DNA of 64,000 nucleotides from Psychroflexus sediminis. Lineage in GTDB: Bacteria > Bacteroidota > Bacteroidia > Flavobacteriales > Flavobacteriaceae. Positions 1 through 64,000 of the stretch are shown piece after piece. The stretch lies in assembly GCF_900099815.1 (NCBI RefSeq), contig NZ_FNCW01000007.1, positions 1 to 64,000 of the forward strand, written 5' to 3'. Numbering within the stretch: the stretch's first letter is position 1; each line of letters begins with the position of its first letter. A program made the position numbers and the translations under genes. Below the pieces are notes generated by a model. It did no database searches. It saw only the letters and a program-made list of their open reading frames with translations, and was not told where the DNA came from.

Positions 1-278
1 GATCGTTCTTCGTTTTCAATTAACTGGTTTTTTTACTCTTAGAGAAATTAAAGTTTTAAGTTATTTTATATATATCGATTTTTAATTAAAGTTTCCATTA
101 CTTTTTACCATCGCCGTAAAAAGTAACCAAAAAGGTCTAGGCTGACTAAAAAAACATAAGAAAACCCTACGGAATCCCCCGCCACAGATAAAAAATAACT
201 CAACCGCCTATCGTCGGTTTCAAACAGATTTTTATCTTTTAACCCTTTCTGCTTCCTTGGTTTTCAATGTTTTTTTAG

Positions 279-505
279 TAGGCCATTCTTTTAATTATCA
301 AATGCTTTTTCTACTCCTCCACTATACCACTACACCAATAAACGACTACACGACTAGACGGTGAACAGTGAACGGTGAACTGTCAACTGTTTCACATTAT
401 AAAAAGTAGGCCGTTTCCACTATACTACTACTCCACTATACGAATACACCATTACTCGACTACACGGTAAACGGTGAACGGTCAACTGTAAACTATAAAC
501 CGCCA
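279..505. repeat. Degenerate intergenic direct repeats upstream of nothing coding (gap 1-510)
   Basis: The first 510 bases hold no supportable gene. Two imperfect copies (about 279-392 and 407-500) each start with GTAGGCC, continue with CCACTATAC/ACTACAC-type pentamers and end in GTGAACGGTGAAC and GTCAACTGTAAAC-like words. A related patch occurs at about 23847-23945, and the word ACTGTCAAC recurs in the tandem array at 24451-24534. This looks like slippage-prone low-complexity spacer DNA rather than a regulatory region. The segment 100-270 (AAAAAGTAACCAAAAAGG and following) resembles dispersed intergenic repeats of this phylum, but has no second copy here. Confidence 0.5.
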
Positions 506-510
506 CCGAC

Positions 511-1137
511 TCACAACTCATCATCATATGACTTACGAATCAGTTCTGCTTTTGAATTGATTTCCAGGGCTTTATAAATATTCTTGATATGGCTTCTTAC
601 CGTGTCCAGGGAAATGAATAAATCGGAAGCGATCATCTTATAACTTTTCCCGTTTACAATACCGCTGACGATTTCGAGTTGCCTTTCGGTGAGTTGACTT
701 TTGGGTTTGGGCTTGTAATAATCTGCAATTTTTCTGGCGATGGCGGGGGACATATAGGAACCGCCCTGAGCCACAACTTCCACCGCATCTTTGATTTTGG
801 GCAGTGAGCTTCGCTTGGAGATATAAGAACAGGCCCCCGCGCTTAAGGCCTTAAAAATGACATCGGTTTCCTCAAAGGTCGTGAGGATGATCACTTCCAG
901 TGCCGGTAAAATGGATTTGATCTCCGGCAAAGCCTCAATACCACTTCGTCCGGGCAACTGTATGTCCAGCAATAAAATAAAATCCGCATCCAACTTGTTT
1001 ATCCACAGGATAAACTGCTCCACACTCCCGAAAGTCTCCAGTAGCTGTATGGATTTTTGCATAGTGAAAAAGGACACCAGCCCGTCCAGAACCACCGGGT
1101 CATCTTCTACAATTACAATGTTGATTTGTGCTGACAA
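511..1137 (-). CDS. LuxR/NarL-family response regulator
   Basis: This is a cytoplasmic DNA-binding response regulator of 208 aa, the usual length for the NarL/FixJ family. The receiver domain (about residues 5-120) shows the acidic pocket E11-D12-D13, the phospho-acceptor Asp58 in LLLDIQLPG, Thr86 and Lys108. A LuxR-type helix-turn-helix follows at about 145-203 (LTERQLEIV, then SLDTVRSHIKNIYKAL). It lies 63 bases downstream of the sensor kinase gene on the same strand, so the two are almost certainly partners. A 20-base palindrome sits in that gap, 40-60 bases before the start codon, and is a candidate autoregulatory site. The targets are not shown by the sequence; the divergent cluster starting at 4365 is the obvious candidate. 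Confidence 0.93.
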   Translation of the reverse strand: MSAQINIVIVEDDPVVLDGLVSFFTMQKSIQLLETFGSVEQFILWINKLDADFILLLDIQLPGRSGIEALPEIKSILPALEVIILTTFEETDVIFKALSAGACSYISKRSSLPKIKDAVEVVAQGGSYMSPAIARKIADYYKPKPKSQLTERQLEIVSGIVNGKSYKMIASDLFISLDTVRSHIKNIYKALEINSKAELIRKSYDDEL

Positions 1138-1176
1138 TTTTTTGGGATAAGTAAATTAAAATTATCGATAAGCTCC

Positions 1177-1196
1177 AATCACATCTTGATGTGATT
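1177..1196. promoter_or_regulatory. Palindromic operator candidate upstream of the response regulator
   Basis: AATCACATC TT GATGTGATT is a perfect inverted repeat with 9-bp arms and a 2-base centre. It begins just after the kinase stop codon and 40 bases before the regulator start. A closely related palindrome lies in front of the kinase gene at 4278-4297 (16 of 20 bases identical). NarL/LuxR-type regulators commonly bind such inverted repeats, so autoregulation is inferred, not shown. Confidence 0.5.
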
Positions 1197-1200
1197 TACA

Positions 1201-4200
1201 TTAAATACTTTGCGGTAAGTAAACTTTCACCCCAAAGCCGTCTTCATAATCAAAAGTCAGTTGCCCGTTGAGGTTTTCGCATCTTAATTTCATATTGGCC
1301 AGACCCATTCCTGTTCCGCATTCAAAAGTTCCCACACAGCCGTTGTCTTTGATCTGAAGAATACACTGCTCGTTTTTATTGGAAATCTTTATGCTTACCT
1401 TATCCGCATTGGAATGTTTGATGATATTGGTGACGGCTTCTTTGAATATTAAAAAAAGATTCCGCTTGCAGTTAAAGTTGATTTTTCTGTTGGGATTCGA
1501 AACATCGGCTTCAATGCTGTAAGTGATTTGAGCAGGAAGGAGCATTTCTTCTGCCAGTTCCTGCATGCGCTCCAGCAAATCGGCCAAGGTATCTCGTCTG
1601 CTGTCAATACTCCAGACCAAATCCCGCATATGAGAGATGGTATCTCTGCTCATGGTTGTGATTCTATGCAGCCTGGTTTTATCAATTTTATGATTGGTTT
1701 GCATCTCCAGCATTTCGGTCTGCATGGCCAAACCTGTGAGCATGGAACCCACATCATCATGTAAATCGCTCGAAATTTTAGTCCGTAAACGTTCCATTGC
1801 TAAAGCCTGATTGAGCCGATAGCGATAAAATGCATAAAACAAACCGAGAATAAATGCTCCCGCTAAGGCTATAAACCACCAGCGTTTATAGAAAATCTGC
1901 CGCACAGTAATCGGAACCGATAAGATGGAAGCACTATCAATGCCACGGGAATCTTTACCTTTTATTTTTAAAACATAATCGCCGGCCGGCAACTGGTTAT
2001 AACGAATTGAAGTGGAATTACCCTGGGGAAACCACTGCTCTTCAAAACCTTCAAGTTTTGTGCTAAAGCTGTTTTTTTGATTCTGAAAATAGCTGGTCAT
2101 CGTCCATTCGATTTCAAAATACTGATCGTAGGGGGATAAATTTAAGGCTGTAGACTCTGTTTTGTTATAATCTATTTTGAAATTTGATTTGTTCTTGTTG
2201 TTATATCCTTTTGCAGCCAAAAGCCGTAAGCTTGGCGGATCAGACTCCCTGGAAATACCCTGTGGCTTAAAGCTGTTTAATCCGTTCATCCCTCCGAAAT
2301 AAAAATGACCCCGGCTGTCTTTAAAAAAGGAGGAATAATTGAATTCGTAATGTGACAGGCCATCTTCAGTATAAAAATTTTGAAAGATCCCGGTCGTTTT
2401 CTCCAAATGAGATAAACCATCGTAGGTACTTATCCATAAACCATTGTCATCATCGGACAGCAAACCCACGACATTGTTATTTGGTAATTGCTGAGATTTG
2501 GTAAAGGCTTTTACAGTATGACCATCTGCTGAAATATAATTGAGACCTCCACCGTAAGTCCCCACCCAAAGGTTCGCGTCTCTATCTTCCTCTAAAACGA
2601 GAATGCAGTCTCTTGAAATACCAGGGGTGGTTTCTCTGGTATATTGTTTTTCAACAGATCCACTAAGATGTATTTTGAGTAGTCCGTCAGTTTGAGTTCC
2701 TATCCAAACAATACTGTCTGTCTGACTTTCTTCAAAAAACCTGAAATTAGAAATAGCGGGAGTGGTTTCAGAATCAGAAAAAACAAACCTGCTCGTTTCA
2801 TTTTCAGGATCAAAAAGCACTAACTGAGTCAGACTTTGACCAAAAAGCAATTTTCCATCACTGAGTTTAATTAAGGGGTTTTGTCCCTTAAAAGTCACAT
2901 GATTACGAAATTCGTCATAGCTTTTAATGCTTCCATTTTTTAAGTTGATTTTCAGCAAAGTCTCTCCTAAAGTAAAAACATGCTTTTTTTCATCATCAAC
3001 GACAAAAAAATTGGCGGTATGTTTAAAGGCCTCCAGGGACTGGCTTTCCAAATTGAGTTGAAGTGTACCCACTTTTCCGCTTTGGGTCTGATAGAAAATT
3101 TTGTTCTTGTTTTCACATTTAGCAAAAATAGTCCCCTTGTGATCCTCAAAGATACCGCGCATGGAGTTTCCCCAGCCTTCATTATTTGCCTTAAATAAGG
3201 GTTTAAACAACTCCTCGCCAATTCTTATTTTAAATAAGCCGTTATCTGTTGCTACCCAAAGTAATTTGGAAGCATCAATAAAAAGGCCTCTGATTTTTGA
3301 ATATTCAAACCTGGCTTTAAGTTGTTGGGTGTAGTCCGTAAACACCCCTCCCGGACTCATGCGATAAAGTTCAGTTTCTCCGGCAAACCAAATGTGTTTT
3401 TGGTAATCTTCTATGGCGTAATAAAATTGAATATTTTTTTTAAACAGGTGTTTACGCTGTAAGCTGTTCTCATCAAAGGTGAAAATTCCGAGTTCCTGTT
3501 GTGGAAAAAAATAGTGGGTATTGCTGGAATCATAAAAGGAAACATTAAACTTCAGCTCAGAGCCATACCATTCAAAGCTTGACAGATCAAATTTAGCTTT
3601 CAGATTTCCGCCGGCATCAAATTTATAACTTCCGAAAGGGGTGCTCCATAGTATATCACCCTGTTGATCTGAAATTAATCGGCTATAATCCAGCTTATCT
3701 ACTGAAATAGAATGTTTTATTTCAAACTGATCATCATTTAATTTTTGCAGGTATTGCGTGGCGTTTGCGTTTTTTTTGGTTTCAAAATCTTCACATATGA
3801 TCCAGATACTGCCATCCTTATTTTTCATCAGGTTCAAAACGGAACCCCTGATGTTATGCGGTCTGTGATAACTGAAAAGTTTATCGGTTGAAAGATCGAG
3901 TTTGAAGAGTTTTTCATTAGCGATATACCAGAGATGGTTGGCCGTGTCATCCATGAGCATTTCCCCTCTGATGTTTTCCTGCTCTATAAAAAAGGGATTG
4001 TTTTTATTGGAATTGTAAAGCTTAAAATGATAGCCGTCGTACCTCAACAAACCAAGCTCTGTTCCAAACCACATCATTTCATTGTTGTCCTGTGTTAAAT
4101 TTTTAACATCTCTAAACAGCAGCCCTTGCTCGGTAGTAAGCACATCTATTTGCCAGGGATTTTGAGCGAGCAGTTCTGAAGTCATTGACATAATGACCCA

Positions 4201-4275
4201 CAATACACAACCGATTAAAACCCTGACTTTCAATTTTATACGCGGATTTAAATCAAAGATAATCATTTCTGTCAT
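1201..4275 (-). CDS. Hybrid-type periplasmic beta-propeller sensor histidine kinase (HisKA_3 class)
   Basis: This 1024-aa membrane sensor has an N-terminal hydrophobic export segment (about 12-38) and a long periplasmic region of two-component propeller repeats (WxGT/DNGL motifs such as WFGTELGLLRYDG, WVATDNGLFKI and WVGTYGGGLNYI). A Y_Y_Y domain follows at about 690-785, then one TM helix at about 795-815. The HisKA_3 domain has the phospho-acceptor His839 in SDLHDDVGSML. The HATPase_c domain has its N box at NLFLIFKEAVTNIIKHS and the G boxes DNG and GMGLANM. It ends without a receiver or AraC domain, so it needs a separate regulator, which lies directly downstream. It is transcribed divergently from the cluster at 4365. 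Met4 is an alternative start. The signal sensed is unknown. Confidence 0.93.
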   Translation of the reverse strand: MTEMIIFDLNPRIKLKVRVLIGCVLWVIMSMTSELLAQNPWQIDVLTTEQGLLFRDVKNLTQDNNEMMWFGTELGLLRYDGYHFKLYNSNKNNPFFIEQENIRGEMLMDDTANHLWYIANEKLFKLDLSTDKLFSYHRPHNIRGSVLNLMKNKDGSIWIICEDFETKKNANATQYLQKLNDDQFEIKHSISVDKLDYSRLISDQQGDILWSTPFGSYKFDAGGNLKAKFDLSSFEWYGSELKFNVSFYDSSNTHYFFPQQELGIFTFDENSLQRKHLFKKNIQFYYAIEDYQKHIWFAGETELYRMSPGGVFTDYTQQLKARFEYSKIRGLFIDASKLLWVATDNGLFKIRIGEELFKPLFKANNEGWGNSMRGIFEDHKGTIFAKCENKNKIFYQTQSGKVGTLQLNLESQSLEAFKHTANFFVVDDEKKHVFTLGETLLKINLKNGSIKSYDEFRNHVTFKGQNPLIKLSDGKLLFGQSLTQLVLFDPENETSRFVFSDSETTPAISNFRFFEESQTDSIVWIGTQTDGLLKIHLSGSVEKQYTRETTPGISRDCILVLEEDRDANLWVGTYGGGLNYISADGHTVKAFTKSQQLPNNNVVGLLSDDDNGLWISTYDGLSHLEKTTGIFQNFYTEDGLSHYEFNYSSFFKDSRGHFYFGGMNGLNSFKPQGISRESDPPSLRLLAAKGYNNKNKSNFKIDYNKTESTALNLSPYDQYFEIEWTMTSYFQNQKNSFSTKLEGFEEQWFPQGNSTSIRYNQLPAGDYVLKIKGKDSRGIDSASILSVPITVRQIFYKRWWFIALAGAFILGLFYAFYRYRLNQALAMERLRTKISSDLHDDVGSMLTGLAMQTEMLEMQTNHKIDKTRLHRITTMSRDTISHMRDLVWSIDSRRDTLADLLERMQELAEEMLLPAQITYSIEADVSNPNRKINFNCKRNLFLIFKEAVTNIIKHSNADKVSIKISNKNEQCILQIKDNGCVGTFECGTGMGLANMKLRCENLNGQLTFDYEDGFGVKVYLPQSI

Positions 4276-4277
4276 AT

Positions 4278-4297
4278 AACCACATGAAGATGTGATT
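4278..4297. promoter_or_regulatory. Second copy of the two-component palindrome, in the kinase/cluster divergent promoter region
   Basis: AACCACAT GAAG ATGTGATT is an inverted repeat with 8-bp arms and one mismatch. It shares 16 of 20 bases with the site at 1177-1196. It lies 3 bases upstream of the kinase start codon and 68-87 bases upstream of the divergent gene at 4365, where it abuts a possible -33 element. A single bound regulator could act on both directions. Confidence 0.5.
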
Positions 4298-4326
4298 GAC
4301 AGATAAGCCTTTGTTGAATACTTTTC
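4297..4326 (+). promoter_or_regulatory. Possible Bacteroidota-type promoter for the 4365 cluster
   Basis: TTGAC (around 4296-4300) is followed after about 19-20 bases by TACTTTTC (4319-4326), a 7-of-8 match to the TAnnTTTG -7 consensus of this phylum. This would place transcription start near 4333 and give a leader of about 30 bases. The -33 element touches the palindrome at 4278-4297. This rests on a visual match only. Confidence 0.3.
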
Positions 4327-4364
4327 GACTGTTAAATTAACATAAATTATAAAAAAGATTAGTT

Positions 4365-5093
4365 ATGAAAAAATTAGTGATGATTATTCTGATGTTACCG
4401 CTTGTGGCCATGGCTCAAGAAGTTGATTCGCAGTTATTGACCTTAACAGAATTTACAGTCAAACAGGGGCATGCTGCTCAGTTTCTGGAAGGTGTCAAAA
4501 AATGGAAAACCTGCTACAACGAAAACAACGGTACCAATTCCTGGAACTTCTGGTCAAGAGTGCAGGGCGAAGGAAACGTGTATGGAGTTTCCGGCAACAT
4601 GTCCAACTGGGCTGAAATGGACAATGATGACGAGGCAGGAGAGGCCTGTAGAGTCGTCGCCATGAACTTTATTATGCCACATGTCGAAAAAGTGGTTTAT
4701 GACATCACCAGATCCATACCCAAATGGAGTAAAAAGAACCCATCTACAGATATGAAACTGGTTTGGGTGACCTATTTTAAAGTGAAGGATCGAGCTATGT
4801 TTAACGAGATCGTCAAAGATGTTTCTGGCACTCTGGCTGACGAAGAAGGCGAGCCAAGAGGCTATTGGTATGGCTTTATGGGTGGAGGCCTGGACGCACC
4901 TGATTATATGGTATCTGAAACCTTTCCAAGTTATGCCGCTCTGGATGAAGATGATAAAAAAGACAGTCCGTTTACCGTTTACAAAAAGGTACATGGTGAT
5001 AAAAAAGCTAAAGAAATGAACGAAATGTGGAGTAAGGCTGTCGATAAAGGCTGGTCTTACCTCTGGGAACTCAATCAGGATTTATCTAATTAA
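4365..5093 (+). CDS. Exported protein with tandem alpha/beta (dimeric-barrel-like) halves, function unknown
   Basis: This 242-aa protein has a clear signal peptide (MKKLVMIILMLPLVAMAQ, cleavage near residue 17) and is probably periplasmic. The mature part appears to hold two related halves (about 22-120 and 128-238). Each starts with a strand of the type LTEFTVKQGHAAQF or VTYFKVKDRAMF and later has an aromatic-rich segment with Y.VS..... and a W or Y-A motif. This resembles the ferredoxin-like folds of the ABM/NIPSNAP kind, but I cannot assign a family. It is the first gene of the plus-strand run, 12 bases before a similar exported protein. No catalytic motif is evident. Confidence 0.8.
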   Translation: MKKLVMIILMLPLVAMAQEVDSQLLTLTEFTVKQGHAAQFLEGVKKWKTCYNENNGTNSWNFWSRVQGEGNVYGVSGNMSNWAEMDNDDEAGEACRVVAMNFIMPHVEKVVYDITRSIPKWSKKNPSTDMKLVWVTYFKVKDRAMFNEIVKDVSGTLADEEGEPRGYWYGFMGGGLDAPDYMVSETFPSYAALDEDDKKDSPFTVYKKVHGDKKAKEMNEMWSKAVDKGWSYLWELNQDLSN

Positions 5094-5105
5094 AAACTAT
5101 ATATC

Positions 5106-5864
5106 ATGAAAACAATCAGCAAAATTTTAAACGTCTTAGCCCTAATGCTTTTGGGGGCCACCTTTTGTACTGCGCAGATTCAGCCGTACAGAATTCACGT
5201 CGATCACGTCTATCCTTCCAGTTCTGAAGAGTATGAAAAAATAGCCGAAAAACTGGCAGACTTAGCCAAAGATAACAAGGAAGAAAGAGGATGGCATGTC
5301 TTATGGACCGATGACAACCGCGTTATTTCAATGACTCCCGTCAGCGGCTGGGAGGATTTGGGAACCGAATTCATGCCAAATACACGGACTAAACTTGGTG
5401 ATGAAAAATTCGCTGAGCTATTTCAGGAGTTTGACAAGCATTACGACACCCACAGTGATAATATTATCATGTTAAGTGAAAAATATTCTTATATGCCTAC
5501 TGGCCTTGATATATCCCCTGAAGGTCAAAACTATAGAAAAAACATGATCTTATACCACAAGGCGCGTGATCGTGAAAAAATCATAGAAATAGCCGGAAAA
5601 TTCAAGGAGCTTTACTCTAAAAAAGGGTCGACGGCCCACTATCGTTTCTATATGAGTGGATTTGGAAATCCAGAAGCCTATGTTCTGGTCTCCAGCTCAG
5701 CAGAAAGCCGTCTGGAACATGCCAAACGAAACGAAAAAAACCAGAAACTCTTAGGAGAGGATGCAGGCAAACTCTGGAAAGAGCTTACGCAGTATGTAAC
5801 GAAAATAGAGCATATGGAAGGAAATATGATGCCAAAGCTATCCTATGTTCCTACTAAATCTTAA
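5106..5864 (+). CDS. Exported protein related to its upstream neighbour, function unknown
   Basis: This 252-aa protein has a signal peptide (hydrophobic core ALMLLGATFCTA, cleavage after Ala23) and the same general plan as the 4365 product. It has two alpha/beta segments of roughly 100 residues, one beginning YRIHVDHVYPSSSEEYEKI and the other NMILYHKARDREKIIEI. It lies 12 bases downstream of its neighbour, so the pair is cotranscribed and may act as partners or a heterodimer (inference). No known active-site motif is visible. A strong hairpin follows in the gap to the next gene and may end or attenuate this transcript. Confidence 0.78.
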   Translation: MKTISKILNVLALMLLGATFCTAQIQPYRIHVDHVYPSSSEEYEKIAEKLADLAKDNKEERGWHVLWTDDNRVISMTPVSGWEDLGTEFMPNTRTKLGDEKFAELFQEFDKHYDTHSDNIIMLSEKYSYMPTGLDISPEGQNYRKNMILYHKARDREKIIEIAGKFKELYSKKGSTAHYRFYMSGFGNPEAYVLVSSSAESRLEHAKRNEKNQKLLGEDAGKLWKELTQYVTKIEHMEGNMMPKLSYVPTKS

Positions 5865-5927
5865 CCAGAAAGAAGCCGGAACATATTTTGTAAAAAGCAG
5901 CCGCTTTAACGGCATAAGCTAAGTGTT

Positions 5928-5970
5928 GTTTTGTATAGTCCTCAAGCATGGCGGCAGGGCTATACAAAAC
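5928..5970. terminator. Long hairpin between 5106 gene and SnoaL-like gene
   Basis: GTTTTGTATAGTCCT and AGGGCTATACAAAAC form a 15-bp stem with one G-T pair around a 13-base loop. The right arm is followed by TATTTAAAAAGG rather than a U-run. It could be a Rho-independent terminator without a clean U tract, an mRNA-stabilising or processing stem, or a protein-binding site. A smaller stem (GCCG/CGGC) lies just upstream at about 5900-5914. Confidence 0.45.
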
Positions 5971-6028
5971 TATTTAAAAAGGATAGCGCATAAGCGATTC
6001 TGAAAACAACTATTAATAAATCAACACC

Positions 6029-6892
6029 ATGAAAAAACTAATTTTAGCAGGACTTAGCCTCGGCCTTATTATGGCCTGCCAGAACCAGGGAAAACGCTAC
6101 ACCCAGGAATCTCCGGAAATAGAGACTTACAAAAAGGTCATCAAAGCCTATGAAGATCAGGATTGGGGGAGTTTTGCCATGCATTATGCGGATACTGCAA
6201 TGATAGCTAACAATGTTACCGAAGATAAGGCTATAAGCCTGGATGAATTTATTGAATCCAATAAAGAAGACGCCTCGCTTTTTACCTCCTGGTATTTTGT
6301 AGACGCCAAGGATGAATTCGAAATGGTTACCACGGATAAAGGTGAAACCTGGGTAAACTACTGGGGGCTTTGGCAGGGTATACTCAAGACCGATGGTAAT
6401 ATCTATGATATACCGGCACATATAACCGTTCAATTTGTGGATGGAAAAATTGTAAAAGAATTCGGGTACTGGGACGTCTCTCCCCTTCTTTTAAATCCTA
6501 ATAACATTGTTGTCATCGACCAGTTATACAAAGCTTTTTCAGCAGGGGAAATTCCTAAAGTCCTGGAACTGATGGATGAAAACATCGTCTGGAATGAAGC
6601 GGAAGGCAATGCCTATGCCGACGGTAATCCGTACATCGGTCCGGAGGCGGTATTAAATGGTGTTTTTGCCAGAGTGGGTTCAGAATATGAATTTTTCAAC
6701 TTACAGGACATCGAGTTGCATAATATGAGGGATAATCAGGTCCTGGCCACCCTGCGTTATGACGCCAAGCACAACAATGGCAATAGTTTCAATGCTCAGG
6801 TCGCCCATTTGTGGACTTTGAGTGATGCAAAAATCACGGCTTTTCAGCAGTATGTGGACACCAAAAAACTCCATGACGCTACAGGTAACTAA
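6029..6892 (+). CDS. Lipoprotein with two NTF2/SnoaL-like domains
   Basis: This 287-aa protein has a lipoprotein signal ending in LIMAC (Cys17), so it should be anchored in an envelope membrane. Two NTF2-like cone-barrel domains can be read. The first (about 32-150) starts YKKVIKAYEDQDWGSFAMHYADTA; the second (about 158-285) starts VVIDQLYKAFSAGEIPKVLELM and contains VWNEAEG and YIGPEAVLNGVF, typical of SnoaL-type proteins. These folds act as small-molecule binding or isomerase/cyclase/dehydratase domains, and nothing here fixes the substrate. Two further NTF2-like exported proteins occur in the same cluster (6969 and 14044). Confidence 0.82.
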   Translation: MKKLILAGLSLGLIMACQNQGKRYTQESPEIETYKKVIKAYEDQDWGSFAMHYADTAMIANNVTEDKAISLDEFIESNKEDASLFTSWYFVDAKDEFEMVTTDKGETWVNYWGLWQGILKTDGNIYDIPAHITVQFVDGKIVKEFGYWDVSPLLLNPNNIVVIDQLYKAFSAGEIPKVLELMDENIVWNEAEGNAYADGNPYIGPEAVLNGVFARVGSEYEFFNLQDIELHNMRDNQVLATLRYDAKHNNGNSFNAQVAHLWTLSDAKITAFQQYVDTKKLHDATGN

Positions 6893-6968
6893 TTTTAGTT
6901 GAGGTCTAAATGAAAAGTAAAACCAATATTAAGATGAGTGTTTAAAAGCTCACTATGATGATTTAATT

Positions 6969-7394
6969 ATGACAAGTTCTCGAAATCTTATGTTCTCTGT
7001 ACTGGTAATTGTTTTGATTACTCCAGTGCTGCAGGCTCAAAACAGAAAGAATCAAAAAGCGGTCAGGGATATTTACATGCAGCTGCAAACGGGCAATTCA
7101 TCAGCTATAAATCAGCTGAAATTAAACAATGATACTACCGGGGACAGATACACCATCACCTTATATGCTATTCTACGCCATGAATGGACGGGGGTGTATT
7201 TTGACAAGATTCAGCTGCAGGAAGTCGGAAAAGATAAAATTGAAGTTACCGGTAAAGTTACCGGCCGGCAACCCACAGAGTGCGAAATCGTATCTACAAA
7301 TTTCAAACACATGTGGACGCTAAGGGACGGACAAATCATCAAATTTGATGACTCCCCAAATCATGAGAAACTTCATGAGCTTTCAAGCAACTGA
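6969..7394 (+). CDS. Small exported NTF2-like protein
   Basis: This 141-aa protein has an N-terminal signal peptide (core FSVLVIVLITPVLQAQ). The mature part starts with a helix (KNQKAVRDIYMQLQTGN) and ends with strands containing CEIVSTNFKHMWTLRDGQIIKFDD, which fits the C-terminal half of an NTF2/SnoaL-like domain. The pocket residues usual for this family are not conserved enough to predict activity. It is 20 bases upstream of a short-chain dehydrogenase and likely cotranscribed with it. The family assignment is tentative. Confidence 0.7.
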   Translation: MTSSRNLMFSVLVIVLITPVLQAQNRKNQKAVRDIYMQLQTGNSSAINQLKLNNDTTGDRYTITLYAILRHEWTGVYFDKIQLQEVGKDKIEVTGKVTGRQPTECEIVSTNFKHMWTLRDGQIIKFDDSPNHEKLHELSSN

Positions 7395-7414
7395 GTTTTT
7401 AAAAACTATAAAAA

Positions 7415-8269
7415 ATGAAAACCGCATTAATCACAGGGACAAGTAAAGGCATTGGCCTTGAAACTGCCCTTGCTTTTGGAAGATCTGGTCATAAGGTGTT
7501 TGCGACAATGCGCAATACGTCCATGGCTGAAGATTTTAAACAAAGGATAGCAGCAGAATCCCTGGATATCAGTATATCTGAAATGGACGTAGACTCTGAT
7601 GCCTCGGTCAAAAAATGTGTGGAGACCATAATCAGCACACACGGAAACATAGACGTTTTAGTCAATAATGCTGGTATTGAGCGTCATGGCTCTGTTGAAG
7701 AACTCCAGATGGAAGATTTTAAATCTGTTATGGAGACCAATTATTTTGGTGTATTGCGATGCATCAAAAGCGTCCTTCCTAGCATGAGAAAGAGTCAGGA
7801 GGGCTGCATTATAAACATATCCTCAGTTTCCGGTCATATTTCAAGCAGTCCCCTGGGGGCTTATGCGGCGAGTAAATTTGCGCTTGAGGCCTTAAGTGAA
7901 GCTTTGGCAGGCGAAGTAAAACCCTTTAACATTCGTGTTGCCATCGTAGAGCCGGGGATTATAAATACACAGATGGCAAGCGGTATCAGTATAGATAAGG
8001 AGTCTCTTTATCCCCATTCAAAGCGTCTCGCCGGACTGTTCTCAGCATCACTAAAAACACCAACACCATCAACATTGGTCGCGGACAAAATTTTGGAAGT
8101 GGCGGAAAGTGGCACCTGGAAATTAAGACATCCTGTTGGTCCCGATGCCGAACCATTTATTCAATGGCGCAAATCCATGAACGACGAACAATGGGTGGAC
8201 TGGAGCGCTTGCAGCGATGATGACTGGTATGAGTCAGTAGAACAAAATTTCGGATTAAATGCCAGATGA
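7415..8269 (+). CDS. Short-chain dehydrogenase/reductase (classical SDR)
   Basis: This is a 284-aa cytoplasmic oxidoreductase. The Rossmann motif TGTSKGIG is at residues 7-14, the NNAG motif lies in VLVNNAGIER, Ser is in NISSVSG, and the catalytic pair is Y150-xxx-K154 in YAASK, so it should be active with NAD(P)H. The R in ATMRNTS after strand 2 suggests NADP preference (inference). It resembles the SDR at 11295 in several segments (GHKVxAxMRNTS; VEPG and QPG loops), so the two are probably paralogs. The substrate is unknown. Confidence 0.93.
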   Translation: MKTALITGTSKGIGLETALAFGRSGHKVFATMRNTSMAEDFKQRIAAESLDISISEMDVDSDASVKKCVETIISTHGNIDVLVNNAGIERHGSVEELQMEDFKSVMETNYFGVLRCIKSVLPSMRKSQEGCIINISSVSGHISSSPLGAYAASKFALEALSEALAGEVKPFNIRVAIVEPGIINTQMASGISIDKESLYPHSKRLAGLFSASLKTPTPSTLVADKILEVAESGTWKLRHPVGPDAEPFIQWRKSMNDEQWVDWSACSDDDWYESVEQNFGLNAR

Positions 8270-8360
8270 AATTTAAATCACCGGATTCCTGATCCTAAAC
8301 AACTAAACGCATCCCTCAGAAGTCTTAAAATCACAAACAAACCGACTGAATGTAAGTCTT

Positions 8361-9371
8361 ATGAAAGTATCAGCCTTAGCCGCCCACGGCCCGAACCAAA
8401 AATTAGAACCGTTCTCCTACGACATGGGACCTGTTGGTCCTGAACAAGTCGATGTCAAAGTACTCAACTGTGGCATCTGTCATTCGGATCTCAGCATGAT
8501 CAACAACGACTGGGGAATGACCACCTACCCCATTGTCCCAGGACATGAGATTATCGGTGAGGTGGTAGCAGCCGGCAATGCGGTTAAAAATGTAAAGGTG
8601 GGAGACAAAGTAGGCGTGGGCTGGTATTCCGCTTCCTGTATGTCCTGCCATGAGTGCATGGATGGCTCCCATCACCTCTGTTCCAGTGTGGAGTTCACTA
8701 TTGGCGGCCGGCACGGCGGCTTTGCGGATTATGTACGCAGTCACTGGTCCTGGGCCATTCCATTACCCGACGGCATCAATCTGGATAAGGCAGGACCCCT
8801 GCTTTGTGGCGGGATCACGGTCTTTAATCCCATCCTGCTGGCCGGTGTAAAAGCAACCGATAAGGTAGGCGTCATCGGTATAGGCGGCTTGGGACATATG
8901 GCACTGAAGTTTCTCAATAAATGGGGCTGTGAGGTCGTTGCTTTTAGTTCCACTCCAGGCAAAAAGGAATCCATTTTAGCAATGGGAGCTACCCGTGTGG
9001 TGGATTCCACCAATCCTGAGGAATTGGAGAACATCGCAGGCAGCCTGAATTTTATCCTGAACACGACCAACGTCACCCTGGACTGGAATTCCTATTTGGT
9101 TGCCCTGGCACCTAAAGGAAAATTTCACAATGTAGGTGCGGTTTTGGAACCTATGGCAATTCCGGCATTTACCTTAGTCATGGGAGAGAAATCAGTCGCA
9201 GGCAGTCCCCTTGGCAGCCCGGCACTGACCAGAACCATGCTAGAGTTCTGCGTTCGTCATGACATCTACCCGATTACTGAAGAATTTCCCATGCCAAAGG
9301 CCAATGAAGCTTTAGAACATTTGAAATCAGGAAAGGCCCGTTTTAGAATTGTATTGAAAAATCAGAGCTAG
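8361..9371 (+). CDS. Zinc-dependent NAD(P) alcohol dehydrogenase (cinnamyl-alcohol-dehydrogenase-like MDR)
   Basis: This 336-aa medium-chain dehydrogenase interconverts an alcohol and an aldehyde. Catalytic zinc ligands are visible as Cys37 or Cys40 with His41 in CGICHSD, His62-Glu63 in PGHEIIG, and Cys149 in PLLCGGITV. All four structural-zinc cysteines are present (C93, C96, C99, C107). The nucleotide-binding motif GIGGLGH is at about 173-179. The CGICHSD, PLLCGGIT and GGLGHMA signatures are those of the YahK/CAD branch. It sits 27 bases before the Rid-family gene, within the oxidoreductase-rich run. The real substrate cannot be read from sequence. Confidence 0.93.
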   Translation: MKVSALAAHGPNQKLEPFSYDMGPVGPEQVDVKVLNCGICHSDLSMINNDWGMTTYPIVPGHEIIGEVVAAGNAVKNVKVGDKVGVGWYSASCMSCHECMDGSHHLCSSVEFTIGGRHGGFADYVRSHWSWAIPLPDGINLDKAGPLLCGGITVFNPILLAGVKATDKVGVIGIGGLGHMALKFLNKWGCEVVAFSSTPGKKESILAMGATRVVDSTNPEELENIAGSLNFILNTTNVTLDWNSYLVALAPKGKFHNVGAVLEPMAIPAFTLVMGEKSVAGSPLGSPALTRTMLEFCVRHDIYPITEEFPMPKANEALEHLKSGKARFRIVLKNQS

Positions 9372-9398
9372 TTAAGGGCTGGTCATAAATAATAAAGA

Positions 9399-9809
9399 AT
9401 GGAAAAATCAACAAACAACACAGAAAAACCGGAATACTTCAGGCTTCGTCCGGAGGTTGAAAAAGCCTATGGGTATTCACATGCTGTAAAAATAGGCCAG
9501 CATATTAAAATCTCAGGCGCTGTCAGCATGAACGATGAAGGCAACCCTAAAGCAGTTGGAGACTTCTTACAACAGATGAAAAACTGCTATGCCGATTTGG
9601 ATAAGATCTTAACACATTACGACTGCAGCTTTGATGATGTGGTCAAGGAAGATGTATTTACCACCAATATGCTGCAATTTCTTGAACACGCCAGCTACCG
9701 CAATGAAATCTACAAAAATCACTTTCCGACAGGTTCCTGGCTAGGCGTAAAAGAACTGGCTTTACCAGAGTTTTTAATTGAAATTGAGTTGGAAGCCTAT
9801 AAAATTTAG
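9399..9809 (+). CDS. Rid-family (YjgF/YER057c/UK114) protein lacking the deaminase arginine
   Basis: This 136-aa protein has the Rid fold signature (KIGQHIKISGAVSMNDEGNP, then a central QMKNCYADLDKIL helix and the C-terminal LPEFLIEIELEAYKI). RidA itself hydrolyses reactive enamine/imine intermediates and needs an Arg in a PARS-like motif. Here the equivalent segment reads FPTGSWLGVKELALPE, without that Arg. It therefore probably belongs to another Rid subgroup, whose members often sit in catabolic operons. It lies 27 bases after the alcohol dehydrogenase and 2 bases before the DUF2306 gene, which argues for a shared transcript. Confidence 0.9.
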   Translation: MEKSTNNTEKPEYFRLRPEVEKAYGYSHAVKIGQHIKISGAVSMNDEGNPKAVGDFLQQMKNCYADLDKILTHYDCSFDDVVKEDVFTTNMLQFLEHASYRNEIYKNHFPTGSWLGVKELALPEFLIEIELEAYKI

Positions 9810-9811
9810 AG

Positions 9812-10504
9812 ATGACGGGTTTAACTGCAGTAAAAACTTTAAAAACAATTTCCCTTACTATTTTGGTTCTTGTCGCTTTATATTTTGTGATAGACCGGGT
9901 GCTCCCTTACTTTTTCAAATTTAATATAGAACACTATAAATCTTATTACTGGCCTAATAAATGGTGGCTTGTCGGTCATTTATCAGGAGGTGCACTGGCC
10001 TTGCTTATCGGGCCTTTTCAATTGAGCACCCCCTTCAGAAATCGTTTCATAAAGATACATCGCAGCTTAGGAAAACTTTATATAAGCGGCATTATGATAG
10101 CTTCTTTAAGCGCTTTTTATATGTCTTTTTATGTAGCCCCTCAGGTCAATGTGTCCTGGAGCATTTCGCTTTTTGTTCTGGCTTTGGTGTGGCTGGCAAG
10201 TGTGCTGATGGCTTACAGGGCTATTATGCTTAAACAAATTCCACAGCATCGGGAATGGATGATCAGATCCTATATCATTAGCCTTGGTTTTGTGCTGTTT
10301 CGTTTTTTGAATGAAAGTTCACTGGTGCAGGAACTAATGCCAGCTTTTGAAGAACGCGGCCCCGCCTGTTTATGGCTTTCCTGGACGGTCCCCTTATTTG
10401 CTTCAGAAATGCTATTGCAATGGAACAAGAAAAAAATAAAAAACAGAAAAAGGCCTCAAAGCGATTTTGACAATGAGCCTGTCGGATACAATTTCAAACC
10501 CTGA
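9812..10504 (+). CDS. DUF2306-like six-TM membrane protein
   Basis: This 230-aa protein has about six transmembrane helices, for example at 12-31, 52-70, 88-108, 113-137, 148-166 and 178-196. Conserved-looking His residues occur in WLVGHLSGG (His56), KIHRSLGKLY (His83) and PQHREWMIRSY (His146). The last two motifs are typical of DUF2306. The function of the family is not established, and His residues near the membrane face could bind metal or haem (inference). It is tightly packed in the operon, 2 bases after the Rid gene and 6 bases before an SDR. Confidence 0.82.
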   Translation: MTGLTAVKTLKTISLTILVLVALYFVIDRVLPYFFKFNIEHYKSYYWPNKWWLVGHLSGGALALLIGPFQLSTPFRNRFIKIHRSLGKLYISGIMIASLSAFYMSFYVAPQVNVSWSISLFVLALVWLASVLMAYRAIMLKQIPQHREWMIRSYIISLGFVLFRFLNESSLVQELMPAFEERGPACLWLSWTVPLFASEMLLQWNKKKIKNRKRPQSDFDNEPVGYNFKP

Positions 10505-10510
10505 TTTATT

Positions 10511-11266
10511 ATGGATTTACAACTCAAAGGAAAAAACGCCATCGTCACCGGAGGCAGTAAAGGCATAGGCAGAAGCATTGCCTTAAATCTTGCCGAAGAA
10601 GGCGTCAATGTGGCCATTTGTGCCCGTGGTAAAGACGACTTAAAAAAGACGGAAAAAGAGCTTCTGAAAAAAGGGGTAAAGGTTATCGCCTTAACCTGCG
10701 ATATAGGGAATACAGAACAGTTAGATGATTTTCTTGAAAACGTAAAAAGCCAGTTTGGAACAGTCGATATTTTAGTCAACAATGTCTCCGCTTTGAGCCT
10801 GGGAGATGACTACGACGACTGGGAAACTTCCATCAATGTGGATTTGCTGGGGAGTGTAAGAGCCACCAGGAAAGTGATCCCCTGGATGCAGGAGGCCGGC
10901 AGTGGGAACCTTCTGTTTATTTCATCAGGATCCGGACTGGAAGCCGGTTCGCCTCCGGCCTACGCCGCCGTAAAGGCAGCGCTTATCAGTTATTCCAAAA
11001 CCATAGCGATTCAGCTGGCACCCAACAACATCAGGGTCAATACCCTGGCACCGGGCTCGGTAGAATTTCCGGATGGACTTTGGGAATTTACAAAAACGCA
11101 AAACCCGGCGTTTTACGATAAGATACTCCATACCATCCCGTCCGGAAGACTGGGAACACCGGATGAAATAGGAAAAGTGGCTGCGTTCATCGTATCTCCC
11201 TGTGCCAGCTGGGTGGTTGGCACCTGTCTGGCTGTGGACGGCGGACAGCATAAAGCGAATTTATAA
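10511..11266 (+). CDS. Short-chain dehydrogenase/reductase (FabG-like)
   Basis: This 251-aa classical SDR is a typical FabG-like length. The cofactor motif TGGSKGIG is at residues 13-20, CARGKDD suggests NADP binding, catalytic Tyr151/Lys155 lie in YAAVK, and the C-terminal CLAVDGGQ motif is that of FabG-type enzymes. The usual NNAG is changed to NNVS, which occurs in some SDR subgroups but is worth noting. It has the sixth position in a closely spaced plus-strand run. It is probably an NADPH-dependent keto-reductase or alcohol dehydrogenase; the substrate is unknown. Confidence 0.93.
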   Translation: MDLQLKGKNAIVTGGSKGIGRSIALNLAEEGVNVAICARGKDDLKKTEKELLKKGVKVIALTCDIGNTEQLDDFLENVKSQFGTVDILVNNVSALSLGDDYDDWETSINVDLLGSVRATRKVIPWMQEAGSGNLLFISSGSGLEAGSPPAYAAVKAALISYSKTIAIQLAPNNIRVNTLAPGSVEFPDGLWEFTKTQNPAFYDKILHTIPSGRLGTPDEIGKVAAFIVSPCASWVVGTCLAVDGGQHKANL

Positions 11267-11294
11267 ACACAGATTAATCAAAAAATAATTAAAC

Positions 11295-12164
11295 ATGAAA
11301 AGTATAGTCATCACAGGCTGCAGCACAGGATTTGGATTCGATGCTGCTAAACATCTCGCAGAACAAGGCCATAAGGTGTATGCGAGCATGCGAAACACCA
11401 GCACTAAAAATGCTGAAGCAGCAAAGGAATTATCAGATTTTGCAAAGTCTAAAAACCTGCCCCTCAGCGTCGTGGATTTAGACGTGACTTCAGACCAAAG
11501 TGTTGATGAGGCGATGAAACACATTGAGGATTGTGATGTACTCATCAACAATGCCGGCAGAGGTTTTGGCGGTCCTGTAGAAGCCTTTACTTCTGAGGAA
11601 TGTATGGCGCAACTCGATCTTAATGTCATTGGCAACCTGCGCATGCTGAAAGCCGTATTGCCCATGATGCGTGCCAAAAGATCGGGTCTTGTGATTCAAT
11701 TGAGTTCCATTGCAGGAAGATTGGCTGTGCCCGGATTCGGTATTTATCACGCCAGCAAATGGGCGGTGGAAGGTATGAGCGAATCTTTACGTTATGAGCT
11801 TGGGCCACTCGGTATTGATGTGGCCATTGTACAGCCGGGACCTTTCTCAACCAACTTTTTCCATGGGGTTATTTCTCCTGAAGATACCAAAACCGCGGAA
11901 GCTTACGAACATGTCTCCAGCTTTCTTGACATTTTTTGGAATCAGTCTTTGGCGGCTTTTGAAGATTCCGGCGCACCGACTGATCCGGCTCTAGTAGTGA
12001 AAAAGTTTGAAGAACTCATCAACCTGCCCGCCGGTCAAAGACCCTTACGAAATTCCGTAGGACTCGATTTTGGAGCACAAAGCATGAACGATGTTACGGA
12101 GCCCGTTCGACTCGAAATGTTGAAAGGATTCAGCATTACTGAATTTGATGGCGTTAAAGCTTAA
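11295..12164 (+). CDS. Short-chain dehydrogenase/reductase
   Basis: This 289-aa classical SDR has TGCSTGFG at residues 7-14, an NNAG motif in VLINNAGRGFGG, LSSIAGR, and the catalytic pair Tyr151/Lys155 in YHASK, followed by the PG motif in VQPGPFSTNF. The sequence GHKVYASMRNTS is nearly the same as in the SDR at 7415 (GHKVFATMRNTS), which points to duplication within the cluster. Ten bases downstream lies the broken DUF418 copy. An oxidoreductase role is certain; the substrate is not. Confidence 0.93.
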   Translation: MKSIVITGCSTGFGFDAAKHLAEQGHKVYASMRNTSTKNAEAAKELSDFAKSKNLPLSVVDLDVTSDQSVDEAMKHIEDCDVLINNAGRGFGGPVEAFTSEECMAQLDLNVIGNLRMLKAVLPMMRAKRSGLVIQLSSIAGRLAVPGFGIYHASKWAVEGMSESLRYELGPLGIDVAIVQPGPFSTNFFHGVISPEDTKTAEAYEHVSSFLDIFWNQSLAAFEDSGAPTDPALVVKKFEELINLPAGQRPLRNSVGLDFGAQSMNDVTEPVRLEMLKGFSITEFDGVKA

Positions 12165-12174
12165 ACGCAATAAC

Positions 12175-12615
12175 ATGGAACCCCTAACTACCATAGAAAT
12201 AAGGCCTACCCAAAGCCAGGCCCGCATCAAGGCTCTGGATGTGGTCAGAGGCATCACCTTCGCCGGTATTCTGCTTAGGTATATCTATGGTTTGGGATTG
12301 CCGTACTCCTATTCAGACCCCAGTGTGCTTGGCCATACCGAAGGCTTAAACTACTATGTGTGGTTTGCCGGTGAACTGTTTTTTGAAGGGACCATGCGTG
12401 GTTTGTTCACCATACTCTTTGGCGCTGGCATAGTTTTGCTCACCACACGGCTTATTCATAAAGGCCAAGGTATTTCCACAGCCGATGTGTATTACAGAAG
12501 GATGATTTGGCTTTTGCCGTTTGGCCTGGTTAATTCCTGGCTGTTTCTCTGGCAAGGGAAATCGGTAATCCATAAAACTGTTCCGTCTGCCGGAACATGG
12601 AGACCGGGACATTAA
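12175..12615 (+). pseudogene. Truncated duplicate of the DUF418 gene at 14581
   Basis: The first about 390 bases (12175 to about 12565) match 14581-14971 closely, with runs over 40 bases identical (around 12301-12345 against 14704-14748). Similarity then stops and the frame runs through about 50 unrelated bases to a stop at 12613. The product would be 146 aa against 430 aa. It lacks the later membrane helices and the C-terminal FGPFEWLWR motif. Key motifs in the retained part have also decayed: RGIALLGILLMNI has become RGITFAGILLRYI, and WQGD has become WQGK. It is most likely a non-functional relic of a tandem duplication, although the reading frame remains open and could be translated. Confidence 0.8.
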
Positions 12616-12633
12616 GTATATACCTGATTTGTT

Positions 12634-13953
12634 ATGAAGAGACAAGGACATATAAAACGAAATTTAGTACTTTCTGAAAATGCGACGCTTCGCTATCTGA
12701 GCTTTTCAGCATTGTACCTGGCTCAGGGTATACCGGAAGGCATAACCTATATGGCTATCCCGGCATGGCTGGCCATGAATGGAAAAGCACCTATGGAAAT
12801 TGCAGCATTTGTTGCTGTAATTGGTATTCCGTGGAGTTTTAAAATACTTATTGCCCCATTGATGGACCGCTACACCCTGTTATCTATGGGACGAAAACGT
12901 CCCTGGATTATTTTCGGTCAATTCGGGCTTATCCTAAGTTTTCTTTTCCTTGGCCAGGTGGCAGATCCCTTAAATAACTTAAACGGTTTAATGCTTGCCG
13001 GCTTCTCTGTCAGTTTTTTTGGTGCGTTCCAGGATGTTGCCACCGATGGTATGGCGGTAGATATTGTGCCCGTCCGCGAACAGGCAAGAGCCAACGGACT
13101 TATGTGGGGTTCAAAAATCATTGGCATCTCCCTGTCTTTACTGATAGGAACCTTTCTCATTAATCTTTTGGGGTTCTCAACCGCCGTCTCCCTTTTATCT
13201 GTTAGCGTGGCTTTTATCATACTGGTCCCTATTTGTTTCAGGGAACGAAAAGATGAAAAAATTATGCCCTGGACCCATGGCACAGCCTCCCCGCAGGCTA
13301 AAACTACCCAGCTAAGACACTGGAAACAAATCTTTCACAGTCTTTTCAAGATAATAAAGCTGCGATCAACTCTCATGATGCTCATCGCAGCTTTTATACT
13401 GGGTCTGATGTATGGTTTAATCGACACGCTTTTACCCATTTTTACCATACAGGAATTAGGCTGGACCAATACCCATTTTTCCCAGGCCTATTCTACAACG
13501 ACCATAATAGGGGGCTTGTTTGGGATGTTCCTTGGCGGAGCCCTGGTTGATTTTTTCGGTGATAAACGAATGATTAGCATTTACCTGGCCATTACCACCC
13601 TTATCATTGGTTTAATGGCATTTATTTCAGAATTCTGGCAAAACAATACGGTTATTTTTGGATTCATCTTGCTCTATTATTTATTCTATGTCTTCCACCT
13701 GATTGGCATTTTTGCAGCCTCCATGAAACTTTGCTGGCCGGTTATAGCGGCTACTCAATTCACCCTGTTCATGGCCTTGTCCAATATAGGAAGAGCCGTT
13801 GGCTCCGGCCTTGTTGGAACATTAAAAGAAGCTATGTCCTGGGAATACGTTTTTCTGTGTATTGCCCTGGCCCCCTTGATTTCTATTCTTTTTATAAATG
13901 GTATCGATTTTAAAAAACAGCAAACGGCTATTGCAAAATTTAATATAGCATGA
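12634..13953 (+). CDS. MFS transporter of the AmpG/PAT (muropeptide or acetyl-CoA transporter) type
   Basis: This 439-aa inner-membrane protein has about 12 TM helices. Two signatures point to the AmpG/PAT branch of the MFS: the loop 2-3 motif DRYTLLSMGRKRPWI (about 78-92; AmpG has DRYTPP..GRRRGW) and QDVATDGMAVDIVP (133-146; AmpG has QDI..DA...D). AmpG imports anhydromuropeptides, and the eukaryotic relative SLC33A1 moves acetyl-CoA. Here the neighbours are membrane acyltransferase-like genes, so transport of an activated acyl donor or a cell-wall product is a reasonable but unproven idea. It starts 18 bases after the broken DUF418 gene. Confidence 0.85.
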   Translation: MKRQGHIKRNLVLSENATLRYLSFSALYLAQGIPEGITYMAIPAWLAMNGKAPMEIAAFVAVIGIPWSFKILIAPLMDRYTLLSMGRKRPWIIFGQFGLILSFLFLGQVADPLNNLNGLMLAGFSVSFFGAFQDVATDGMAVDIVPVREQARANGLMWGSKIIGISLSLLIGTFLINLLGFSTAVSLLSVSVAFIILVPICFRERKDEKIMPWTHGTASPQAKTTQLRHWKQIFHSLFKIIKLRSTLMMLIAAFILGLMYGLIDTLLPIFTIQELGWTNTHFSQAYSTTTIIGGLFGMFLGGALVDFFGDKRMISIYLAITTLIIGLMAFISEFWQNNTVIFGFILLYYLFYVFHLIGIFAASMKLCWPVIAATQFTLFMALSNIGRAVGSGLVGTLKEAMSWEYVFLCIALAPLISILFINGIDFKKQQTAIAKFNIA

Positions 13954-14043
13954 ATCTAAACTCTTTTCTGAAAGTAATTCTAATCTATCTGATAATCAAG
14001 CAAATAATTCTGATTTAGTTAGTGCCCGTTAAAATAAAGCTAT

Positions 14044-14517
14044 ATGAACACAAAACCTTTTATTCTGATAGTGACCGTCATATTTATTACGATTCTGACG
14101 GGGTGTAAATCGGAAAATCCTGAATACGAAAAAATGCTTGCATTTGGCCGGAACTATACTGCTGCATGGAACAGTAAGCAACCGGAAAAAATGGCCTCCT
14201 TTTATGCCGAAGAGGGGACACTAAGCGTGAATAAGGGCAAACCGGCGGTCGGAAGAAAACAGATAGCAGCGACCGCGCAATCCTATATGCATGCCTTTCC
14301 GGATCTAAAATTAACTATGGACAGTTTAACAGTACAAGAAAACACCTACAGGTACTACTGGACATTCAGAGGAACGAATACCGGTCCCGGAGGCACCGGA
14401 AACAAAGTGGATTTTAGCGGATTTGAAGAATGGAGCATGAGTGACCAGGGACTGGTACAGAAATCAGTAGGAACCTATGATGCTGAAGCTTATCAAAAAC
14501 AGCTTCAGGGCGATTAA
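14044..14517 (+). CDS. Small lipoprotein with a SnoaL/NTF2-like domain
   Basis: This 157-aa protein has a lipoprotein signal (ITILTGCKSE, lipid-modified Cys21) followed by one NTF2-like domain. YTAAWNSKQPEKMASFYAEEG, VGRKQIAATAQSYMHAFPDLKLTMD and YYWTFRGTN are hallmarks of the SnoaL-like polyketide-cyclase family. It is envelope-anchored. It is the third NTF2-like exported protein of the cluster. It sits between the AmpG-like transporter (90 bases upstream) and the intact DUF418 gene (63 bases downstream). The ligand is unknown. Confidence 0.85.
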   Translation: MNTKPFILIVTVIFITILTGCKSENPEYEKMLAFGRNYTAAWNSKQPEKMASFYAEEGTLSVNKGKPAVGRKQIAATAQSYMHAFPDLKLTMDSLTVQENTYRYYWTFRGTNTGPGGTGNKVDFSGFEEWSMSDQGLVQKSVGTYDAEAYQKQLQGD

Positions 14518-14580
14518 AAAATTAAATCCAACACCTATAAAAAGAATGCACTTATGATTCTAATCCCTTAAAAAACACCT

Positions 14581-15873
14581 ATGGAACCCCTAACCACTCC
14601 TGAACTAAAACCCACCCGTAACCAGGCCCGCCTCAAGGCTCTGGATGTGATCAGAGGCATCGCCCTGCTGGGTATTCTGCTTATGAATATCAACGGCATG
14701 GGATTGCCGTACTCCTATTCAGACCCCAGTGTGCTTGGCCATACCGAAGGTTTAAACTACTATGTGTGGTTTGCCAATGAACTGTTTTTTGAAGGGACCA
14801 TGCGTGGTTTGTTTACCATACTCTTTGGCGCCGGTGTTATTCTGCTCACCACACGGCTTATTCATAAAGGGGCAGGGATTTCCACAGCCGATGTGTATTA
14901 CAGAAGAATGATTTGGCTTTTGCTGTTTGGCCTGGTTAATTCGTGGCTGTTTCTCTGGCAGGGGGATATCTTATATGCCTACGGGCTCTTCGGCTTATTT
15001 TTATTCCCCTTTAGAAACTTGCGGGTCAGGAGTCTCCTGATTATAGCTGCGGTTTTGATATGTATAGGAATTACATGGGATATTAGCGATTATCACAAAA
15101 ACAAAAATCTCAAAACGGAAGCTGAGCTGGCCCTGCTTTTAAAGGAAAACGGCGGGACACCTGATGCCAAGGCTGAAGAAAGCCTGGCAAAATGGGAAGA
15201 GGCTAAACAAAAGAAAACAGCAGAAGAAATTCAGGAGCATATTCAAGAGATGCGCGGCAGTTATTTTGACATCATGCAGTATAAAGCCAGTCAAATTCAA
15301 TGGATGCAAACCTGGTTCCAGTACCGTTATGGAGCCTGGGATATTTTGAGCTTTATGTTTTTGGGCATGGCTTTTTTCAAATTGAGAATACTGCACGGGG
15401 AAAGAAGTATAAAACTCTATGCTTTACTAGCTGTTATAGGATATAGCATTGGCTTAAGCATCAATTATTATGAAGTGAATTTGATTACCGGGAGCGATTT
15501 TGAGGCGCTTAAAATCTATGAAGCTGTACAGACTTATAATATAGGCCGCTTGTTCGTCACCTTAGGACATATTGGTTTATTCATGCTGTTTATCAAATCA
15601 GGGATGATCGGTTTTCTTCAGCGAGGTTTAGCCGCTGTGGGCAGAATGGCCCTCTCCAATTATTTAATGCATAGCATCATAACCTCTGTTGTTTTTCTGG
15701 GGTTTGGACTTTACGGGCAGCTGGAGCGTTACGAATTGTATTATGTAGTATTCAGCATCTGGATTTTTCAGCTCATCACCAGCCCCATTTGGTTAAAACA
15801 TTTCTACTTCGGTCCTTTCGAATGGCTGTGGCGTTCGCTTACCTATGGAAAAAAACAGGTCTTTAAAAAATAA
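14581..15873 (+). CDS. DUF418 multi-pass membrane protein
   Basis: This 430-aa integral membrane protein has the DUF418 layout: N-terminal RLKALDVIRGIALLGILLMN (about 17-36), a first helix block, LWQGDILYAYGLFGL, a charged loop (about 180-225), a second helix block, and the C-terminal HFYFGPFEWLWRSLTYGK motif. DUF418 proteins are related to the large acyltransferase-like membrane families, and no reaction is firmly established. The start matches the duplicated fragment at 12175, supporting ATG 14581. It is followed after 5 bases by the DUF1624 gene, so the two membrane proteins are probably cotranslated. Confidence 0.9.
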   Translation: MEPLTTPELKPTRNQARLKALDVIRGIALLGILLMNINGMGLPYSYSDPSVLGHTEGLNYYVWFANELFFEGTMRGLFTILFGAGVILLTTRLIHKGAGISTADVYYRRMIWLLLFGLVNSWLFLWQGDILYAYGLFGLFLFPFRNLRVRSLLIIAAVLICIGITWDISDYHKNKNLKTEAELALLLKENGGTPDAKAEESLAKWEEAKQKKTAEEIQEHIQEMRGSYFDIMQYKASQIQWMQTWFQYRYGAWDILSFMFLGMAFFKLRILHGERSIKLYALLAVIGYSIGLSINYYEVNLITGSDFEALKIYEAVQTYNIGRLFVTLGHIGLFMLFIKSGMIGFLQRGLAAVGRMALSNYLMHSIITSVVFLGFGLYGQLERYELYYVVFSIWIFQLITSPIWLKHFYFGPFEWLWRSLTYGKKQVFKK

Positions 15874-15878
15874 AATTT

Positions 15879-17051
15879 ATGACAACTACTATCAAACGCG
15901 TTCAGTCCTTAGACTTTTTAAAAGGTTTGGTTATCCTGCTCATGGCCCTGGACCATGTCCGGGATTACTTTCATAAGGACATGTTTTATTTTGATCCAAC
16001 CGATATCGAGCAAACCAATTTAGCCTTGTTTTTCACCCGATTTATCACCCATTTTTGCGCCCCGGTCTTTGTGTTACTGGCCGGGACTTCAGCCTTTTTT
16101 GTTCAACAGCGGATGCTGAAATCGGAACTCAGCCAGTGGCTGGTCAAACGCGGTCTGTGGCTGGTGTTTGTGGAGATCGTCATCATCACTTTTGGCTGGC
16201 GGTTTCAATTCAATTTTAACAGTATCCTTTTACAGGTGATCTGGTTGCTCGGGATTTCCATGGTATTCCTGGCCGCGTTTATTCACGTTCCCAGAAAGCT
16301 TATGATTCCCATATGTCTCATCGTGATTTTTGGACACAACAGTTTAGATGGAATCACGGGCGGGCAGTACAGTGACCTCTGGACACTTCTGCATGTGCAG
16401 GGACCAATTCAACCCACAGAACACATTACCCTCTTTAATGTATACCCGTTTATTCCCTGGATTTTTGTGATGCCCCTGGGCTATCATCTCGGGCGACTTT
16501 ATACCTCAGCTTATGCCGCTAAAGCAAGACGACAACTCTTAATCAGAATAGGACTAAGCGCCATCCTTGTGTTTCTCGTTTTACGTGTCTTAAATGTTTA
16601 CGGCAACCTAAGCCCCTGGACGATTTACGATGATTTTGGAAAAAGTCTCATGTCTTTTTTCAATGTCTCCAAGTATCCGCCTTCTTTGCTTTACCTGCTC
16701 ATCACCCTGGGGCCTTCTTTGATTTTACTGGCCTGGGCAGAGCATTTTAAGGGTAAGCTCTATAACATCAGCGTGTTGTTTGGGAAAGTGCCGATGTTTT
16801 TCTACATCATTCACATTTATTACATCCATTTGCTTGCTCTGGTCGCCGTCTATCTTACAGGTTATGACCCAAGCCTGATGATTGTGGAGGTGTGGGTGAG
16901 TTTTGAAGCCGGACTGCAGGGCTATGGCTTTTCCCTGGGGGCGGTCTACCTGGTCTGGCTTTTTGTGGTGGCAACGCTTTATCCCGTTTGTGTGTGGTAC
17001 TGGGACTATAAAAAAACCCATCGCCAGTACTGGTGGCTGAGCTATTTCTAA
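15879..17051 (+). CDS. DUF1624 / heparan-alpha-glucosaminide N-acetyltransferase-like membrane protein
   Basis: This 390-aa multi-pass membrane protein starts with RVQSLDFLKGLVILLMALDH, followed by VRDYF. This is the N-terminal motif of the HGSNAT/DUF1624 family, with D25-H26 as the likely catalytic dyad region in TM1. In eukaryotic HGSNAT the protein moves an acetyl group from cytosolic acetyl-CoA to a glycan on the other side of the membrane. Bacterial members are largely uncharacterised. It is paired with the DUF418 gene (5-base gap) and is near an AmpG/PAT-type transporter and an MBOAT gene, which suggests envelope acylation (inference). Confidence 0.86.
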   Translation: MTTTIKRVQSLDFLKGLVILLMALDHVRDYFHKDMFYFDPTDIEQTNLALFFTRFITHFCAPVFVLLAGTSAFFVQQRMLKSELSQWLVKRGLWLVFVEIVIITFGWRFQFNFNSILLQVIWLLGISMVFLAAFIHVPRKLMIPICLIVIFGHNSLDGITGGQYSDLWTLLHVQGPIQPTEHITLFNVYPFIPWIFVMPLGYHLGRLYTSAYAAKARRQLLIRIGLSAILVFLVLRVLNVYGNLSPWTIYDDFGKSLMSFFNVSKYPPSLLYLLITLGPSLILLAWAEHFKGKLYNISVLFGKVPMFFYIIHIYYIHLLALVAVYLTGYDPSLMIVEVWVSFEAGLQGYGFSLGAVYLVWLFVVATLYPVCVWYWDYKKTHRQYWWLSYF

Positions 17052-17095
17052 TTAAAAATAATAACCGTTAAATAATAACCCTTAAAAATTAAGTT

Positions 17096-18157
17096 ATGAA
17101 AACTCAAGTATTATGTTTCATCAGCCTTTGCTTCTTAGCCTTAAGCTGCGCTGATAAAAACTCACAGTCAGCTGAAACAGAAATCGAAGAAAACGTCACA
17201 GCATCCAGTTATTTCGACTATTCCGGCAGCGATGACCAATGGACAGGTGGCGTCAGGATGATTCCGATAGAAACCCCGAAAGGCACTTTTAAGGTGTACA
17301 CCAAGCGCATGGGGAATAACCCTAAAATGCGGGTTTTGCTCCTGCATGGTGGTCCTGGCGGAACACATGAACAATTTGGGAACTTCGAGGGCTACCTGCC
17401 TGACGAAGAAATTGAATATATCTATTACGATCAGCTCGATTCTTACTATAGCGACAAGCCCAATGATCCGTCACTCTGGACCACCGAACGTTTTGTGGAG
17501 GAAGTGGAGCAGGTGCGACAGGCTCTGGGTTTACATAAGGATAATTTCTATCTCCTGGGTCAGTCCTGGGGTGGCATTTTGGCTTTGGAATATGCTTTGA
17601 AATATCAGGATAATTTAAAGGGTCTCATCATTTCTAATATGGTGGCGAGCGTACCGGAATACAATAAATACGCCCAGGAAGTTCTGGGCCCGCAATTACC
17701 ACAGGAAATCCTGAAAGAAATTCAACACATTGAAGCGGATAAAGATTACGCCAATCCGAGATACGAAGAGCTTCTGATGACTCATTTTTACACCGAACAC
17801 ATTCTCCGTTTGCCTTTAGAAAAATGGCCAAAATCCATACAGCTGTTGTTTGAACATCTCAATCCTGAAATTTACGTTTACATGCAAGGTCCAAGTGAAT
17901 TTGGCATCATAGAAGAAGCCACTTTGAGCGACTGGGATGTCTCTGATCGCTTAAAGGAAATTAAAACCCCAACCCTTATGCTAGGTGCAAAACACGACAC
18001 CATGGATCCAGAGTACATGGAATGGATGGCTACCGAAGTTCAAAACGGCAGAAGTGTGATTACCAACGGAAGTCACGCGTCTCAGTTTGATGATCCGGAC
18101 ACCTATTTTGATGGCATTATCAGCTTTGTCAAGGATGTAGATAATGGGAGTTTTTAA
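17096..18157 (+). CDS. Lipoprotein proline-iminopeptidase-type alpha/beta hydrolase (S33 family)
   Basis: This 353-aa protein has a lipoprotein signal ending ALSC (Cys18). The alpha/beta hydrolase core shows the oxyanion motif HGGPGG at 84-89, the nucleophile Ser157 in GQSWGG, an acid in LGAKHDTMDPEYM, and the final His in NGSHASQFDDP. HGGPG plus GQSWGG is the signature of proline iminopeptidases, which remove N-terminal proline, but family members also cleave other amides and esters. The lipid anchor places it in the envelope, unlike the cytoplasmic enzymes. It precedes the SGNH/MBOAT pair by 21 bases. Confidence 0.9.
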   Translation: MKTQVLCFISLCFLALSCADKNSQSAETEIEENVTASSYFDYSGSDDQWTGGVRMIPIETPKGTFKVYTKRMGNNPKMRVLLLHGGPGGTHEQFGNFEGYLPDEEIEYIYYDQLDSYYSDKPNDPSLWTTERFVEEVEQVRQALGLHKDNFYLLGQSWGGILALEYALKYQDNLKGLIISNMVASVPEYNKYAQEVLGPQLPQEILKEIQHIEADKDYANPRYEELLMTHFYTEHILRLPLEKWPKSIQLLFEHLNPEIYVYMQGPSEFGIIEEATLSDWDVSDRLKEIKTPTLMLGAKHDTMDPEYMEWMATEVQNGRSVITNGSHASQFDDPDTYFDGIISFVKDVDNGSF

Positions 18158-18178
18158 GCCTAAAAAACACAAACCAAC

Positions 18179-19225
18179 ATGAATCTAAAACAATCCTTTA
18201 CCATTGCTTTAATACTCGGTGTATTAAGCATTACAGCCTGGGAACTCTACTGGCGATCTCAGGGTTATTTTCCAGATCTGGACGATGACAAATATTTGTG
18301 GGCCAGAACTCGAGCTAAAGTGGATGAAGCCACCAAAAGTGATGTTGTACTTATTGGGTCTTCACGGGTATTATTCAATATTCAGGTGGATGTATGGGAA
18401 GAATTAACCGGAGTTAAACCCATACAACTGGCGAATGCAGGCAGCACGCCATTGCCGACCTTTCATGATATTGTTGAAAACACAGATTTTAAAGGGACTG
18501 TGCTTGTTGGTGTAACGCCGCCTTTATTTTTTTCAACAACAGTTGAGCAGGCACCACCGTGGACACGAGCTTCATCCCGTTCAGAATTTTATAATAACCG
18601 GACTTATGCCCAGCGCTTGAATTATATCCTGTCCATACCGCTTCAGAACAACTTTGCTTTTATCAGCAATGATGATGAGAGCTGGTTTGATGACATCAAC
18701 CTTAAAGCTATTTTGAACACCATAGAGCTACCAGATCGAATTGGTAAACCAAAAGAGCCCCCATTTAGAAGATTTCAGGATATAGATATCCATAGAAATG
18801 TGCGCATGAAAGAAAGAATGGTTTCCGATACAGCTTTTGCCAATTCCATTAAAGCGGTCTGGAAAAGCATGCTCACCTCAGAACCTAAACCACCACCACC
18901 CGATAAAAAAGGAACGATGGATTATTTCTTAAGCGACCTGAAGAAATTCCAGGCCAGAGGCGGCCAGGTTATTTTGTTGAGAAATCCTTCTCATGGATTT
19001 TTTAAAGACTTGGAAAGCCTAGCCATGCCACGTAAGGAATTTTGGGACCGGTTAGTGGCTGAGGCCCGGGTTCCGGCCTATCATTATGAGGACCATGAAG
19101 GCTTAAATGCTTTCGAAACCATAGAATGGTCGCATTTATCGGCTTCCGATGCTGACGCATTTACAGAAAATTTTGTCCGGATTCTTTTAAAAGACGGGCT
19201 CATCACTAACCTTAAAACCAACTAG
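18179..19225 (+). CDS. Membrane-anchored SGNH-like protein, partner of the MBOAT acyltransferase
   Basis: This 348-aa protein has one N-terminal TM anchor (about 5-24) and an extracytoplasmic domain. SDVVLIGSSRVLFN (Ser61 or Ser62) looks like an SGNH block I, and EWSHLSASDADAF with His319 looks like the catalytic His block near the C terminus. This matches the plan of DltD, AlgJ/AlgX and PatB, which receive acyl groups from an MBOAT and pass them to an envelope polymer. The MBOAT gene follows after 2 bases, supporting that role. The acceptor is unknown. The block I reads GSS rather than GDS. Confidence 0.72.
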   Translation: MNLKQSFTIALILGVLSITAWELYWRSQGYFPDLDDDKYLWARTRAKVDEATKSDVVLIGSSRVLFNIQVDVWEELTGVKPIQLANAGSTPLPTFHDIVENTDFKGTVLVGVTPPLFFSTTVEQAPPWTRASSRSEFYNNRTYAQRLNYILSIPLQNNFAFISNDDESWFDDINLKAILNTIELPDRIGKPKEPPFRRFQDIDIHRNVRMKERMVSDTAFANSIKAVWKSMLTSEPKPPPPDKKGTMDYFLSDLKKFQARGGQVILLRNPSHGFFKDLESLAMPRKEFWDRLVAEARVPAYHYEDHEGLNAFETIEWSHLSASDADAFTENFVRILLKDGLITNLKTN

Positions 19226-19227
19226 TC

Positions 19228-20643
19228 ATGCTGTTTAATTCATTGAGTTTTATCGTGTTTTTGGTGATTGTTCTGGCCTTATACTATTCCAAGCTATTTC
19301 ACTGGACCAACAAGAAAAGAATGCTGCTGCTGGCCAGTTATGTGTTTTATGGCTTTTGGAACCCGCCTTTGGTTTTACTCCTGTGGATTTCAACCCTGGT
19401 CGACTGGACCGCTGGTAATAAACTGGCTGTAGAAAGCCATCCGCGTAAACGCAAATTGTGGCTGCTCCTCAGTTTGGCAGTCAATCTCGGTTTCCTGGCT
19501 TTCTTTAAATACCGTGATTTTCTTTTAGATAGCTTTACCAGCGTAGCCCATACGTATGGTTATGGGTACGAAGCTCAACCTATGGATATTATTTTACCTA
19601 TGGGGATTTCGTTCTACACGTTTCAAACCATGTCTTATACCATCGACATCTACAACAAAAAAATAAACCCCGCCCGAAGCTTCCTTGATTTTGCCTTATA
19701 CGTGACCTTTTTCCCCCAGCTCGTAGCCGGACCGATTGTAAGAGCTCAGGGTTTGATCACCCAGTTTTATGAAGAAAAGAAGGCGAACGTAAGGCAGTTT
19801 TTATGGGGTACGTTTTTACTGACTATCGGACTGTTTCAGAAAATTGTTCTGGCCGACACCTTACTGGCCGGCACTTCAGACCAGGTCTTCGGTTCTCAAA
19901 AGATTTTAAACTCGCTCGATGCCTGGACCGGAACCCTGGCCTTTTCCGGTCAGATATTTTTTGACTTTGCTGGCTATTCTACCTGTGCCATAGGGATTGC
20001 ACTGATGCTGGGGATTATTCTACCGGACAACTTCAGGTATCCTTATGCCTCTGTCGGGTTTTCAGACTTCTGGAGGCGCTGGCACATCACCTTATCCACC
20101 TGGCTCAGGGATTATCTATACATTCCTTTAGGCGGCAACCGCCATGGTATCGTGAGAATGTACGCCGCCCTGATGATTACGATGCTGCTGGGCGGTTTAT
20201 GGCACGGCGCAGCCTGGACCTTTGTGGTCTGGGGTGGCTTACATGGCCTGTACCTGATTATAGAGCGTATACTGCGGTCTAAAATTCAAATTAAACTCAC
20301 GGCTTTCAATGGGATTCTCCTGGCCTTGTTTACCTATATCCTGGTCAATTTTACCTGGGTGTTTTTTAGAGCAAGAGAGTTTTCCGTGGCCAAGAACATG
20401 TTGTCCTCCATGCTCTTTATGAATGAGGAAGGCGAAAAAATCATAGAAACCTTTGATGTGCTTAAAGTCTTTGTTTTGATCATTTTATTGTTCATTTCAC
20501 ACTGGCTGATGCGCAGGACCTCGCTCAGAGAAGTTTCCTTAAGCATGTCTCCTGTCACTTTAGGGATAGTGTGGGCGATCATGCTATTTTTGATTGTGAT
20601 CTGTCAGGGCAATAGTGAACAGTTTATTTATTTTCAGTTTTAA
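19228..20643 (+). CDS. MBOAT-family O-acyltransferase (AlgI/DltB-like)
   Basis: This 471-aa polytopic protein belongs to the membrane-bound O-acyltransferase family. It shows LPMGISFYTFQTMSYTIDIY, FFPQLVAGPIVRA, the signature FWRRWHITLSTWLRDYLYIP, and the invariant His326 in GGLWHGAAWTFVVWGGLHG. AlgI-type MBOATs move acetyl groups across the inner membrane for O-acetylation of exported polysaccharide. The preceding SGNH-like gene is the expected partner. No alginate or teichoic-acid genes are in the window, so the acceptor is open. It ends the plus-strand cluster. Confidence 0.93.
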   Translation: MLFNSLSFIVFLVIVLALYYSKLFHWTNKKRMLLLASYVFYGFWNPPLVLLLWISTLVDWTAGNKLAVESHPRKRKLWLLLSLAVNLGFLAFFKYRDFLLDSFTSVAHTYGYGYEAQPMDIILPMGISFYTFQTMSYTIDIYNKKINPARSFLDFALYVTFFPQLVAGPIVRAQGLITQFYEEKKANVRQFLWGTFLLTIGLFQKIVLADTLLAGTSDQVFGSQKILNSLDAWTGTLAFSGQIFFDFAGYSTCAIGIALMLGIILPDNFRYPYASVGFSDFWRRWHITLSTWLRDYLYIPLGGNRHGIVRMYAALMITMLLGGLWHGAAWTFVVWGGLHGLYLIIERILRSKIQIKLTAFNGILLALFTYILVNFTWVFFRAREFSVAKNMLSSMLFMNEEGEKIIETFDVLKVFVLIILLFISHWLMRRTSLREVSLSMSPVTLGIVWAIMLFLIVICQGNSEQFIYFQF

Positions 20644-20738
20644 GACCTTTTAGGTTGGAGATTTAGAAGAGGATGCGAAAAAACCCTGTGATGAAGAGCC
20701 TATACATTGCTAAATTATAACATCAAATATTTTGAATC

Positions 20739-21074
20739 ATGAAAAACAATCACAAAAACTGGACAAAAGAAGAGCTGAAAATCTACATCCTGCTTGCATG
20801 TGCCAAGGCAGATGATGAGATATCTCCTGAGGAAATCGAGGTGATACAGTTAAAGAGTCCTCATGAACTTTTTGAGAAGATCTATGATGAATTCAAAGAG
20901 GATAAAAAGAAAAAGCGTTTGAAAAAAATTGAAAGCGCCATCAGATTTCACCGTTATGGGGCCATCGAACTTATAGAACTAAGGAATGACATTTTCAAAG
21001 TCTACATGGCAGATAACCTGATTTGTAAAAAAGAAAAATACCTGGATAATATTCTGAATAACATCATTTACTAA
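20739..21074 (+). CDS. Small helical protein, TerB-like
   Basis: This 111-aa cytoplasmic protein has no signal peptide. The segment KEELKIYILLACAKADDEISPEEIEVIQ resembles the acidic metal-binding helix pair of TerB-like (tellurite-resistance B / DjlA) domains, and a lysine-rich middle follows (about 50-62). No other tellurite-resistance gene is nearby. It stands alone between the acyltransferase cluster and the RAYT element, with 95 bases before and about 130 after free of genes. The assignment rests on general resemblance. Confidence 0.65.
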   Translation: MKNNHKNWTKEELKIYILLACAKADDEISPEEIEVIQLKSPHELFEKIYDEFKEDKKKKRLKKIESAIRFHRYGAIELIELRNDIFKVYMADNLICKKEKYLDNILNNIIY

Positions 21075-21201
21075 TCTGTTCTGATATGTTTCCTTTATTC
21101 TCCAGAATTAAATGAAAACCCTGTCAGTATCCATTGTATTTTGAAGAGCTATTTTCAACATTAACCTCCTGAAAATCAGTGCTAGATTTTTCTGTCGGTG
21201 A

Positions 21202-21315
21202 TTGGGATTTTTAAAAACAGTCCCGTCAGGGACAGGAAATGTGTAGCTAAAAATAATCAAGAAACACAACCTGCCTTTAGGTACGAGATATAAACACCCA
21301 ATTATGGCAAACACC
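21202..21315 (+). repeat. RAYT element upstream repeat (R copy 1, intact element)
   Basis: This unit starts TTGGGATTTTTAAAAACAG and contains the hairpin GTCCCGTCAGGGAC at 21220-21233. It then runs through AGCTAAAAATAATCAAGAAA, GGTACGAGATATAAACACC and AATTATGGCAAACACC, so it ends inside the first codons of the transposase. Near-identical copies occur at 21960-22075 and 22279-22395. The position immediately 5' of the transposase fits the structured ends that Y1 transposases recognise. Confidence 0.75.
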
Positions 21316-21765
21316 TATACACAAATACATATCCAAAGTATTTTTGCGGTGCAGGACAGACAAGGCCTCATTAAAAATGAATGGAGGGATGAATTATACA
21401 AATATATCACAGGCATTATCCAAAACCACAAGCATAAGGTATTGCAGATAAACGGAATGCCAGATCATATTCACATTCTCTTTGGGATGCGCCCTACGCA
21501 ATCGCTTTCCGATTTAATGAAGCAAGTGAAACAAGATTCATCAAAATGGATAAATAACAAAAAACTTGTGACTGGTAAATTTTCGTGGCAGTCTGGTTTT
21601 GGTGCATTTTCATATTCCAAATCGGAATTGCCTAAAGTGATCAATTACATCAAAAACCAAGAGCTCCATCATACCTCCAAAACCTTTCAAGAGGAATATT
21701 TACAATTGTTGAAAGAATTCAATATTGAATTTGATGAACGCTATATTTTAAAATCTGTACTGTAA
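21304..21765 (+). CDS. REP-associated tyrosine transposase (RAYT, Y1/IS200-like)
   Basis: This 153-aa single-strand nuclease has the Y1 transposase fold: the metal-binding HUH motif DHIHIL (His55, His57), GMRPTQSLSDLMKQVKQDSSKW, and the probable catalytic Tyr115 in VINYIKNQELHH. It is full length and in frame, so likely functional. Hairpin repeats flank it on both sides (GTCCCGTCAGGGAC upstream, GTCCCTAACGGGAC downstream), and two derivatives lacking the ORF follow. RAYTs are usually domesticated, single-copy per genome and responsible for spreading REP palindromes rather than moving themselves. It inserts in a gene-poor gap. Confidence 0.92.
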   Translation: MANTYTQIHIQSIFAVQDRQGLIKNEWRDELYKYITGIIQNHKHKVLQINGMPDHIHILFGMRPTQSLSDLMKQVKQDSSKWINNKKLVTGKFSWQSGFGAFSYSKSELPKVINYIKNQELHHTSKTFQEEYLQLLKEFNIEFDERYILKSVL

Positions 21766-21787
21766 TATATGTTGTACCCAAAGGCAC

Positions 21788-22109
21788 AAAAAACATATTT
21801 ACACTATAAAATGCTACCGGGATAACGTCCCTAACGGGACAAAACAACATAAAACTAATGCTGAAATTCTTCCGCAACCTCCGCAAAAAAAACTCATCGA
21901 ACAGCATAAAGCCAAAAACTATTTTCTTTACGCCATCAGCGAAATCTTTCTGTTGGGGGTTGGGATTTTTAAAAACCGTCCCGTCAGGGACAGGATACGG
22001 GTAGCTAAAAATAATCAAGAAATACAACGTGCCTTTAGGTACGAGATATAAACACCAAATTATGGCAAACACCTTATTCACGAGCGCGACGCTCGCGCTG
22101 GAGTTGCAC
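21788..22109 (+). repeat. ORF-less RAYT derivative, first tandem unit (about 322 bp)
   Basis: This unit begins with the downstream repeat (L) AAAAAACATATTTAC, which carries hairpin GTCCCTAACGGGAC at 21827-21840. It then has the upstream-type repeat (R) with GTCCCGTCAGGGAC at 21978-21991 and the fossil start codon region ATGGCAAACACC at about 22062. The transposase body is replaced by a short hairpin (CGAGCG CGA CGCTCG, 22081-22095). The next unit repeats the same order with a period of about 320 bases. Confidence 0.75.
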
Positions 22110-22440
22110 AAAAAACATATTTACATTATAAAATGCTACCAGGATAAAGTCCCTAACGGGACAAAACAACATAAAACTAATGCTAAAATTCTTCCGGAAA
22201 ATCCGAAAAAAACTCGTCGAGCAGAACAAAGTTTTCAACTACTTCCTTTACGCCATCGGCAATTCTTCCTGGTGGTGATTGGGATTTTTAAAAAAAGTCC
22301 CGTCAGGGACAGGATACGGGTAGCTAAAAATAATCAAGAAATACAACGTGCCTCTAGGTACGAGATATAAAACACGCAATTATGGCAAACACCTTATTCA
22401 CAAGCGTGACGCTTTCGCCATTGGCGAAATCTTCCTGTTA
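22110..22440 (+). repeat. ORF-less RAYT derivative, second tandem unit
   Basis: This is a second copy of the about 320-bp unit: L repeat at 22110-22190 with GTCCCTAACGGGAC at 22149-22162, and R repeat at 22279-22395 with GTCCCGTCAGGGAC at 22297-22310. The fossil ATGGCAAACACC is at about 22382, and a hairpin AAGCG TGA CGCTT lies at 22402-22414. It then fades into unique DNA. The run 21766-22532 has no other gene; the frames open across it are remnants. Confidence 0.7.
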
Positions 22441-22532
22441 GTGACTATGATAAAAATATGTGACTCGGTCTAAGGCAAAGTCGTGCTTTATTAAAAATCA
22501 AATTGAGGTATTCATTTCGAAGAACTAGTTAT

Positions 22533-22742
22533 TCAATCCTCAGCTTCATAACCAATCAGGTCTCCGGGCTGACATTCCAGCACCTCGCAGATACGTTCCA
22601 GGGTAGAAAATCGAATGGCTTTGGCTTTGCCTGTTTTCAGAATAGACAAATTAGCTTTGGTGATCCCAATAGCATTCGCCAGATCTACGGACTGCATGCC
22701 CCGCTCTTCCAGCACCTGATCCAAATTAATTTTAATGGGCAT
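22533..22742 (-). CDS. XRE-family helix-turn-helix regulator (YozG-like)
   Basis: This 69-aa protein is one compact Cro/C1-type HTH domain. INLDQVLEERGMQSVDLANA and IGITKANLSILKTGKAKAIRF form the two recognition helices, followed by LERICEVLECQPGDLIGY. It is a short regulator commonly found next to DUF2975 membrane genes, as is the case here. The DUF2975 gene upstream ends 2 bases before this start, so all three are one operon read from about 23750. It probably represses its own operon through the inverted repeat at 23753-23787. Confidence 0.9.
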   Translation of the reverse strand: MPIKINLDQVLEERGMQSVDLANAIGITKANLSILKTGKAKAIRFSTLERICEVLECQPGDLIGYEAED

Positions 22743-22744
22743 CT

Positions 22745-23245
22745 TTATATAGTTAAGTCGTGTTCCTGTTTCGCCTCAATGGATAGCTGAAGCATTTTGC
22801 TCAGTCGTATAAAACTAAGTCCAACGACTACTAAAAGCAGGTAAATAACTGAATTGCTTTGGAAAAAATGGTGCGTCACCTCAAAATGATAGGTTAAAAA
22901 TATTTTTTTAATCATCAGACAGACCCCTATCACGACCAGAAACTGACCGCTACGCTTAAGATGTTTGGCAAGATTAAACGACTTGAACTCAGCATTCACC
23001 ATAAACAGCCTGGCTGTTTTTCTCAAGTGGTAGGCGACAAATACAAAGGCAACTGAGAAAATAATTTCATTGATGGCTCCAATATAAAGCGAGGTTGAAA
23101 ATTCATTTTCAGGTTCGTAAATGGAATTAGACCGACTTATGTCAAAGCCATTGATCAATAACATAATAAGTGTTGCTATAGCATTCATGACAACTATGAA
23201 GAACAAGATATCAAAAATGAGTTTGAAGCTGGATTTTTTAAGCAT
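22745..23245 (-). CDS. DUF2975 membrane protein
   Basis: This 166-aa protein has four predicted TM helices (about 9-30, 52-76, 96-115 and 128-148) and a short polar tail (EAKQEHDLTI). The tail LTI is nearly the same as that of the upstream neighbour (ELEIDHKLTI), so both belong to DUF2975 and arose by duplication. The family has no established biochemical role; its usual partner is a small XRE regulator. It sits between the paralog (11-base gap) and the regulator (2-base gap). A role in sensing membrane state is only a guess. Confidence 0.85.
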   Translation of the reverse strand: MLKKSSFKLIFDILFFIVVMNAIATLIMLLINGFDISRSNSIYEPENEFSTSLYIGAINEIIFSVAFVFVAYHLRKTARLFMVNAEFKSFNLAKHLKRSGQFLVVIGVCLMIKKIFLTYHFEVTHHFFQSNSVIYLLLVVVGLSFIRLSKMLQLSIEAKQEHDLTI

Positions 23246-23256
23246 TGGAATAGAAT

Positions 23257-23733
23257 TTAAATAGTGAGTTTATGATCGATTTCCAGTTCCCTGCCGCGAT
23301 CGATAATTTTGGCTAGTAAAAGTAAAATCAAGCCTAAAGCCAGATGACTTACAAAGGCATATTCTAAGTCAAACACAAAACTGAGTTCAAGTCTGTTTTG
23401 CTCAAAGGCTTTCAACATAAATTTCAGAACAGGAATGCCTATCGCATAAATAATAAGAACATAAGCCAGAAATCGTACGGATAACGCATTGGATTTGGCG
23501 AAGTAATCGCCCTGTTTACAACGCTTTATCACAGGTACGATGCGATTTAAGGCTATAAAAGCAAATACCCAGAATATATAAACAGGAAGAAAGAAAAGTA
23601 CAGATTCAAGATTTGACTCCCTTATCCGTTCTGCCCCGGTGATAAATAAAACAAGCGGAGTAACGATACAGGCACTTAAGACCAGACGCAGGAACTGTAC
23701 TCCAAGATAAAGGCTCTGTAAAATAGTTTTCAT
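23257..23733 (-). CDS. DUF2975 membrane protein, first gene of the operon
   Basis: This 158-aa protein has four TM helices (about 10-32, 42-63, 85-108 and 123-146). It shows the motif RIVPVIKRCKQGDYFAKSNA between helices 2 and 3, characteristic of DUF2975, and ends LEIDHKLTI. The start at 23733 is close to a strong operator-like inverted repeat. It is the promoter-proximal gene of a three-gene unit (DUF2975, DUF2975, XRE). Function unknown. Confidence 0.85.
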   Translation of the reverse strand: MKTILQSLYLGVQFLRLVLSACIVTPLVLFITGAERIRESNLESVLFFLPVYIFWVFAFIALNRIVPVIKRCKQGDYFAKSNALSVRFLAYVLIIYAIGIPVLKFMLKAFEQNRLELSFVFDLEYAFVSHLALGLILLLLAKIIDRGRELEIDHKLTI

Positions 23734-23752
23734 TATAATCGGTAATTATTGC

Positions 23753-23798
23753 TTTACAATAACAAACATAGCATTTGTTATTGTAAAACAATAACAAA
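23753..23798. promoter_or_regulatory. Operator-like inverted repeat of the DUF2975/XRE operon
   Basis: TTTACAATAACAAA (23753-23766) and TTTGTTATTGTAAA (23774-23787) are perfect 14-bp arms around the 7-base spacer CATAGCA. A third half-site, ACAATAACAAA, follows at 23788-23798. It lies 20-65 bases upstream of the first gene of the operon, the expected position for a repressor site. The likely binder is the XRE protein encoded by the third gene. Confidence 0.65.
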
Positions 23799-24027
23799 AT
23801 GGATTATTTTCAATTATCAATTGTAAGTTCTTTTCCCTTACCGGTTATACTATTATTCCATTACGCGATTACACACACATTTGACTCATAATTATTAGAC
23901 TGTTATACTATCCGATGAACTGAAAACTCTAAACTGTTAACCGGTAAAATTTACTGAATCCTGATTTTGGTCAGTGGAAAAAAGTCGAATAAAATGCATC
24001 TTTATAGCAGAATTAAATCCAGAAGCC

Positions 24028-24447
24028 ATGAAAAAAACAGCCATTCACAAACTGATGACCCGCAACCTCATCAAACTCAATCTCGAAGATTCACTGACCA
24101 AGGCAGAATCTTTGTTCAAGAGCAATAACATACGTCACTTACCGGTAGTTAGTGGCCATAAAATTGTGGGGATGCTAAGTTATAACGACTTGTTACGCAT
24201 CTCCTTCGCCGATTCTGCCAACGATGACGGCGACACCATAGAGACCACGGTTTACGATATGTTTACCCTGGAACAGGTCATGTCCAAGCAAGTCTCCTAT
24301 GTGGAAGCCAGCGATGCCATAGAAGTTGCAGCTGAACTGTTTATCCACCAAAACTTTCATGCGCTTCCCGTACTGGAAAAGGATAAGCTAGTGGGCATTG
24401 TCACCACCACAGATATGATCCGGTATTATAATACGAAGTGTAAGTAG
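24028..24447 (+). CDS. CBS-domain-pair protein
   Basis: This protein of about 139 aa consists of two CBS motifs. The first (about 1-60) contains LMTRNLIKLNLEDSLTKAE and RHLPVVSGHKIVGMLSYNDL; the second (about 80-135) contains VMSKQVSYVEASDAIEVAAE and HALPVLEKDKLVGIVTTTDM. Such pairs bind adenosine nucleotides and act as energy sensors, and the target is unknown. I chose ATG 24028 (MKKTAIHKLM), the usual family start, over an upstream GTG at 23974 that would add 18 untypical residues. It is a single gene; a tandem repeat follows directly. Confidence 0.88.
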   Translation: MKKTAIHKLMTRNLIKLNLEDSLTKAESLFKSNNIRHLPVVSGHKIVGMLSYNDLLRISFADSANDDGDTIETTVYDMFTLEQVMSKQVSYVEASDAIEVAAELFIHQNFHALPVLEKDKLVGIVTTTDMIRYYNTKCK

Positions 24448-24450
24448 GAG

Positions 24451-24534
24451 TTTTCAGTTGACAGTTTTCAGTTGACAGTTTTCTGTTGACAGTTTTCTGT
24501 TGACAGTTTTCAGTTGACAGTTTTCTGTTGACAG
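24451..24534 (+). repeat. Six tandem copies of a 14-bp unit
   Basis: The unit TTTTCWGTTGACAG is repeated six times without interruption, with W being A,A,T,T,A,T in order. The words match, in reverse complement, the AACTGTCAACTG-like words at 379-392 and 480-497. It starts 3 bases after the CBS stop codon. It is a simple-sequence expansion of an intergenic word family, useful as a variable-number locus. Confidence 0.9.
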
Positions 24535-24578
24535 TTTTTTAAGTCCTGTTATTAAGAAATTATAGCTTAATAAATGGC

Positions 24579-24609
24579 AACTAGCAGACCCTTGACCAGT
24601 CTGCTAGTT
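24579..24609. terminator. Hairpin between convergent CBS gene and giant secreted protein gene
   Basis: AACTAGCAGAC and GTCTGCTAGTT form a perfect 11-bp stem with a 9-base loop. It sits 9 bases past the stop codon of the minus-strand 1943-aa gene and downstream of the plus-strand CBS gene. It probably terminates both transcripts, although neither side has a long U-run. Confidence 0.6.
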
Positions 24610-24618
24610 CACCTATAT

Positions 24619-27600
24619 TTATTCAACTATCAGCTTAACCGACTGACTTACTTTACCGTCGGATAGTTTGAGGATATAAACCCCGGAAGATAAATCGGAT
24701 CCTATATTCACTTCCACCTGAGGGGCATTATCAATCTTTTGATCCAGAACTAATCGCCCCTGAAGGTCAAAAAGCTGTAAGTTCACCTCATTCCCGCTAA
24801 AAGCCTGCTGATGCGAAATGCTTAACCGCTCGCCTATTACAGGGTTTGGATATACTGCTATAGTAGAATTCAATTCAAAATCCTCATCGCTTAAGGACTT
24901 TTCTTCAAACCTGAACACAAATCTATCGGTCGCTTTAGACTCCGGAATTGAATTATCAAGTTCGAAGGAAACAGAAGTGGTGACATCACTTGGCAACTCG
25001 GTTGAAGTTTCCAGGTACCTGTCGTATAAGAAGACTTCTGCTCCGGCAAAATTCTCCGGCTTGATTTCCAAACGGTAAGCACTGCGTGTGGCATTCCCGA
25101 AATAAAGCGGTACACTATCCTGTGTGGTTGGCATAGCTCTGCTTTCAATAGACATATAGTTTGGATTTCGGTCTATGGCAAAGGATTCTCCATAATTCCA
25201 AACTTTGGTTGCATCAAGGGTGTCTTTGGCATTATTACCGCCGGCTCTGAACTTCACTTTTACACCATCCACCGCTTTAGCCTCTAAATCGTCAAAAAAT
25301 AGATTTATAAATAAGTTAGTTTGTTCTTCAGGAAGACTAAAAGCCACATTTCCCCCTACTTGTGAAGCTTTATAAGACTCTCTAAATATCACGATAGGCG
25401 ACCCAGATTCCACGGTCTCCACAAAAAAGGCTTGATTAGGCTCTAAAATATTGGTAACATTAGATGATAATGGTGTTGTAAGATCAGTTTCAAAAGTAGC
25501 ACCACTACTTAATTCTACAGTAGCATATCCTCCTCTTGTTCCTAAAGTGGGATCATAAATATAAACATATGTTGAACTGACTGCTGTTGCATTGCCTGGG
25601 GCAAGCAAAGTCTCTAGATTAACTCTGGCCTGGTAAGGATTCCCGATAAGAGAAAATCCATTAAGTGAAGTCGCCACAGCCACTTCAGGTGCTGAAGAAG
25701 ACCCTACTTTAAGTCTACCAGTAGTTCTTAAAGTTGTTTCTGGCCCAACAGCCGTATTGGATTGTAAAGTTGTAGATCTGTCTCCACGAATCAAGATCGC
25801 ATAAGCCTCTCCGGCATTAAATGTTTTGGAATCGGTATTAGGAATGGCCTGCCAGGCAGGTGTGCTTAGGTTTGGTCTCCATTGAAACATAGACGGATTA
25901 CCGGTCAGGGTGGCATCAAAACCATTTAATCCATTTGTGGAACCCGTAATATGTGTTCCGAATCCAGGGTTTGGGTTTTCATTTACTCCTACTTCGGTAT
26001 TATTGGCACCTTCCTGCCAGTTGGCATTTATGGATGAAGTAGTCGTAACCGAAGGTGCCAGATACCTAAAGGCCCTATTATCTGCTGGAATAAAACGTTC
26101 TATCTCAAAGTTATCCCCAACAAGCTTTCTGTTTAAGGCATCAAACTCACCTAAAACCCCTGTTTTGGCACCTGGTCCACCCGTACTTCTAAACGTGACT
26201 TTACCAAAATTAGCAAAGTCTCCATCCAGAGTAATAAGATCTTCGATAATCAAAGTCGCTCCGGCTCTGACCACCACATCTGAAATCGTGTTAGCATTTG
26301 ATAAGGTAGCCGTCCCGCTTTCAACAAATATACTTTTATCAGAATTAGATCCTGAGAAAGACCCACCTTCTGGATTTCCTAAACCAGAGGTCGTCCAGTT
26401 TCCGGTATAAACAAAATCGTTATCTCCTACGCCAGGCGTAGCTGCAGCACTAGATTTTGTCCATTCTAGAAGATCGAAAACTTGATTGGAATTCCTGACT
26501 GTTGGAATGTTTCTATAGAAGCGGCCATCTGTATAATCCCAACTAGAGTCTGGAACTGATATACCAGTTGCATCAATTTCACCATGAATATCGACTAAAG
26601 ATTCTGGCGTATTTTGGATTGAAAGGTAGTAAGCATCATTACCATCTCCTGTCACAACATTACTAGCGATAAGATCTTCAGTAAAAGAACCATCACTACT
26701 AAAACCAACGATGTAATAGGATTTTGCTTCTAAAGTTCCTGTAAGTTGTATGCTATTAACTGTGGATGTTCCATCAGGTGTAGCATTATGTAAATAATAG
26801 GTTTCTGCTGAGAAATCTATAGGCTCGACACCCATATTGAAGAGTTCCACATAACGTTCATTTGGATCTGTAGGCGCTGTCACCTCAGATATTAGCAAAT
26901 TTGTCTCAAACGTGATATCGAATGCATTACTTGTCGCACTAGTTAGACCTGAAGAGCTTGCTGTAAGCCTTAAGCCAAACCCTATGGCCGTATGCTGTAG
27001 GGTGTTAAAATTGGCATAGCCATTGGAAGCACTGATACTCCTGGAAATAGTCTCAGTAGTGCCATCGCCATCAAGGGTTCCTGTAGAAGTAATTGAAACC
27101 GTAACTTCATCTAAATCCACGTTTCCATTAGTATCCAAATTTCTTACTCTCACAAAAGGAACCATACTTTCACCTAAAGCTGTATTTGTAGGTTGTTCAA
27201 AAAACTCGAGTTGTGTTCCTATAACTTCAATATTGAAAGCGTTGCCTTCAAAAGCAGTGATGTCCTGAGAAAAAATAGAACCATCGCTGGAGGCTAATTG
27301 ATCTTGATTACCCTCGGCAATGGCCAGCTGTATAACCTCTTGATCTGTGATCCCTGATGTATTTAAAAATACACTAACTGTATAACTTTTTGGAGATCCA
27401 TCTGGAACCTCAAATATATTAGGAGAGCCTGCAGCAATATCCACCAAAATTTCATCGGAAGTAATTGTTACCGTTTGATCTGCCTGGCTTAAGGTATTAG
27501 TACCTTCTGAAATTGAAATTCCTTGTATCACCTCTGCCCAGTCCGCTGTATTTCCGCTTCCTGGAACAAATCTAAGTCTGGTGACATTGGTTGGTAAGGC

Positions 27601-30450
27601 ATCAAAATTTCCAGAATCTACAATTTCAAATCCAAAGACTTCCACGGCATTGTTTATACCATCATTGATATCGGCAAAAATGGTTCCTCCCTCAATTTGG
27701 GGATCTACTGCAATAATGTCTGTATCTCTGGCATTGGAATCTCCAGTGAGTTTTACATTATCTAATCCTGAAAAACCATCAACTCCATCATTTCTGATAA
27801 AATACCTGAATGAAACTTCTTTTGTTCCAGCGGGAATACTGATAGTCTCTGATCCGGAACCTTCAGAATCACTGGGTAAATTGTCACCACCTGTAAACAA
27901 GTTTACACGTCCATCAGGCGATAATGAACCATCAAAAAAGACTTCGTATTCAATCTGGTCTTCGTTTACATTATAACCTACCACTTCCCAGTCAAAACTT
28001 AACTGCACATTCGTATAGCCTGAAACATCAATAGTCTCGAAATCTAGGGACGCAAAACCAGAAGTTCCATTTGGAGAATTTAAATCATTTTCACCAAAAA
28101 TATTTTCAGAAAAATTTGGGAAGGATAAAGTAGGTGATGCATCTATCAAAGCAATCACATCAAAATAATCGTTGCCAAAGTTATTAGGATCGCCAAACGT
28201 TGGAATACTTGTCGTGTAAGTCCACTCAGGCATTGTGCCATCAAAATCCTGAACCGCAATAACTGGTCTACCTACATCGAAAGGGTCACTGGTAATTGAA
28301 AATGGAGAAAGACTTGTATCTGGAGTTTCGGCCTCTAAAGTTATATCAGTCCCTATAGCTGTATAACCGATATTGGAAAAGGTAGCAATGCCGTTAACGG
28401 GGGCCACTGTCACAGGTGAGTTGATTGGACTACTTCCAACAGAAGAGGTTAAGGTTATATCAGCGGTGTTAGAACTATCTACATTATTGTTCGCGTCGAT
28501 ATAGGCCACCTGAACGGCTGGAGATATAAGTGAGTTCACTCCCACATCTGTCGGTTGTTGACGGAATATAATAGCTGTGGCCACCACTTCAATTGTAAAA
28601 ATATTACCATTTACAGTTGAAAAATTTGTATTGAAGCCTGAGCCGGTTGAGGCGGCCTGGAAGCCAGAATTTGTGCCCTCTACTGCAAATTCTATCCTAC
28701 TTTCATCAGTAATTTCAGTAGTGTTCAAAACTACGTCTACACTAAAGTTGACAGAAGTACCATCAGGGATACTTACTGCATCAGTTGGCGTGAAAATAAC
28801 TTCATTATCAGTGAAAGCAGAATACGTGCCTGGAATTGCTGCACCTCCATTATATTTAACGATGACTTCATTTATAGTTTCAGGCCAATCTGCATCATTA
28901 TTTATTCCTGCTACAAAACGCATCTGAGTCACTTCTGTTGAAAAACCATCACCGCTACCTAAATCAGAAATATTGAAATTAAAAACCTCAGCCGAATCTC
29001 CCGGCGCTAAGGTTATTCCAGTTGTTTGAGTTCCTGGAACTACCACCTCTGAAGTTAAATCCCTTGAAATAATGTCAAACTGATTACTTGTAATATCTGA
29101 GAACGAACTGGAGGAAGCTGTGAGCTCAAATGTCCCGACAGTAGTATGATTTACATTTAAAAAGGTGGCCACACCATCTAATACATTTTCACTTAGTGTG
29201 GCATCTAAAGTTCCAGTTGAGGTTAGATCTACGACAGAAGTTATACCAATACCAGTATCTAAATTTCCATTCACATCTTCAAAGCTCACCTTTACAGCAG
29301 GCTGCATGGGATCGTTTATTGTTGTATCTGAAGGTTGCTGCGAGAAAACAATAGTAGTAGCCTCTACGTTTATCGTTATTTCATTTCCTGTAAAACCTCC
29401 AGTAGAAGAACTAAATTTCGATCCTGACGGCAAGGCTGAAAATCCGGAATCTGTTCCGTTGATTTGTAATCTAATAACACTCTGATCAATAATTCCTGTT
29501 TCAAACAAAACAATTTCAGCCGTAAAGCTGGAGGTACCATTGTTTGGGATTTCAACAGGAGCATCTGGAGTGAATACCACTTCTGTATCAGTAATGACCG
29601 AAGTTCCAGTGATAACGCCTGAACCATCCCTTATAATAACGTCCTGAAGCGTCGTCGACCAGTTGGCTGTATTGCCTGTTCCTGGCACAAAACGCATTTG
29701 GTTAACAAAAGTCGATAAACCGTCACCACCAACGTCTTCTATAACAAAGTTTAAAACGGGCTCAGATTGACCTGGCGTCGTCACATCTGCTGCCACTATA
29801 GTAGTTTGGCCAACTTGACTAGTTGATGCCGCCACTTCAGAATTAGAATCATTGATAAACGTACCTTCGAGCTTCACGTTATCAATTCGGTTATTACCAT
29901 TTCCTCCTGTAGCATCATCAAATGTAATTCTTATAATGAGATTACTTTGGTTATTAATACCTGTAATCGAAGATAAATCAAAGGTCTGTAAGTCGCCAGA
30001 AATTGCAGGAATGTATGTTGGGCCTAATGGAAACGCAGTAAATGTAGTTCCATCAGTTGAATATTCTATGGTATTATTATTAAAACCAGTAGAGGTTCCT
30101 TGTGTCCAGAAAGAAAATGTTAAATCTTGGTATCCTACTGAAGAAAAGTTGAAAAACACCTGAGATCCATTTTCAGTATTACTTTCAACGGCTAATGCTC
30201 TTCCTGCATCACTTCCGTTACAAGCATTAGTTGAAGAACCAGTAAAATTATCAACATTTGAGATGTCAAAATTATAAGTGATCGTACCATCACCAGCCAC
30301 TCTGTTATCAGTATTTAATGGTGAAGTAAAGGGGGTGGTTCCATTAAAATCCCAACAGTGGATAACTTCAGTTTGTGCGTAATTAGACTGGGAAGCAAAA
30401 AGGAAGATAAGCAGAAAACCTAAATACCTGGGATGTAATAGTTTATTCAT
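24619..30450 (-). CDS. Giant T9SS-exported protein with repeated beta modules and a lamin-tail domain
   Basis: This 1943-aa protein has a signal peptide (cleavage about residue 26) and a C-terminal type IX secretion sorting domain (about 1860-1943: VYPNPVIGERLSI, QLFDLQGRLVL and SSGVYILKLSDG). Between them are a jelly-roll-like segment (about 28-200), three long repeats (about 205-465, 466-730 and 910-1185), and another jelly-roll-like segment (about 735-905). Each repeat carries QMRFVxGxxNxAxW, then DQSVIxLxI, then a VFSQQPxDT module. A lamin-tail domain (about 1188-1300, LLISEVTAPTDPNERYVELFN) and a long beta-rich tail follow. It is probably surface-attached or released, with an adhesive or structural role. 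No catalytic motif was seen. Confidence 0.9.
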   Translation of the reverse strand: MNKLLHPRYLGFLLIFLFASQSNYAQTEVIHCWDFNGTTPFTSPLNTDNRVAGDGTITYNFDISNVDNFTGSSTNACNGSDAGRALAVESNTENGSQVFFNFSSVGYQDLTFSFWTQGTSTGFNNNTIEYSTDGTTFTAFPLGPTYIPAISGDLQTFDLSSITGINNQSNLIIRITFDDATGGNGNNRIDNVKLEGTFINDSNSEVAASTSQVGQTTIVAADVTTPGQSEPVLNFVIEDVGGDGLSTFVNQMRFVPGTGNTANWSTTLQDVIIRDGSGVITGTSVITDTEVVFTPDAPVEIPNNGTSSFTAEIVLFETGIIDQSVIRLQINGTDSGFSALPSGSKFSSSTGGFTGNEITINVEATTIVFSQQPSDTTINDPMQPAVKVSFEDVNGNLDTGIGITSVVDLTSTGTLDATLSENVLDGVATFLNVNHTTVGTFELTASSSSFSDITSNQFDIISRDLTSEVVVPGTQTTGITLAPGDSAEVFNFNISDLGSGDGFSTEVTQMRFVAGINNDADWPETINEVIVKYNGGAAIPGTYSAFTDNEVIFTPTDAVSIPDGTSVNFSVDVVLNTTEITDESRIEFAVEGTNSGFQAASTGSGFNTNFSTVNGNIFTIEVVATAIIFRQQPTDVGVNSLISPAVQVAYIDANNNVDSSNTADITLTSSVGSSPINSPVTVAPVNGIATFSNIGYTAIGTDITLEAETPDTSLSPFSITSDPFDVGRPVIAVQDFDGTMPEWTYTTSIPTFGDPNNFGNDYFDVIALIDASPTLSFPNFSENIFGENDLNSPNGTSGFASLDFETIDVSGYTNVQLSFDWEVVGYNVNEDQIEYEVFFDGSLSPDGRVNLFTGGDNLPSDSEGSGSETISIPAGTKEVSFRYFIRNDGVDGFSGLDNVKLTGDSNARDTDIIAVDPQIEGGTIFADINDGINNAVEVFGFEIVDSGNFDALPTNVTRLRFVPGSGNTADWAEVIQGISISEGTNTLSQADQTVTITSDEILVDIAAGSPNIFEVPDGSPKSYTVSVFLNTSGITDQEVIQLAIAEGNQDQLASSDGSIFSQDITAFEGNAFNIEVIGTQLEFFEQPTNTALGESMVPFVRVRNLDTNGNVDLDEVTVSITSTGTLDGDGTTETISRSISASNGYANFNTLQHTAIGFGLRLTASSSGLTSATSNAFDITFETNLLISEVTAPTDPNERYVELFNMGVEPIDFSAETYYLHNATPDGTSTVNSIQLTGTLEAKSYYIVGFSSDGSFTEDLIASNVVTGDGNDAYYLSIQNTPESLVDIHGEIDATGISVPDSSWDYTDGRFYRNIPTVRNSNQVFDLLEWTKSSAAATPGVGDNDFVYTGNWTTSGLGNPEGGSFSGSNSDKSIFVESGTATLSNANTISDVVVRAGATLIIEDLITLDGDFANFGKVTFRSTGGPGAKTGVLGEFDALNRKLVGDNFEIERFIPADNRAFRYLAPSVTTTSSINANWQEGANNTEVGVNENPNPGFGTHITGSTNGLNGFDATLTGNPSMFQWRPNLSTPAWQAIPNTDSKTFNAGEAYAILIRGDRSTTLQSNTAVGPETTLRTTGRLKVGSSSAPEVAVATSLNGFSLIGNPYQARVNLETLLAPGNATAVSSTYVYIYDPTLGTRGGYATVELSSGATFETDLTTPLSSNVTNILEPNQAFFVETVESGSPIVIFRESYKASQVGGNVAFSLPEEQTNLFINLFFDDLEAKAVDGVKVKFRAGGNNAKDTLDATKVWNYGESFAIDRNPNYMSIESRAMPTTQDSVPLYFGNATRSAYRLEIKPENFAGAEVFLYDRYLETSTELPSDVTTSVSFELDNSIPESKATDRFVFRFEEKSLSDEDFELNSTIAVYPNPVIGERLSISHQQAFSGNEVNLQLFDLQGRLVLDQKIDNAPQVEVNIGSDLSSGVYILKLSDGKVSQSVKLIVE

Positions 30451-30776
30451 AATAAAAGATTATTTAATCAAATATATAAAAAAACGCTCTGAAGCTCACT
30501 ATCTATTTCTAAAATTAAAGCCGTATCGCTTTCATAATCAAATTTATGCAGCGATTTTAAGAAGCTTAGAGGATCTTTTTTTTGACCATAAGAGGATGGC
30601 GGTGCCTCCTCTGGCATTTTTCAAAGCTTAAGATAAACCAGGATTGAAGGTCGATTTCAATTTATCCGGCTGATAAAAAGTATCGACTCCGCTCGGCCCG
30701 ACCTCATCAGTGAGTTTACTTGACCCGGCCCTTATAAGCGTTTACAAAATTGATTATTTAGCTGTATTTCAGTCAC
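30451..30776. other. Gene-free gap downstream of dnaE
   Basis: No supportable gene lies in this 326-base gap. It holds the promoter region of the minus-strand 1943-aa gene at its left end and one hairpin at 30591-30612 (AGAGGA-T-GGC with loop GGT and GCC-TCCTCT). The hairpin may be a processing or termination stem for dnaE, but it lies 165 bases past the stop codon and has no U-run on that strand. Confidence 0.4.
30469..30476 (-). promoter_or_regulatory. Possible -7 box for the 1943-aa gene
   Basis: Read on the minus strand this is TATATTTG, a full match to the TAnnTTTG -7 consensus, ending 18 bases before the start codon. No clear TTG -33 box is seen at the right spacing, so support is partial. 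Confidence 0.3.
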
Positions 30777-33700
30777 TTAATTCAGTTTAAAGCTGATCTT
30801 TTTCTCCTCCAGTTCCGAAATCAATTCATTACAAATATTTACTTTCCTGGACTTACTCGGCATGTGGATTTTAATCTTATTCTTCATTTCATAGACCATA
30901 AAATTCAGGATATGATCACCGGTATAGCTGGACAATAAGTCCTGCATGGCCAGGACCTGGGACTCGGTCAGGTCTGCCACATCCATTTGGATCGTCAGCT
31001 TCTTGGCGTTTTCTTTCAGCACATCCTGCAGCTGCTTAAAGCCCAGAAATCCGATACGCGTTCGTCCGGGCTCACCCGTCTCTCTATTCATGAACTGAGT
31101 GGCTTTCAGCTTCACATGCACAAAATTATCCTGAATTAAAAAGTGTCTGTATTTCAAATATTCCTCGCCGAAAATCCAGAATTCATGGCTTTCGTTATAG
31201 TCTTCGAGCACGAAGGTGGCAAAGCCTTTCCCGGTTTTGCTCACCCTGTGGTTCACGTCGGTCACCACCCCCGCAAGACTGATTTCCTTGTTGAGGTGCT
31301 CCTCGATATGAGCCATATTTCGAAGATTCGAATTGCAAAAGGACTTGATTTCCAGCTTAAAATCATCCAGCGGATGACCGGACAAAAACAGCCCCACCAC
31401 TTCTTTTTCAGCCTTTAGGGTTCGCATGGTATGCCAGGTTTCGCAGGGCGGTACTTCGGGTTCCGGGATCTGCACCTCGCTGGATTCGCCAAACAGGCTC
31501 ACCTGAGCGGAGTTTTTGTTTTCCTGATACCGCGCGGCATATTTAATCACCTTTTCCAGAAAGGTCAGTTCTCCTTCGGTCACCTGGAAATACTGGGCGC
31601 GATGCACTTCGCCCAGGCTATCAAACGCTCCCGCATAAGCCAGGCTTTCAAAAGCCTTTTTATTGGCTGCCCGCAGGTCGATGCGCTTGGCCAGATCGAA
31701 AATCGACAGGTAATGCCCGTCTTTTTTTCGATGCTCCACAATGGTATTGACGGCCCCTCCGCCAACGCCCTTGATGGCGCCCATTCCAAAACGCACGGCA
31801 TTGTCTTTATTCACCGAAAATTTATAGTAAGATTCATTCACGTCCGGCCCCAAAACGGGTAAGTCCATACGCTTGCATTCTTCCATAAAGAAGGTGACTT
31901 TTTTGATGTCACTCATGTTATTGGAAAGCACGGCGGCCATGTATTCTGCCGGGTAATGCGCTTTCAGATAGGCCGTTTGGTAGGCTATGAAGGCATAACA
32001 GGTGGAGTGGGACTTGTTGAAGGCATAACTGGCGAAGGCTTCCCAGTCCTTCCAGATTTTCTCCAGCTTTTCTTCATCATGGCCATTGTCTTTCGCCTGA
32101 TTGATGAATTTGGGTTTGAGTTTGGCCAGAACGTCCTTCAGCTTTTTACCCATGGCTTTACGCAGGATATCCGCCTCACCCTTGGTAAAACTGGCCAGCT
32201 TTTGCGACAGCAGCATCACCTGCTCCTGGTAGACCGTAATGCCGTAGGTTTCCTCCAGGTATTCCTTCATTTCCGGTAAATCGTAGGAAATCTCCTCGTC
32301 CCCGTGTTTACGCTTGATAAAACTCGGGATATATTCCATCGGCCCGGGTCTGTAAAGCGCATTCATCGCGATCAAATCCTCAAAAACCGTAGGCTTTAAG
32401 TCCTTCATATGCTTCTGCATCCCCGGAGATTCGTATTGAAAAATACCTACGGTTTCTCCGCGCTGGAAGAGTTCGTAGGTTTTTTCATCATCCAGCGGAA
32501 AGGCTTCAGGATCCAACTCGAGTCCGTGACGCGCTTTCACGATTTCGACGGTATCCTTAATCAGGGTCAGGGTCTTCAGACCCAGGAAATCCATTTTCAG
32601 CAGACCGGCATCTTCCACCACCGAGTTGTCAAACTGGGTGACGTACAGGTTGGAATCCTTGGCCACGGACACCGGGACAAACTTGGTGATATCGTCCGGG
32701 GTGATGATGACTCCGCAGGCGTGAATCCCCGTATTCCGGACCGAACCTTCCAAAATCCTGGCCTGGTTTACCGTCTCCGCCTCAGGAGAATCCTGTTCCG
32801 ACAGGCTGATCAGTTCCAGGACTTTATCCACTTCTTCAGCCCTGAATTTCTTCCGAATTTCCTTTTCGTCCAGACCGAAAATCTTGCTCAGCTTGGACAT
32901 ATCGGGAATCAGTTTGGCAATGCGGTCGGCTTCGTAAAGCGGCAGGTCCAGGACCCTCGCCGTGTCCCGAATGGCCGACTTGGCCGCCATGGTCCCGTAA
33001 GTGATGATTTGAGCCACCTGATTCTCCCCATATTTATCGATTACATAATCCATGACTTTACTTCGGCCCTCGTCATCAAAATCGATATCGATATCAGGCA
33101 TACTCACCCGTTCCGGATTCAGGAAACGCTCAAAAAGCAGGTCGTACTTAATCGGATCGATATTGGTGATTTTCAAACAATAGGCTACGGCACTACCGGC
33201 AGCCGAACCTCGGCCCGGCCCTACCGATACCCCCATTTTTCGGGCTTCCCGAATAAAATCTTCCACAATCAGGAAGTAACCCGGATAACCCGTGTTGGCA
33301 ATGACCGATAATTCAAATTCCAGTCGTTCTTTAATGTCTTCACTGAGATCGCCATAACGGGCTTTGGCGCCTTCAAAGGTGATATGCTTCAGATAAGCGT
33401 TTTCCCCGCGTTTTCCGCCATCGGCTTTATCTTTATCGTCCAGAAACTGTTCGGGAATTTCAAAAGCCGGCAGCAATACTTCCCTGGCCAGCTCATAGGC
33501 TTCAACCTTTTCTGCAATTTTCTCCGTGTTGGAAATGGCTTCAGGCAAATCTTTAAACAGGGATTTCATCTCTTCCGCCGATTTGAAATAATACTGATCG
33601 TTGGGCAGTCCGTAACGATAACCCCGGCCTCTGCCAATAGGGGTCGCCTGCTTTTCCCCGTCTTTTACACAGAGTAAAATATCGTGGGCATTGGCATCTT

Positions 33701-35141
33701 TTTGCTCTGCATAGTAGGTATTGTTGGTCGCCACCAGATTGACATCGTGCTTTTTGGCCAGGCGAATCAGGGCTTCGTTGGCCCGCTCTTCATCTTCCTG
33801 CTGATGCCGCATGATCTCCACATAAAAATCATCGCCAAAGGTTTCCTTCCACCAGAGCATGGCTTCTTCAGCCTGATTTTCTCCAATGTTGAGGAGCTTG
33901 CTGGCTATTTCGCCATACATGCTTCCCGACAACACAATCAGGTCGTCTTTGTAAGCTTCAATCACTTTTTTATCGATGCGGGGAACGTAGTAAAAGCCTT
34001 TGGTAAACCCGATGGATGACATTTTAGCCAGGTTGTGGTAGCCTTGTTTGTTTTTGGCTAAAATCACCATCTGGTAACCATTGTCTTTGTGAGATTTATC
34101 CAGGTGATCCTCACAGACAAAAAACTCACAGCCAATAATCGGTTTGATAGGCTGAGAGGTACTTTCGGCATCTTCAGAAGCCACCGAAATATTGTGTTTT
34201 TTGACGGCATTCACAAAGTGAAAGGCCCCCATCATGTTGGCATGATCTGTAATCGCCACCGCCGGCATATGGTGCCTGGCTGCAGCGGCCACCAAATCCG
34301 GAACAGCCGTGGTCGACTGAAGTACCGAAAACTGAGTATGGTTATGCAAATGCACAAAACTCGATTCCTGGAGCTGCTCTAAGTTTTCGTCAAGCTCAGC
34401 TTTAGACGGTTTATAATCCTCGGATTTAACCTCCAGTTTTTGCTTGAGTTTTGCTGAGGCTTTTTTTAGGTTGATATGATTAAGCCCCACCTTATCGACA
34501 GGCTGCGGATGCCTGGTTTTAAATTCAAGCAGGTATCCGGGCTGCGCCTGGAGCTCTTTTTCGGTATAATTTCCAATGCGGATCAGCTCCAAAAAACACC
34601 GGGTAGTCGCTTCCACATCGGCGGTTGCATTGTGGGCTTCGCCAAAAGCCTCGCCGAACAAATGTCGGTGCAGTTCCGTAAGCGTTGGCAGTTTAAATTT
34701 CCCGCCCCGGCCTCCGGGAATCTTGCATAAGGCTGCCGTTTTTTCGGTACAGGTATCCAGGACCGGCATGTTATTCATGGGCGTCTCCAGCTGAGCTCTG
34801 TGAAACTCCGCTCCCATCACATTCACATCAAAGCCAACATTCTGTCCGACTACAAATTTTGACTTGAGAAGCGCTTCGTTGAACTCTCCCAACACAAAAT
34901 CCAGGGACTCGCCCTGCTCCTGGGCCAAAGCGGTGGAAATCCCATGAATCCGTTCCGCGTCATAAGGAATATCAAAACCATCCGGACGCACGAGATAATC
35001 CTTGGCTTCCACCAGATTCCCCCACTCATCGTGGACCTGCCAGGCGATCTGTATAGCTCTAGGCCAGTTGTCTGTATCGGTGACTGGGGCATTCCAGCGC
35101 TTGGGTAAGCCTGTGGTTTCGGTGTCGAAAATGATATACAT
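30777..35141 (-). CDS. dnaE: DNA polymerase III alpha subunit with fused N-terminal proofreading exonuclease
   Basis: This 1454-aa replicative polymerase carries an N-terminal DnaQ-like 3'-5' exonuclease (about 1-200) with ExoI Asp6/Glu8 in FDTETTG, ExoII Asp105 in NVGFDVN and ExoIII His170/Asp175 in HNATADVEAT. Next comes a PHP domain starting HLHNH at 264. The C-family polymerase core has GPGRGSAAGSAVAYC and catalytic Asp683/Asp685 in PDIDIDF, followed by helix-hairpin-helix and C-terminal OB-fold segments (GVVTDVNHRVSKTGKGFATF). All exonuclease residues are intact, so proofreading in cis is likely. The fusion explains the extra length over the usual about 1160 aa. It is a single gene. Confidence 0.97.
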   Translation of the reverse strand: MYIIFDTETTGLPKRWNAPVTDTDNWPRAIQIAWQVHDEWGNLVEAKDYLVRPDGFDIPYDAERIHGISTALAQEQGESLDFVLGEFNEALLKSKFVVGQNVGFDVNVMGAEFHRAQLETPMNNMPVLDTCTEKTAALCKIPGGRGGKFKLPTLTELHRHLFGEAFGEAHNATADVEATTRCFLELIRIGNYTEKELQAQPGYLLEFKTRHPQPVDKVGLNHINLKKASAKLKQKLEVKSEDYKPSKAELDENLEQLQESSFVHLHNHTQFSVLQSTTAVPDLVAAAARHHMPAVAITDHANMMGAFHFVNAVKKHNISVASEDAESTSQPIKPIIGCEFFVCEDHLDKSHKDNGYQMVILAKNKQGYHNLAKMSSIGFTKGFYYVPRIDKKVIEAYKDDLIVLSGSMYGEIASKLLNIGENQAEEAMLWWKETFGDDFYVEIMRHQQEDEERANEALIRLAKKHDVNLVATNNTYYAEQKDANAHDILLCVKDGEKQATPIGRGRGYRYGLPNDQYYFKSAEEMKSLFKDLPEAISNTEKIAEKVEAYELAREVLLPAFEIPEQFLDDKDKADGGKRGENAYLKHITFEGAKARYGDLSEDIKERLEFELSVIANTGYPGYFLIVEDFIREARKMGVSVGPGRGSAAGSAVAYCLKITNIDPIKYDLLFERFLNPERVSMPDIDIDFDDEGRSKVMDYVIDKYGENQVAQIITYGTMAAKSAIRDTARVLDLPLYEADRIAKLIPDMSKLSKIFGLDEKEIRKKFRAEEVDKVLELISLSEQDSPEAETVNQARILEGSVRNTGIHACGVIITPDDITKFVPVSVAKDSNLYVTQFDNSVVEDAGLLKMDFLGLKTLTLIKDTVEIVKARHGLELDPEAFPLDDEKTYELFQRGETVGIFQYESPGMQKHMKDLKPTVFEDLIAMNALYRPGPMEYIPSFIKRKHGDEEISYDLPEMKEYLEETYGITVYQEQVMLLSQKLASFTKGEADILRKAMGKKLKDVLAKLKPKFINQAKDNGHDEEKLEKIWKDWEAFASYAFNKSHSTCYAFIAYQTAYLKAHYPAEYMAAVLSNNMSDIKKVTFFMEECKRMDLPVLGPDVNESYYKFSVNKDNAVRFGMGAIKGVGGGAVNTIVEHRKKDGHYLSIFDLAKRIDLRAANKKAFESLAYAGAFDSLGEVHRAQYFQVTEGELTFLEKVIKYAARYQENKNSAQVSLFGESSEVQIPEPEVPPCETWHTMRTLKAEKEVVGLFLSGHPLDDFKLEIKSFCNSNLRNMAHIEEHLNKEISLAGVVTDVNHRVSKTGKGFATFVLEDYNESHEFWIFGEEYLKYRHFLIQDNFVHVKLKATQFMNRETGEPGRTRIGFLGFKQLQDVLKENAKKLTIQMDVADLTESQVLAMQDLLSSYTGDHILNFMVYEMKNKIKIHMPSKSRKVNICNELISELEEKKISFKLN

Positions 35142-35388
35142 GAAGCAGAATTTTGGAGTATAAAATTAGCAAAAAACAAAAGGTAAATGAGGATTTCTTC
35201 TGAATTTGTCTCTGCTAAATTTTTATTTTCAGACAGCAGGCTTAATTCCTGAACCTTAGACTGGATATTAGGTCTGGGACTTAGAATTCTATCTGAAAGC
35301 TATAGGAAAATCATTCCCTGTAGATGGCAGGGCTCTGCCCCTAGTCGATACATCTTCATACCAATAAGCACCCCTGAGTAAACAGAAA

Positions 35389-35410
35389 CCCCGATGGCTT
35401 TGCCTCGGGG
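35389..35410 (-). terminator. Intrinsic terminator of the aromatic amino-acid operon
   Basis: On the minus strand CCCCGAGGC AAA GCCATCGGGG forms a GC-rich stem with a one-base bulge, followed by TTTCTGTTTACTC. It begins 8 bases after the stop codon of the last gene of the operon (35418). The position and composition fit a Rho-independent terminator. Confidence 0.75.
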
Positions 35411-35417
35411 TGCTGGA

Positions 35418-36500
35418 TTATTCGCTTATGATCTTATGCTGATGTCCGATCGATTCTTCGTGGATTGCTTTTAGGATTTTGGTGATAAATTCTTCACTTA
35501 AATTATGTTCTGAACCGGCTTCAATCATCGTGTCTAAAATAAAATTCCACCGCTTAGCCTGGAGAATAGCCACGTTGTTTTTCTTTTTAAGCCTTCCGAT
35601 ATCATCTGCAATTTTCATTCGCTTGCCCAGCAGATCGATCAGCTGATGATCTACCACATCAATTTTGGTTCTCAGGGTCTGAAGTTTGTTTTGAAAAGCA
35701 GTAGCCTCTGTAAACTCCTTTCTCATTTTCAAATCGATGGTCATCTGGTCTAAGGCCTTGGGGGTAATTTGCTGTTTGGCATCACTCCAGGCATTATCGG
35801 GATCGAAATGGGTTTCTACCATAATTCCGTCAAAGTTCAGGTCCAGTCCTGTCTGGCAAATATCAAAAATGATATCCCGACGGCCGGCGATATGCGATGG
35901 ATCCAAAATGATAGGTAAATCCGGGAATTCAGATTGCAAATCAATCGCTATTTGCCATTCCGGATTGTTCCTGTACTTGGTCTTTTCGTAAGTCGAAAAG
36001 CCTCTGTGAATCACCCCCAGATTTTTAATGTTGGCATCATGCAGTCGCTCTACCGCTCCAAGCCACAAGGCTAAATCCGGGTTTACCGGGTTTTTAACCA
36101 GCACGATTTTGTCGGTTCCTTCCAGAGCATCTGCGATCTCCTGAACAATAAAAGGACTCACCGTGCTTCTCGCACCTATCCAGAGCACATCAATATCTGC
36201 CTTAAGCGCCAGTTCCACGTGATTTCTATTGGCGACCTCCGTGGCCAGCTTAAGGCCTGTTTCCTTTTTGGCGGTTTTCAGCCACTCCAGACCTATAGCC
36301 CCAACACCCTCGAAGTTTCCCGGACGCGTTCTGGGTTTCCAGATGCCTGCGCGCATCACACTGGTGTCGGTGTCTTTGAGTTGGCGGGCGATTTTCACGA
36401 CCTGCTCTTCAGTTTCTGCGCTGCATGGACCAGCGATGACTAAAGGGTGATCCAAATTGAATGCCTCCAGCCAGTGTCTTTGTGTCTTGTTAATTTCCAT
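35418..36500 (-). CDS. Bifunctional DAHP synthase / chorismate mutase (type II)
   Basis: This 360-aa enzyme joins the first step of the shikimate pathway to the branch toward Phe and Tyr. The N-terminal about 265 residues are a class I DAHP synthase of the KDSA-like group (VIAGPCSAETEEQV, KPRTRPGNFEGVG, NRNHVELALK, DPSHIAGRRD). The C-terminal 85 residues are an AroQ-type chorismate mutase (LRTKIDVVDHQLIDLLGKRM, then LQAKRW). In relatives with this order (for example from Prevotella) the mutase domain also transmits feedback inhibition by prephenate. It overlaps tyrA by 11 bases and is the last gene of the operon. Confidence 0.95.
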   Translation of the reverse strand: MEINKTQRHWLEAFNLDHPLVIAGPCSAETEEQVVKIARQLKDTDTSVMRAGIWKPRTRPGNFEGVGAIGLEWLKTAKKETGLKLATEVANRNHVELALKADIDVLWIGARSTVSPFIVQEIADALEGTDKIVLVKNPVNPDLALWLGAVERLHDANIKNLGVIHRGFSTYEKTKYRNNPEWQIAIDLQSEFPDLPIILDPSHIAGRRDIIFDICQTGLDLNFDGIMVETHFDPDNAWSDAKQQITPKALDQMTIDLKMRKEFTEATAFQNKLQTLRTKIDVVDHQLIDLLGKRMKIADDIGRLKKKNNVAILQAKRWNFILDTMIEAGSEHNLSEEFITKILKAIHEESIGHQHKIISE

Positions 36501-37359
36501 TTTCTTCTTTTTTTAATATTCCGTTTAGAATGGGTTTAAGTTCATTGGCATTGACCAATTCCTGTTGTATCTGTGTATAATCCTGAGTTTCTAATTGCCT
36601 TTGAAAGGCTTTTAAATTTTCTATATACCCCTCCAAAGCCTGAAGGACTTCATTTTGGTTTTCTTTAAAAATCGCAGTCCAGGTCACCGGGTTGGACTTA
36701 GCCAGCCTCACTGTGGAAGCAAATCCACTTCCCGCCAGATCAAAAATGGTTTTGTCGCTCTGTTCAACCTGTAAGACCGTTTTTCCCAGCATAAAAGAAC
36801 TGATATGGGACAAGTGGGACACGTAAGCCAAATGCTTGTCGTGGTCTTTGGACCCCATATATTTAAGGCTCATTTCCAGGGGAGCGATCAGGCTTTTGGC
36901 CAGGTCGACAAGATCCGCCTGTGTAGCTTCCATATCACAGAAAATCATGGTTTTGTTTTCAAAAAGGGAACTGAATGCAGCTTCAGGACCGGAAAATTCG
37001 GTTCCTGCAATGGGATGTGCTGCCAAAAACTGATTTCGCCTGGGATGCTGGGCAATGGCAGAACAAAGCTCTCCTTTTGTAGACCCCATATCCATTACCA
37101 GCGCCCCGGGATGTACTTTATCCAGCACGGCTTGAATCACAGCATTTGCTTTATCCACCGGAATACTCACTATGACCACATCCATTTCGTGCAAATCGGT
37201 TTCCTCCAGAGCTTCACCTATGATATTCAATTCCAAAGCTTTCTTCAAATGCTCAGGATTTTTATCCATCCCATAGCGTTTGATTTCAGGAAAATTCTTT
37301 TTTAAGGACAGGGCAAAAGAACCGCCGATCAATCCCAAACCTATGTTTGCTACCTTCAT
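36490..37359 (-). CDS. tyrA: Prephenate dehydrogenase
   Basis: This enzyme oxidatively decarboxylates prephenate to 4-hydroxyphenylpyruvate on the way to tyrosine. It is 289 aa from ATG 37359 (MKVANIGLGLIGGSF), which starts with the NAD(P) motif GLGLIGGS at 7-14 and overlaps the upstream aminotransferase stop by 4 bases; an upstream in-frame ATG at 37419 would add 20 unlikely residues. Visible motifs are DMGSTKGELCSAI, HPIAGTEFSGPEAA and the C-terminal SKDHDKHLAYVSHLSHISSF. No ACT domain is present, so tyrosine feedback through that route is not expected. Confidence 0.95.
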   Translation of the reverse strand: MKVANIGLGLIGGSFALSLKKNFPEIKRYGMDKNPEHLKKALELNIIGEALEETDLHEMDVVIVSIPVDKANAVIQAVLDKVHPGALVMDMGSTKGELCSAIAQHPRRNQFLAAHPIAGTEFSGPEAAFSSLFENKTMIFCDMEATQADLVDLAKSLIAPLEMSLKYMGSKDHDKHLAYVSHLSHISSFMLGKTVLQVEQSDKTIFDLAGSGFASTVRLAKSNPVTWTAIFKENQNEVLQALEGYIENLKAFQRQLETQDYTQIQQELVNANELKPILNGILKKEENGN

Positions 37360-38516
37360 ACAGCTTTGGGTTTTAGGAGACGTTCCCTGCACAATTCCAA
37401 CTTCTCTTCCGATACGCAAAGCGAAAACCGAAGGTAATTGGCGCCGTTATCCCCAAATACAGTTCCAGGTGTCACAAAAATATCCTTGTCATACAAGAGT
37501 TCATCGGCGAGTTCTTCCGCAGAACCAGAAGACTTGATTTTTGCCCAGACAAACAGGCCTACGGCATTTTTATTGACCTCTAAGCCTAGAGAATCACATA
37601 TATCCCAAATGAGGCTTCGGCGGTTTTTGTAGATGGCATTCTGCCGGGCAAACCAGCTTAAATCCAGGTTTAATGCCTTGGCTGCAGCCTTCTGAATAGG
37701 AAAAAACATGCCGCTGTCCATATTGCTTTTCACTTTTAAAACCGCAGAAATAAATTCAGAATTACCCGCCAAAAATCCGACTCTAAAGCCTGCCAGATTG
37801 AAGGACTTGCTCAGTGAATTGAGTTCCAAGCAAACGTCGTGAGCGCCTTCCATTTGAAAAATGGAAAATTTCTCATCCGTGAGCACCATGCTGTAAGGAT
37901 TATCATTTACCAAAAGAATGGAGTTGGCTTTAGCAAAGCGGATCAATTCCTGGAGTTTTTCCTTATCGGCCGTTTCGCCGGTGGGCATGTTGGGATAGTT
38001 GATCCACATCAATTTGACCCGGGACAAATCCAGTTTCTGAAGGGCCTTCACCTCCGGATGCCATGAATTTTCTTGTGTCAGGTCGTAAGAAATCAGCTTC
38101 GCATTCAGGAGCTTGGTCGCAGCCTGATAAGTGGGATACCCAGGATTGGGCACCAACACCTCATCGCCTTCATTCAAAAAAGCCATCGAAATCAGGGCAA
38201 TGCCTTCTTTGGAACCCATCAGCGGCAGCACTTCCTGATCCTGATCAAGCCTGATCTGGTAATGCGTCTGGTAAAAATTGCACATGGCTTCCCGAAGTTC
38301 ATCAAGTCCCTTATACGCCTGGTATTGGTAGGCCCCGGGAGCCTGGGTTGCTTTTATCAATTCTTCCACCACTTCCTGAGGCGGAGCCAGGTCCGGACTT
38401 CCAATCCCGAGATTGATAATGGGTTTACCCTGCTTTTTGAGCTGAGCCACTTCCCTTAGTTTTTTACTGAAGTAGTATTCTTTGGTTTCCTGAAGTCGGC
38501 TGGATACTGAAATCAT
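37356..38516 (-). CDS. PLP-dependent class I/II aminotransferase of the aromatic operon
   Basis: This 386-aa fold-type I aminotransferase has the substrate motif INLGIGSPDLAPP, NYPNMPTGETAD, and the PLP Schiff-base Lys237 in SLSKSFNLAGFRVGF. The pyridine-binding Asp (ILLVNDNPYS, with the DNPY motif) precedes it. Its place between pheA and tyrA (4-base overlaps on both sides) indicates the last transamination of phenylpyruvate and 4-hydroxyphenylpyruvate, or amination of prephenate. The sequence alone does not separate these. Aspartate or LL-diaminopimelate aminotransferase-like relatives exist. Confidence 0.92.
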   Translation of the reverse strand: MISVSSRLQETKEYYFSKKLREVAQLKKQGKPIINLGIGSPDLAPPQEVVEELIKATQAPGAYQYQAYKGLDELREAMCNFYQTHYQIRLDQDQEVLPLMGSKEGIALISMAFLNEGDEVLVPNPGYPTYQAATKLLNAKLISYDLTQENSWHPEVKALQKLDLSRVKLMWINYPNMPTGETADKEKLQELIRFAKANSILLVNDNPYSMVLTDEKFSIFQMEGAHDVCLELNSLSKSFNLAGFRVGFLAGNSEFISAVLKVKSNMDSGMFFPIQKAAAKALNLDLSWFARQNAIYKNRRSLIWDICDSLGLEVNKNAVGLFVWAKIKSSGSAEELADELLYDKDIFVTPGTVFGDNGANYLRFSLCVSEEKLELCRERLLKPKAV

Positions 38517-39337
38517 GATTTTCCACTTTTGTATTGACCTATACAGGTCGGATTGATACTGATTTTAGAAATTTCTGAAAAGGCCTTTTGAAACTGAAGT
38601 CGGTTTGAAAAACTGAGATCCACAATAAAGGCATACCTCCACATATCATAGGGAATGGGAATGCTTTGAATTTTGGATAAGTTCAATTCATGAGCGGCCA
38701 TGGTGTTCAGGACTTTGGCCAGGCTTCCGGACTCATGAGTCATTTCGAACTGAATGGTTGCTTTATCTGCCTCCAGGCTTGTCCCGGCTTGCTTCTCTAC
38801 CACCACAAACCGGGTTTCGTTTAAACTATTGTTCTGAACATCTTCTGCAAGGGTAGTGAGTTGAAAAAGTTCTGCAGAGCCTTTCGGTACCAAAGCACCA
38901 ACACCCCTCAGCTGATGTTCAGCAATAATTTTTGCAGGCAGGGCGGTATCCACATCTTCAATCAAATGGATATGAAGATGATTGCTGAAAAAGTTACTGC
39001 ATTGGTGCAGCGCCATCTGATGGGATTTCACCTGAACCAGATCGGTTAAATCCTGACCGGGAAGCGCCACCAGGTTGTGACTGATATTGAGGTAATGTTC
39101 TGCGGTGACCTGGAGCTGATGGTCCAGAATGAGGCGGTAGTTGGGAAGAATACTCCCGGCGATGGAGTTTTCTATCGCCATGACTGCCTTTTCACACTCC
39201 CCGGTGACTACAGCTTTCACTAGTTCCTGAAAGGTATTGCATTCCAGAGCTTCTACCTCAGCTTCATTAAAAAGCTCAGTCAGTGCTTTATAATGATTGG
39301 ATCCTCTAATTCCCTGTATGGCTATCTTTTTTTTCAT
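38513..39337 (-). CDS. pheA: Prephenate dehydratase with altered ACT domain
   Basis: This 274-aa enzyme makes phenylpyruvate from prephenate. The catalytic domain (about 1-180) shows AIQGIRGSNHYKAL, AVMAIENSIAGSI and the family motif NETRFVVV. A C-terminal ACT domain (about 193-270) follows, but the phenylalanine-binding ESRP motif (usually IESRP) reads IQSIP. Allosteric inhibition by Phe may thus be weakened, leaving transcription attenuation as a main control. No chorismate mutase is fused; that activity lies on the last gene of the operon. It is the first gene of the operon, 6 bases after the leader terminator. Confidence 0.95.
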   Translation of the reverse strand: MKKKIAIQGIRGSNHYKALTELFNEAEVEALECNTFQELVKAVVTGECEKAVMAIENSIAGSILPNYRLILDHQLQVTAEHYLNISHNLVALPGQDLTDLVQVKSHQMALHQCSNFFSNHLHIHLIEDVDTALPAKIIAEHQLRGVGALVPKGSAELFQLTTLAEDVQNNSLNETRFVVVEKQAGTSLEADKATIQFEMTHESGSLAKVLNTMAAHELNLSKIQSIPIPYDMWRYAFIVDLSFSNRLQFQKAFSEISKISINPTCIGQYKSGKS

Positions 39338-39342
39338 AAACT

Positions 39343-39370
39343 AAAAAAGCCTCGTAAAAACGAGGCTTTA
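39343..39370 (-). terminator. Attenuator terminator directly before pheA
   Basis: On the minus strand AAAGCCTCGT TTTT ACGAGGCTTT followed by TTT gives a 10-bp stem, 4-base loop and U-run (39348-39343), ending 6 bases before the pheA ATG. A competing antiterminator is possible: AACGAGG (39409-39403), inside the end of the leader ORF, can pair over 7 bp with CCTCGTT (39365-39359), the left arm of the terminator. The arrangement is that of amino-acid operon attenuation. Confidence 0.85.
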
Positions 39371-39398
39371 TATATTTTGATACTGAAATTATTTCATA

Positions 39399-39461
39399 TC
39401 AACCTCGTTTCGCTGGATCAGCAAAATAAAAGTTGAAATAAAAATAAAAGCGTGTTGTCAT
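39399..39461 (-). CDS. pheL: Phe/Tyr-rich leader peptide of the pheA operon
   Basis: A 20-codon ORF reads MTTR-FYFYFNFYF-ADPAKRG: five Phe and three Tyr codons within nine residues, then a stop at 39401-39399. It is followed by the pheA attenuator terminator. When charged tRNA-Phe or tRNA-Tyr is scarce, the ribosome should stall in this run. That leaves AACGAGG (39409-39403, at codons for AKRG) free to pair with the left arm of the terminator, so the operon is transcribed. When charging is sufficient, the ribosome covers this segment and the terminator forms. The mix of Phe and Tyr fits an operon that serves both. Translation is inferred from this architecture. Confidence 0.85.
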   Translation of the reverse strand: MTTRFYFYFNFYFADPAKRG

Positions 39462-39535
39462 TTCTAATTGGATATGAAGCTAAATTAAAATTAATTTTGA
39501 ATAAACAAGCCCAAACCTGAATAAAATTCAATTAT

Positions 39536-40882
39536 TTATTCTTTTAGGTAAGATTTCTGCCTTGGAATAGTTAAAAACTCCTTCTGTCTTCCGTTTAAAT
39601 AAACCACCTCATCCCCATCAAAATGCGCTCCTTCTTCCAGCATGACACGCAATGGTTTCTGCCATTCCTCGAGATAGACTTCAGCATTGAGTTCGATAGC
39701 ATACACCGTGTTTGGGTATAAGGGGTAATCTCCGGAGCCAGGAACCCGACCCTGGTTATCCCACATCCCAATGGTAGGTCCTGCAGCATGACCATGATAC
39801 CCCATAGGATGGGTGTAGATTGTACCCTTGATGTCTTCAGATTTCATTTGAGTCCTGGCGGCTTTCAAAATTTCATTACCCGTTCTTCCCGTTTTAAAAC
39901 TGCTCGTCAGGATATCTTGCAAACGATTACCCACGCTTAGGGCGTCCTCCAAGTACTGCGGCACTTCTTTCTCGTCTGCTTTTAAAACGTAAGCCAGTTG
40001 CTGAGTGTCTGTATTCAACCTCAAATACGTAATGCCGAAGTCGATGTGCAGCACATCCCCTGGTCTTAACGTTTCAGGATCTGGATTGTTATCGAAGGTT
40101 CTCAGGTGCTCTTTGCTATCGGCACTCGGCCTCTGAATGTCCACTGTGGGATGAAACCAGGTTTCCACTCCTAAATCCTTTATCCTGTCTCTATACCACC
40201 ACACCACATCGGTCGTGCTGGTGACCCCGGGCGTAATCACTTTCTCCGACAGGCCTTCCTGAATGATATCGTGAGCAATCCCCTGAATGTGTTTATAGGT
40301 CGCCAGTTCTGAAGCTGTTCTCGTCTCCAGCCATCCCACAGCCAGGTCTTCTGCTGAAGTGAGTTTCTTATGGAACGAGGCTGGTAAATTTTCCAGAAGC
40401 AATTCGTATTCCGTATGGTTAAGCCCATCGGCGTGACCAAAATCTTTGGAGATATTAATACCGATTTTTTCGGGATTTCGCTCTTTGATCAATTCAACGA
40501 GACGCTTCCATTGGTTGGGTTGCTGTTCCGGGTCCCAGGCTTTTTTGAACTTAGAACCAACATTATACCTGGCTACAGCCAGCTTTTCTACCTGAGCGTC
40601 TGAACCGGGTTTGTACATCAGCAGTATTGTTCTTCGCCTCGCCGCTAACCAGGTACTGGGTAAAAGCGTTTTGATAACTGGATCTTCATTATATTCTCTG
40701 GAAATCACCAGCCACATATCGATGCCGGCCCGATCCATCAGTTCCGGCAGGACTGTTTCAAGGCGTTCTCCAAGCCACTGATCTGTGACTTCAGATTGTT
40801 TTTTTTGAGGCAGGACCGCAAAATCCTGGGCGAATAAAGAACAGGTCATAAGAAACGCGATGAGCTGAATAGTATTTTTCAT
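39536..40882 (-). CDS. Exported M24-family metallopeptidase (Xaa-Pro aminopeptidase-like)
   Basis: This protein of about 448 aa, counted from ATG 40882, has a signal peptide (MKNTIQLIAFLMTCSLFAQ); an upstream ATG at 40927 would put 15 extra residues before it. It has an N-terminal creatinase-like domain and a C-terminal pita-bread domain with metal-ligand motifs HIDFGITY, YTHPMGYHGHAAGPTIGMWD and YAIELNAEV. It would remove N-terminal residues before proline, outside the cytoplasm. It is transcribed alone, behind the clpX terminator and upstream of the pheA leader. Confidence 0.9.
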   Translation of the reverse strand: MKNTIQLIAFLMTCSLFAQDFAVLPQKKQSEVTDQWLGERLETVLPELMDRAGIDMWLVISREYNEDPVIKTLLPSTWLAARRRTILLMYKPGSDAQVEKLAVARYNVGSKFKKAWDPEQQPNQWKRLVELIKERNPEKIGINISKDFGHADGLNHTEYELLLENLPASFHKKLTSAEDLAVGWLETRTASELATYKHIQGIAHDIIQEGLSEKVITPGVTSTTDVVWWYRDRIKDLGVETWFHPTVDIQRPSADSKEHLRTFDNNPDPETLRPGDVLHIDFGITYLRLNTDTQQLAYVLKADEKEVPQYLEDALSVGNRLQDILTSSFKTGRTGNEILKAARTQMKSEDIKGTIYTHPMGYHGHAAGPTIGMWDNQGRVPGSGDYPLYPNTVYAIELNAEVYLEEWQKPLRVMLEEGAHFDGDEVVYLNGRQKEFLTIPRQKSYLKE

Positions 40883-40924
40883 GGAACTGAATTTAATATT
40901 GGCTTTAAAAATAAACATTAAAAG

Positions 40925-40962
40925 CATAAAAAAACCTCATCAAAACGAATTGATGAGGTTAT
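40925..40962 (-). terminator. Intrinsic terminator of clpP-clpX
   Basis: On the minus strand AACCTCATCAA (40960-40950) and TTGATGAGGTT (40943-40933) form an 11-bp stem with a 6-base loop, followed by a run of T (40932 and below). It begins 21 bases after the clpX stop codon and separates it from the M24 peptidase gene. Confidence 0.8.
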
Positions 40963-40980
40963 ATTTTTAAAAATGAAAGT

Positions 40981-42213
40981 CTAACTCACAGCTTTCAATT
41001 TTCTGAGGCTTGTTCTTTCCAAAGCTTTTTCAGCATAAGATTTTGTGACTTTCAGTTCTTTTTCATCCCCTTCAGGCATATCGAACATGGCATCTGTCAG
41101 AATGGCTTCACAAAGCGAACGCAGTCCCCTGGCGCCAAGTTTATATTCCAAAGCCTTTTCTACTATAAAATCTAAAGCACCATCTGTAATTTGAAAATCG
41201 ATATCATCCATTTCAAACAGCTTTTGGTATTGCTTGATAATCGCATTTTTAGGCTGTGTAAGTATAAGTCTTAAGGTATCTTTATCTAAAGGATCCATAT
41301 AGGTGAGCACAGGCAAACGCCCTATAATTTCGGGTATAAGCCCGTAATCTTTAAGGTCTTTGGGAATGATATACTGAAGTATATTTTCCTTATCTACACT
41401 TTCGCCCAACTTGGATGCTCCATAACCTACCGCCTGCATGTTCAAACGTTTGGAGATGTTTTTTTCAATCCCATCAAACGCACCCCCTGCAATAAACAGT
41501 ATATTTTCTGTATTGACTTCTATAAATTTTTGATCCGGATGCTTTCTTCCTCCTTTTGGCGGAACATTGACTGTAGTTCCTTCCAGAAGTTTCAGCAAAG
41601 CCTGCTGTACACCTTCCCCGCTCACGTCCCTGGTAATGGAAGGATTATCGCTTTTCCTGGCAATTTTATCTATTTCATCGATAAAAACAATCCCGTGTTC
41701 AGCTTTTTCCACATTGTAATCTGCCGCTGCCAGAAGCTTGGTTAAAATGGTTTCAACATCTTCACCTACATAACCCGCTTCAGTCAGTACCGTGGCATCC
41801 ACAATAGCCAAAGGCACATTAAGCATTCTGGCAATGGTTTTGGCCACCAAAGTCTTACCCGTTCCGGTTTGTCCGGCCATGACGATATTGCTTTTCTGAA
41901 TTTCAATATCATCGTTGGATTTGGGCTGTAATAAACGCTTGTAGTGATTATATACGGCAACAGACATGACTTTTTTGGTCTGGTCCTGTCCTATCACGTA
42001 TTGGTCCAAAAAGTCTTTGATAGCCTTAGGCTTTCTCAGCTTCAGTTCTGAAGTGAGTTCCTCGGTGGTGTCCTGCTTGGATTCTTCTAAAACAATTCCG
42101 TGAGCTTGTTCTATACATCGGTCGCAAATATGCGCATCCAATCCCGCAATAAGCAAGTTGGTTTCTGCCTTTTTACGCCCGCAAAACGAACATTCTAACT
42201 CTTCTTTAGCCAT
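40981..42213 (-). CDS. clpX: ATP-dependent Clp protease ATP-binding subunit ClpX
   Basis: This 410-aa AAA+ unfoldase feeds substrates into ClpP. The N-terminal zinc-binding domain has Cys8, Cys11, Cys30 and Cys33. Walker A is GQTGTGKT at 114-121, Walker B lies in [12 protein letters not shown], and [19 protein letters not shown] and the sensor II GARGLRS motif are present. The ClpP-contacting IGF-type loop is expected in the [11 protein letters not shown] region, but IGF is not obvious. It lies 3 bases after clpP and is cotranscribed with it. Confidence 0.97.
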
Positions 42214-42216
42214 AAT

Positions 42217-42891
42217 TTACTCTCTTGTCAGTATTTCATCAATCATTCCGTATTCTTTGGCTGCATCGGCCTTCATCCAGAAATCTCTATCGCCGTCTTC
42301 ATAAACAGTCTCATAAGATTTGCCGGAATGCTTAGAAATAATTTTATAGAGTTCTTCCTTCAGAAGAACAATTTGCTTTGCCGTAATTTCAATATCATCT
42401 GCCTGTCCTTCTGCTCCACCCATAGGTTGGTGAATCATCACTCTGGAGTGTGGCAGACCACTGCGTTTACCAGTGGTTCCTGCACAAAGCAGAACAGCCC
42501 CCATCGATGCGGCGATACCGGTATTGATCGTCGCTACATCGGGCTTGATAAACTGCATGGTATCATAAATCCCCAAACCAGCGTAAACGCTTCCTCCCGG
42601 AGAATTGATATAGATCTGAATGTCTTTAGAAGAGTCGGTGCTTTCTAAAAACAACAGTTGCGCTTGAATAATATTGGCCACCTGATCATTGATAGGCGTT
42701 CCTAAAAAGATGATTCTATCCATCATCAGTCTGGAAAATACGTCCATAGCTACGGCATTCATCTGGCGCTCTTCAATAATATTGGGAGTCATCGCCGAAG
42801 GAATCATGCTGGTGATGACTTTATCGTAATAATTGGCATTGACACCGTGATCCTTGGTGGCAAACTTTTTAAATTCTTTATCCATATTCAT
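42217..42891 (-). CDS. clpP: ATP-dependent Clp protease proteolytic subunit ClpP
   Basis: This 224-aa serine protease of the Clp complex has catalytic Ser129 in GIAASMGAVLL and His154 in MIHQPMGG, with the Asp near 205 in the EDGDRDFWM region. The N-terminal extension (about 28 residues before IPSAMTPNIIEE) is usual for this phylum and may be processed. ATG 42891 and the next in-frame ATG (Met3) are both possible starts. It is 102 bases downstream of tig and 3 bases upstream of clpX, the standard tig-clpP-clpX order. Confidence 0.97.
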   Translation of the reverse strand: MNMDKEFKKFATKDHGVNANYYDKVITSMIPSAMTPNIIEERQMNAVAMDVFSRLMMDRIIFLGTPINDQVANIIQAQLLFLESTDSSKDIQIYINSPGGSVYAGLGIYDTMQFIKPDVATINTGIAASMGAVLLCAGTTGKRSGLPHSRVMIHQPMGGAEGQADDIEITAKQIVLLKEELYKIISKHSGKSYETVYEDGDRDFWMKADAAKEYGMIDEILTRE

Positions 42892-42914
42892 AGTAACCTC
42901 TATTTTAAAACGAA

Positions 42915-42973
42915 TATAGCCTGAAGCTAAACCTTAGCCTTGTTCTTTTACTAAATGTTAACTTCAAGCTATA
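42915..42973 (-). repeat. Imperfect inverted repeat between tig and clpP
   Basis: TATAGCCTGAAG (42915-42926) and CTTCAAGCTATA (42962-42973) are complementary at 11 of 12 positions, separated by 35 bases. The structure could fold in the tig 3' end or clpP leader and may partly terminate or regulate between the two genes. There is no U-run. Confidence 0.35.
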
Positions 42974-42992
42974 AACTTAACGTTATGTCGAT

Positions 42993-44315
42993 CTATTTAT
43001 AAATCGTGTCGACGAACTCCTTATAAGTCACGTCTTTTTCTTCAACCTTCATTTTCTCCTTATACAGCTGAAGTAATTTCTGAACCATGACTTCCTCAGA
43101 AAATTGTCTCACCTGCTCCTGGTTGGACATTAAATTCTGAACAATTCCGTCCATTTGATCTTCCGGAAAATCCATCTGACCAAATTGTCTCATCTGCATT
43201 CTTATTTTTTCTTTAGCTACTTCTTTGACATCTTCAACTTCTACCTTGATGTCGTTCTCTTTAGCTAATTTAGCTTCTATAAGCTGGTACTTAATCCCTT
43301 TTTCACTTTTGCCGTATTCTGCAATAGCTTCTTCTGGAGTCATGGCTTTTTCACCCTGAGTCTGTAACCACTTCGTAAGAAATTCTGCAGGCAATTCCAT
43401 GTCTGCCTTTTCAATAAGATGCTCGGTCACATCATTGAAAAACTGCTGGTCGCCCTGCTGTTTGAAGGTATCTTTAGACTGCTCAGCAATTTTCTCCCTG
43501 GCTTCTTTTTCTGAAGTCACTTCGCCTTTCTCAAAAGCTTTATCGAATAATTCCTGATTCAGTTCTGCTAAAACCTGTTCGTTTATTTCTTTAATGGTAA
43601 AGCTCAGCTCTACTTTTAAGTCTTTCGCTTTTTCTTCCTGAATCCCTAAATGTCTCGCTAAAGTTTCGTCATCTTTAAACAATTTATTGGACTTCAAAGT
43701 CACCTGATCACCAACTTTTGCGCCTAGTAATTCTTTCTTATTGGTTTTTCCATCGATATCTTCAACTTTGAAGGTCGCCTCATTTTCGATGCCTTCTTCT
43801 TCATTATGGAATGTACCCAGAACTGTAAAGCCTTCTTTGACTTCATCCTGTGTTACCAGTTTCCCGTACTGACGCTGAATGGTTTTGAGCTGATTATCAA
43901 TCATTTCCTCGTCTGCAGAAATATTATAGTAGGTCACCGGACCTGCATCATCAAGCGTCACCTCAAATTTCGGAGCCAGTCCAAGTTCAAACTCAAATAC
44001 AAGATCATCAGCTTCCCAGTCGATGTTATCCTGAGCTTTAGGAAGTGGGTTGCCTAAAATATCAAGATTTTCTTCGGTAAGGTACTTCGTAAGTGAATCT
44101 TCAAGTATCTTATTCACTTCGTCAACCCTTACAGCCTGTCCGTACTGCTTTTTGATCATGCCCATAGGAACCATCCCCTTTCTAAACCCCGGTATGTTGG
44201 CCGTTTTACGATAGTCTTTGAGTATTTTTTCTACTTTAGGACTGTAATCGTTTTTTTCGATGTTGATTTTGACTACAGAATTCAGTTGATCTTTGTCTTC
44301 TCTCGTTATATTCAT
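42993..44315 (-). CDS. tig: Trigger factor chaperone
   Basis: This 440-aa ribosome-bound chaperone has its ribosome-binding signature in IPGFRKGMVPMGMIKK (about 40-55). A middle FKBP-like segment (about 150-240) lacks an obvious canonical active site, and a C-terminal helical domain follows (about 250-440). It helps nascent proteins fold as they leave the ribosome. It heads the tig-clpP-clpX group, with a clear promoter 26 bases before the start codon. Length agrees with the family. Confidence 0.95.
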   Translation of the reverse strand: MNITREDKDQLNSVVKINIEKNDYSPKVEKILKDYRKTANIPGFRKGMVPMGMIKKQYGQAVRVDEVNKILEDSLTKYLTEENLDILGNPLPKAQDNIDWEADDLVFEFELGLAPKFEVTLDDAGPVTYYNISADEEMIDNQLKTIQRQYGKLVTQDEVKEGFTVLGTFHNEEEGIENEATFKVEDIDGKTNKKELLGAKVGDQVTLKSNKLFKDDETLARHLGIQEEKAKDLKVELSFTIKEINEQVLAELNQELFDKAFEKGEVTSEKEAREKIAEQSKDTFKQQGDQQFFNDVTEHLIEKADMELPAEFLTKWLQTQGEKAMTPEEAIAEYGKSEKGIKYQLIEAKLAKENDIKVEVEDVKEVAKEKIRMQMRQFGQMDFPEDQMDGIVQNLMSNQEQVRQFSEEVMVQKLLQLYKEKMKVEEKDVTYKEFVDTIYK

Positions 44316-44341
44316 TCTAAAGGATTATTTTTTTAAGAGTG

Positions 44342-44372
44342 CAAAATTACAATTTATTTCACTGCTTACCAA
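44342..44372 (-). promoter_or_regulatory. Promoter of tig
   Basis: Read on the minus strand: TTG (44372-44370), 20 bases, then TAATTTTG (44349-44342). This is a full match to the TTG-N(17-23)-TAnnTTTG promoter of Bacteroidota housekeeping genes. The transcript would start near 44335, about 20 bases before the tig ATG. Confidence 0.6.
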
Positions 44373-44422
44373 GTTTTTATAAACAGGGAGGGCTCTCAAA
44401 ACGCTAAATTAATCTAAAGAAA

Positions 44423-44998
44423 TCAATCCGTTTCCGGGACTAAAGACTCAGAATCCTTCCTGATTTTGACAAACATAATCACATCAAAAATAAAATGAGC
44501 AGCCATAGCTGCATAGATATCGAAGTAAACCACCAGGTAACCAAATCCGGCTGAAATAAAAATCAGAAAAACACCATACATGGATTTTCTCCAGTCTTTG
44601 GATGAAATATACCCGTGTAAAATCACAAAAACAATCGCCGCTAACCAAAGCCCCAGCAAAGGCTGTAGCGCACCGCGAAATAAGATTTCTTCACCAACTC
44701 CAGCGCAAAAGGAATAAAACAGGATATCGGTCCAGTGCAGGTCCAGGCCTTTAAAGAAATTGGCATAAAAGGTGCTGGTTTCTTTCAGCGGGGGCAGCTT
44801 TAAAAGTAAAATGCCGATGAGAGCCCCTAAGGCTCCAAATCCTAAACCTGCAGGGATAGAATATAAGAGATTATCATAGGCAAACATTTCAAAATACTGG
44901 ACCTCATCAGAAAAGGAAAGTATAAAATAGGCTATGCCGCTAAAACCAAACAGGGTAAATACGGACAAGGCAAACATTGCCGATTTTGTCAATTTCAT
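44423..44998 (-). CDS. CPBP-family intramembrane glutamic endopeptidase
   Basis: This 191-aa polytopic membrane protein has the CPBP (Abi/CaaX prenyl protease-like) motif GVGEEILFRG with Glu103, Glu104 and Arg108. Later histidines in VFVILHGYIS and AMAAHFIFDV are at the expected metal or catalytic positions. Members cleave within or near membranes, and the substrate is unknown. It lies 16 bases downstream of the holin-like membrane gene, so the two probably share a transcript. Confidence 0.9.
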   Translation of the reverse strand: MKLTKSAMFALSVFTLFGFSGIAYFILSFSDEVQYFEMFAYDNLLYSIPAGLGFGALGALIGILLLKLPPLKETSTFYANFFKGLDLHWTDILFYSFCAGVGEEILFRGALQPLLGLWLAAIVFVILHGYISSKDWRKSMYGVFLIFISAGFGYLVVYFDIYAAMAAHFIFDVIMFVKIRKDSESLVPETD

Positions 44999-45014
44999 AT
45001 CACGGGATTAAGCT

Positions 45015-45362
45015 TTATTTTCGAGGTCGTTCTGCCACCACAAAAATAAGGGATTGCAAAATTGAAAGTAAAACACTGAAGAGCAGTGCCCACCAAAATC
45101 CATCCACGCTAAATCCTCCGATAAGCCCGTCGGCCATCAATATAATTAAGGCATTAATTACCAGGAGGAACAATCCAAAGGTAATGACTGTGACCGGAAG
45201 GGTAAGGATAAGTAAAATAGGTTTTACAAAGATATTAAGCAGAGCCAGGAGAGCAGCCACCACGATAGCCGTGAAAAAATCGGTAACATACACACCCCCT
45301 AGGATGTTGGATAACACAAGGACAATAACTCCTGTAAGTATAATTTGCAGTAAGGTTTTCAT
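45015..45362 (-). CDS. Small membrane protein, phage-holin-4-like (YvlD type)
   Basis: This 115-aa protein has three to four TM helices and the family-typical pattern ALLALLNIFVKPILLILTLP followed by LFLLVINALIILMADGLIGGF. This is the phage_holin_4_2/YvlD family of small membrane proteins found in many bacterial chromosomes. There are no phage genes nearby, so it is not evidence of a prophage. Function unknown. Confidence 0.88.
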   Translation of the reverse strand: MKTLLQIILTGVIVLVLSNILGGVYVTDFFTAIVVAALLALLNIFVKPILLILTLPVTVITFGLFLLVINALIILMADGLIGGFSVDGFWWALLFSVLLSILQSLIFVVAERPRK

Positions 45363-45395
45363 GGGGTTAGGTTTAAATTAAATTCTAAAATAAAA

Positions 45396-45430
45396 AAAAC
45401 TGCTCCAACTTTGAAGGCTGAAGCAGTTTT
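45396..45430 (-). terminator. Intrinsic terminator after the second SGNH lipoprotein gene
   Basis: On the minus strand AAAACTGCT...AGCAGTTTT closes a stem around CAGCC...GG inner pairs, followed by eight T residues. It starts about 20 bases after the stop codon at 45450. It also reads as a stem on the plus strand, but no plus-strand gene ends here. Confidence 0.75.
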
Positions 45431-45449
45431 TAAACAATAATTAATCTTT

Positions 45450-47009
45450 TTAGTTAACGTTATCACTTAAATAAATGGTTCCGTAAGACCCCAGTTTAAC
45501 CTCCGGCAAATCAGCGCCATAAGTTAAATTGACAGCTCTCAAGGTTTCATTGGCTATTAAAGCATATCCCCGTGGAGTTAAGTGAACAGCATCTAGAGAG
45601 AATCCGCCTCCGGTCACAAAATCTGAGGTTATCACTCCTCCTGGAAAACTTACACCCTGGGCTACATCTTGCAGGAGTAAATTTGCATCAACAAAAGCCA
45701 AGCCATTGGCCTGAGCCAAAGCTTGAATGCTGGCATTATAAGACGTTCTTGCTGCTGAAATCTTCTGTATCTCCTGTGAGTCTAAAGCGTCGGAATCCTC
45801 TATGCCGCTAACAGCATCCAATACCAATTGGGCTTGCTGAGGACTAGGTGTTCCGCCTTGTTGCAAAAGACCTAAAACCTGCAAAACTTCCGGACTGAGA
45901 ACCACCGAACCATAACCTTGAGCCAAAGCTGACTGATCGATAGTTATCAATAAGAGTTCCTCCGGTTGCATTTGTCTAAATCCAAGAGGATTTGTTTGAG
46001 AAGCGGGGACGTCTATGATGAAGCGGTTGGGCCCTTCATTAAATGTTATTGCATACTGTGATGCAAGAGCCTGAGCTTGCGCCGGCGGCACTCCCTGCTG
46101 TATAAGTCCTTGTGTAAAAATACCTGCAACAGCCTGGAAGAAACCGGTTAAATTAGCAGCCGTTTGAGCATCCAGGACCAAGGCATTATTGGGAACGGTT
46201 GTAAAAAAAGGAATATCGGTTATATTAGGTATGTTATAGACCACCCCTCCTGAGGCTGAAGCCGTTAGGCCATCTATCAATTGGCTATACACACTCGCAA
46301 AGACGCTGGGATCTGTAATATCATTGGAGGCATAGGTGGAAGGATCTAAGTTTCCTGTTTGATCGATACCCGTACCACCACTTGTGGCATAACCCAGAAT
46401 ATCATTGTTACCAATCCATAACGAAAAGAAGGATGGATTTTGAGCCAGGGCATCTCCGAGTACAGTAGCTGTTTCTGAAGAGGAAAATCTGGCAAAATAG
46501 GGATTAGCCTGTCCTACAGCAACTCCTGCGACACTCCCATAACCTGGTGCCAGTAAGTGATAACTTTTCGCTCCCGGAACTCCCATGTTATTGAAAGAAC
46601 CACTAAGCTTATTCGTAACTTCTGTCTGTGGTTCTCCTGCCAAAGGTAGTGGTGGAATAACGGGCTGACCGGCATTTGAAGACAGCACCAGTCTGTTATT
46701 AGCGATTTGGGTACCGTTCAATGTCAATCCTCCAAGATTATCTGCCATAAGAGGCTGCGTAAATTTGCCTCCTCCAGCCAGTGCAAATTGTCCGGCCAGG
46801 ATATTGGGATAAGAATTCTCCTGTCCCTGAATATAAAGCGCTCGATCTGCATAACCCGCTGTAAGGGAGTTTCCTAAGGCAACATAGTTGGTGAAATCGG
46901 CTTCTCCGGCGGTATACACCTCAGCATCTTCAATAGATTCATCGAATTCCGGCTCACAGGCAATGAGTCCAAAAGCTAAAACCGGTAAATATTTTATATA
47001 GTTTTTCAT
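45450..47009 (-). CDS. SGNH/GDSL-type esterase lipoprotein (second copy)
   Basis: This 519-aa lipoprotein (signal ending LIACE, Cys18) carries an SGNH hydrolase domain. Block I reads ALGNSLTAGY with Ser48, the Asn/Gly blocks lie in VPGAKSYHLLAPGYG and SLWIGNNDILGYA, and the catalytic Asp-x-x-His is in LDAVHLTPRGYALIAN near the C terminus. It would hydrolyse ester bonds of lipids or acylated sugars at the cell surface or in the periplasm. It follows the FadL-like gene by 9 bases. It is a paralog of the 48598 product. Confidence 0.9.
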   Translation of the reverse strand: MKNYIKYLPVLAFGLIACEPEFDESIEDAEVYTAGEADFTNYVALGNSLTAGYADRALYIQGQENSYPNILAGQFALAGGGKFTQPLMADNLGGLTLNGTQIANNRLVLSSNAGQPVIPPLPLAGEPQTEVTNKLSGSFNNMGVPGAKSYHLLAPGYGSVAGVAVGQANPYFARFSSSETATVLGDALAQNPSFFSLWIGNNDILGYATSGGTGIDQTGNLDPSTYASNDITDPSVFASVYSQLIDGLTASASGGVVYNIPNITDIPFFTTVPNNALVLDAQTAANLTGFFQAVAGIFTQGLIQQGVPPAQAQALASQYAITFNEGPNRFIIDVPASQTNPLGFRQMQPEELLLITIDQSALAQGYGSVVLSPEVLQVLGLLQQGGTPSPQQAQLVLDAVSGIEDSDALDSQEIQKISAARTSYNASIQALAQANGLAFVDANLLLQDVAQGVSFPGGVITSDFVTGGGFSLDAVHLTPRGYALIANETLRAVNLTYGADLPEVKLGSYGTIYLSDNVN

Positions 47010-47018
47010 GGTCTTAAA

Positions 47019-48275
47019 TTATAATTTATAAGTTACTCCAATACCTGGTAAAAATGCACTGGATTTATACGTTCCTGCGAAAGGCACATTCTGTCCATTT
47101 TCTGTATAAAAATCATAAGAGGCATCAATCTCCTTAAATCTTAGATACAGGAAAGAAGCATCGATAGCAAATTTTTCTGAAACCTGAAGAGAGAGACCAG
47201 CCGTATACCCATTGGCATCGTTTCTTGGTGTTTCCGGCGCAAAATACATGGCCTGAACTGGTGATTCATCAAAATAATATCCCGCTCTTAGGCTAAGGTT
47301 TTCTGTAGCCAGGTATTGCGCACCAAATCTGTAGGATGACGCATTTTTATAATTCCTGGGGTTTACCGAGGTAGGTATATTTGGGCTTGCAAAGTCAATA
47401 TCCAGAGAATTGTAAACTTCCCAGTATACTCTCTGATAATCGAATGCGAATAACCATTTTTCATTCATTTCGTAAGCGAAACCTATGGTTAACTCGGCAG
47501 GCATAGGCAGTGTCGCCGTAAATGCTGTGGTTCCATTTTGCGGGGTCAATGTAGAGTTTGGAAAGTCGGAAAATGTAGCCTCCCCGCCTTCAGAATTCAG
47601 GAGTATTTCAGATCTATAGTTGAAACCTATTCTCAATTCTTCAACAGGCGTAAACATAAAGCTCGCGCTCCAGCCTGTATTGGTCACTCCGGAATCATCT
47701 ATCGTAATATTGGATCTGTTGCCTTCTTCGTCCGTAAGGGTCCGGTTAGCATTTCTGTTGAAATTCACATTCCCTGTAACAAAGATAGGTCCACCACCAA
47801 TGCTGAAATGCTCTGATAATTTTACAGAAACCAAGGGCTGAATATAAATCGCTGCAAGTTCTATATCGTTAACCAGATGTGAGCCTGGCCAATTTTTCTC
47901 CCATTCTACAGAACTTCCGTAAGGAGTTGAAACCGATAAGCCCAGACTTAACCATTCATTAACTTTATAAGCCGCATGAAAATAAAATGGAGTTCCGGGG
48001 TCTTGCTGAGTTTCAGCAAATTGCCCTGTGGAAGTGTTTTGCCATTTCACATCAGAAAACACACCTGTTATACCGGCTGAAATCGTTAGCCTCTCTTCCA
48101 AATAGACTAATCCCGATGGATTAAAAAAGGCTGTTTCTGCACTGTTTACTACACCAACACCTGCATGACCCATAGCTAAAGCTCTCTGGCCCTGTGCTCC
48201 TACGCGATAACCTCCTGCATAAGCCAATGTTGTAGCCAGCATAAGAAGCAATCCTGAAATTAAAAAGTTCTTCAT
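47019..48275 (-). CDS. OmpP1/FadL/TodX-family outer-membrane hydrophobic-substrate channel
   Basis: This 418-aa outer-membrane beta-barrel has a signal peptide (cleavage after AYA, about residue 20) and the FadL-family N terminus GGYRVGAQGQRALAMGHAG followed by the AETAFFNPSGLVYL hatch motif. The barrel ends in the aromatic GIGVTYKL. FadL proteins let long-chain fatty acids or other hydrophobic molecules diffuse through the outer membrane. It has its own promoter and is cotranscribed with the esterase lipoprotein downstream, suggesting that products of ester hydrolysis are taken up here. Confidence 0.93.
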   Translation of the reverse strand: MKNFLISGLLLMLATTLAYAGGYRVGAQGQRALAMGHAGVGVVNSAETAFFNPSGLVYLEERLTISAGITGVFSDVKWQNTSTGQFAETQQDPGTPFYFHAAYKVNEWLSLGLSVSTPYGSSVEWEKNWPGSHLVNDIELAAIYIQPLVSVKLSEHFSIGGGPIFVTGNVNFNRNANRTLTDEEGNRSNITIDDSGVTNTGWSASFMFTPVEELRIGFNYRSEILLNSEGGEATFSDFPNSTLTPQNGTTAFTATLPMPAELTIGFAYEMNEKWLFAFDYQRVYWEVYNSLDIDFASPNIPTSVNPRNYKNASSYRFGAQYLATENLSLRAGYYFDESPVQAMYFAPETPRNDANGYTAGLSLQVSEKFAIDASFLYLRFKEIDASYDFYTENGQNVPFAGTYKSSAFLPGIGVTYKL

Positions 48276-48314
48276 TTTGAATTTATTTTTTTATGATATT
48301 CTGAAAATCCTGAC

Positions 48315-48342
48315 CAAATTTATCATTTTCGAACAAGCTTAA
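48315..48342 (-). promoter_or_regulatory. Possible promoter of the FadL-like gene
   Basis: On the minus strand a full -7 consensus TAAATTTG (48322-48315) is preceded after 17 bases by TTA, a weak -33 box. Transcription would begin about 33 bases before the ATG at 48275. The gap 48276-48597 otherwise holds only the terminator at 48531-48558. Confidence 0.45.
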
Positions 48343-48530
48343 CCCTGATTATAAGAATCTTTTTAAAGAAAACACCCCCTTATTTACTAAAGAACTGAAA
48401 ACCAGAATAGTGTTTAGAGCTGATAAAATTTGCCGCTACTATTTCAATATTTTTTTAGAATAAACGTCAGGAGTTGATGCCATATTTATATTTTGTGAAA
48501 ATCGGAAATCCAGCTTAAAATAAGGGACAA

Positions 48531-48558
48531 AAAAAGCCCCCATCTCTGGAGGCTTTTT
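48531..48558 (-). terminator. Intrinsic terminator after the first SGNH lipoprotein gene
   Basis: On the minus strand AAAAAGCCTCC AGAGAT GGGGGCTTTTTTT forms an about 10-bp stem with a T-run. It lies 40 bases after the stop codon at 48598. It separates the receptor/SGNH unit from the FadL/SGNH unit, which thus have independent transcripts. Confidence 0.8.
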
Positions 48559-48597
48559 AGCAGTTATCAAAACTTTTCATTAAGATTTCAAACTATT

Positions 48598-50265
48598 CTA
48601 ATTGATTAAGGTCGGTGAATAGTTTGTATTATAGTTAGATAAATCTATAAGATTTCCTGAAGCTTCGAAATTGGAACCATAAGTCACATCTATGGCTTTG
48701 AGCATCTGATTAGCGATTAAGGCATAACCTCTGGAGGTTGGATGAACCCCGTCAAGCGAAAAAGCGCCCCCGGTTACCAAGTTGGAAGTCAGGATAAGAT
48801 CATTGCTCTCTACACCAGAGGTTGCGAGTTGGTCTAACAAGGCATTAGCATCCAGTAGCGCAAAACCATTTGAGCTGGCAACTCCTGAAATAACCTGATT
48901 AAACTGAGCTGTAGCCGTAGCTATATCCTGCTGTTCTTCTGGCAATAACACCCATTTATCTGCGAGAGGCAGCGTAATTCCTTCGACCGAAAACTGACCG
49001 GCAAGCTCCTGAGAAAGTCCCTGGGACATCAGGAAAGCCAAGCGATCTGTGTTGACAGTGCCTATAATAGAACTACTTGGCAGGACCAGAAGTTCTGCAT
49101 CTGTAGCCTGTCTTGCCTGACCGTAGGTAGCGCCTAATAAATTAGCCACTAGCGGTGCAGCCTGAGCTGGCAAACCAAAGCTTTGAACTAAAGCTATAAA
49201 CTGAGGGTTAGGTGCTAAAGCGCCGGCAATCTGAGCTGAAACATCAGTAAGCGTTTCGTCGTTTATCACGACAGGATTGGGAGCCTCCTCAGTAAATTCA
49301 ATAATCCGTTCAGTCTCTCCCAAAGCGCCAAAAACTTGATTTATGGCTCCAAAAATAGCGTTTAGTGTAGGGATTTGAGCCGCAAACTCAGGATTGGACG
49401 GGTCTAAAGGATTGTGAGGTACCGTTGTGAAATGAGGTATCGCTGTAACATTGGGTATATTGGCCATAATCCCCTGTAAATTAGGAATATTTGCTGTTAA
49501 AAGCGCTGCAATAGTCCCATAAGTTTGTTGAAAACCTACACCGGGAGGGCCATCCATAGGTGTGATAGGATTGGAACCGTCACCTCCGGAAAGCGCATAA
49601 CCTAAGACATCATTATTTCCAATCCATAAGGATATAAACGTAGGTTGTTGAGCAATAGCATCGGCTATAACTGAAGTTTGTGGCGAGCTCGCCATTCTCA
49701 CAAAATACGGGTTAGCGGTTGGGGGATTCGTAAAAACTCCAGTCGCATTTCCATAGCCCGGAGCGAGTAAATGAAAACTTTTCGCTCCTGGTACGCCTAA
49801 GTTATTGAAAGGACCAGTTGGATTATTATTGAGGATATCGGTAGTAGGCTGTATAGGACCCACAACACTGGATAAAGGAACAGGGCCAGAACCACCAAAT
49901 ACCAGTCTGGGATTAAATCCCGGAAGCTGATTTCCGCCTGCCAGAAGTCCTCCTATATTGTCATTCATAAGTGGCTGTGTAAATGTGCCGCCATCGGCTA
50001 AAGTAGAAAACCGTTCAGCCAATAGCGCAGGCATTGAGTTTTCCTGTGCAATTTTATATAAGGCCCCATCCATAAAACCGGCCGTTAGAGAGTTTCCTAA
50101 AGCCACATAGGTTGAGAAATTTGCAGAACCCTGCGTAAATTCTTCTGTGGCTTCTGGTTCTTCCTGAGCATTCCTGTTTCTCAAGTCTTCTAAGGTTTCA
50201 TTCTCACAAGCCATAAAACTTACAGCTAAGAAAGGAAGAAAGATATATTTGAAATATTTCATCAT
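48598..50265 (-). CDS. SGNH/GDSL-type esterase lipoprotein (first copy)
   Basis: This 555-aa lipoprotein (signal ending FMAC, Cys20) has block I VALGNSLTAGF with Ser59, PGAKSFHLLAPGYG, SLWIGNNDVLGYALSGG, and the C-terminal LDGVHPTSRGYALIAN with the catalytic Asp/His. It shares the whole plan and many segments with the 45450 product. It lies 15 bases downstream of the TonB-dependent receptor and is cotranscribed with it. An enzyme acting on a lipid- or ester-containing nutrient is likely. The substrate is unknown. Confidence 0.9.
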   Translation of the reverse strand: MMKYFKYIFLPFLAVSFMACENETLEDLRNRNAQEEPEATEEFTQGSANFSTYVALGNSLTAGFMDGALYKIAQENSMPALLAERFSTLADGGTFTQPLMNDNIGGLLAGGNQLPGFNPRLVFGGSGPVPLSSVVGPIQPTTDILNNNPTGPFNNLGVPGAKSFHLLAPGYGNATGVFTNPPTANPYFVRMASSPQTSVIADAIAQQPTFISLWIGNNDVLGYALSGGDGSNPITPMDGPPGVGFQQTYGTIAALLTANIPNLQGIMANIPNVTAIPHFTTVPHNPLDPSNPEFAAQIPTLNAIFGAINQVFGALGETERIIEFTEEAPNPVVINDETLTDVSAQIAGALAPNPQFIALVQSFGLPAQAAPLVANLLGATYGQARQATDAELLVLPSSSIIGTVNTDRLAFLMSQGLSQELAGQFSVEGITLPLADKWVLLPEEQQDIATATAQFNQVISGVASSNGFALLDANALLDQLATSGVESNDLILTSNLVTGGAFSLDGVHPTSRGYALIANQMLKAIDVTYGSNFEASGNLIDLSNYNTNYSPTLIN

Positions 50266-50280
50266 TGTATGTTTTAGTTA

Positions 50281-53082
50281 TTAGAAATTATTGATGGTTA
50301 AAGACAAGTAATAGATGGAACCTACAAATCCGGTTCCAAAGGCTGTGAAATATTCGTCTTGTAATAAATTTGAGGCGCCTAACTTGAGGGTAGACTTATA
50401 TTTTGGTATATCATAATTTATCTGAGCATCAACCACATTGAAAGCTGGTACTTCTCCGTCTCCAAAATTAGATTCCCAGAAATAATTATCGCTCCATCTC
50501 CAGGATACGTTAAAACCGAAGTTCTCGAACAAATCCGTTTTACCAAAAGAAGCTTTCACCTTATGTTCTGGTGTATTAAAGCCTACTCTAACATTTGGAT
50601 TTGCTTCTAAGTCAAAATCTAATCTGGAATAGGTGTAATTCGCACTTAAGTCAAACCCGTTAAAAACTTGTGTAGATATACCAATGGCTCCACCATAAGA
50701 CCTTACTTCCTTATCTGTATTGGTATAGGTCTGATAGACCTGAAAATCACCGTTAGCAACAGCCGCCACCGCCAAAGGCGTATTGGTTCCAGGAACAGTT
50801 TGTGTTAATTCTACATCCCCATAAAAAGGAGCAATCACATTTTCATTGGCTAGAAAATCCTGATAAATATTATAGTACGCTGAAGCATCAATAATGAAGC
50901 GCTGAGCTTTTCCTCTATAACCCAGCTCAAAAGAAGAAACCTGCTCAGGTTGTGCCAGGTTAGGATTGCCAATTTCTAAATCGGCCGGATTTCCGGATTG
51001 TGAAAAATCATCACTGACTGAGCTTGCTGTAAACGAATTGTTATAGGCTCCGACACCATTGATGGAAACTGAAGGAGAGCCTAGAACTGCAGCTCCAAAT
51101 GGGCTTAAAGTACCATTTGACACACTATATTGTTTGGTATATCTTTCAGGGTTATCAGAAGCTCCTCCTACCAATACAGCCCGGCCAACATCCAGTCCTA
51201 TGTAGAGGTTTTGTGTTGTAGGATTTCTAAATCCTGTTTGAAAGGATGCTCTGATATTATGATCCTCTGCTATGGTAAAACCGGCTGACAATCTAGGCGA
51301 AAAGAATCCATCAAATAACTCAGATTTATCATAACGCAGAGATCCTGTAAGTTTCATTTTTACAAGGTCTGAAATTTCTACGTTTTTTTGAATTTGTGTA
51401 TACATTCCAAATTCTGAATAATTGATAGCTCCGTCATTATCCGTATAGATCGTACCGTCAGAATTTAGACTATAGGTTCTATATGAACCTCCAACCTGTA
51501 CTTCTGCAAAATCCCACAGGTGACCAAAATTATAATTCGCATCTGAATGATAAAATTTGGAATTGTCCTGAAAAAGCGAACCTTCGCTTAAATCCGGATT
51601 TTGAACGACCTGGTTGAATACATTCTGAAATTCCTGAGTGCCGGGCAATAAACGACCCGTATCCGCTACAGCTCTCGCAGCATCATGTTTTTGATCGTCT
51701 GTTAAGCCCTGTGGGTTTCCAGATAACTCTATTCCTGCAAAGGTTTGAATGTAATCCCCAAACCAGTCGGCATCACTTTTCCAGGCCCGGTTAATATTAA
51801 TACCCGTAAATACCATATCATAAGAATCTCCCGCATCATCTTCATTCACATAAGCCCTAACAAAAAAGTTGTCGTTTTTGACTTCAATTTTATGCTGCTG
51901 CAGGAAAAAGTTTTTAATGTTATATCGGTTAGCCCCCTGATAAATGGTATTACCACTACCTACTTTTCCTACATATTGTATTTCAAAATCATCAGCCCAG
52001 GGTCTATAATATACTCCCCAGTCTGCTTTAAAGCTTTCAGCGTTATAATTGGTTAAATCCATTTCGCTATAACCAGTTCGGCTCACATTAACATCAGGAA
52101 TTATACCTAGACCCCCAGAAGCAGTTCTTATGTTGGTGGAAACCTCATCACCATAAACATTTATACCGTCATAATCGGTATTTTCTCTGGTAAGTCCACG
52201 GTTAAATTTATCTGAACGGTTGTTTGCAGCCCAATCTGTCCCTTTAAGATAACCCACATTGAATTTGGCTGCAAATTTATCGCTAAACCTATGAGCTACA
52301 CTTACTCCTATATCGGTGTATGAATTTTCACCGGCAGCATCTTGAGAGGTCATACCCTGCTTCACATAGCCACGGATACCTGGAAAATCAAATGGATTCT
52401 TGCTTCTCATAAACAAAATACCGTTAAACGCATTAGCGCCATAAAGGCCAGAAGCCGCTCCGGGTAAAATTTCTATGCTTTGGACGTCGGTTTCTACTAA
52501 ACCTATAAGGTTTCCCAAAGGAAAGTTAAGGGCAGGCGCAGAATTGTCCATGCCATCCACCAGCTGCATGAACCTGGCATTTGCAAAGTCTGCAAAACCC
52601 CTGGCGTTAATAGACTTAAAGGTCAAACTGTTGGTGTTCACATCAATACCTTTTAAATTCTCAAGTCCGCCATAGAAATCTGCAGAGGCTGTGGTTTTAA
52701 CATCTTTAATTCCAAAACGCTCCACAGTCACCGGAGATTCAAAAACACGCTCAGGAGTTCTTGAGGCAGAGACCACCACTTCATCCAAAGAACTGCCCTC
52801 ACTCATTTGTACTTCTATAATCTGGTTGTCTCTTGTCACCTCGACTATAACGTTTTCGAAACCAGTGTAAGAAATAACCACATCAAAAGGTGGATTTTGA
52901 TCGGTGGTCAGTGTAAACTTTCCTTCAAAATCTGAAGTGGTTCCCAGGGTCGATCCTTCGATAAATACATTTGCACCCGGCAAAGGAATGCCGGAGTTAT
53001 CTGTAATGGTACCTTTTATGGTCGTTTGCGAATAAGAGAACGCACACAAAAGAAATACAAAAAAATTTAAAGCTGTTTTCAT
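50281..53082 (-). CDS. TonB-dependent outer-membrane receptor with carboxypeptidase-like domain
   Basis: This 933-aa receptor has a signal peptide (cleavage about residue 19), a CarboxypepD_reg-like domain (about 20-105: TIKGTITDNSGIPLPGANVF and GTTSDFEGKFTL), and a plug (about 115-230: DEVVVSASRTPERVFESPV, EILPGAASGLYGANAFNGIL). A 22-strand barrel ends in YYLSLTINNF. It imports a large nutrient using TonB energy. No SusD partner is present, so this is not a classic glycan locus. Instead a GDSL-like lipoprotein follows. A 28-bp perfect palindrome lies 70 bases upstream. Confidence 0.93.
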   Translation of the reverse strand: MKTALNFFVFLLCAFSYSQTTIKGTITDNSGIPLPGANVFIEGSTLGTTSDFEGKFTLTTDQNPPFDVVISYTGFENVIVEVTRDNQIIEVQMSEGSSLDEVVVSASRTPERVFESPVTVERFGIKDVKTTASADFYGGLENLKGIDVNTNSLTFKSINARGFADFANARFMQLVDGMDNSAPALNFPLGNLIGLVETDVQSIEILPGAASGLYGANAFNGILFMRSKNPFDFPGIRGYVKQGMTSQDAAGENSYTDIGVSVAHRFSDKFAAKFNVGYLKGTDWAANNRSDKFNRGLTRENTDYDGINVYGDEVSTNIRTASGGLGIIPDVNVSRTGYSEMDLTNYNAESFKADWGVYYRPWADDFEIQYVGKVGSGNTIYQGANRYNIKNFFLQQHKIEVKNDNFFVRAYVNEDDAGDSYDMVFTGININRAWKSDADWFGDYIQTFAGIELSGNPQGLTDDQKHDAARAVADTGRLLPGTQEFQNVFNQVVQNPDLSEGSLFQDNSKFYHSDANYNFGHLWDFAEVQVGGSYRTYSLNSDGTIYTDNDGAINYSEFGMYTQIQKNVEISDLVKMKLTGSLRYDKSELFDGFFSPRLSAGFTIAEDHNIRASFQTGFRNPTTQNLYIGLDVGRAVLVGGASDNPERYTKQYSVSNGTLSPFGAAVLGSPSVSINGVGAYNNSFTASSVSDDFSQSGNPADLEIGNPNLAQPEQVSSFELGYRGKAQRFIIDASAYYNIYQDFLANENVIAPFYGDVELTQTVPGTNTPLAVAAVANGDFQVYQTYTNTDKEVRSYGGAIGISTQVFNGFDLSANYTYSRLDFDLEANPNVRVGFNTPEHKVKASFGKTDLFENFGFNVSWRWSDNYFWESNFGDGEVPAFNVVDAQINYDIPKYKSTLKLGASNLLQDEYFTAFGTGFVGSIYYLSLTINNF

Positions 53083-53151
53083 GTTAAAGGATTTGTGATT
53101 TTTCTAAAGACGCAATCTAATAATTTAATAATAAATTAAGAGAAAAAAAAT

Positions 53152-53179
53152 AAAAAAACTATGCGCGCATAGTTTTTTT
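53152..53179. promoter_or_regulatory. Perfect 28-bp palindrome upstream of the TonB receptor
   Basis: AAAAAAACTATGCG and its exact reverse complement CGCATAGTTTTTTT abut with no spacer. The site lies 70 bases before the receptor ATG (minus) and 430 bases before the penicillin acylase ATG (plus). It could be an operator for a dimeric repressor or activator, or, as RNA, a hairpin ended by a U-run that terminates in either direction. The rest of the gap 53083-53608 holds no gene. Confidence 0.5.
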
Positions 53180-53608
53180 TAACAATTATGTATTTCAAGT
53201 CCGGGCTTAACATCCGCAGACTCTTGGTTTTTAGAGTATCTGATCTTTTTTATATGAAGCTGTTTTTAAACATAAAACTTTAAAGATGTGTACATTATAA
53301 AATCAATTGATTAATGAATATCTTTTTTTCTCCTATATATTAACCATGTGAATAAACCGCCTGTGAAATTCATTTTTAAGCTTTTCATAGAAATGATAAA
53401 GCTTAAGAATTTATGTAATTTTGACCGGAATCAATTTTATTTGCCTAACTCTTTAACACTTTGATTAACATCGAAAACCATGAAGCCTAAAACGATTTGT
53501 TTTGGCAGGTTTTTAAAAGGCTTTACTTCCTGAAAAGCCGTTCAAGGTTTTTTATAACTTTACAGGCGTTTCTATTCCATTTTTTTTTCACTTAAAGACC
53601 ATTCGATA

Positions 53609-55969
53609 ATGAAAAACTATATCATTTCCGCCCTTATTGTTTTAGCTCTGCTTCTCATTGGAGGAAGTATCTATTTTTCGACTGTGAATAATTTTAAAAA
53701 AGAAGGAGGTTTTAAAATTTCTAAAAATGACTTTCCTATACAAATCCATAGAGATGAAAATGGCATTGCCTATATTTTTGCTGAAAATAAAGCGGATGTC
53801 TTTCGCGGACAAGGCTTTGTTATGGCTCAGGATAGATTGTTCCAAATTGAATTTTATCGCGCGCTGATCAGAGGAGAAGCTGCTGCTTTGGTGGGAAATT
53901 CTATGCTACAGTCGGATATCAAAATGCGGGTTCTTGATTTGGCGGGGAACGCCAAAAGACATTACCAGTACCTCGACGATAAGACAAAACAGACCTTAGC
54001 CTGGTATTGCGAAGGCTATAACGACTACTTAAACGTAGGTAAGGATGAATTCCCTCTGGAATTGAGTTTATTGGATATTGAGCCTAGCCCGTTAACCCCT
54101 GAAGAAATCCTCTCTGTTACTCATTTTGTAGGCTTGTTTCATAGTCAAAATATGGAAGATGAGGTTTTGAGTTTGAATCTTGCGTCCCGCACCGATTTAG
54201 CTTCAAAACTTTTACCTCTTTCTATAAATCTGGACAGGACAAAAGGTTTGGATTTCAGTACGGATTCGACTTTAATCAGTTTTTTCAATAGCAACAGGGC
54301 GGAATTTCAGCAGTCAACAGACCCCTTTACAGCTAATCCGAAATTAGGGTCGAATAACTGGGCTATTTCCGGAGAAAAATCAGCCTCTGGAAAACCGATT
54401 TTAGCCAATGATCCGCATGTGGATTCAAGACTGCTGCCTGGCATGTTTTATCCTGTAGGTCTTTTTTGCCCGGAATTTAAAGCGGTGGGCATTGCCACAC
54501 CTGGCATTCCCGGCTTGCTTTCCGGACGTAATGAGTTTGTTTCCTTTGGAGTAACCAATGCCTATGGCGATAGTCAGGACTTATTCATTGAAGAAACCCA
54601 TGGGGATTACTATTTGCTTAAGGATGAAAAAACAGCCTTTACTACACGCACAGAAACCATACAGGTAAAAGACAGTACACCTGTAAAAATTGAGATTCGG
54701 TCTACCCGAAACGGACCTGTGATTTCTGATTTTGCTGTATTCAACATTTTGACGGATGATGTGGTGAGCCTGAGGTGGTCTCTGGCAGAAACCAAAAGCA
54801 GCTCCATCGGTTTTGAAGGTTTACTGGAAACCAAAAATGCCTTCGAATTTAGAGAAGCACTCCGGGGCATGGATAATATGTTTTTTAATTATGCCATTGC
54901 AGATGTGGAAGGCAATATTATGCATCAGGCTACAGGATTAGTCCCTGTGAGAGTAAGGGGAAAGGGGAAAATTCCTTCGCCAGCCAATCAGGGAGATACC
55001 TGGCTTGGATTCATTCCAAAAGACAGCCTGCCACATATGATCAACCCCGAAAGGGGCTGGATTGGGACTGCCAATCATGACACCCGGCCAGATGATTATC
55101 CCTATTACTATTCCAGTCATTTCTCTCCCTATTACCGGTATCAGAGAATAAAAGAAGTACTTTCAAAAAGCAAAATATTCAGCACCGAAGATTTTTGGGA
55201 ATTAATTTTAGACGTCAAAAACAAACAGGCCGAAATACTTTCACCTATATTTATTTCCGCCCTAAAACAGGACGAATCTACCAGAAAACTTGCCACATTA
55301 TTAGAAGAATGGGATTATAACGAAGGAATTGATTCCGTTGGAGCTGCTGTATATAATGTCTTGTACAACGAGCTTTTATACCTTGTGATGAATGATGAGT
55401 TGCCGGACGAGCTGGAAAACATGTATTGGGAAAACGTCTATTACTGGAACCAGAGGGTAGATGATTTCATTGTAAGCCGGCATGAGTTTATAGATCATAA
55501 AAACACTCCGGAAGTTGAAACCAGAACTGATTTAATCATTGAAGCCGGGCTTAAAACCAAAGCACTTTTAACAGAACGACTGGGCTCAAATCCTAATAAC
55601 TGGACCTGGGGCGACATCCATACTATACATTTTGTAAGTCCGCTTCGCCCGGAAGGTTTTGGAAGCGATTTACTGGGGGCTGAGTTATGGCCAAAAGCGG
55701 GATCCAATCAAACCCTGAATAGAGGAGCATTCGTTAAAAATAAAGAGCGTGAATTTGAAACCAGCTGGTTTAGTTCGTTTAGAATGGTAGCTGATATGAA
55801 TGATGATGAAAAAATCATAGGAATTCTTGCCGGCGGGAGTTCGGCAAGGGTATTTCATCCCTATTACAAATCCCAGTTGGATAAATGGAAATCAGAAGAG
55901 TGGATTCCTTACTGGATTTCCAGGGAAAAAGTCCTGGAACATTCCAAGTTCCAGTTGACTTTAGAATAG
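53609..55969 (+). CDS. Penicillin acylase-family Ntn hydrolase
   Basis: This 786-aa Ntn hydrolase has one N-terminal signal or TM segment (about 5-24). It has an alpha-chain region with GIAYIFAENKADVFRGQGFV and MAQDRLFQIEF. The autoprocessing site is Gly247-Ser248 in LGSNNWAISG, with Ser248 as the future N-terminal nucleophile of the beta chain. NDPHVDSRLLPGMFYPVG and the conserved Asn in the beta chain follow. Family members cleave amide-linked acyl groups from beta-lactams or N-acyl homoserine lactones. The natural substrate here cannot be told. It is a single gene. Confidence 0.93.
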   Translation: MKNYIISALIVLALLLIGGSIYFSTVNNFKKEGGFKISKNDFPIQIHRDENGIAYIFAENKADVFRGQGFVMAQDRLFQIEFYRALIRGEAAALVGNSMLQSDIKMRVLDLAGNAKRHYQYLDDKTKQTLAWYCEGYNDYLNVGKDEFPLELSLLDIEPSPLTPEEILSVTHFVGLFHSQNMEDEVLSLNLASRTDLASKLLPLSINLDRTKGLDFSTDSTLISFFNSNRAEFQQSTDPFTANPKLGSNNWAISGEKSASGKPILANDPHVDSRLLPGMFYPVGLFCPEFKAVGIATPGIPGLLSGRNEFVSFGVTNAYGDSQDLFIEETHGDYYLLKDEKTAFTTRTETIQVKDSTPVKIEIRSTRNGPVISDFAVFNILTDDVVSLRWSLAETKSSSIGFEGLLETKNAFEFREALRGMDNMFFNYAIADVEGNIMHQATGLVPVRVRGKGKIPSPANQGDTWLGFIPKDSLPHMINPERGWIGTANHDTRPDDYPYYYSSHFSPYYRYQRIKEVLSKSKIFSTEDFWELILDVKNKQAEILSPIFISALKQDESTRKLATLLEEWDYNEGIDSVGAAVYNVLYNELLYLVMNDELPDELENMYWENVYYWNQRVDDFIVSRHEFIDHKNTPEVETRTDLIIEAGLKTKALLTERLGSNPNNWTWGDIHTIHFVSPLRPEGFGSDLLGAELWPKAGSNQTLNRGAFVKNKEREFETSWFSSFRMVADMNDDEKIIGILAGGSSARVFHPYYKSQLDKWKSEEWIPYWISREKVLEHSKFQLTLE

Positions 55970-56118
55970 GACGCGCTGAGTGATTTTTGCATGTTTTATC
56001 AGGGCCTGCCTGCTTTCCCGGGCAGACAAGCTGCAAGGCGTTTTAGAATTCAACCGGCAAAATATTCGACGCCCTTTTTATAGTCTTGAAATAAAGATGA
56101 AACAAAGCCTTAAAAAAC

Positions 56119-56886
56119 TTAAGATTTCAAATGTTCCAGACTAAGTTCAAAAAAAGCATCTCTTTTTTCAGCATGCACCCAGTGACCTGCGTTTTTGATG
56201 CTTTGAATTTCGAAATCAGGGAAATGATCTGAGATATCTGTTTTATCGCTTTCCTGAATATAATTCGATTTTTCTCCTTTTATAAACAAGGTTTTACCGG
56301 CATAGGAGGCATTTTGGGGCAAGCCTTTGCCCACCTCTTCAATTTTTTGTTTCAATGCACTAAGGTTGAGCCTCAGATTAAGCTCCTCTTGGGTTTTCCA
56401 ATACAGGTTTTTCAATAAGAATTGCCGCACCCCTTTTTCAGAGATGTATTCTGCTAAAAGCTCATCGGCATCTGTCCTCGACGTGAGTTTCGCTTCTGAA
56501 ATCTTTGTCAGGCCCTCCAGAATTTGCTGATGATGCGGCGCGTAATACTTGGGAGCAATGTCTACTATGATGAGTTTATCCACTCGATCCGGGAATAAAG
56601 TAGCAAATCTCATCGCGGTTTTACCGCCCATGGAATGCCCTATAATGGAAACTGACTCCAGGTCTTTTGCTTCCAGGTAGTCTTTCAAATCCTCTGCCAG
56701 AAGATCATAATTGAACGCCTCTTCATGAGGGCTTCTCCCGTGATTTCTCTGATCGACAAGGTGCACCTCAAAGCCTTCTTTTGAATAAGCATTTGCCAGG
56801 GTTTTCCAGTTATCGCCCATACCCAAAAATCCATGAAGAATAATAAGTGGCTGTCCTTTTCCTTTTACTTTTGAATGTAATTGCAT
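56119..56886 (-). CDS. Alpha/beta hydrolase (YbfF-like esterase)
   Basis: This 255-aa cytoplasmic alpha/beta hydrolase has LHGFLGMGDNW at the oxyanion side, DQRNHGRSPHE, nucleophile Ser85 in GHSMGGKTAMRFA, and the C-terminal GHWVHAEK with the catalytic His. This pattern matches the YbfF/ABHD11-type esterases, which cleave acyl-CoA or short esters. It starts directly after the stop codon of pdxJ, so the two are cotranscribed, a common pairing in this group without a clear functional link. Confidence 0.92.
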   Translation of the reverse strand: MQLHSKVKGKGQPLIILHGFLGMGDNWKTLANAYSKEGFEVHLVDQRNHGRSPHEEAFNYDLLAEDLKDYLEAKDLESVSIIGHSMGGKTAMRFATLFPDRVDKLIIVDIAPKYYAPHHQQILEGLTKISEAKLTSRTDADELLAEYISEKGVRQFLLKNLYWKTQEELNLRLNLSALKQKIEEVGKGLPQNASYAGKTLFIKGEKSNYIQESDKTDISDHFPDFEIQSIKNAGHWVHAEKRDAFFELSLEHLKS

Positions 56887-57600
56887 CTAGCTTAATTTTT
56901 TGAGATAAGATTTCACTACGGGCTCCAGACCATCGTAAAGGGCTTCAGAAATCAAAGCATGGCCTATAGAGACCTCGTCTAAAAACGGAATTTTTTGAGC
57001 GAAAAATTCAATATTGTCCAATGATAAATCATGACCGGCATTTATCCCAAGACCGAGCTGCCTGGCTTCTTCTGCACAAATGATATAAGGCTGAATGGCT
57101 TTTATTTTATCTTCAGAATACCCCTGAGCGTAAGACTCGGTATACAACTCTATTCTGTCTGCACCAACTTCAGCAGCGCCCTGAATCATCTTGACTTGAG
57201 GGTCTACAAAAATGGATGTTCTGATGCCATGCGTTTTAAATTTGGAGATGACTTCCGTCAAAAAATCTTTGTGTTTAAGGGTGTCCCAGCCGGCATTGGA
57301 GGTGAGCACATCTTCAGCATCCGGCACTAAAGTAACCTGAGCGGGTTTTGCTTCCAGGACCAGGTCTATGAATTTCTGGTTGGGATTGCCTTCAATATTA
57401 AATTCGGTAGTCACCACTTGGGTCAGGTCTCTGACATCGGCATATCGGATGTGACGCTCATCTGGCCTTGGATGAACGGTTATGCCCTGAGCGCCAAAAG
57501 ACTCCAGCCGCTTTGCAGCTTCCACTACATCCGGGGTGTTTCCTCCTCTTGCGTTTCTTAAAGTCGCTATTTTATTTATATTAACACTAAGTCTTATCAT
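56887..57600 (-). CDS. pdxJ: Pyridoxine 5'-phosphate synthase
   Basis: This 237-aa TIM-barrel enzyme condenses 1-deoxyxylulose 5-phosphate with 3-amino-2-oxopropyl phosphate to pyridoxine 5'-phosphate in the DXP-dependent vitamin B6 pathway. Motifs are [56 protein letters not shown] and [12 protein letters not shown]. The length is typical. It is divergent from the CBS-protein gene at 57679 and leads the two-gene minus-strand unit with the esterase. Confidence 0.97.
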
Positions 57601-57678
57601 TGTTAGTTTTTAAACAAAAATACAATCCTAAGCGGGACTTTGCTTGGATTTTGTGTATTTTGCAACAAAAGATCACTT

Positions 57679-58335
57679 ATGATTTGGCAAAATTTTATAG
57701 ACCAAACTTTACAACCTGTAAACGTATCCGATACGATTTCAGAGGTAAAAACCGCGTTTGAAGCTTCACCCTTTAATCATCTGCCCGTCTTTAAAAAAGA
57801 GGTTTTTAAAGGTAGTATCCAAGCTGGTGATTTAATCGATCTGGAGCCTTCCTCAAAGCTTTCAGAACACAAATACCTCATCGAAGTGTTCTATGTAGAA
57901 ATTCATAAGACAAATCTGGATCTCATCCATGAATTTGCCAACCATCAAACCAATTTGCTTCCTATATTGGATCATGACAAAAGATACATGGGAGTTATGA
58001 AACTGGAAGATGTGCTTGATTTATTTGGTGAAAGTCCTTTTGTAGCAAACGAGGGCGAAGTCATCATCTTAAGAAAAGAAAGGACAAAGTTTGCCTTTAG
58101 TGAAGTAGCACAACTTATCGAGACCTTGAACGCCCGAGTTTCCGGCATGTACATCAGCCAGCTTACACAAGATGCGGTAGAAGTAACGGTGAAGGTAGAG
58201 CACCAGGGCATCAATGAAATTTTGCAAACTTTCAGACGGTATGACTATCAGATCGCCAGTGAACATCCTGAAGATCTGTTTGCAGAAGATCTTAAAGAAC
58301 ATTCAGATTACCTCAATAAATACTTAGATATTTAA
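57679..58335 (+). CDS. CBS-domain-containing protein (AcuB-like)
   Basis: This 218-aa protein, from ATG 57679 (MIWQNFIDQTLQPV), has a CBS pair (about 5-125: SDTISEVKTAFEASPFNHLP, then NLLPILDHDKRYMGVMKLED) followed by an ACT-like C-terminal domain (about 130-205: FAFSEVAQLIETLNARVSG). An upstream in-frame ATG at 57640 would add 13 residues but overlaps the pdxJ promoter region. Regulatory adenylate binding is likely. It is 6 bases upstream of the NAD kinase gene. Confidence 0.9.
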   Translation: MIWQNFIDQTLQPVNVSDTISEVKTAFEASPFNHLPVFKKEVFKGSIQAGDLIDLEPSSKLSEHKYLIEVFYVEIHKTNLDLIHEFANHQTNLLPILDHDKRYMGVMKLEDVLDLFGESPFVANEGEVIILRKERTKFAFSEVAQLIETLNARVSGMYISQLTQDAVEVTVKVEHQGINEILQTFRRYDYQIASEHPEDLFAEDLKEHSDYLNKYLDI

Positions 58336-58341
58336 AGCATT

Positions 58342-59226
58342 ATGACAAATCGTGTTGCCATTTTCGGTCAAGCATTTTATCCTGAAACTGAAAAATACCT
58401 TGCTCAGCTTTTGGAAGTATTGAAAACCAATGATGTTGAAGTCATCATAGAAAAAGAGTATTTTAAATTGCTGAAAAAGGAACAGTCTGTTGAAAATTTA
58501 CAGGATTATACCACTTTTGAAACCTTGGATCAAACTGTAGATTTATTTTTTACAATTGGTGGTGACGGAACCATTTTATCTGCAGTAAAATTTGTCAAAA
58601 ATTTGAATATTCCCATAATCGGAATCAATACGGGAAGATTAGGATTTTTGGCTACAGTACATAAAGACGAAATCAAAAAAAGCATTGAAGACATTCTCAA
58701 TGGAAATTATAAAGTTTCTGAACGCAGTTTACTTGAAGTTAAATTAGAATCTGATAATTCGGCCTTAGGGATTCCCTATGCCCTCAACGAAGTAGCCGTC
58801 AGCCGTAAGGAAACCACGTCCATGATCACTATCGAAACCTGGTTAAACGATGAATTTTTAAACTCCTATTGGTCAGATGGTATTATCATATCCACTCCTA
58901 CAGGCTCCACAGGTTATTCGCTGAGCTGCGGAGGACCAATTATCACTCCGCAAACCAAAAGCTTTATCATCACGCCTATCGCTCCTCATAATCTAAATGC
59001 AAGGCCACTTGTTATACCAGATGATTTGGAAATAAAGTTAAAAATTTCCGGGCGAGAAGATCAATACCTTCTATCTCTGGATTCAAGATTAGCCAGCTTA
59101 GACAAAGACACTGTAGTCAAAATTAAGAAAGCAGATTTTAACATCAAACTGGTTTGGCTTCACAGCGATAGCTTCATTACAACGCTTAGGAAGAAATTAT
59201 TGTGGGGGCAAGATAAGCGCAATTGA
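58342..59226 (+). CDS. nadK: NAD kinase
   Basis: This 294-aa enzyme phosphorylates NAD to NADP. The signature GGDG is at 73-76 in FTIGGDGTILSAVKF, with GINTGRLGFLATV, the substrate segment NEVAVSRKETTSM and the glycine/serine-rich loop IISTPTGSTGYSLSCGGPI. It supplies NADPH, relevant to the many NADP-type dehydrogenases of region 1 only in a general way. It is 6 bases after the CBS gene and begins the conserved nadK-porG-uppS-bamA order. Confidence 0.97.
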   Translation: MTNRVAIFGQAFYPETEKYLAQLLEVLKTNDVEVIIEKEYFKLLKKEQSVENLQDYTTFETLDQTVDLFFTIGGDGTILSAVKFVKNLNIPIIGINTGRLGFLATVHKDEIKKSIEDILNGNYKVSERSLLEVKLESDNSALGIPYALNEVAVSRKETTSMITIETWLNDEFLNSYWSDGIIISTPTGSTGYSLSCGGPIITPQTKSFIITPIAPHNLNARPLVIPDDLEIKLKISGREDQYLLSLDSRLASLDKDTVVKIKKADFNIKLVWLHSDSFITTLRKKLLWGQDKRN

Positions 59227-59296
59227 AACAATAAATTTAGCTTTATTGTGTTTAAATGGCACCCATTCTTAAACACAGGGCGTTTGAGAATATTTA

Positions 59297-59304
59297 TATA
59301 TTTG
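59297..59304 (+). promoter_or_regulatory. Possible -7 box before the porG-like gene
   Basis: TATATTTG matches the TAnnTTTG -7 consensus and ends 18 bases before the ATG at 59322. No convincing -33 box is seen. It would allow the porG-uppS-bamA group to be transcribed independently of nadK. Confidence 0.35.
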
Positions 59305-59321
59305 CAACCTTTAAGTTTTAT

Positions 59322-60032
59322 ATGAAATCTATTCTTATCGTCATCTTTTTATGTTTAGGAATTAATTTTGCATGTGCTCAAACTTATGAATTTGGTTTAA
59401 TCTTTGGGGCTACAAATTTTGTCGGCGATGTAGGATCCCCATCATTTATACAGCCTAAAGATTATCTGAATCAGGACAAAGTATCTTACGGGGCTATTCT
59501 TAAATGGAATAGAAGTCCAAGACATGCTTTTCGCTTTACTGCGATGAGACTGAATACTTTTGGAAACGATTTGAGAGCGGATGAACCTAGAAAATTGAGC
59601 CGCGGTTATGCTTTTGAAACTGATATCACAGAACTTTCTTTAGGAATTGAATTCAATTTTTTTGAATGGGATCTTCATGAATTAAATCGACCCCTATTCA
59701 CTCCCTATATCTATACAGGGCCTACTTATTTTTTCACCAATGAATATTATGTAGAAAACAATGTCCTGGTAGAAGGAGGCTCAACTTCCAATTTTGCAAT
59801 ACCAATGCTAATTGGCGTAAAAGGCACCTTAAGCAGGAAATGGATTTTGGCTGCAGAATTCGGGGCCAGGTATACCTTTACAGATAATTTGGACGGAAGT
59901 GAACCCGAAGAAATAAACAGTCGAACAAATTATCCTACCTTTGGCAATTCTAACATGAACGATTGGTATTTTTTTTCAGGAATCACACTTACGTACACCT
60001 TCGGTCGTAAGCCTTGTTACTGCAATTTATAG
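59322..60032 (+). CDS. porG: PorG-like outer-membrane protein of the type IX secretion system (DUF6089)
   Basis: This 236-aa protein from ATG 59322 has a signal peptide (MKSILIVIFLCLGINFACAQ) and a predicted small beta-barrel (YEFGLIFGATNFVGDVG, then WILAAEFGARYTFTDNLDG and ITLTYTFG). It belongs to the DUF6089/PorG group. In Porphyromonas gingivalis PorG is an outer-membrane T9SS component encoded next to uppS and bamA, exactly the order seen here. An upstream in-frame ATG at 59256 adds 22 residues before the signal and is less likely. The T9SS client at 24619 is in this same window. Confidence 0.8.
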   Translation: MKSILIVIFLCLGINFACAQTYEFGLIFGATNFVGDVGSPSFIQPKDYLNQDKVSYGAILKWNRSPRHAFRFTAMRLNTFGNDLRADEPRKLSRGYAFETDITELSLGIEFNFFEWDLHELNRPLFTPYIYTGPTYFFTNEYYVENNVLVEGGSTSNFAIPMLIGVKGTLSRKWILAAEFGARYTFTDNLDGSEPEEINSRTNYPTFGNSNMNDWYFFSGITLTYTFGRKPCYCNL

Positions 60033-60035
60033 TGA

Positions 60036-60773
60036 ATGGATTTTAAATCAAACATCATAGTCGAAAAGTTGCCCAAGCACATTGCCATCATTATGGATGG
60101 AAATGGACGCTGGGCTAAAAGCCAGGGTTTAATGCGGGTTCGTGGTCATGAAAAAGGGACTAAAGCCGTAAGAGAAACCGTCGAGGCCTGCGCAGAATTA
60201 GGTTTAGAAAACTTGACGCTTTATGCCTTTTCTACCGAAAATTGGAAACGCCCAAAACTGGAAGTACAGACCCTTATGAGACTTCTTGTCTCTTCTTTAA
60301 AGGAAGAGATCAAGACCTTACAGGACAACAAAATCAAGCTTCAGGCTATTGGATGCATCGAAAATCTCCCGTCCAAGGCAAGAAAGGAACTCAGGGAAGT
60401 CATTGACAAAACGAGTGACAACTCACACATGACTCTAACTTTGGCTTTGAGTTATGGTTCCAGAGAAGAATTAACGCAAGCTGTCAGACAAATAAGTGAA
60501 AAAGTAAAAAATAACATAATAGATTCAGAAACTATTGATGAATCTACAATAAATAAGCATCTTTACACCCAAAATCTGCCAGACGTAGATATGATGATTC
60601 GCACAAGTGGAGAGAAGCGAATCAGTAATTTCTTACTTTGGCAAATGGCCTATGCAGAACTGTATTTTACAGATATTCTCTGGCCAGATTTCAGAAAAGA
60701 AAACCTTTTTGAAGCAATTTACGAATACCAAAAAAGAGAAAGAAGATTTGGAAAAACAAGTGAACAACTCTAA
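60036..60773 (+). CDS. uppS: Isoprenyl transferase (undecaprenyl diphosphate synthase)
   Basis: This 245-aa cis-prenyltransferase makes the C55 lipid carrier for cell-wall and envelope polymers. The motif IAIIMDGNGRWA with catalytic Asp21, the RGHEKGTKAV segment, LYAFSTENWKRP, and the C-terminal DVDMMIRTSGEKRISNFLLW and YAELYFTDILWPDF are all present. It is 3 bases after porG, and its 3' end overlaps the likely start of bamA. Confidence 0.97.
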   Translation: MDFKSNIIVEKLPKHIAIIMDGNGRWAKSQGLMRVRGHEKGTKAVRETVEACAELGLENLTLYAFSTENWKRPKLEVQTLMRLLVSSLKEEIKTLQDNKIKLQAIGCIENLPSKARKELREVIDKTSDNSHMTLTLALSYGSREELTQAVRQISEKVKNNIIDSETIDESTINKHLYTQNLPDVDMMIRTSGEKRISNFLLWQMAYAELYFTDILWPDFRKENLFEAIYEYQKRERRFGKTSEQL

Positions 60774-63366
60774 GTATAACTTATTGTTTGCTAGATCAAG
60801 TAGACGTATAACTTATCTAGCGCTTATTTTATTTAGTGCCTTTGCAAGTGCTCAAAATTCACCTTTAGAAGCTGCTGGCAAAAAATATACTTTAGGAGAA
60901 ATTGAAGTGATAGGTTCTACAAGTTATAATGAACAAACGGTTATTGCTTTTACTGGACTTAAAACAGGAGAAGAACTCTATATTCCAGGAGATAAAATAA
61001 GCAAAGTTTTGAAAAAGCTTTGGGATCTTGGCTTGTTCAGTGATATTAATTTCTACCTTAAAAATGTTGATGGCGATGTTGCGGATTTACAGTTAGAAAT
61101 CGTAGAAGTTCCCAAGCTTAATGAAGTCAAGGTCAGAGGAATCAAAAAGCGAAAGAGAGCAGAGATTATCAAGGATAATGAACTTCAGAAGAATACAAAA
61201 GTTACTGAAAATTTTATCATAAACCTTCGTAATACCATTGAAGAAAAATACCGAGAAAAGGGGTTTTTAAACGCTGAGGCCACCATCAATACAAGCCCTG
61301 TGATAGACACTGCCTCCACTGATAATTTGGTCAATATGACCCTTAATATTGAGCCCGGAGATAAGGTTAAAATCAGCTCTATCAACATAGAAGGGAATGA
61401 GAATTTTTCAGATTGGCAGGTGAAACGTATGATGAAAAAGACCAAAGAGAAATTTTTCCTGAGGTTTTGGAAACGCTCCAAATTTATCGAAGATGACTAT
61501 GAAGCGGATAAGGAAAGAATCGTAAAAAAATTCAAAGAAAAAGGCTATAGAGATGCTAGAATTATAAGCGATTCCATGCTGGTGAATTCCGACACTGACA
61601 TCGCGCTTAATATTGAAGTCAATGAAGGAGATCGTTACTATTTTGGAGATATAGAATTTCTTGGAAATTCTGCATATACAGATGCTCAGCTTCAGCAGTT
61701 GCTGGGGATTCGCAAAGGCGACCCCTATAATGGGACTATTCTACAAAATAAAATTGCCAATACCGAGAAACCCGATGCAGATGATCTCACCAATTTGTAT
61801 CAAAATAACGGGTATTTATTTTCTAATATAACTCCTGTAGAAACCAGAATTTATAACGATACCATCGACTTAGAAATCAGAATTAACGAAGGTAAAATCG
61901 CTTACTTTAATGAAATCCTGGTTACTGGTAACGACAAGACCAATGACAACGTCATTTTTAGAAACTTAAGAACACGTCCTGGCCAGCAATACAGCAAACA
62001 GGATGTCATGAATACCATTCGTGAGCTCGGTCAGCTAGGTTTTTTCAATGCTGAAAACCTGGAGCCAAAGTTTGAAAACGTAGATCCACAGTCTGGTACT
62101 CTGGATTTGCATTACGTGGTAGAAGAGCAAGGCAGTAGCCAGATAGAACTACAGGGTGGTTATGGTGGTGGCGGCTTTATTGGAACCCTGGGCTTGAGGT
62201 TTAACAACTTTGCCATTAAAGACATTTTCAACAAAGAAGCCTATAAGCCCGTTCCTATGGGCGATGGCCAATCGCTTTCCTTAAGAGCCCAAGCGAGTTT
62301 GGCTTTTCAAAATTATAGCTTGTCTTTTGTAGAGCCATGGCTTGGAGGTAAAAAACCTGTACAGCTTTCTGTCTCTCTATCTCAAACCATTCAGTTTTTG
62401 TTTAACCCCTTAACCAGGCGAGCGGACAATGACCGTAGTTTTACAATTTCCGGTATCAATGTTGGGTTTGCCAAACGACTGAGAGAGCCGGATCAAAACT
62501 TTACACTATCTACTGCGGTTGGGTACCAAAATTTCCAACTGAACAATTACAACATCGGTTTATTTAATTTTCCTAATGGCTATTCCAATAACTTGTCATT
62601 CACTATTGGACTAAATAGAAATAACACCTTCACCAATCCTATCTTCCCTACGGGTGGTTCTGAATTTGACTTTTCCGTGAAGTTCACCTTGCCTTATTCT
62701 GCGTTCAATGATGTAGATTACGCTCAGCTTAGAGAGGAGCGAGATGAAGCCTTAGCGACAAATAATCAGGAAGCCTTAGCCGAAATTGATCAACAAAGAT
62801 TCAACTGGTTAGAATTTTACAAAGTAAAATTTAGTGGAGACTGGTATAATAATTTGTTTGATAAATTAGTTTTAAGAACGAGGTTTGAGTACGGATTTTT
62901 AGGAGCTTACAATAATGACAGAGGCATTCCTCCATTTGAACGTTTCTTCCTGGGTGGTGATGGCCTGGCTGGATTTGCTCTAGACGGACGTGAGATCGTA
63001 GCCTTAAGAGGTTACCCCAACCAATCTATTCTTCCAAGGTCTAGAACCGTAGGAGGCGAAGAAAGCTTTAACGATGGTGCTTCTATATATCATAAATATA
63101 CCGCAGAATTGAGATACCCAATCACACTTAAACCAACGGCTTCGATTTATGGCCTTGCCTTTGTAGAGGGGGGAGCTACTTTTGACGAATTTAAAAACTT
63201 TACGCCTTTTGAAATGAGTCGCTCTGCAGGTGCAGGCTTGCGTATCTTTATGCCCGCATTTGGTCTGCTAGGTATAGATTTCGGATATGGATTCGATCCA
63301 ATTCCTGGCTCAAACACTGGAGCCAACGGTTGGGAAACTCACTTTATTATTGGTCAGCAATTTTAA
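60760..63366 (+). CDS. bamA: Outer-membrane assembly factor BamA
   Basis: This protein of about 868 aa inserts beta-barrels into the outer membrane. A signal peptide (RRITYLALILFSAFASAQ) is followed by five POTRA repeats (about 50-465), for example YTLGEIEVIGSTSYNEQTV, KVKISSINIEGNENFSDWQ and AYFNEILVTGNDKTNDNVI. The 16-strand barrel contains the FFLGGDGLAGFALDGREIVALRGY loop and ends in a Phe. No ATG fits. I propose GTG 60760, which overlaps uppS by 14 bases; TTG 60748 is an alternative. The in-frame ATG at 60607 lies deep in uppS and would put about 50 residues before the signal peptide. Confidence 0.93.
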   Translation: MNNSKYNLLFARSSRRITYLALILFSAFASAQNSPLEAAGKKYTLGEIEVIGSTSYNEQTVIAFTGLKTGEELYIPGDKISKVLKKLWDLGLFSDINFYLKNVDGDVADLQLEIVEVPKLNEVKVRGIKKRKRAEIIKDNELQKNTKVTENFIINLRNTIEEKYREKGFLNAEATINTSPVIDTASTDNLVNMTLNIEPGDKVKISSINIEGNENFSDWQVKRMMKKTKEKFFLRFWKRSKFIEDDYEADKERIVKKFKEKGYRDARIISDSMLVNSDTDIALNIEVNEGDRYYFGDIEFLGNSAYTDAQLQQLLGIRKGDPYNGTILQNKIANTEKPDADDLTNLYQNNGYLFSNITPVETRIYNDTIDLEIRINEGKIAYFNEILVTGNDKTNDNVIFRNLRTRPGQQYSKQDVMNTIRELGQLGFFNAENLEPKFENVDPQSGTLDLHYVVEEQGSSQIELQGGYGGGGFIGTLGLRFNNFAIKDIFNKEAYKPVPMGDGQSLSLRAQASLAFQNYSLSFVEPWLGGKKPVQLSVSLSQTIQFLFNPLTRRADNDRSFTISGINVGFAKRLREPDQNFTLSTAVGYQNFQLNNYNIGLFNFPNGYSNNLSFTIGLNRNNTFTNPIFPTGGSEFDFSVKFTLPYSAFNDVDYAQLREERDEALATNNQEALAEIDQQRFNWLEFYKVKFSGDWYNNLFDKLVLRTRFEYGFLGAYNNDRGIPPFERFFLGGDGLAGFALDGREIVALRGYPNQSILPRSRTVGGEESFNDGASIYHKYTAELRYPITLKPTASIYGLAFVEGGATFDEFKNFTPFEMSRSAGAGLRIFMPAFGLLGIDFGYGFDPIPGSNTGANGWETHFIIGQQF

Positions 63367-63396
63367 AAGTGGCACGGTTTTTAAGCATTATACAGT

Positions 63397-64000
63397 ATGA
63401 AGTTATTTAAATACATTTTCATCTTTACCCTTTTCACCTTTTCCGTTTCTGGACAAGGCGGCTTGAAGATTGCTTATGTAGATATGGATTATATCCTGGA
63501 ACAAATTCCGGAATATAAACAGGCTTCAAACCAATTGAACTTAAAAGCTCAGGAGTGGAGAACTGAAATTGAAAGCAGGCAGCAAAAAATTGAGAACTTA
63601 AAAGCAGAACTGGAAAACGAGAGACCTCTTCTTACCACAGATCTTATTCAAGATATGGAAGATGAAATCAGCTTTCTGGAAAATCAATTACTGGACTATC
63701 GCAATAAAAGATTTGGGGTTTCAGGTGATTTTATCGTTCAGAAACGGCAATTGATTCAGCCAATTCAAGATCAGGTTTTCAACGCTATTCAGGAAATAGG
63801 GGAAAGTAGAGATTACGATTTTATTTTTGAAAATTCTGCAGATGCTTTACTTTTGTTTTCTGCAAGAAGGCATGATCTAAGTGAAGTTATTTTAAAATTG
63901 ATCAACAGAAACTCCAGGGGAGCTGGAACTGAAACAGCGGATATCATTGAAGACATAGAGGATTACAAATCTGTAGAAAAAGCTGAAGAGGACGAACTAA
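63397..64000 (+). CDS. OmpH/Skp-family periplasmic chaperone, runs off the window
   Basis: From ATG 63397 the frame is open to the end of the window (201 codons, no stop). It starts with a signal peptide (cleavage near SVSGQG) followed by the Skp-family motif LKIAYVDMDYILEQIPEYKQ, long charged coiled-coil helices (about 45-110), and FIVQKRQLIQPIQDQVFNAI with RDYDFIFENS. Skp chaperones carry unfolded outer-membrane proteins to BamA. It is 30 bases downstream of bamA in the conserved order. Confidence 0.93.
   Translation, partial: MKLFKYIFIFTLFTFSVSGQGGLKIAYVDMDYILEQIPEYKQASNQLNLKAQEWRTEIESRQQKIENLKAELENERPLLTTDLIQDMEDEISFLENQLLDYRNKRFGVSGDFIVQKRQLIQPIQDQVFNAIQEIGESRDYDFIFENSADALLLFSARRHDLSEVILKLINRNSRGAGTETADIIEDIEDYKSVEKAEEDEL

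Follow-up and report, generated by a model that had tools for sequence, protein, structure and literature searches.

Leader-peptide attenuation is textbook knowledge for the proteobacteria, where the leader ORF in front of pheA is rich in Phe codons. A comparative study by Lopatovskaya and colleagues from 2010 may already list cases from Bacteroidetes. Outside Proteobacteria and Actinobacteria, the relevant passage of another survey from 2010 states that, to its authors' knowledge, no leader-peptide attenuation had been shown, ermC aside (PMC2965389). In the section that treats them, short leader genes of Bacteroidetes are counted by distance only (PMC4833913), and the lines on leader-like ORFs of Bacteroides thetaiotaomicron are kept in general terms (PMC7366714). 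A report from 2021 on Flavobacterium psychrophilum describes a structured, transcribed 5' element upstream of pheA that is conserved in other genera of the Flavobacteriaceae; it also gives strong clues that operons for amino-acid biosynthesis are preceded by leader-peptide attenuators (PMC9723704). That element concerns the same gene in the same family as the one analysed here and the two are likely identical; the main-text section of that paper on 5' cis-regulatory RNAs presents it without a leader peptide, codon make-up, antiterminator or evolution. Among the matches listed for leader peptides or attenuation in Bacteroidetes or Flavobacteria with Phe, Tyr or pheA, this was the only directly relevant paper. 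An earlier note on the present DNA had called a dual Phe/Tyr leader little studied in this phylum, which is fair, except that the sections of the F. psychrophilum report mentioned above already hold a pheA element and attenuation.

The element lies in a stretch of 64,000 nucleotides from Psychroflexus sediminis, referred to below as the window. Its highest-scoring sub-threshold Rfam match is Phe_leader (RF01859), on the same strand and over the whole length of the model. As in Phe_leader, a terminator precedes pheA and is mutually exclusive with an antiterminator. In contrast to Phe_leader, the leader mixes Phe and Tyr codons, the operon has four genes including tyrA and a DAHP synthase–chorismate mutase (DAHPS-CM) gene, and the phylum is a different one. 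Membership of this family was rejected at 34.8 bits versus a gathering score of 55, the confidently aligned part being the terminator. A T-box or known riboswitch was also rejected, with zero gathering-level Rfam matches in the window or in the 14 other loci tried. The element is very probably, and with good support, an additional attenuator of a known type in a phylum for which we found few worked-out examples.

The pheA operon

The source genome of the window measures 2.97 Mb. The named relatives nearest in pheA are Psychroflexus species, and PheA of P. curvus shares 90% protein identity with the window copy. The operon consists of four tightly packed genes, of which neighbours overlap at their ends.

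38513..39337, minus strand: pheA, prephenate dehydratase carrying an ACT domain in which QSIP stands in place of ESRP (PF00800, E 4.6e-47)
37356..38516, minus strand: class I/II aminotransferase (PF00155, E 5.7e-66; ATGA overlap with pheA)
36490..37359, minus strand: tyrA, prephenate dehydrogenase (NF006307, above cut-off; ATGA overlap with the aminotransferase gene)
35418..36500, minus strand: DAHP synthase–chorismate mutase fusion (PF00793 and PF01817; 11-nt overlap with tyrA)

The start of tyrA was set at MKVANIG. The ACT domain of PheA scores 23.3 bits against PF01842 in the profile search, under the cut-off of 27 for this profile. The gene on the 5' side of the leader encodes an M24 peptidase; it lies on the same strand in an AT-rich region and ends at 39536. 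A separate strong terminator-like hairpin is seen at 40933–40960, in the gap that divides the M24 peptidase gene from clpX.

Parts of the probable attenuator

Leader, terminator, antiterminator and stall codons are all located inside the 125 bases from 39461 to 39337, as had been claimed from a first reading of the letters. Together with a promoter match, the parts are as follows.

39480..39508, minus strand: promoter match, TTG at 39508–39506, an 18-nt spacer and TAATTTAG (TAnnTTnG) at 39487–39480 (motif match)
39399..39461, minus strand: leader ORF of 20 codons, MTTRFYFYFNFYFADPAKRG, stop codon TGA
39423..39449, minus strand: control codons 5–13, FYFYFNFYF (sequence and ribosome-masking fold)
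39399..39436, minus strand: 1:2 (protector) hairpin, left arm 39436–39419, loop 39418–39416, right arm 39415–39399
39401..39411, minus strand: segment 2, the 5' arm of the antiterminator, GAAACGAGGUU; pairing kept in relatives
39367–39357, minus strand: segment 3, the 3' arm of the antiterminator, AGCCUCGUUUU; left arm and loop of the terminator
39346..39369, minus strand: intrinsic terminator formed by segments 3 and 4, with its left arm at 39369–39360, its right arm at 39355–39346 and a U-rich tail

The leader has the 20 codons and the FYFYFNFYF stretch that the earlier note described. Phe occupies codons 5, 7, 9, 11 and 13 and Tyr codons 6, 8 and 12, which makes eight of the 20 codons of this predicted peptide Phe or Tyr (five and three, respectively). 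The terminator stem comprises ten pairs, five of them GC, closed by a UUUU loop and followed by a U-rich tail. It had been placed six bases before pheA; it is indeed close to the ATG at 39337, but the gap from the stem is 8 nt, or about 5 nt when the terminator is taken to include the U-tract. The segment AACGAGG, proposed to pair with the left arm of the terminator, sits inside GAAACGAGGUU at the end of the leader, which forms 11 pairs with AGCCUCGUUUU, G-U pairs included. This pairing and the terminator are mutually exclusive.

A 1:2 hairpin inside the leader, absent from the earlier note, competes with the antiterminator. The 71-nt stretch containing it has a minimum free energy (MFE) of −15.6 kcal/mol (z −3.22). 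The full 125 nt fold with −34.3 kcal/mol (z −5.96), and none of 200 shuffles is equally stable; the MFE structure consists of two main hairpins, one within the leader and the terminator.

We take TTG-N17–23-TAnnTTnG to be the Bacteroidetes housekeeping promoter. Of the 143 leaders in the family and genus set, 106 have this motif in the 80 nt before them, compared with 2.05 expected from mononucleotide shuffles. In the window, where the earlier note does not mention the match, transcription would start near 39473.

Ribosome-masking folds and the proposed mechanism

The RNA up to the terminator loop was folded with an assumed ribosome footprint masked, which covers 14 nt ahead of the P codon and runs on to 12 nt counted from the first base of the A codon. 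In the window, the probability of the antiterminator helix is 0.75–0.89 with the A site at codons 5–13. It is 0.79 for codon 14 and 0.54 for codon 15, and 0.00 for every position between codon 16 and the stop. The control codons thus end just short of the point where a ribosome would begin to cover segment 2, and codons and stems fit each other in position. Averaged over 143 loci, the probability is 0.88 for a ribosome on aromatic codons, against 0.01 for one at the stop codon; this contrast is partly geometric, since segment 2 was sought near the end of the leader. Without a ribosome the antiterminator reaches 0.57 in the window and a mean of 0.63 over the 143 loci, and the value for stalling at aromatic codons exceeds the ribosome-free value in only 111 of the 143. 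In this state, upstream pairing of segment 2 has a probability of only 0.31 in the window, and the mean over the loci is 0.25. As the antiterminator is favoured at equilibrium without a ribosome, shut-off of an untranslated leader would need the 1:2 hairpin to form first. An alternative measure, the equilibrium pairing of segment 3 with anything upstream, was set aside as a poor discriminator (0.65 without a ribosome, 0.69–0.70 at codons 5–13 and 0.38–0.60 later) and the specific antiterminator helix was used instead.

We put the probability that the element is a classical ribosome-mediated transcription attenuator responding to the charging of Phe- and Tyr-tRNA at roughly 90%. RNA polymerase would start upstream of the leader ORF with a ribosome following. 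With ample Phe-tRNA and Tyr-tRNA, the ribosome would pass the nine-codon aromatic stretch, reach the stop codon and cover segment 2, such that the terminator forms before pheA. With low charging of either tRNA, the ribosome would stall on codons 5–13 and leave segment 2 free to pair with segment 3; no terminator would then form, and pheA, the aminotransferase gene, tyrA and the DAHPS-CM gene would be transcribed.

Conservation among relatives

Of 149 family genomes, each standing for one genus, 130 yielded a pheA, as did 20 of the 27 genomes sampled within the genus. This gives 149 distinct pheA loci, 130 from genera and 19 from congeners, with the window genome counted once. A lack of conserved leader codons or stems in relatives was one of the outcomes that would have refuted the earlier note; conservation is instead what is seen. 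An ORF of 10–40 codons with at least five aromatic residues, followed by a terminator, is present in 143 of the 149 upstream regions. The attenuator is traced in 124 of the 130 genera of this Bacteroidota family, and the terminator begins 19–53 nt past the end of the leader ORF in 143 of 143 loci. No leader was detected by this criterion at the remaining six loci (L099, L119, L130, L133, L137 and L150). At L119 the miss is due to a contig end and the downstream part of a leader is visible. The other five are family members with pheA and without a leader; by eye, repeated sequence is seen upstream at L133 and L137, and moved or re-wired operons may explain these cases.

A stricter fixed rule (10–40 codons, at least five and 30% aromatic residues, terminator within 60 nt) was passed by 22 of 325 ORF starts from the window and 28 named pheA-bearing loci. 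All 22 belong to pheA; in the remaining seven of these sources, pheA fails the rule. Across the family and genus set, 139 of the 149 pheA loci pass.

Of the 3354 residues in the 143 leaders, 748 are Phe, 497 are Tyr and 95 are Trp, and both Phe and Tyr codons are present in every leader. When similar leaders differ at an aromatic codon, the residue is still aromatic in 528 of 698 cases. Differences are commonest at the third codon position (1763, against 1060 at the first and 1401 at the second).

Broader sampling gave a pheA in 33 of 119 genomes at class level and in 102 of 118 at phylum level, the loci examined being among the matches listed. From 52 loci outside the family, including the far relatives L201–L205, L074 and L076, 31 with leader and terminator were kept, Chitinophagaceae genomes among them, with the choice of ORF dubious in at least L066 and L069. 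Segments 2 and 3 pair at a shuffle P of at most 0.05 in 20 of these 31. The terminator cores may differ widely here (ATCCCGG, GGAGTTCTCAT), with segment 2 matching. Similar leaders precede pheA in Odoribacter laneus and in a Prevotellaceae genome, where the segment 2:3 test hit the wrong ORF or was non-significant. In Karelsulcia, a reduced endosymbiont, no leader was seen.

Seven of the 27 genus-group genomes gave no pheA match (G149, G153, G157, G160, G166, G169 and G170). Five of these are listed as 99% complete with 1% contamination, and Phe synthesis may have been lost there.

Covariation tests on the predicted antiterminator

In 105 of the 143 family loci, segments 2 and 3 pair better than at least 95 of 100 mononucleotide shuffles; 38 loci, and 11 of the 31 outside the family, fall short of this level. 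The mean score is 17.8, compared with 13.8 for segments drawn from different loci. The core has seven positions, and 137 of 143 loci pair at five to seven of them. Each of the five inner positions is paired in 133–141 loci, whereas those at the two ends are paired in 81 and 84. One inner position is A-U in 76 loci, G-C in 59, G-U in six and mismatched in two. When segment 2 was reshuffled among loci in 1000 trials, the 851 core pairs observed compared with a permuted mean of 788 and a maximum of 805, although such raw counts are inflated by the relatedness of the loci.

A PheA tree of 49 loci gave no significant covariation. As this tree was uninformative, 100 further pheA genes were added and the analysis was rerun on 149. 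Here, at the best position, segment 2 follows segment 3 in 3.7 of six independent pairs that differ in segment 3 and opposes it in none (p 0.125). At a second position it follows in 3.1 of four and again opposes in none (p 0.25), and two further positions show no trend on this tree. None of these positions is significant after correction on this quick tree of 149 proteins, with a test that is underpowered because independent pairs are few. The compensatory stem changes for which the earlier note had suggested looking are thus clear in the raw counts, but the tree-corrected test has too little power to establish them. Pairing of the antiterminator appears to be preserved through sequence change, with suggestive support from the tree-corrected comparison of these sequences.

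RNAalifold of all 143 sequences recovered the terminator only, and not a 1:2 stem common to the whole family. Within clades it returned short stems with few informative changes, and changes in the 1:2 hairpin are too sparse for covariation.

Alternative explanations

The hairpin could in principle be the terminator of the upstream M24 peptidase gene, with the aromatic ORF a chance product of U-rich DNA. The same-strand M24 gene ending at 39536 in the window and the AT-rich surroundings would agree with this, yet in a set of 49 loci an M24 peptidase match occurs in the upstream stretch of only ten, while leader and terminator occur in all 49. In 25 of the 49, the closest ORF of at least 70 codons on the upstream side, picked mechanically, has the opposite orientation. 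These counts led us to reject the upstream-gene reading of the terminator. A chance ORF is hard to reconcile with the retention of aromatic residues (528/698), the excess of third-position differences and the assignment of all 22 rule-passing ORFs to pheA, which leaves this explanation with a negligible probability. A translational or nascent-peptide device that does not terminate transcription, with the start site of pheA covered by the hairpin or the ribosome halted by the aromatic peptide as such, is also very improbable. The window hairpin ends only 8 nt before the pheA ATG and some leaders share recognisable peptide motifs (FWNGFYF, NWFYFFF), but the hairpins have the form of intrinsic terminators. 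In 32 of 143 loci more than 40 nt separate the end of the hairpin from the aligned start of pheA (at least 60 nt in 20), which argues against masking of the ribosome-binding site there. What the leaders have in common is aromatic codons in shifting order, and predicted stems explain part of the peptide motifs.

A different question is whether the attenuator reads more than Phe and Tyr. Because the operon holds a DAHP synthase common to all three pathways, a leader that senses all three aromatic amino acids, with a single Trp codon as a working control codon, has been considered; we regard this as possible but rather unlikely. Trp is present in most leaders of the relatives (93 of 143, exactly one in 91) and makes up 3.0% of non-initial residues. 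When the ribosome footprint is placed on the Trp codon of these 93 loci, the antiterminator helix has a mean probability of 0.95. Against this, the presence of Trp is labile, with 23 changes over the PheA tree, and in the clade of FWNG type the codons beside TGG lie in a predicted stem, such that the RNA could constrain TGG. The leaders of the window and its nine closest congeners have no Trp codon, and a probable trpE of the window genome is headed by a WWW leader of its own. Sensing of Trp is therefore a possibility for the relatives and is excluded for the window, where the codon is absent. Where it occurs, the Trp codon mostly lies inside the Phe/Tyr run or directly ahead of it, and its contexts vary (WN, NW and FW).

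Other leaders in the same genome

The probable trpE (PF04715, L224) is preceded by the leader MFNNKNNSWWWSLLRQTS with three Trp codons, and hisG (L226) by the leader MKLHTLHHYLPSSLKAVGM with three His codons; each is followed by a terminator-like hairpin as judged by eye. From their sequences these are a probable Trp attenuator and a probable His attenuator, respectively. Each is devoted to one amino acid, in contrast to the Phe/Tyr mix at pheA. No leader was seen by eye in the stretches upstream of ilvD and pheS.

The regulatory motif of PheA and implications

The earlier note had also described the ACT domain of PheA as altered, and this alteration extends over the whole family. All 149 PheA sequences carry QSxP at the position of the ESRP motif, which we take to be part of the Phe-binding site: QSLP in 114, QSIP in 20, QSMP in eight, QSVP in five and QSFP in two. 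The aligned solved homologues have ESRP (2qmx and 4lub) or ESYQ (6vh5). The QSxP motif would fit a larger role for transcriptional control, without proving it, and leader attenuation is a possible reason why PheA can dispense with the ESRP motif here.

For the Bacteroidia as a whole, a picture that is speculative and that we consider doubtful is that of an old poly-aromatic pheA leader which would act as a main control of all aromatic amino-acid synthesis by reading the charging of Phe, Tyr and, in the majority of genera, Trp. It would set the transcription of an operon that combines the two terminal branches with the entry enzyme of the pathway, with the ESRP motif of PheA replaced and with the clade of the window lacking the Trp input. 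The single-codon variation among the leaders offers a natural series on how two or three amino acids are weighed, and the leader attenuator is a candidate regulatory part for Bacteroidota.
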